In this document: in pieces, positions 1 through 12,869 of the stretch
How positions within the stretch are numbered: position 1 is the stretch's first letter
How the letters are laid out: each line of letters begins with the position of its first letter
Assembly (NCBI GenBank): GCA_027450125.1
Contig: DAIDKG010000074.1
Location: 1-12,869 of the forward strand
DNA from: Bordetella sp.
GTDB lineage: Bacteria > Pseudomonadota > Gammaproteobacteria > Burkholderiales > Burkholderiaceae_B
DNA length: 12,869 bases
Direction of reading: 5' to 3'
Notes under the pieces: generated by a model
What the model was told of the DNA's origin: nothing
The model's input: only the letters and a program-made list of their open reading frames with translations
Database searches by the model: none
Translations under genes and position numbers: made by a program

Positions 1-837
1 GCCGAGCGCGCCCGCGAGGCGCTCTGGATCGCGGCGGCGCTGGCGTTGCTGGCCGGCGCGACCTACCTGCTGGGGCCGGAGGCTGCGCTGCTGGCCGCCT
101 ACGGTCCGCTCATCGTGCTGCGCTATCTGATGGACGTGCGCCCGGACCGGCGCGCCGCCTGGGCGACCGCGCGCGGGGCGCTGCCCTATGCCGCGCTCAT
201 CGGCGCGCTGGTCGCGACGCGACTGCTGCCGGGCCTGCGCGATGCGCTCGCGTCCTTCGGCAAGCTCGCCCCGTATCGCGACCTGCCCGCATGGTCGCCG
301 TTCTTTCATGCGGGCAGCTGGCTGCTGGCTGCAGGCGCCATGACGGCCCTGGTGCGCGGGCACAGGGCCCAGCTCGGCCGGGAGGCCCGCGCGGCGTGGA
401 CGACGGGCAGGCAGGCGGTCCTGGCAGTCCTGCTGTTTGCCATGATGGCCGAAGTGCTGTCCGCGGCGGGCATCTCGCGCGCATGCGCCCAGGGCATGTT
501 CGAGGCCTTGCATGCCGAGGCGGTACTGGCGACGCCGCTGCTCGCCAGCGTCTTCGGCATCCTGGCCAATAGCGGCAACGCGCCCAACAGCCTGTTCATG
601 CCCTCGCAGCTCGCGCTGGCCGTTCAGGCGGGCCTGAGCATTCCGGCGGTGGCGGCGCTGCTGCACGTCTCGGGCACCTCCATGAGCCTGTTCTCGCCGG
701 TACGGATGTCGATCTCGGCCGGTCTTGCGCAGGGAGCCGGGCAGGAACGCGCGGTCTACCGCGCGCTGCTGCCCTATGCCGGCTGCTGCCTGGTCCTGCT
801 CATGCTGGGCGCGGCGTGGATCGCCGCGGCGACGTAG
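1..837 (+). CDS. Lactate permease (LctP) family transporter, C-terminal part
   Basis: This is the 3' part of an integral membrane protein; the reading frame is open from base 1, so the start lies left of the window. About 278 residues are visible, whereas full LctP-family permeases have roughly 550. The visible part is a series of hydrophobic segments ending with one right before the stop. The stretch GILANSGNAPNSLF matches in position the family's conserved GSDTSSNALFGSLQ region, and SPVRMSISAGL matches the ISPQSIAIA region near the C-terminus; these comparisons are from memory of E. coli LldP. The family carries L-lactate, D-lactate or glycolate across the inner membrane with protons. The sequence is divergent (GN in place of GSDTS), so the substrate is unsure and may be another short carboxylate. 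It ends 8 bases before the convergent LysR gene, leaving no room for a separate terminator. Confidence 0.75.
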   Translation, partial: AERAREALWIAAALALLAGATYLLGPEAALLAAYGPLIVLRYLMDVRPDRRAAWATARGALPYAALIGALVATRLLPGLRDALASFGKLAPYRDLPAWSPFFHAGSWLLAAGAMTALVRGHRAQLGREARAAWTTGRQAVLAVLLFAMMAEVLSAAGISRACAQGMFEALHAEAVLATPLLASVFGILANSGNAPNSLFMPSQLALAVQAGLSIPAVAALLHVSGTSMSLFSPVRMSISAGLAQGAGQERAVYRALLPYAGCCLVLLMLGAAWIAAAT

Positions 838-845
838 GCGCAGGC

Positions 846-1715
846 TTACCGCGTCGCGCCGTCCTGCAGCAGTCGCTCCAGCAGCCAAAGTCCCGCCGGC
901 CCCGGCGGCTTGATCCGGGACCACGCGGCATCCATCGAAATCGGCCTGGGCCAGCCGCGCAGCCTGAGTTCGGCCAGGTTGCCGCGGCCGAACTGGGCCA
1001 CCATGCCGCGCGGCAGTTCCGCCCAGCCAAAGCCGTATCCCGTCATTTCCAGCAGCATCAGATAGTCCGGCGCGGACCAGGCCCGGCCTTGAGGCGCACG
1101 CGCGCTGTCCAGATAGGTGTTCAGGTAAAGCTGGCGATGGGCGGACAGTTGCGCGCGCGTCAAGTTCTTGTGCCGCGCCAGGGGATGATCGCGCGCCGCG
1201 TACAAGCCCATTTCCGCCTGTGCGGGCAGGCGCGCGACGTCTACGTCCGGCGGATAGTCCGCCTGCGACACCAGGATGCCCAGGTGCGCCCGCCCGCTTT
1301 GCAGCAGGCCGAGCGCATCGCCCGCCTCGCTGGCCATGCACTCGAGCTCGATGTCCGGATAGCGCTGCTCGAAGTCCCGCAGCATCGCGTTGTCGGGGTT
1401 GAACTGATAGGCGTCGGAAAGCACGATGGTCAGCCGCGGCTCGATGTTGCCCGCCAGGCGGATGCTCAGCGCTTGCAGTCGCTCGCCGGCGGCCAGGATG
1501 TCCTGCGCGTATCCCAGGACCTTGCGGCCGGCCTCGGTCAGCACCGGTTGGCGTGCCTGGCGGTCGAAAAGCTGCAGCCCCAGATCGGCCTCCAGGTTGG
1601 CGACCGCCATGCTGACGGTCGATTGCCGCTTGCCCAGCTTGCGCGCGGCGGCCGAGAACGACCCCAGGGCGCTGGCCTGGACAAAAGCCTGCAGACCTTC
1701 CGGCGAGTAGCGCAT
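846..1715 (-). CDS. LysR-family transcriptional regulator, divergent from PACE efflux gene
   Basis: A 289-residue protein of usual LysR length. Residues about 5-63 form the winged helix-turn-helix, recognisable by FVQASALGSFSAAARKLG, the recognition helix QSTVSMAVANLE and the LFDR turn. The remainder is the periplasmic-binding-protein-like effector domain. I chose the ATG at 1715, reading MRYSPEGLQAF, over an in-frame TTG nine bases upstream; neither has a good Shine-Dalgarno sequence. The gene is divergent from the PACE transporter gene with 94 bases between starts. By the usual LysR rule it probably controls that gene and itself, and LysR/PACE divergent pairs are common in Proteobacteria (AceR/AceI is the studied case). 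The effector ligand cannot be read from sequence. It converges on the lactate permease gene with an 8-base gap. Confidence 0.88.
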   Translation of the reverse strand: MRYSPEGLQAFVQASALGSFSAAARKLGKRQSTVSMAVANLEADLGLQLFDRQARQPVLTEAGRKVLGYAQDILAAGERLQALSIRLAGNIEPRLTIVLSDAYQFNPDNAMLRDFEQRYPDIELECMASEAGDALGLLQSGRAHLGILVSQADYPPDVDVARLPAQAEMGLYAARDHPLARHKNLTRAQLSAHRQLYLNTYLDSARAPQGRAWSAPDYLMLLEMTGYGFGWAELPRGMVAQFGRGNLAELRLRGWPRPISMDAAWSRIKPPGPAGLWLLERLLQDGATR

Positions 1716-1809
1716 GGGTATCAATTTAATCGATGGATAACATTTTTAATATATACAGAAAATCGATCAAAATCATGCCGGTCTGCATAAGTTTCCGCGC
1801 GGTCTGCAC
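1716..1809. promoter_or_regulatory. Divergent LysR/PACE promoter-operator region
   Basis: This 94-base intergenic region is strikingly AT-rich between 1719 and 1775 against a GC-rich background. It contains an inverted repeat TATC-N13-GATA (1719-1739), the right size for a LysR site, and two identical ATCGAT hexamers at 1729-1734 and 1762-1767. Their 33-base separation is about three helical turns, so both would lie on the same DNA face. Nearer the PACE gene the nonamer CGGTCTGCA occurs twice (1779-1787 and 1800-1808), 21 bases apart. The likely use is LysR tetramer binding and bending, but the exact -10 and -35 boxes cannot be assigned with confidence. Confidence 0.55.
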
Positions 1810-2262
1810 ATGACACGGCACCATCGATCCCTGCTCGAACGTTTCATCCACGCCGTGGGCTTCGAGGCGCTGCTGCTGGCGCTTTGCGCCCCGCTGGGCG
1901 CCTGGCTGCTCGGCCGGCCGATGACGCAGGTGGGCATGCTGTCCGCGATCATCTCGCTCACGGCCATGCTGTGGAACATGATCTACAACGCCGCTTTCGA
2001 CCGCCTCTGGCCGGCGGCACGCCTTGCGCGTACCTTCCGGGTGCGCGCCTTTCACGCGTGCGGATTCGAGGGCGGCCTGGCGTTGGTCTGCGTGCCGCTG
2101 ACCGCGTTTGCCCTGAACATGCCGCTGGCCGAGGCCTTCATGGTCGAAGCGGGCCTGATCCTGTTCATCCTGCCTTACACCATGGCGTACAACTGGATCT
2201 ACGACTCGGTGCGCGAGCGCTGGCTCGCCCGCGGCAGCAATTTCGGCGCGGCGGATCGCTAG
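1810..2262 (+). CDS. PACE family small multidrug/biocide efflux transporter
   Basis: A 150-residue inner-membrane protein built of two tandem bacterial-transmembrane-pair repeats, four membrane helices in all. The repeats are visible directly: ERFIHAVGFEALLLAL with WNMIYNAAFDRLW in the first half, and RAFHACGFEGGLALV with YNWIYDSVRERW in the second. Each repeat opens with an F-E pair (Glu19 and Glu87). In AceI of Acinetobacter baumannii, the founder of the family, a membrane glutamate at the equivalent first-repeat position (Glu15) is needed for proton-coupled export of chlorhexidine. Known family substrates are synthetic biocides such as chlorhexidine, acriflavine and dequalinium; short-chain diamines have been proposed as natural ones. 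The ATG is the only sensible start although the Shine-Dalgarno is weak. The divergent LysR gene is its probable activator. Confidence 0.88.
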   Translation: MTRHHRSLLERFIHAVGFEALLLALCAPLGAWLLGRPMTQVGMLSAIISLTAMLWNMIYNAAFDRLWPAARLARTFRVRAFHACGFEGGLALVCVPLTAFALNMPLAEAFMVEAGLILFILPYTMAYNWIYDSVRERWLARGSNFGAADR

Positions 2263-2304
2263 GCTTTACGCGCGGCCGGCGCCATCCCTTTGCAGATGCG
2301 CCAC

Positions 2305-2344
2305 ATGTCATACAAACTTTTCATGACTGTCACTGTGCAGTCAT
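2305..2344 (+). promoter_or_regulatory. Candidate Pho box (PhoB binding site)
   Basis: The PhoB consensus is CTGTCAT direct repeats at 11-base spacing. Here CTGTCAC (2327-2333), four bases, then CAGTCAT (2338-2344) match at 6 of 7 each, or 7 and 6 if the known C/T choice at the last base is allowed. A further ATGTCAT (2305-2311, 6 of 7) lies exactly 22 bases upstream, so in phase; the position between them (2316-2322) does not match. CGCAAT (2355-2360) would be a weak -10 at the usual distance of about 10 bases from a Pho box. The start codon of the metallophosphoesterase is 46 bases past the box. The same bases also form an inverted repeat, ATGACTG-N8-CAGTCAT (2323-2344), so another regulator is possible. 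Confidence 0.6.
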
Positions 2345-2390
2345 GCGGGCATGGCGCAATGCCGTCTAACCAAAACGGCACGAGTCATGC

Positions 2391-3194
2391 ATGGGTAAAG
2401 ACGCGCTGGAACCGAGCCACCGATATCGCGCAATCTGGCTGTCCGACATCCATCTGGGATCGGTAGGCTGCCAGGCCGACTACCTGCTCGACTTTCTGCG
2501 GCACAACGAGTCCGAGCACCTGTACCTGGTCGGCGACATCATCGACGGCTGGCAGCTCAAGAAGGGTTGGTACTGGCCGCAGTCGCACAACGACGTGGTG
2601 CAGAAGATCCTGCGCAAGGCGCGCAAGGGCACGAACGTGGTCTACGTTCCGGGCAATCACGACGAAGCCGCGCGCCAGTTCAAGGACATCGCGTTCGGCG
2701 ACATCCACGTGCGCGAAGAGGCCTTCCACACGACGCTTACGGGCAAGCGCCTGTGGATCGTGCACGGCGACCTGTTCGACGGCGTGATCCAGCACGCCAA
2801 GTGGCTGGCGTACCTGGGCGACACGGCCTACACGATGATCCTCGCGCTCAATCGATGGTTCAACCATGTCCGCGCCAAGTTCGGCTTCGACTATTGGTCG
2901 CTGTCGCAGTACCTCAAGCACCAGGTCAAGAACGCGGTCAATTTCATCTCGTCGTTCGAGCACGCGATGATCGCGGAGGCGCGCCGCCGCGACTGCGACG
3001 GCGTGGTGTGCGGCCACATCCACAAGGCGGAGATCCGCGAGATCGACGGCACGCTCTACTGCAACGACGGCGACTGGGTGGAAAGCCTGTCCGCCCTCGT
3101 CGAGACCTACGACGGCCAGCTCGAGATCGTGTACTGGACCGTGATGCGTTCCGCGCAAGCCTTGCCGGCGCACGAGTCAGAAGCCCTTGCCTAG
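2391..3194 (+). CDS. plcP: LpxH/PlcP-like metallophosphoesterase (COG2908), candidate phospholipase C of phosphate-starvation lipid remodelling
   Basis: A 267-residue calcineurin-type phosphoesterase. The two-metal motifs are complete and in order: SDIHLG (D19, H21), VGDIIDGW (D49), GNHDE (N89, H90), VHGDLFDG (H125) and CGHIHK (H209, H211). Automatic annotation will call it UDP-2,3-diacylglucosamine diphosphatase (LpxH). However HLGSVGCQAD and WYWPQSHNDVVQKIL resemble, from memory, the branch containing Sinorhizobium meliloti PlcP, which splits phosphatidylcholine and phosphatidylethanolamine to diacylglycerol under phosphate limitation; E. coli LpxH lacks these stretches. Context supports PlcP: a Pho-box-like site upstream, then a GT4 glycosyltransferase 27 bases downstream and diacylglycerol kinase after that. 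It is probably cytoplasmic and membrane-associated; no signal peptide is visible. The ATG at 2391 is chosen because no better in-frame start fits, though its Shine-Dalgarno is weak. Confidence is about 0.95 for the family and 0.65 for PlcP over LpxH. Confidence 0.85.
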   Translation: MGKDALEPSHRYRAIWLSDIHLGSVGCQADYLLDFLRHNESEHLYLVGDIIDGWQLKKGWYWPQSHNDVVQKILRKARKGTNVVYVPGNHDEAARQFKDIAFGDIHVREEAFHTTLTGKRLWIVHGDLFDGVIQHAKWLAYLGDTAYTMILALNRWFNHVRAKFGFDYWSLSQYLKHQVKNAVNFISSFEHAMIAEARRRDCDGVVCGHIHKAEIREIDGTLYCNDGDWVESLSALVETYDGQLEIVYWTVMRSAQALPAHESEALA

Positions 3195-3221
3195 GGCCAT
3201 TTTCCGCCAGGAGGAACACCG

Positions 3222-4256
3222 ATGAAGATCATGATCGTCACCGACGCATGGGAACCGCAGGTCAACGGCGTGGTGCGCACGCTCAAGAGCACCTCGCGCG
3301 AACTGCGCGCGCTCGGGCATGAGGTCGAGCTCGTCACTCCCCTGGAATTTCGCACGCTGCCTTGCCCGACCTACCCGGAGATCCGGCTTTCGCTGTTGCC
3401 GTACCGGCGCCTGCGCAAGCGCATCGACGCCTTCGCGCCCGACGCCCTGCACATCGCTACCGAGGGCCCGCTCGGGCTGGCCGCCCGCCGTTACGCGCTC
3501 AAGCACGGGCTGCCCTTCACCACGGCCTATCACACGCGCTTTCCCGAGTACGTGCAGGCGCGCTTCGGTATCCCGCTCTCCTGGACCTACCGCTTCCTGC
3601 GCTGGTTTCACGGCGCATCGCAGGCCGTGATGGCGCCCACGCCGGTGGTCACGCAAGACCTGGAGAAATGGGGCTTCGACAACGTCGTACTGTGGACGCG
3701 CGGCGTCGACCTGGACATCTTCCGTCCCATGGAATCCAAGGTGCTCGACACGACGCGCCCCATCTTCCTGTATGTGGGCCGCGTCGCGGTCGAGAAGAAT
3801 GTGGAGGCGTTCCTGGAACTGGATCTGCCAGGCTCCAAGTGGGTCGCGGGCACGGGCCCGGTGCTGGACAAGCTCAAGGCGCATTATCCCGACGCCAACT
3901 ACCTGGGCGTGCTGACGCAGGCGGAGCTGGCCAAGGTCTATGCCGCGGCCGACGTGTTCGTGTTTCCCAGCAAGACGGACACCTTCGGTCTGGTGCTGCT
4001 GGAGGCGCTCGCCTGCGGCACGCCGGTCGCGGCCTATCCGGTCACCGGGCCCGTCGATGTGCTGGCCGGCGGCAATGCCGGGGCCATGAACGAGGACCTG
4101 CGCCAGGCCTGCCTGGACGCGCTCAAGATCGAGCGCAGGGCGGCGCGCGCCTGGGCCGAGCGGTTTTCGTGGCGCGCGGCGTCCGAACAGTTCGCCTCGC
4201 ACCTGCGCCCGCTGCCCAAGACGGCGCGCGCGCCTACCGAGAACATCGCCGTTTGA
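3222..4256 (+). CDS. GT4-family glycosyltransferase, candidate glycolipid synthase (Agt/SqdX-like)
   Basis: A 344-residue GT-B fold retaining glycosyltransferase. The N-terminal acceptor domain opens with MKIMIVTDAWEPQVNGVVRT, whose PQVNGV loop is typical of GT4 enzymes. YHTRFPEYV (103-111) and TRGVDLDIF (159-167) follow, then the nucleotide-sugar domain with FLYVGRVAVEKN (182-193). The family E-x7-E motif appears as D253-x7-E261 in PSKTDTFGLVLLEALACG, a form I associate with SqdX and Agt-like lipid glycosyltransferases. A strong Shine-Dalgarno AGGAGG (3209-3214) sits seven bases before the ATG. Its place between a PlcP-like phosphoesterase and diacylglycerol kinase suggests that it transfers glucose, galactose or glucuronic acid to diacylglycerol at the inner membrane face. 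The sugar cannot be told from sequence. A role in polysaccharide or mannosyl-lipid synthesis remains possible. Confidence 0.87.
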   Translation: MKIMIVTDAWEPQVNGVVRTLKSTSRELRALGHEVELVTPLEFRTLPCPTYPEIRLSLLPYRRLRKRIDAFAPDALHIATEGPLGLAARRYALKHGLPFTTAYHTRFPEYVQARFGIPLSWTYRFLRWFHGASQAVMAPTPVVTQDLEKWGFDNVVLWTRGVDLDIFRPMESKVLDTTRPIFLYVGRVAVEKNVEAFLELDLPGSKWVAGTGPVLDKLKAHYPDANYLGVLTQAELAKVYAAADVFVFPSKTDTFGLVLLEALACGTPVAAYPVTGPVDVLAGGNAGAMNEDLRQACLDALKIERRAARAWAERFSWRAASEQFASHLRPLPKTARAPTENIAV

Positions 4257-4672
4257 AACCCGACCCCACTCCGCTGCCGCCCAATCCGTACAAGGGAAAC
4301 CGCGGCATCACGCGCGCCTGGCATGCGCTCAAGTACTCGCTGAGCGGCTTTCAGATCGCGATCCGCGAGGAGAGCGCATTCCGCCAGGAGCTCACGCTGG
4401 CGGCTATCCTGGTGCCGATCGGTCTGCTCGTTCCGGTCTCCCCGGTCGAGCACGCGGTGCTCGTGGGCGTCGTGCTGCTGGTGCTGGTCGTCGAGCTGGC
4501 CAACTCCGGCATCGAAGCGGCGGTCGACCGCATCTCGCTCGAGCGCCACGAATTGTCCAAGCGCGCGAAAGACCTGGGCAGCGCGGCCGTCACGGTCGCG
4601 CTCGTCAATTGCGTGCTGGCGTGGGGGTTCATCCTGGGCCCGCAGCTCTGGAACTGGGTGATGCGCCTCTGA
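4253..4672 (+). CDS. dgkA: Diacylglycerol kinase
   Basis: A 139-residue inner-membrane protein, slightly longer than E. coli DgkA (122) owing to an N-terminal extension. It phosphorylates diacylglycerol to phosphatidic acid with ATP. Diagnostic residues are intact: AFRQE, then ELANSGIEAAVDR (E81, N84, E88, matching E. coli E69, N72, E76), then HELSKRAKDLGSAAV. Three hydrophobic segments follow the family pattern, the last being VALVNCVLAWGFIL. The frame is open far upstream but has no ATG in the right place. I take TTG at 4253, whose TTGA overlaps the glycosyltransferase stop by four bases, which suggests translational coupling. Unlike most dgkA genes, it is the last gene of an operon that should generate diacylglycerol, so recycling of that product is its likely job here. 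Confidence 0.92.
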   Translation: MKPDPTPLPPNPYKGNRGITRAWHALKYSLSGFQIAIREESAFRQELTLAAILVPIGLLVPVSPVEHAVLVGVVLLVLVVELANSGIEAAVDRISLERHELSKRAKDLGSAAVTVALVNCVLAWGFILGPQLWNWVMRL

Positions 4673-4737
4673 GGCCCGCAACAAGCGGCCCGCAGGGCAG
4701 TCGCAGTATTCTTAGCCTCTTGCCAGAGGAGGCCGCC

Positions 4738-5895
4738 ATGCGCGATTTCGAATTCCAGACCGTCCCGCACATCACCCTGTCTTATGGCGCCGCGCGCCGC
4801 CTGGGCGAGCTGCTGCGCGCCCGCCATGCCGGGCTGGCGCGGGTGTGCGTGGTCACCGACCGTTTTCTCAATACTTCCGGCCTCATCCGGCCCGCGCTCG
4901 ACAGCCGGGCCGCGCAGGGCTGGCAGGTCACGCTCATCGACGACGTGATCGCCGATCCGCCCGAGCATGTGGTGCTGGAAGCGGCGCAGCGCACGCGCCA
5001 GGCCCGGGCCGAAATCGTGGTGGGCCTGGGCGGCGGCTCCTCCATGGACGTGGCCAAGCTCATCGCGGTGCTGGCCGCGTCAGACCAGCCGCTGGGCGAC
5101 ATGTACGGCGTGGGCAAGGTGCGCGGCCCGCGCCTGCCGCTGGTGCAGGTGCCCACCACGGCCGGCACGGGCTCGGAGGTGACCTGCGTGTCCATCGTGA
5201 CCACCGGCGCCACGACCAAGGCGGGCGTGGTGTCGCCGCACCTGTATGCCGACATGGCCGTGCTGGACGCCGAGCTCACGCTGGACCTGCCCGCACCGGT
5301 GACGGCGGCCACCGGCATCGACGCCATGGTGCATGCCATCGAGGCCTACACCAGCGCGCACAAGAAGAACCCGCTGTCGGACAGCCTCGCACGGCAGGCG
5401 CTGGCGCTGCTTTCCGCGAACCTGCTGCGGGCCTGCCGCGATCCGCACGACCGCCAGGCGCGAGAGGCCATGCTGCTGGGGGCGATGCTGGCGGGCCAGG
5501 CCTTTGCCAATGCGCCGGTGGCGGCGGTGCATGCGCTGGCCTATCCCCTGGGCGGGCATTTTCACGTGCCGCACGGCCTGTCCAACTCGCTGGTGCTGCC
5601 GCACGTGCTGCGCTTTAACGCGGACGCGGCGCGCGAGCTGTACGCCGAGCTCGCAGCCATCGTCGTGCCGGCCAGCACGGGCACGAGCGCGCAGCGCTGC
5701 GCAGCCTTCATCGACTATTGCGCGGAACTGTCGCCGCAGACCGGCATTGCTTCGCGCCTGTCGGAAGTGGGCGTGGCCCAGGGCGACCTGGACCGGCTGG
5801 CCGACGATGCGATGCTGCAGACGCGTTTGCTCGTGAACAACCCGCGCGAGGTGACGCGGGCCGACGCGTTTGCGATCTACCAGGCGGCGTATTGA
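4738..5895 (+). CDS. Iron-containing alcohol dehydrogenase (group III ADH)
   Basis: A 385-residue protein of the usual length for NAD(P)-dependent group III alcohol dehydrogenases, which interconvert alcohols and aldehydes or ketones in the cytoplasm. The cofactor site is GLGGGSSMDVAK (about 96-107), followed by VPTTAGTGSEV (138-148). All four metal ligands are visible: D195 and H199 in GIDAMVHAIEAY, H265 in AAVHALAYPLGG and H279 in VPHGLSNS, close to the D196, H200, H263, H277 of E. coli FucO. I chose the ATG at 4738, which has AGGAGG (4727-4732) five bases upstream; the open frame extends further but that part overlaps dgkA. The substrate is unknown. It lies 65 bases after dgkA on the same strand, with no terminator evident between, so readthrough from the lipid operon is possible. 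Confidence 0.93.
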   Translation: MRDFEFQTVPHITLSYGAARRLGELLRARHAGLARVCVVTDRFLNTSGLIRPALDSRAAQGWQVTLIDDVIADPPEHVVLEAAQRTRQARAEIVVGLGGGSSMDVAKLIAVLAASDQPLGDMYGVGKVRGPRLPLVQVPTTAGTGSEVTCVSIVTTGATTKAGVVSPHLYADMAVLDAELTLDLPAPVTAATGIDAMVHAIEAYTSAHKKNPLSDSLARQALALLSANLLRACRDPHDRQAREAMLLGAMLAGQAFANAPVAAVHALAYPLGGHFHVPHGLSNSLVLPHVLRFNADAARELYAELAAIVVPASTGTSAQRCAAFIDYCAELSPQTGIASRLSEVGVAQGDLDRLADDAMLQTRLLVNNPREVTRADAFAIYQAAY

Positions 5896-5944
5896 TCCGC
5901 ACCAGTCCCGGCGCCATGTGCGCGGCATTGTGCAAGGCGCAACG

Positions 5945-6766
5945 ATGACGACAGCTTTCGATTTGGACGCCTATTTCGAGCGCATCGGCTGGAGCGGCGA
6001 TGCGCCGCCTTCGCTTGCAACGCTGGATGGGTTGATGCGGGCGCACATGCGGCATATCCCGTTCGAGAACCTCGACGTCCTGCTGGGCCGCCCCGTGCGG
6101 CTGGATCTGGACAGCCTGCAGCAAAAGCTGGTGCATTCCCGGCGCGGCGGCTATTGCTTCGAGCACATGACGCTGTTCGCGGCGGTGATCGAAGCGCTCG
6201 GATTCCGGCCCGCCCGGCATTCGGCGCGCGTGCTGCTGGTGGCCGCGCGCGAGAAAGCGCCGCGCACGCACATGTTCCTGACCGTCGCCGTCGGAGAGGG
6301 AACCTATGTCCTGGACCCCGGTTTTGGCGGTCCTGCGCCGATGTTTCCGGTGCCGCTGGTCGATTGCGCTGCCTCGGGTCCTGCGGATGCGACACACTGG
6401 ATGTACCGTGAGGGCAGCGACTGGATCCTGCGGCATCGCCTGGGCCATGAGCCAGCCGACGCCTGGATCTCGACGCTCGAACACGATCTGCCGGTCGACT
6501 TTGACATGGCCAATCATTTCACGGCCACGCATCCGAGCTCGCCGTTCGTCAACAATCTTTTCCTGAGTCTGTTCAAACCGGGTGGGCGCGTCAGCGTCAT
6601 GAATCGCTACGTCACGGTGCGCGAGGGGGACCAGACGCAATCGCTGCTATTGAACGATCGCGCCGCCTTGCGGACATTGCTCGTCGAGCAATTCGGGCTG
6701 GAGATTCCCGAACTGGAACGCTTGCGTGTGCCCATGATTCCGGAATGGGACGGCGACCAGGCCTAG
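5945..6766 (+). CDS. nat: Arylamine N-acetyltransferase
   Basis: A 273-residue protein, the normal size for bacterial NATs. The enzyme moves the acetyl group of acetyl-CoA, through a cysteine thioester, to arylamines, arylhydroxylamines or hydrazides such as isoniazid. The Cys-His-Asp triad is complete: C71 in RRGGYCFEHM, H109 in PRTHMFL and D124 in YVLDPGFGGP. The N-terminal HIPFENLDVLLG (37-48) is a second family signature. I chose the ATG at 5945, with AAGG (5934-5937) seven bases upstream; upstream in-frame codons would extend into the alcohol dehydrogenase gene without a better signal. It follows that gene by 49 bases, so co-transcription is likely. It converges on the SDR gene with a 31-base gap that holds no convincing T-tailed terminator hairpin. 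Confidence 0.95.
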   Translation: MTTAFDLDAYFERIGWSGDAPPSLATLDGLMRAHMRHIPFENLDVLLGRPVRLDLDSLQQKLVHSRRGGYCFEHMTLFAAVIEALGFRPARHSARVLLVAAREKAPRTHMFLTVAVGEGTYVLDPGFGGPAPMFPVPLVDCAASGPADATHWMYREGSDWILRHRLGHEPADAWISTLEHDLPVDFDMANHFTATHPSSPFVNNLFLSLFKPGGRVSVMNRYVTVREGDQTQSLLLNDRAALRTLLVEQFGLEIPELERLRVPMIPEWDGDQA

Positions 6767-6797
6767 CCGCGCGCCGCACCCGAGAATCCCGGGCGCA

Positions 6798-7544
6798 TCA
6801 CAGTTTTGATCCGCCGTCCACGTGCAAGACTTCTCCCGTGATCCAGCGCGCCAAGTCCGACGCCAGGAACGCCACGGCCTGCGCGATGTCGTCCGGCTGC
6901 GCCAGGCGCTTGAGCGCCTGGATGCCCAGCGCGAAATCGCGCCCCGCCTCGGTCTTGGTAAAACTGGACATCTCGGTCGGCACGATGCCGGGGGCCACGG
7001 CGTTGACGCGGATGCCGCGTTCACCGAGCAAGGCGGCAAAATGCAGGGCCATCGTCTCGACGGCGCCCTTGGACGCCGCGTAGGCAATGAGCGATCCCAC
7101 GGCAGCCTGTGCGGCCAGCGACGAGATGAGCACGATGCTGCCGCCTTCTTGCATCAAGGGCACCAACTGCTGCACCAGAAAGAACGGAGCTCGCACATTG
7201 ATTGCGAACAGCGTGTCGAACGCTTCGACCGTTGTGTTCTCGAGCGACGTGGCCAGACCAGAGCCGGCATTGGCCACCAGAATGTCCAGGCTTCCCGTCA
7301 TCTTCTCGCGCACCTGTCGGGCCAGTTCGTGAGCGCCGTCGTCCGTGCTCAGGTCGGCACAGAGGCTTTCCGCCCCGCCGCCTGCCTGGCGTATTTCGTC
7401 GACCACGGCCTGAGCCTGCTCCGCGCCCTTGCTGTAATGGACCAGCACGTTGGCGCCGGCGTGCGCCAACGCCAGCGCGCTGGCGCGCCCGATGCCGCGT
7501 GAAGCGCCGGTCACCAGCGCGGTCTTGCCTGTCAATGCATTCAT
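6798..7544 (-). CDS. SDR family NAD(P)-dependent oxidoreductase
   Basis: A 248-residue classical short-chain dehydrogenase/reductase. The Rossmann motif TGASRGIG lies at 12-19, NAG at 92-94 and the active site at S141 or S142, Y155 and K159 in YAASK. The C-terminal half has the usual RVNAVAPGIVPTEM and the ending GEVLHVDGG. It resembles FabG-like 3-oxoacyl reductases, but the family is far too broad to name a substrate. The start is ATG at 7544 (MNALTGKTALVTG), with GGAG about nine bases upstream; upstream in-frame codons only overlap the preceding gene. It is the last gene of a four-gene minus-strand operon, 20 bases after the peroxiredoxin-like gene. It may handle the same ketone or aldehyde compounds as the hydrolase two genes earlier (inference). 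Confidence 0.93.
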   Translation of the reverse strand: MNALTGKTALVTGASRGIGRASALALAHAGANVLVHYSKGAEQAQAVVDEIRQAGGGAESLCADLSTDDGAHELARQVREKMTGSLDILVANAGSGLATSLENTTVEAFDTLFAINVRAPFFLVQQLVPLMQEGGSIVLISSLAAQAAVGSLIAYAASKGAVETMALHFAALLGERGIRVNAVAPGIVPTEMSSFTKTEAGRDFALGIQALKRLAQPDDIAQAVAFLASDLARWITGEVLHVDGGSKL

Positions 7545-7564
7545 GATCTTGTGCTCCAACGTGT

Positions 7565-8239
7565 TCAAGCGTGGTGGGCGGCTGCCGACCGGATGGCCGG
7601 CAGCAGGTCGGCGGGATCCGGCCGGCGGGTGTAGTCGGGATTGACCTCGGCGTAGGCGATGATGCCGTCCGGAGCGATGACGTAGCGGGCCGGCATGGGC
7701 AAGGTCCAGCTTGGATCGCCGTTGAACGCGGTCAGATCGTTCTTCAGCGATTTGTAGAGGTCGACCAGGTAGTCCTGCAGCGCGAATCTCAAGCCGAAGC
7801 GGGCGGCAACGTCGTTGCGGACATCCGACAGGATGGGGAAGGTCAGCGCGTTCTGGCGCACCGATTTGCGGCTGTTGGGCGCGGTCTGCGGCGAGATCGC
7901 CACCACATTGGCGCCGGCATCGCGAATGTCGGGCAAGGCGGCCTGCATGGCCTGCAACTCCATATTGCAATAAGGGCACCAGACGCCACGGTAGAAGGTC
8001 ACGACCAGCGGACCTTGTTCCAGCAGTTCGGCGGATGACACCGGCTTGCCGTCCGGGTCATCGAGCGTGAAGGTAGGCGCTGTATCGCCGGCTTTCAGGG
8101 CCTGTTGCGCAGCGCCGGAAGCGATCAGTTCGGCGGTGGCGCGATGCATGGTGTCGATAACTGAATGCGGCACGCTGTAGGGCGGCTTGCCGGCTTCGAA
8201 GTCGGCCTTGAAGGCGTCGAGTCTGTCTTGCAGGGACAT
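7565..8239 (-). CDS. Peroxiredoxin-like (AhpC/TSA family) protein
   Basis: A 224-residue thioredoxin-fold protein. The active site is FYRGVWCPYCNMEL, with C88 and C91 forming a C-x2-C pair as in the PRX-like AhpC/TSA subgroup, and not the single peroxidatic Cys in a TxxC motif of typical AhpC. About 50 residues precede the fold, starting MSLQDRLDAFKADF, a leader common in this subgroup. The fold continues with VVAISPQT and NDVAARFGLRF. The protein is probably a thiol peroxidase or disulfide oxidoreductase of the cytoplasm, as no signal peptide is seen. ATG at 8239 is preceded by AAGGAA at good spacing. It lies 63 bases after the crotonase-fold gene and 20 bases before the SDR gene. The nearby GST may supply glutathione-based reducing power (inference). 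Confidence 0.9.
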   Translation of the reverse strand: MSLQDRLDAFKADFEAGKPPYSVPHSVIDTMHRATAELIASGAAQQALKAGDTAPTFTLDDPDGKPVSSAELLEQGPLVVTFYRGVWCPYCNMELQAMQAALPDIRDAGANVVAISPQTAPNSRKSVRQNALTFPILSDVRNDVAARFGLRFALQDYLVDLYKSLKNDLTAFNGDPSWTLPMPARYVIAPDGIIAYAEVNPDYTRRPDPADLLPAIRSAAAHHA

Positions 8240-8302
8240 GATGAGTTTCCTTGGAGAAAAGGAGGGGGGCAGACAATCCGGTTGAGATATGGACGAAGGC
8301 GA

Positions 8303-9073
8303 TCAGGCGGACGTATTCATCGAACGCGCGACCTGCGCCGCGCTGATGCCTTCCAGGGCCAGGCCATAGCCGGCGCCCTCGTCGATGATCCGGCGCAGCT
8401 TCTGGGTCAGTGCAATGCGCGTGTAGCGGCTGGTCAGCGGCGGCAGCTTGGCCAGTCCGCCGGCGATTTCCCGGGCGCGCGCCAGGAGGCGGTCGGCCGG
8501 TACGATTTCGTTGACCGCGCCCCACGCCTTGGCCGTCTGCGCATCGAGCTGCTGGCGGGTCAGGATGAAATAGCGTCCCCGCACGCTGCCGATCACTTCG
8601 GGCCACAGCAGATTGACGCCGTCTCCGGGCACGATGCCGAAGTCGAAATGCGGCTTGTCCTGAAACACCGTTTCCGGCGTGGCCAGCACGATATCGGCCA
8701 GTAATGCGTATTCGGAGTGCAGCAGCACCGGACCGTTGAGCGCGGCGATCAGCGGCACCTCGATGTCCAGAAGGTTCATCAGCACCTTCTTGCCTTCGCG
8801 GTAGATCTTGTCGTAGCCGCGCGGGGTGAAGAAATCGAAGCCTTCGGGACTGATCTCGTCCATGAATGCATCGCCCGTGCCCGTGAGAATGACGACCCGG
8901 TTGTCGGGGTCGCTGCCGACGTCATGGAACAGATCGACGAACTGCTCATGCGTATGGCCGTTGAAGACCAGCTTGGCTCCATCGGTGTGCATGGCAATTT
9001 CGAGCACACCGTCGGGCGAACGGGTCAGGCGGGCGTTGGGATAGGCGTTTTGATAATCGTTGAAGCGGGACAT
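8303..9073 (-). CDS. Crotonase-fold hydrolase, 6-oxocamphor-hydrolase-like (annotated as enoyl-CoA hydratase/isomerase family)
   Basis: A 256-residue crotonase-superfamily protein. General annotation would be enoyl-CoA hydratase, but the first catalytic Glu of hydratases, in the QPE motif of crotonase, is His here (KPHFDF). Instead H119 in GPVLLHSE, H142 in KPHF and D151 in VPGDG reproduce the spacing of His122, His145 and Asp154 of Rhodococcus 6-oxocamphor hydrolase, offset by three throughout. That enzyme (257 residues, numbers from memory) splits a C-C bond of cyclic beta-diketones by a retro-Claisen reaction without coenzyme A. WPEVIGSVRGRYFILT and GAVNEIVP also fit it. The probable role is beta-diketone hydrolysis in breakdown of a cyclic or terpenoid compound. 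ATG at 9073 has AGGA at good spacing. It sits 22 bases after the GST gene in the LysR-linked operon. Confidence 0.85.
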   Translation of the reverse strand: MSRFNDYQNAYPNARLTRSPDGVLEIAMHTDGAKLVFNGHTHEQFVDLFHDVGSDPDNRVVILTGTGDAFMDEISPEGFDFFTPRGYDKIYREGKKVLMNLLDIEVPLIAALNGPVLLHSEYALLADIVLATPETVFQDKPHFDFGIVPGDGVNLLWPEVIGSVRGRYFILTRQQLDAQTAKAWGAVNEIVPADRLLARAREIAGGLAKLPPLTSRYTRIALTQKLRRIIDEGAGYGLALEGISAAQVARSMNTSA

Positions 9074-9095
9074 GGCGGATTTCCTCGTAAGGGGA

Positions 9096-9752
9096 CTAGA
9101 TGGATGCGACAAGGGCGTTGAGGCGCGCAATGGCGCGTTGCACGGCGGGCCGCTGTTCGACCTGGGCATACCAGCGGGAGAGATTCGGATACGCGTCCAG
9201 CGCCACGCCGGAAAAATCGCGGCGCCAGAACCAGCCAAAGTGGGCGATATCGGCGATGCTGTAGTCGTCGCCGGCGACAAAGCTTCGTTCGGCAAGCTGT
9301 GCATCGAGCAATGCGCTCACACGCAGCGCCTCGCCCAGGAAGCGCTGCTGGGCCAGCGGCTGCGGCTCGGCGGCCAGCCTGGCGAAAAAGCCCGCGTTGC
9401 CGAAACTCGGGCTGACCGCCGAGGCATGAAAGAACAGCTGTTCGAACACGCGAGCGCGCTCCTCGCCCGCCGCGGGCAGCAGCTGCCCTTCGCGCTCAGC
9501 CAGATACACCAGAATCGCGGCGGACTCGCTCAACACCAGGCGCTCGCCGGTGGCCGGATGGACATCCACGAGCACCGGCACCTTGCCGTTCGGGTTCAGG
9601 GACAGAAAACTCTCGTGCTTTTGCTCGCCCTGTTTCACGTTGATGGGGTGCAGCACGTAATCCAGCCCCAGCTCTTCCAGTGCGATGGGCACCTTGATGC
9701 TGTTCGGGGTGGCATAGGCGTAAATCTCGATCACGACGGTTTCCTTGTTCAT
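9096..9752 (-). CDS. Glutathione S-transferase family protein, Nu-class (YfcG/YghU)-like
   Basis: A 218-residue cytosolic GST. The N-terminal thioredoxin-like domain has YAYATPNSIKVPIALEELGL, where T15-P-N17 matches the Thr/Asn pair used by Nu-class enzymes such as E. coli YfcG in place of a Tyr or Cys. It continues with the cis-proline loop KVPVLVD (P59) and the glutathione gamma-glutamyl contact SESAAILVYLAE (S77). The C-terminal helical domain carries SIADIAHFGW. Nu-class enzymes are mainly glutathione-dependent disulfide reductases and peroxidases, which would suit the peroxiredoxin-like gene in the same operon. I use the ATG at 9752; GTG at 9734 is an alternative because AAGGAA lies six bases before it whereas the ATG has no good ribosome site. 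It is first in the operon, divergent from the LysR gene. Confidence 0.92.
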   Translation of the reverse strand: MNKETVVIEIYAYATPNSIKVPIALEELGLDYVLHPINVKQGEQKHESFLSLNPNGKVPVLVDVHPATGERLVLSESAAILVYLAEREGQLLPAAGEERARVFEQLFFHASAVSPSFGNAGFFARLAAEPQPLAQQRFLGEALRVSALLDAQLAERSFVAGDDYSIADIAHFGWFWRRDFSGVALDAYPNLSRWYAQVEQRPAVQRAIARLNALVASI

Positions 9753-9802
9753 GGCTGGGTGAAAGGCGCATCGCCCTGGGAGCGATTGATGGGCATTCTG
9801 GA

Positions 9803-9862
9803 TGGACTCTCGAAGGAATGGCAGATATGATCGGGAGATAATGCCTATTCCTATAGGGAATA
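9803..9862 (+). promoter_or_regulatory. LysR promoter and inverted-repeat operator between GST and LysR genes
   Basis: A perfect inverted repeat TATTCC-N5-GGAATA occupies 9846-9862 and contains the LysR T-N11-A pattern (T9848, A9860). It ends two bases before the LysR ATG at 9865 and includes the AGGGAA that would serve as its ribosome site. Upstream, TATGAT (9826-9831) is a good -10 with TGGACT (9803-9808, 4 of 6) at 17-base spacing. Bound LysR would thus lie just downstream of its own promoter, fitting autorepression, while regulating the divergent GST operon. The minus-strand promoter cannot be placed with confidence. Confidence 0.6.
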
Positions 9863-9864
9863 AA

Positions 9865-10752
9865 ATGGACCGATTGCTGGCAATGACCGCCTTTGTGCAG
9901 GTGGTGGAAGCAGGCTCTTTTTCCGGCGCGGCCCGCGTCTTGAACGTGGGGCAACCGGCCGTTTCCAAGACCGTGGCGCAACTGGAGCAGCACCTGGGCG
10001 TCCGGCTATTGCTACGTTCTACCCATGGGCTGACGCCGACGGAGGCCGGCGTGCGTTTTTACGAGCGGGCCCGCCTGACCATCCAGGAAGCCGACGAAGC
10101 CGAACTGGCAGCGCGCGGCGCAGGCTCAGGGCTGTCGGGGCGATTGCGCATTTCCGCAGCCCCCTCGTTCTCGCGGCTGCACATCATTCCCTGGCTGCCG
10201 ACGTTTCTCGACGCCAATCCCGGTCTGGACATCGACGTGGTGCTCGACGATCGCCAGATCGACCTGATCGCGGAGGGTATCGATGTATCGCTGCGCATGG
10301 GCGTGCTGGCCGATTCCGGCGCCGTGGCGCGCAAGCTGGCATCGTCGCGCCGCTGCGTGATGGCGACTTCGCGCTATCTCGCTCGTGCGGGCACGCCGCG
10401 GGTGCCCGCCGATCTGGCCGACCATGAAGCCATCGTGTCCAGCCAATTGAGCAATGCCTGGAATTTCAGCCGCCACGGCTCGGAAGTGTCGGTCGTGGTG
10501 CGCGGCCGGGCGCGCTTTAGCGCTGCTGAAGGACTTCGTGCAGCGGTGCTGGCCGATATGGGGCTGGTCATCGCATCGGAGTGGATGTTCGCCCCGGAAC
10601 TGGCCGACGGTTCAGTGGTTAGGTTGCTGGAGGATTGGACGCTGCCCGACATTGATTTGTGGGCGGTGTTTCCCACGGGCCGACTGGCAAGCGCGAAGGC
10701 CAGGGCGTTCGCGGATTTTGTCGAGGAGACGATGGCGTCTTCGTCGAGCTAG
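9865..10752 (+). CDS. LysR-family transcriptional regulator, divergent from the GST operon
   Basis: A 295-residue LysR protein. The N-terminal helix-turn-helix is clear in MTAFVQVVEAGSFSGAARVLNVGQPAVSKTVAQLEQHLGVRLLLRST, given here only as a landmark spanning residues about 7-53. The effector domain begins near GLSGRLRISAAPSF and contains DLIAEGIDVSLRMG, typical of the CrgA/DmlR-like branch. The chosen ATG at 9865 gives the common MDRLLAM opening; ATG at 9841 is possible but would put the inverted-repeat operator inside the gene. Its divergence from the GST, hydrolase, peroxiredoxin-like and SDR genes makes it their likely regulator. Related branch members often respond to electrophiles, quinones or aromatic compounds, but no ligand can be inferred from sequence. 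Confidence 0.92.
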   Translation: MDRLLAMTAFVQVVEAGSFSGAARVLNVGQPAVSKTVAQLEQHLGVRLLLRSTHGLTPTEAGVRFYERARLTIQEADEAELAARGAGSGLSGRLRISAAPSFSRLHIIPWLPTFLDANPGLDIDVVLDDRQIDLIAEGIDVSLRMGVLADSGAVARKLASSRRCVMATSRYLARAGTPRVPADLADHEAIVSSQLSNAWNFSRHGSEVSVVVRGRARFSAAEGLRAAVLADMGLVIASEWMFAPELADGSVVRLLEDWTLPDIDLWAVFPTGRLASAKARAFADFVEETMASSSS

Positions 10753-10865
10753 GGGATGAGATTTGGCGACTGTTTTAGCCGGCGAATGTCGCCGATATGT
10801 TTGGCTGAAATCGACCCGTTGCGGTCGTTGGTCTCCAAGAAGGCTGTGAGTCTCTTCATGATCAT
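10749..10865 (-). CDS. Possible small protein or gene remnant, doubtful
   Basis: A 38-codon frame opens at ATG 10865 with MIMKRLTAFLETNDRNGSI and ends in SPNLIP, overlapping the end of the convergent LysR gene by three to four bases. The same frame is open upstream for about 19 more codons to a stop near 10923, and reads like ordinary protein (FQFIGLPLERPT) with no start codon there. No Shine-Dalgarno precedes the ATG and I recognise no family. It could be the 3' remnant of a gene cut when the accessory segment entered, a real small gene, or chance. Confidence 0.25.
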   Translation of the reverse strand: MIMKRLTAFLETNDRNGSISAKHIGDIRRLKQSPNLIP

Positions 10866-10982
10866 TGTCGGCCGTTCGAGTGGAAGTCCAATGAACTGAA
10901 AGCCGGCCGCCCATCCGCCCGACTAAGGCGGACTCCGAACGTGGGCGGCGATCGCGAACCTTTGCTCCGGCGTGGTGGGTCC
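10753..10982. other. Gene-poor junction between core genes and the helicase region
   Basis: About 230 bases between the LysR stop and the helicase 3' end hold no convincing gene apart from the doubtful small frame at its left side. Two hairpins are present. One is GGCGA-ATG-TCGCC at 10781-10793, and the other is TCCGCC-N7-GGCGGA at 10914-10932. The second lies about 50 bases past the helicase stop in its direction of reading, but neither has a T-run on either strand, so they are weak terminator candidates at best. I see no tRNA gene, integrase or terminal repeat. Confidence 0.4.
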
Positions 10983-12869
10983 TCAGGGCGTTTCGCGCTG
11001 GTGCGGCAGATAGGGTTCGCCGGTAACCTGCCGCAGGTCTACGGAAAGCTCGAATCGGAAGCGCGAGGATTGATCGTCCCAGTCCGCTGGGCGGTTGCAG
11101 TGTGCGACGGCATAGCCGGCGGGATCGATCCAGCTGAGGCGATCGGCTGTTGCGAGCGGCAGGACGCTAAGCTGGCGCGCAAGATAGTCCCCTGCCGGTC
11201 GCTCGAGTCGCACGTCGAGTGCGATCTCACGCGATGCCCGTTGCATCGGAGCCGGCGGCTGACGTGTTTCGACCCAATCCCGGATACGACGAGGATCGAG
11301 CTTGTCATTCGGCGCGGTGTTCGCGTCGAGTTGTGCATAGTAAGCTTGGGCGTCCGCCTCCGCCTGCGCACGGTTGCGAGCATTGCCGCGCGCCAGCAGG
11401 AAGGCGGCGACCGGATCGAGCGTGCCCCAATTGACCAGCTCCTTGAGCCAGAAACCGATCCACGGCAGGCCGCTGCGTGGCCAGTCGTCTATTGTGAGTG
11501 CATCGACCGGACCAGCGGCGTCGCCCCGATCCATCAGCACGCCAATCAGGCTACCCAACCCCAATTGCCACGATAGATGAAATTGTCTGAGACGAAGGAG
11601 AACCAGGGTCCAAGTTCCTTCGGTTTGGGCTGCTTTTTGAGGCTGGTCTTAAACAGCCACCAGCGCAGCAACTTCTCCCAGTCTTTGAAGTTACTCATCC
11701 GTCCGAGCTTGGTCGAGATGTGGAACGCCGGCACTTCGCTCAGCAGGTCGATAACCGCACAGATGAACTGGAACTGTTGCTCAGCAGGTCGATCGGCATA
11801 GTCGATGCCGGCCTCCAAGGTCGCGCGGATCTCGTCGACGCGGTCGAGGAGGATCGATCCGGAGCGTGGCGGTAGGCTGGTCTTGTAGAGCTGGCGCCGC
11901 CGATTGGGGTCGGGATAGAGGTTGGTGATCGCCCGCCCTCGCTGGAGCCAAGTCTGTGCTAGGCGATCTTCCTCGTGCGCCGCGACGTAGGCGTAGGTTC
12001 GCCGCCACAGGGCCGACAATTCGGCTTCGAGATCTGCAACACTGAGCCCCGCGTTGCGCATCTGTTCGATCTCTTGGATCGCGGCGATCAGCAATCCGTC
12101 GAGCGTATCCAGCAGTTTCTCACTGTCGTCATCGTCGTCGCCATCGGCGTCCCCCCCTCCATCGACAACCGAGGTTTCCTCGAGCCATTCGGCAAATTCA
12201 TCGTCATCATCGCTCCCGCTCAAATCCTCCCACGCATCGCGTAGCCGATCCAGCAAGATGGCGAGCGCGCTATTCGCGGTACCCTCCTCGACCGACAGAT
12301 CACCAGTGGAGGCAAGTTCGGTCGCTTCCTTCAGCTCATCGACAAGCTTTTCATAACCCTCCCAGGTCCGGTTCCATACATACTGGCGGCTGCGGCCACG
12401 ATATTCGCGCTCAGGCAGCACGACGAGGGCATTACCTTCGGTGGCGACACCCGGCCGCCCAGCACGGCCGATGAGGTTCGAGAATTCATTGACCGAGAAG
12501 ACGGTATTTGAGCGATGGACGCTCGGGATCAGCAGCGTATTTACGGGGATATTGACTCCCTCGGAGAGTGTCGAGGTAGCGATCACCACGCGGACATTAC
12601 CGCGATCGATCGCCACCTTGAGTCGCCGTGCCAAAAGCCCCGGCATCTGGCCGTGATGGACCGCGATTCCGTGCGCCAGCAGGCGATATTCGAAGGACGC
12701 CGTCGTGAAATAGTCCTCGGCCGCAGCGAGGCAGCTCTGCCAGTGGGGGTCGCCGTCGGCCACGGACCAGTAATTGGGAAGCGCGACTTTTGCCCTGATC
12801 CAGCCTTCGAGCAGATCGGCGCAATTCTCGGCAAAGGAACTGACATTCTGCGTCAGCGAGATCATCACG
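10983..12869 (-). pseudogene. Ski2-like superfamily 2 (DEAD/DEAH) helicase, C-terminal part, frameshifted
   Basis: The frame is open at the right edge, so the N-terminal RecA domain with the Walker motifs lies outside. The second RecA domain is clear: VHHGQMPGLLARR, VRVVIATSTLSEGVNIP (motif V) and NLIGRAGRPG (motif VI), within the first 140 visible residues. An acidic linker rich in Asp follows (12119-12220), then a helical C-terminal region. Reading stops at 11546 just after FIYRGNWG, but the next frame continues at once as GLGSLIGVLMDR from about 11558 and runs about 190 residues to a stop at 10983. Joining them needs one added base; a fifth C in the CCCC at 11559-11562 would restore NWGLGSLIG. 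So the gene is either recently inactivated or carries a sequencing error. Base composition looks less GC-rich than the genes to the left. A defence helicase such as Hachiman HamB is possible but unproven. Confidence 0.8.

Follow-up and report, generated by a model that had tools for sequence, protein, structure and literature searches.

The window, by which we mean the whole 12,869-nucleotide stretch of DNA analyzed here, is a contig from a Bordetella metagenome-assembled genome (MAG) that is 73% complete. Between an efflux gene and an alcohol dehydrogenase gene it carries three genes in tandem, preceded by a Pho box:

1810-2262, PACE-family efflux gene, upstream neighbor
2305..2311, forward strand, ATGTCAT half-site read directly from the DNA, two 11-base steps (22 bases) upstream of the Pho box, with a putative role in regulation
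2327..2344, forward strand, Pho box CTGTCAC-TGTG-CAGTCAT, matching CTGTCATNNNNCTGTCAT at 12/14 positions
2391..3194, forward strand, plcP, calcineurin-like phosphoesterase of the PlcP branch, 267 aa (Pfam Metallophos, tree)
2442-2459, forward strand, SDIHLG metal motif of plcP
2532-2549, forward strand, GDIIDG metal motif of plcP
2652-2666, forward strand, GNHDE metal motif of plcP
2763-2783, forward strand, HGDLFDG metal motif of plcP
3012-3026, forward strand, GHIHK metal motif of plcP
3222..4256, forward strand, agt, GT4 glycosyltransferase, 344 aa (Pfam PF13439/PF00534)
4253..4672, forward strand, dgkA, prokaryotic diacylglycerol kinase, 139 aa (PF01219), with a TTG start that overlaps the agt stop
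4738-5895, iron-type alcohol dehydrogenase gene, downstream neighbor

A gap of 27 bases separates plcP from agt, and agt overlaps dgkA by 4 bases. An earlier note on this DNA had described these three tightly spaced genes, together with a CTGTCAC-N4-CAGTCAT element and an ATGTCAT 22 bases upstream of it, and each of them lies where it had placed them.

Judged by its sequence, the first gene is a PlcP-type phospholipase and not LpxH. The motifs of a two-metal phosphoesterase are all intact, including the residues that we take to be the ones that matter. The protein scores 29.5 bits against the LpxH model TIGR01854, for which the cut-off is 190.35, and a separate true LpxH (216.1 bits, contig C171) is encoded in the same genome. 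It reads GNHDE where all seven LpxH-branch sequences, the genome's own LpxH and six fetched from relatives, read GNRD. A tree of 28 sequences, in which the Pseudomonas aeruginosa reference was identified by gene order only, splits 21 PlcP-like proteins from these seven with 100/100 support, so that the comparison with LpxH and PlcP references proposed in the earlier note, which had favored PlcP, comes out on the PlcP side. Over 236 positions the window protein shows 52.5% identity with a P. aeruginosa plasmid protein, whose gene is followed by one for a family 1 glycosyltransferase and then by a cyclase gene; from this gene order we infer that the pair corresponds to the PA3219-PA3218 region (PMC8528852). 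A second reference, encoded on a record that carries the label Sinorhizobium meliloti pSymB, shows 51.4% identity; we do not equate it with the characterized S. meliloti PlcP. Both references fall far under the LpxH cut-off (44.5 and 38.9 bits, respectively), and a search of solved structures with the window protein returned weak matches only (best E 0.0014). The protein is predicted to release diacylglycerol (DAG) from phospholipid. Were it instead an LpxH acting in lipid A synthesis, the cluster would be an LPS or envelope operon, an idea encouraged by the database naming of the P. aeruginosa and S. meliloti homologues. Given the model score, the second, true LpxH, the GNHDE motif and the tree, we reject this idea as almost certainly wrong. 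In the databases both homologues bear the label UDP-2,3-diacylglucosamine diphosphatase; public records name relatives of PlcP as LpxH.

The second gene product matches the glycosyltransferase beside the P. aeruginosa plcP homologue at 53.0% of 336 aligned positions, the gene order again suggesting that this glycosyltransferase is PA3218/Agt1. This closeness to what is probably a characterized Agt and the adjacency to plcP bear out the Agt-type assignment made in the earlier note, and the enzyme is predicted to make MGDG or GADG. The third product scores 114.8 bits against PF01219 (cut-off 22.3), retains the core stretch VELxNSxIEAxVDRI...RAKD and aligns through residues 16-128 to solved DgkA chains (E 5.1e-24). 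The DgkA family also includes the undecaprenol kinases of Gram-positive bacteria, and the kinase might by that token act on undecaprenol, or on a glycolipid product, in place of DAG. We find this very improbable, as the solved structures that it matches best bear the name diacylglycerol kinase and its core stretch is intact.

Several observations indicate that the Pho box is a real signal, as had been claimed. In the 280 bases around the plcP start (row L001), none of 200 dinucleotide shuffles scores as high as the real site. The pattern CTGTCAYNNNNNNGTCAY occurs twice in the 3.0-Mb assembly, once at the plcP operon and once on contig C600, with a polyphosphate kinase gene on one side of it and pstS (398.6 bits against the PstS model) downstream, and the reversed control pattern has no occurrence in the whole assembly. 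When up to three mismatches are allowed, the window holds no more sites than expected (2 against 2.34), so the signal resides in the exact match. In the relative G343, which is 99% complete, CTGTCAYNNNNNNGTCAY has three occurrences, one at the operon, one at what by eye appears to be the ppk-pstS spot, and one at an unrelated place where it overlaps, antisense, the start of a response-regulator ORF and is probably there by chance. For the named relatives we used the best 80 loci by similarity from at least 592 matched stretches, of which 78 had enough upstream DNA. A site matching at 10/14 positions or more is found in 76/78 of these, at 11 or more in 56/78 and at 12 or more in 25/78, against 52/1370, 6/1370 and 2/1370 random control windows from the same loci. 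Its distance to the plcP start, as aligned, is mostly about 175-235 bases in the Burkholderia-Cupriavidus group, 0-11 bases in Polynucleobacter and 46 bases in the window. The best site upstream of the P. aeruginosa plasmid plcP matches at 10/14. A Pho box before the first gene that is common to pstS of the same genome points to membership of the PhoB regulon, and the operon would be under PhoB control.

The gene order plcP-agt-dgkA, which the earlier note had singled out for a survey across relatives, proves widespread, being shared by 70 named loci out of the best 80 by similarity (from at least 592, and not an unbiased sample). These belong to Burkholderia, Paraburkholderia, Caballeronia, Trinickia, Pandoraea, Cupriavidus (including Cupriavidus necator, locus L058), Ralstonia and Polynucleobacter, as well as to beta-proteobacteria without further classification and to a MAG bearing the name uncultured Bordetella. 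Soil and fresh water are where bacteria such as Paraburkholderia, Cupriavidus, Ralstonia and Polynucleobacter commonly live. The remaining ten loci have no dgkA match, and four of them (L069, L071, L081 and L082) end inside agt. Counting the 70 named loci, the window and G343 as 72 linked loci, 34 have an agt stop overlapped by an ATG, GTG or TTG in the dgkA frame, which stays open from that codon on, and 38 show no such overlap. Because in-frame start codons can lie at the agt stop, the apparent spacing between agt and dgkA in several Burkholderia and Paraburkholderia loci can be an N-terminal extension of DgkA.

A wider survey covered 200 genomes of the order, with PlcP matched in 110 and above 200 bits in 99. 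Among these 99, 18 (the MAG's own genome included) have dgkA no more than 4 kb from plcP, downstream on the same strand in 15, upstream on the same strand in one and divergently in two; by simple arithmetic, a random position would bring the two genes this close in some 0.2% of genomes of such a size. A dgkA is listed elsewhere, with none near plcP, in 56, a further 17 have no dgkA match, and eight have a match of unplaced position. Comparison of two lists shows that the linked genomes of family f1 are four of its 51 plcP genomes (G000, G011, G026 and G050). In a DgkA tree 37 rows were labelled as lying near plcP in the same orientation, and this label requires eight changes against a shuffled mean of 26, and at least three of the eight are forced by well-supported branches. 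The tree comprises 77 hand-chosen rows of 134 distinct ones over 129 columns, with a warning of poor resolution, and its changes can be gains or losses, which makes more than one gain likely rather than proved. Such linkage on scattered DgkA branches suggests that plcP and dgkA were joined repeatedly. In three genomes of families f19 and f13, the GT4 proteins beside plcP and dgkA are more distant (30-34%) and so is PlcP (44-50%), which favors a separate assembly of these clusters. No Agt match was found between plcP and dgkA in G287 (family f24).

In two genomes of genus g12, G011 and G050, Agt and DgkA are encoded by a single ORF of 470 and 467 codons, respectively, counted from the Agt start, with GT4 domains and a DgkA domain all above their Pfam cut-offs. 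Among 7790 ORFs from 212 loci, one that matches both proteins occurs only in loci of these two genomes. The linkers differ in sequence and the genomes represent different species, making one shared assembly error unlikely. Both genomes hold another, separate DgkA, and the Pho sites of the fusion operons match at 10/14 and 11/14 (L103 and L108). As candidates for further fusions we considered 59 long ORFs (at least 280 aa) ending in DgkA; none matched Agt, and seven of the 59 scanned with Pfam contained a DgkA domain only, from which we read these ORFs as chance frame extensions.

The earlier note had taken DgkA for a dedicated kinase added to the operon. This part of its proposal did not hold: the operon dgkA is the only PF01219 match in the 73%-complete MAG, and G343 has no DgkA match besides its operon copy. 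An extra kinase is accordingly rejected for both, while the two fusion genomes do have one. Of 25 named genomes scanned, 23 carry a linked dgkA, and in 20 of those 23 it is the sole PF01219 match, so the kinase is as a rule no addition to a housekeeping one. A sole DgkA must also work without starvation, which makes strict Pho control unlikely, and in the window's lineage the operon DgkA probably serves the cell as its general DAG kinase too. The more general idea that the kinase belongs with the plcP-agt module gains strength from the fusion in relatives and from the linkage on scattered branches.

Taken together, the gene families, the operon layout, the Pho box, the linkage, the fusion and the sole copy, all of which are read from sequence, lead us to propose that this operon, in which agt and dgkA are tightly coupled, is controlled by PhoB and remodels membrane lipids in low phosphate, a reading to which we assign a probability of roughly two in three. 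Phosphate starvation would activate PhoB, and PlcP would split phospholipid into DAG and a phosphorylated head group. Agt would then transfer a sugar, probably glucose or glucuronic acid, onto DAG to give a phosphorus-free glycolipid, and DgkA would convert unglycosylated DAG to phosphatidate, returning it to phospholipid synthesis without DAG build-up. The DgkA step would cost ATP, and phosphatidate would permit head-group exchange. Agt and DgkA would thus compete for DAG at a predicted branch point, dividing it between glycolipid and phosphatidate in a fixed ratio set by one mRNA, or by one polypeptide in the two relatives, such that enough anionic phospholipid is kept and the remainder replaced. 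Of the overall picture drawn in the earlier note, PlcP, Agt, the Pho box and the gene order stand, and the added, dedicated kinase falls away for this organism.

Some observations count against this remodeling operon. DgkA would send DAG back to phospholipid, in the opposite sense to remodeling. The start/stop overlap is absent from 38 of the 72 linked loci, and Pho support is weaker in family f1, where 15/29 upstreams (L086-L114) reach the 5% level against shuffles. The 56 of 99 plcP genomes whose listed dgkA lies elsewhere weigh on the same side, and they also favor a view in which dgkA is a housekeeping passenger, a general DAG kinase co-transcribed with plcP-agt and without a specific role in remodeling. 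A general DAG kinase recycles the DAG left by modification of osmoregulated glucan or lipid A, and the passenger view agrees with the absence of any further PF01219 match from the MAG, from G343 and, among the 25 genomes examined, from 20 of the 23 with a linked dgkA. We nonetheless think it unlikely, since a passenger would account poorly for linkage on scattered DgkA branches, for the start/stop overlap in 34/72 linked loci and for a fusion of Agt with DgkA in two genomes where another DgkA is encoded separately. A more ambitious version of the remodeling operon, which we put forward tentatively and at somewhat less than even odds, is that Agt and DgkA form a device for partitioning DAG that was assembled more than once, takes the form of coupled genes in Burkholderiaceae and of a single bifunctional glycosyltransferase-kinase in genus g12, and imposes a fixed split on PlcP-derived DAG; in the window's lineage the imported module would be the sole DAG kinase and would place general DAG recycling under phosphate control.

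Remodeling by plcP-agt is itself known. In the cited parts of PMC8528852, P. aeruginosa makes MGDG and GADG via PA3219 and two glycosyltransferases, and PA3219-PA3218 resemble the window in that plcP and agt lie side by side and a Pho box is present. The gene table of the P. aeruginosa plasmid stretch, which is incomplete, lists no dgkA within 4 kb, whereas the window dgkA overlaps agt. In marine bacteria (PMC4796936) and Methylosinus (PMC9239053), expression or deletion of plcP/agt affects glycolipids according to the portions cited, which also give plcP with agt, as in the window, and predicted Pho boxes for the marine set; the word "kinase" is absent from both main texts, whereas the window operon has dgkA. 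For P. putida BIRD-1 (PMC5082522), the passages cited group DagK with PlcP as PHO-dependent lipid remodeling, in support of our main reading, but DagK is missing from the passage that names proteins absent in the mutant, which counts against it; these passages give no gene order, coupling, fusion or kinase family for DagK. Our searches of the open literature turned up no paper that we recognized as describing the plcP-agt-dgkA order or the Agt-DgkA fusion, although work on phosphorus stress in Burkholderia cenocepacia (10.1111/1462-2920.15451) may already report the operon, and it would be unsafe to claim a first description of either. The arrangement bears on how cells in phosphate starvation balance phospholipid removal against membrane integrity, with PlcP-made DAG neither wasted nor accumulated, and a kinase tied to the DAG glycosyltransferase, and fused to it in two genomes, is a concrete, testable control point.

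The operon probably entered the Bordetella-like lineage from Burkholderiaceae. Within the 15 genomes of the window's genus, PlcP at 91% identity or more occurs only in G000, G343 and G348, the PlcP of eleven others is at 61-66%, and one genome lacks the protein; for six of these native plcP loci, the DNA retrieved contains no match to agt or dgkA. Window PlcP groups with Burkholderia (100/99), and window DgkA sits inside a 25-row clade of operon DgkAs from Burkholderiaceae and kin (99/91), with the DgkAs of the 12 other genus members in a different clade (100/99). The simplest account would be that the whole operon was acquired from a member of the Burkholderiaceae and the native plcP and dgkA were lost.

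The following genes lie upstream of the plcP-agt-dgkA operon in the window:

1810-2262, PACE-family (chlorhexidine-type) efflux gene, immediately upstream of the operon
846-1724, opposite strand, LysR-type regulator gene, past the PACE gene

At locus L006, the PACE gene adjoins the operon as it does here. In family f16 (L188 and L189), dgkA sits beside plcP-agt in divergent orientation, and therefore proximity without co-transcription occurs as well. On the Mitsuaria sp. 7 plasmid (L214, 3944-7010), a plcP homologue (61%) is immediately followed by ppk1, another phosphate-related partner.

The window's own genome (G000) carries a second PlcP-like gene on a separate contig:

G000:C330 (L115), 297-3902, minus strand, PlcP-like gene cluster

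Its PlcP-like protein is 45% identical to the window's PlcP and is followed by DedA-like, GT4-like and GT2-like ORFs (names assigned by eye from the translations). From this gene content, the cluster is possibly a second lipid-remodelling cluster; its top Pho-box score is only 8/14. The near-complete relative of the same genus (G343) has a PlcP-like gene too (L149).

Pho-pattern sites were also found elsewhere in these genomes; for the operon's Pho box, the one at pstS provided the positive control:

G000:C600:4255-4272 (L170), Pho box flanked by pstS and a polyphosphate kinase gene
G343:C1:3422442-3422459 (L171), third site in G343 that matches the Pho pattern

The G343 site, which may be a chance occurrence, overlaps the start of a LuxR-type response-regulator ORF running on the opposite strand, with a threonyl-tRNA synthetase gene ~400 bases further on.
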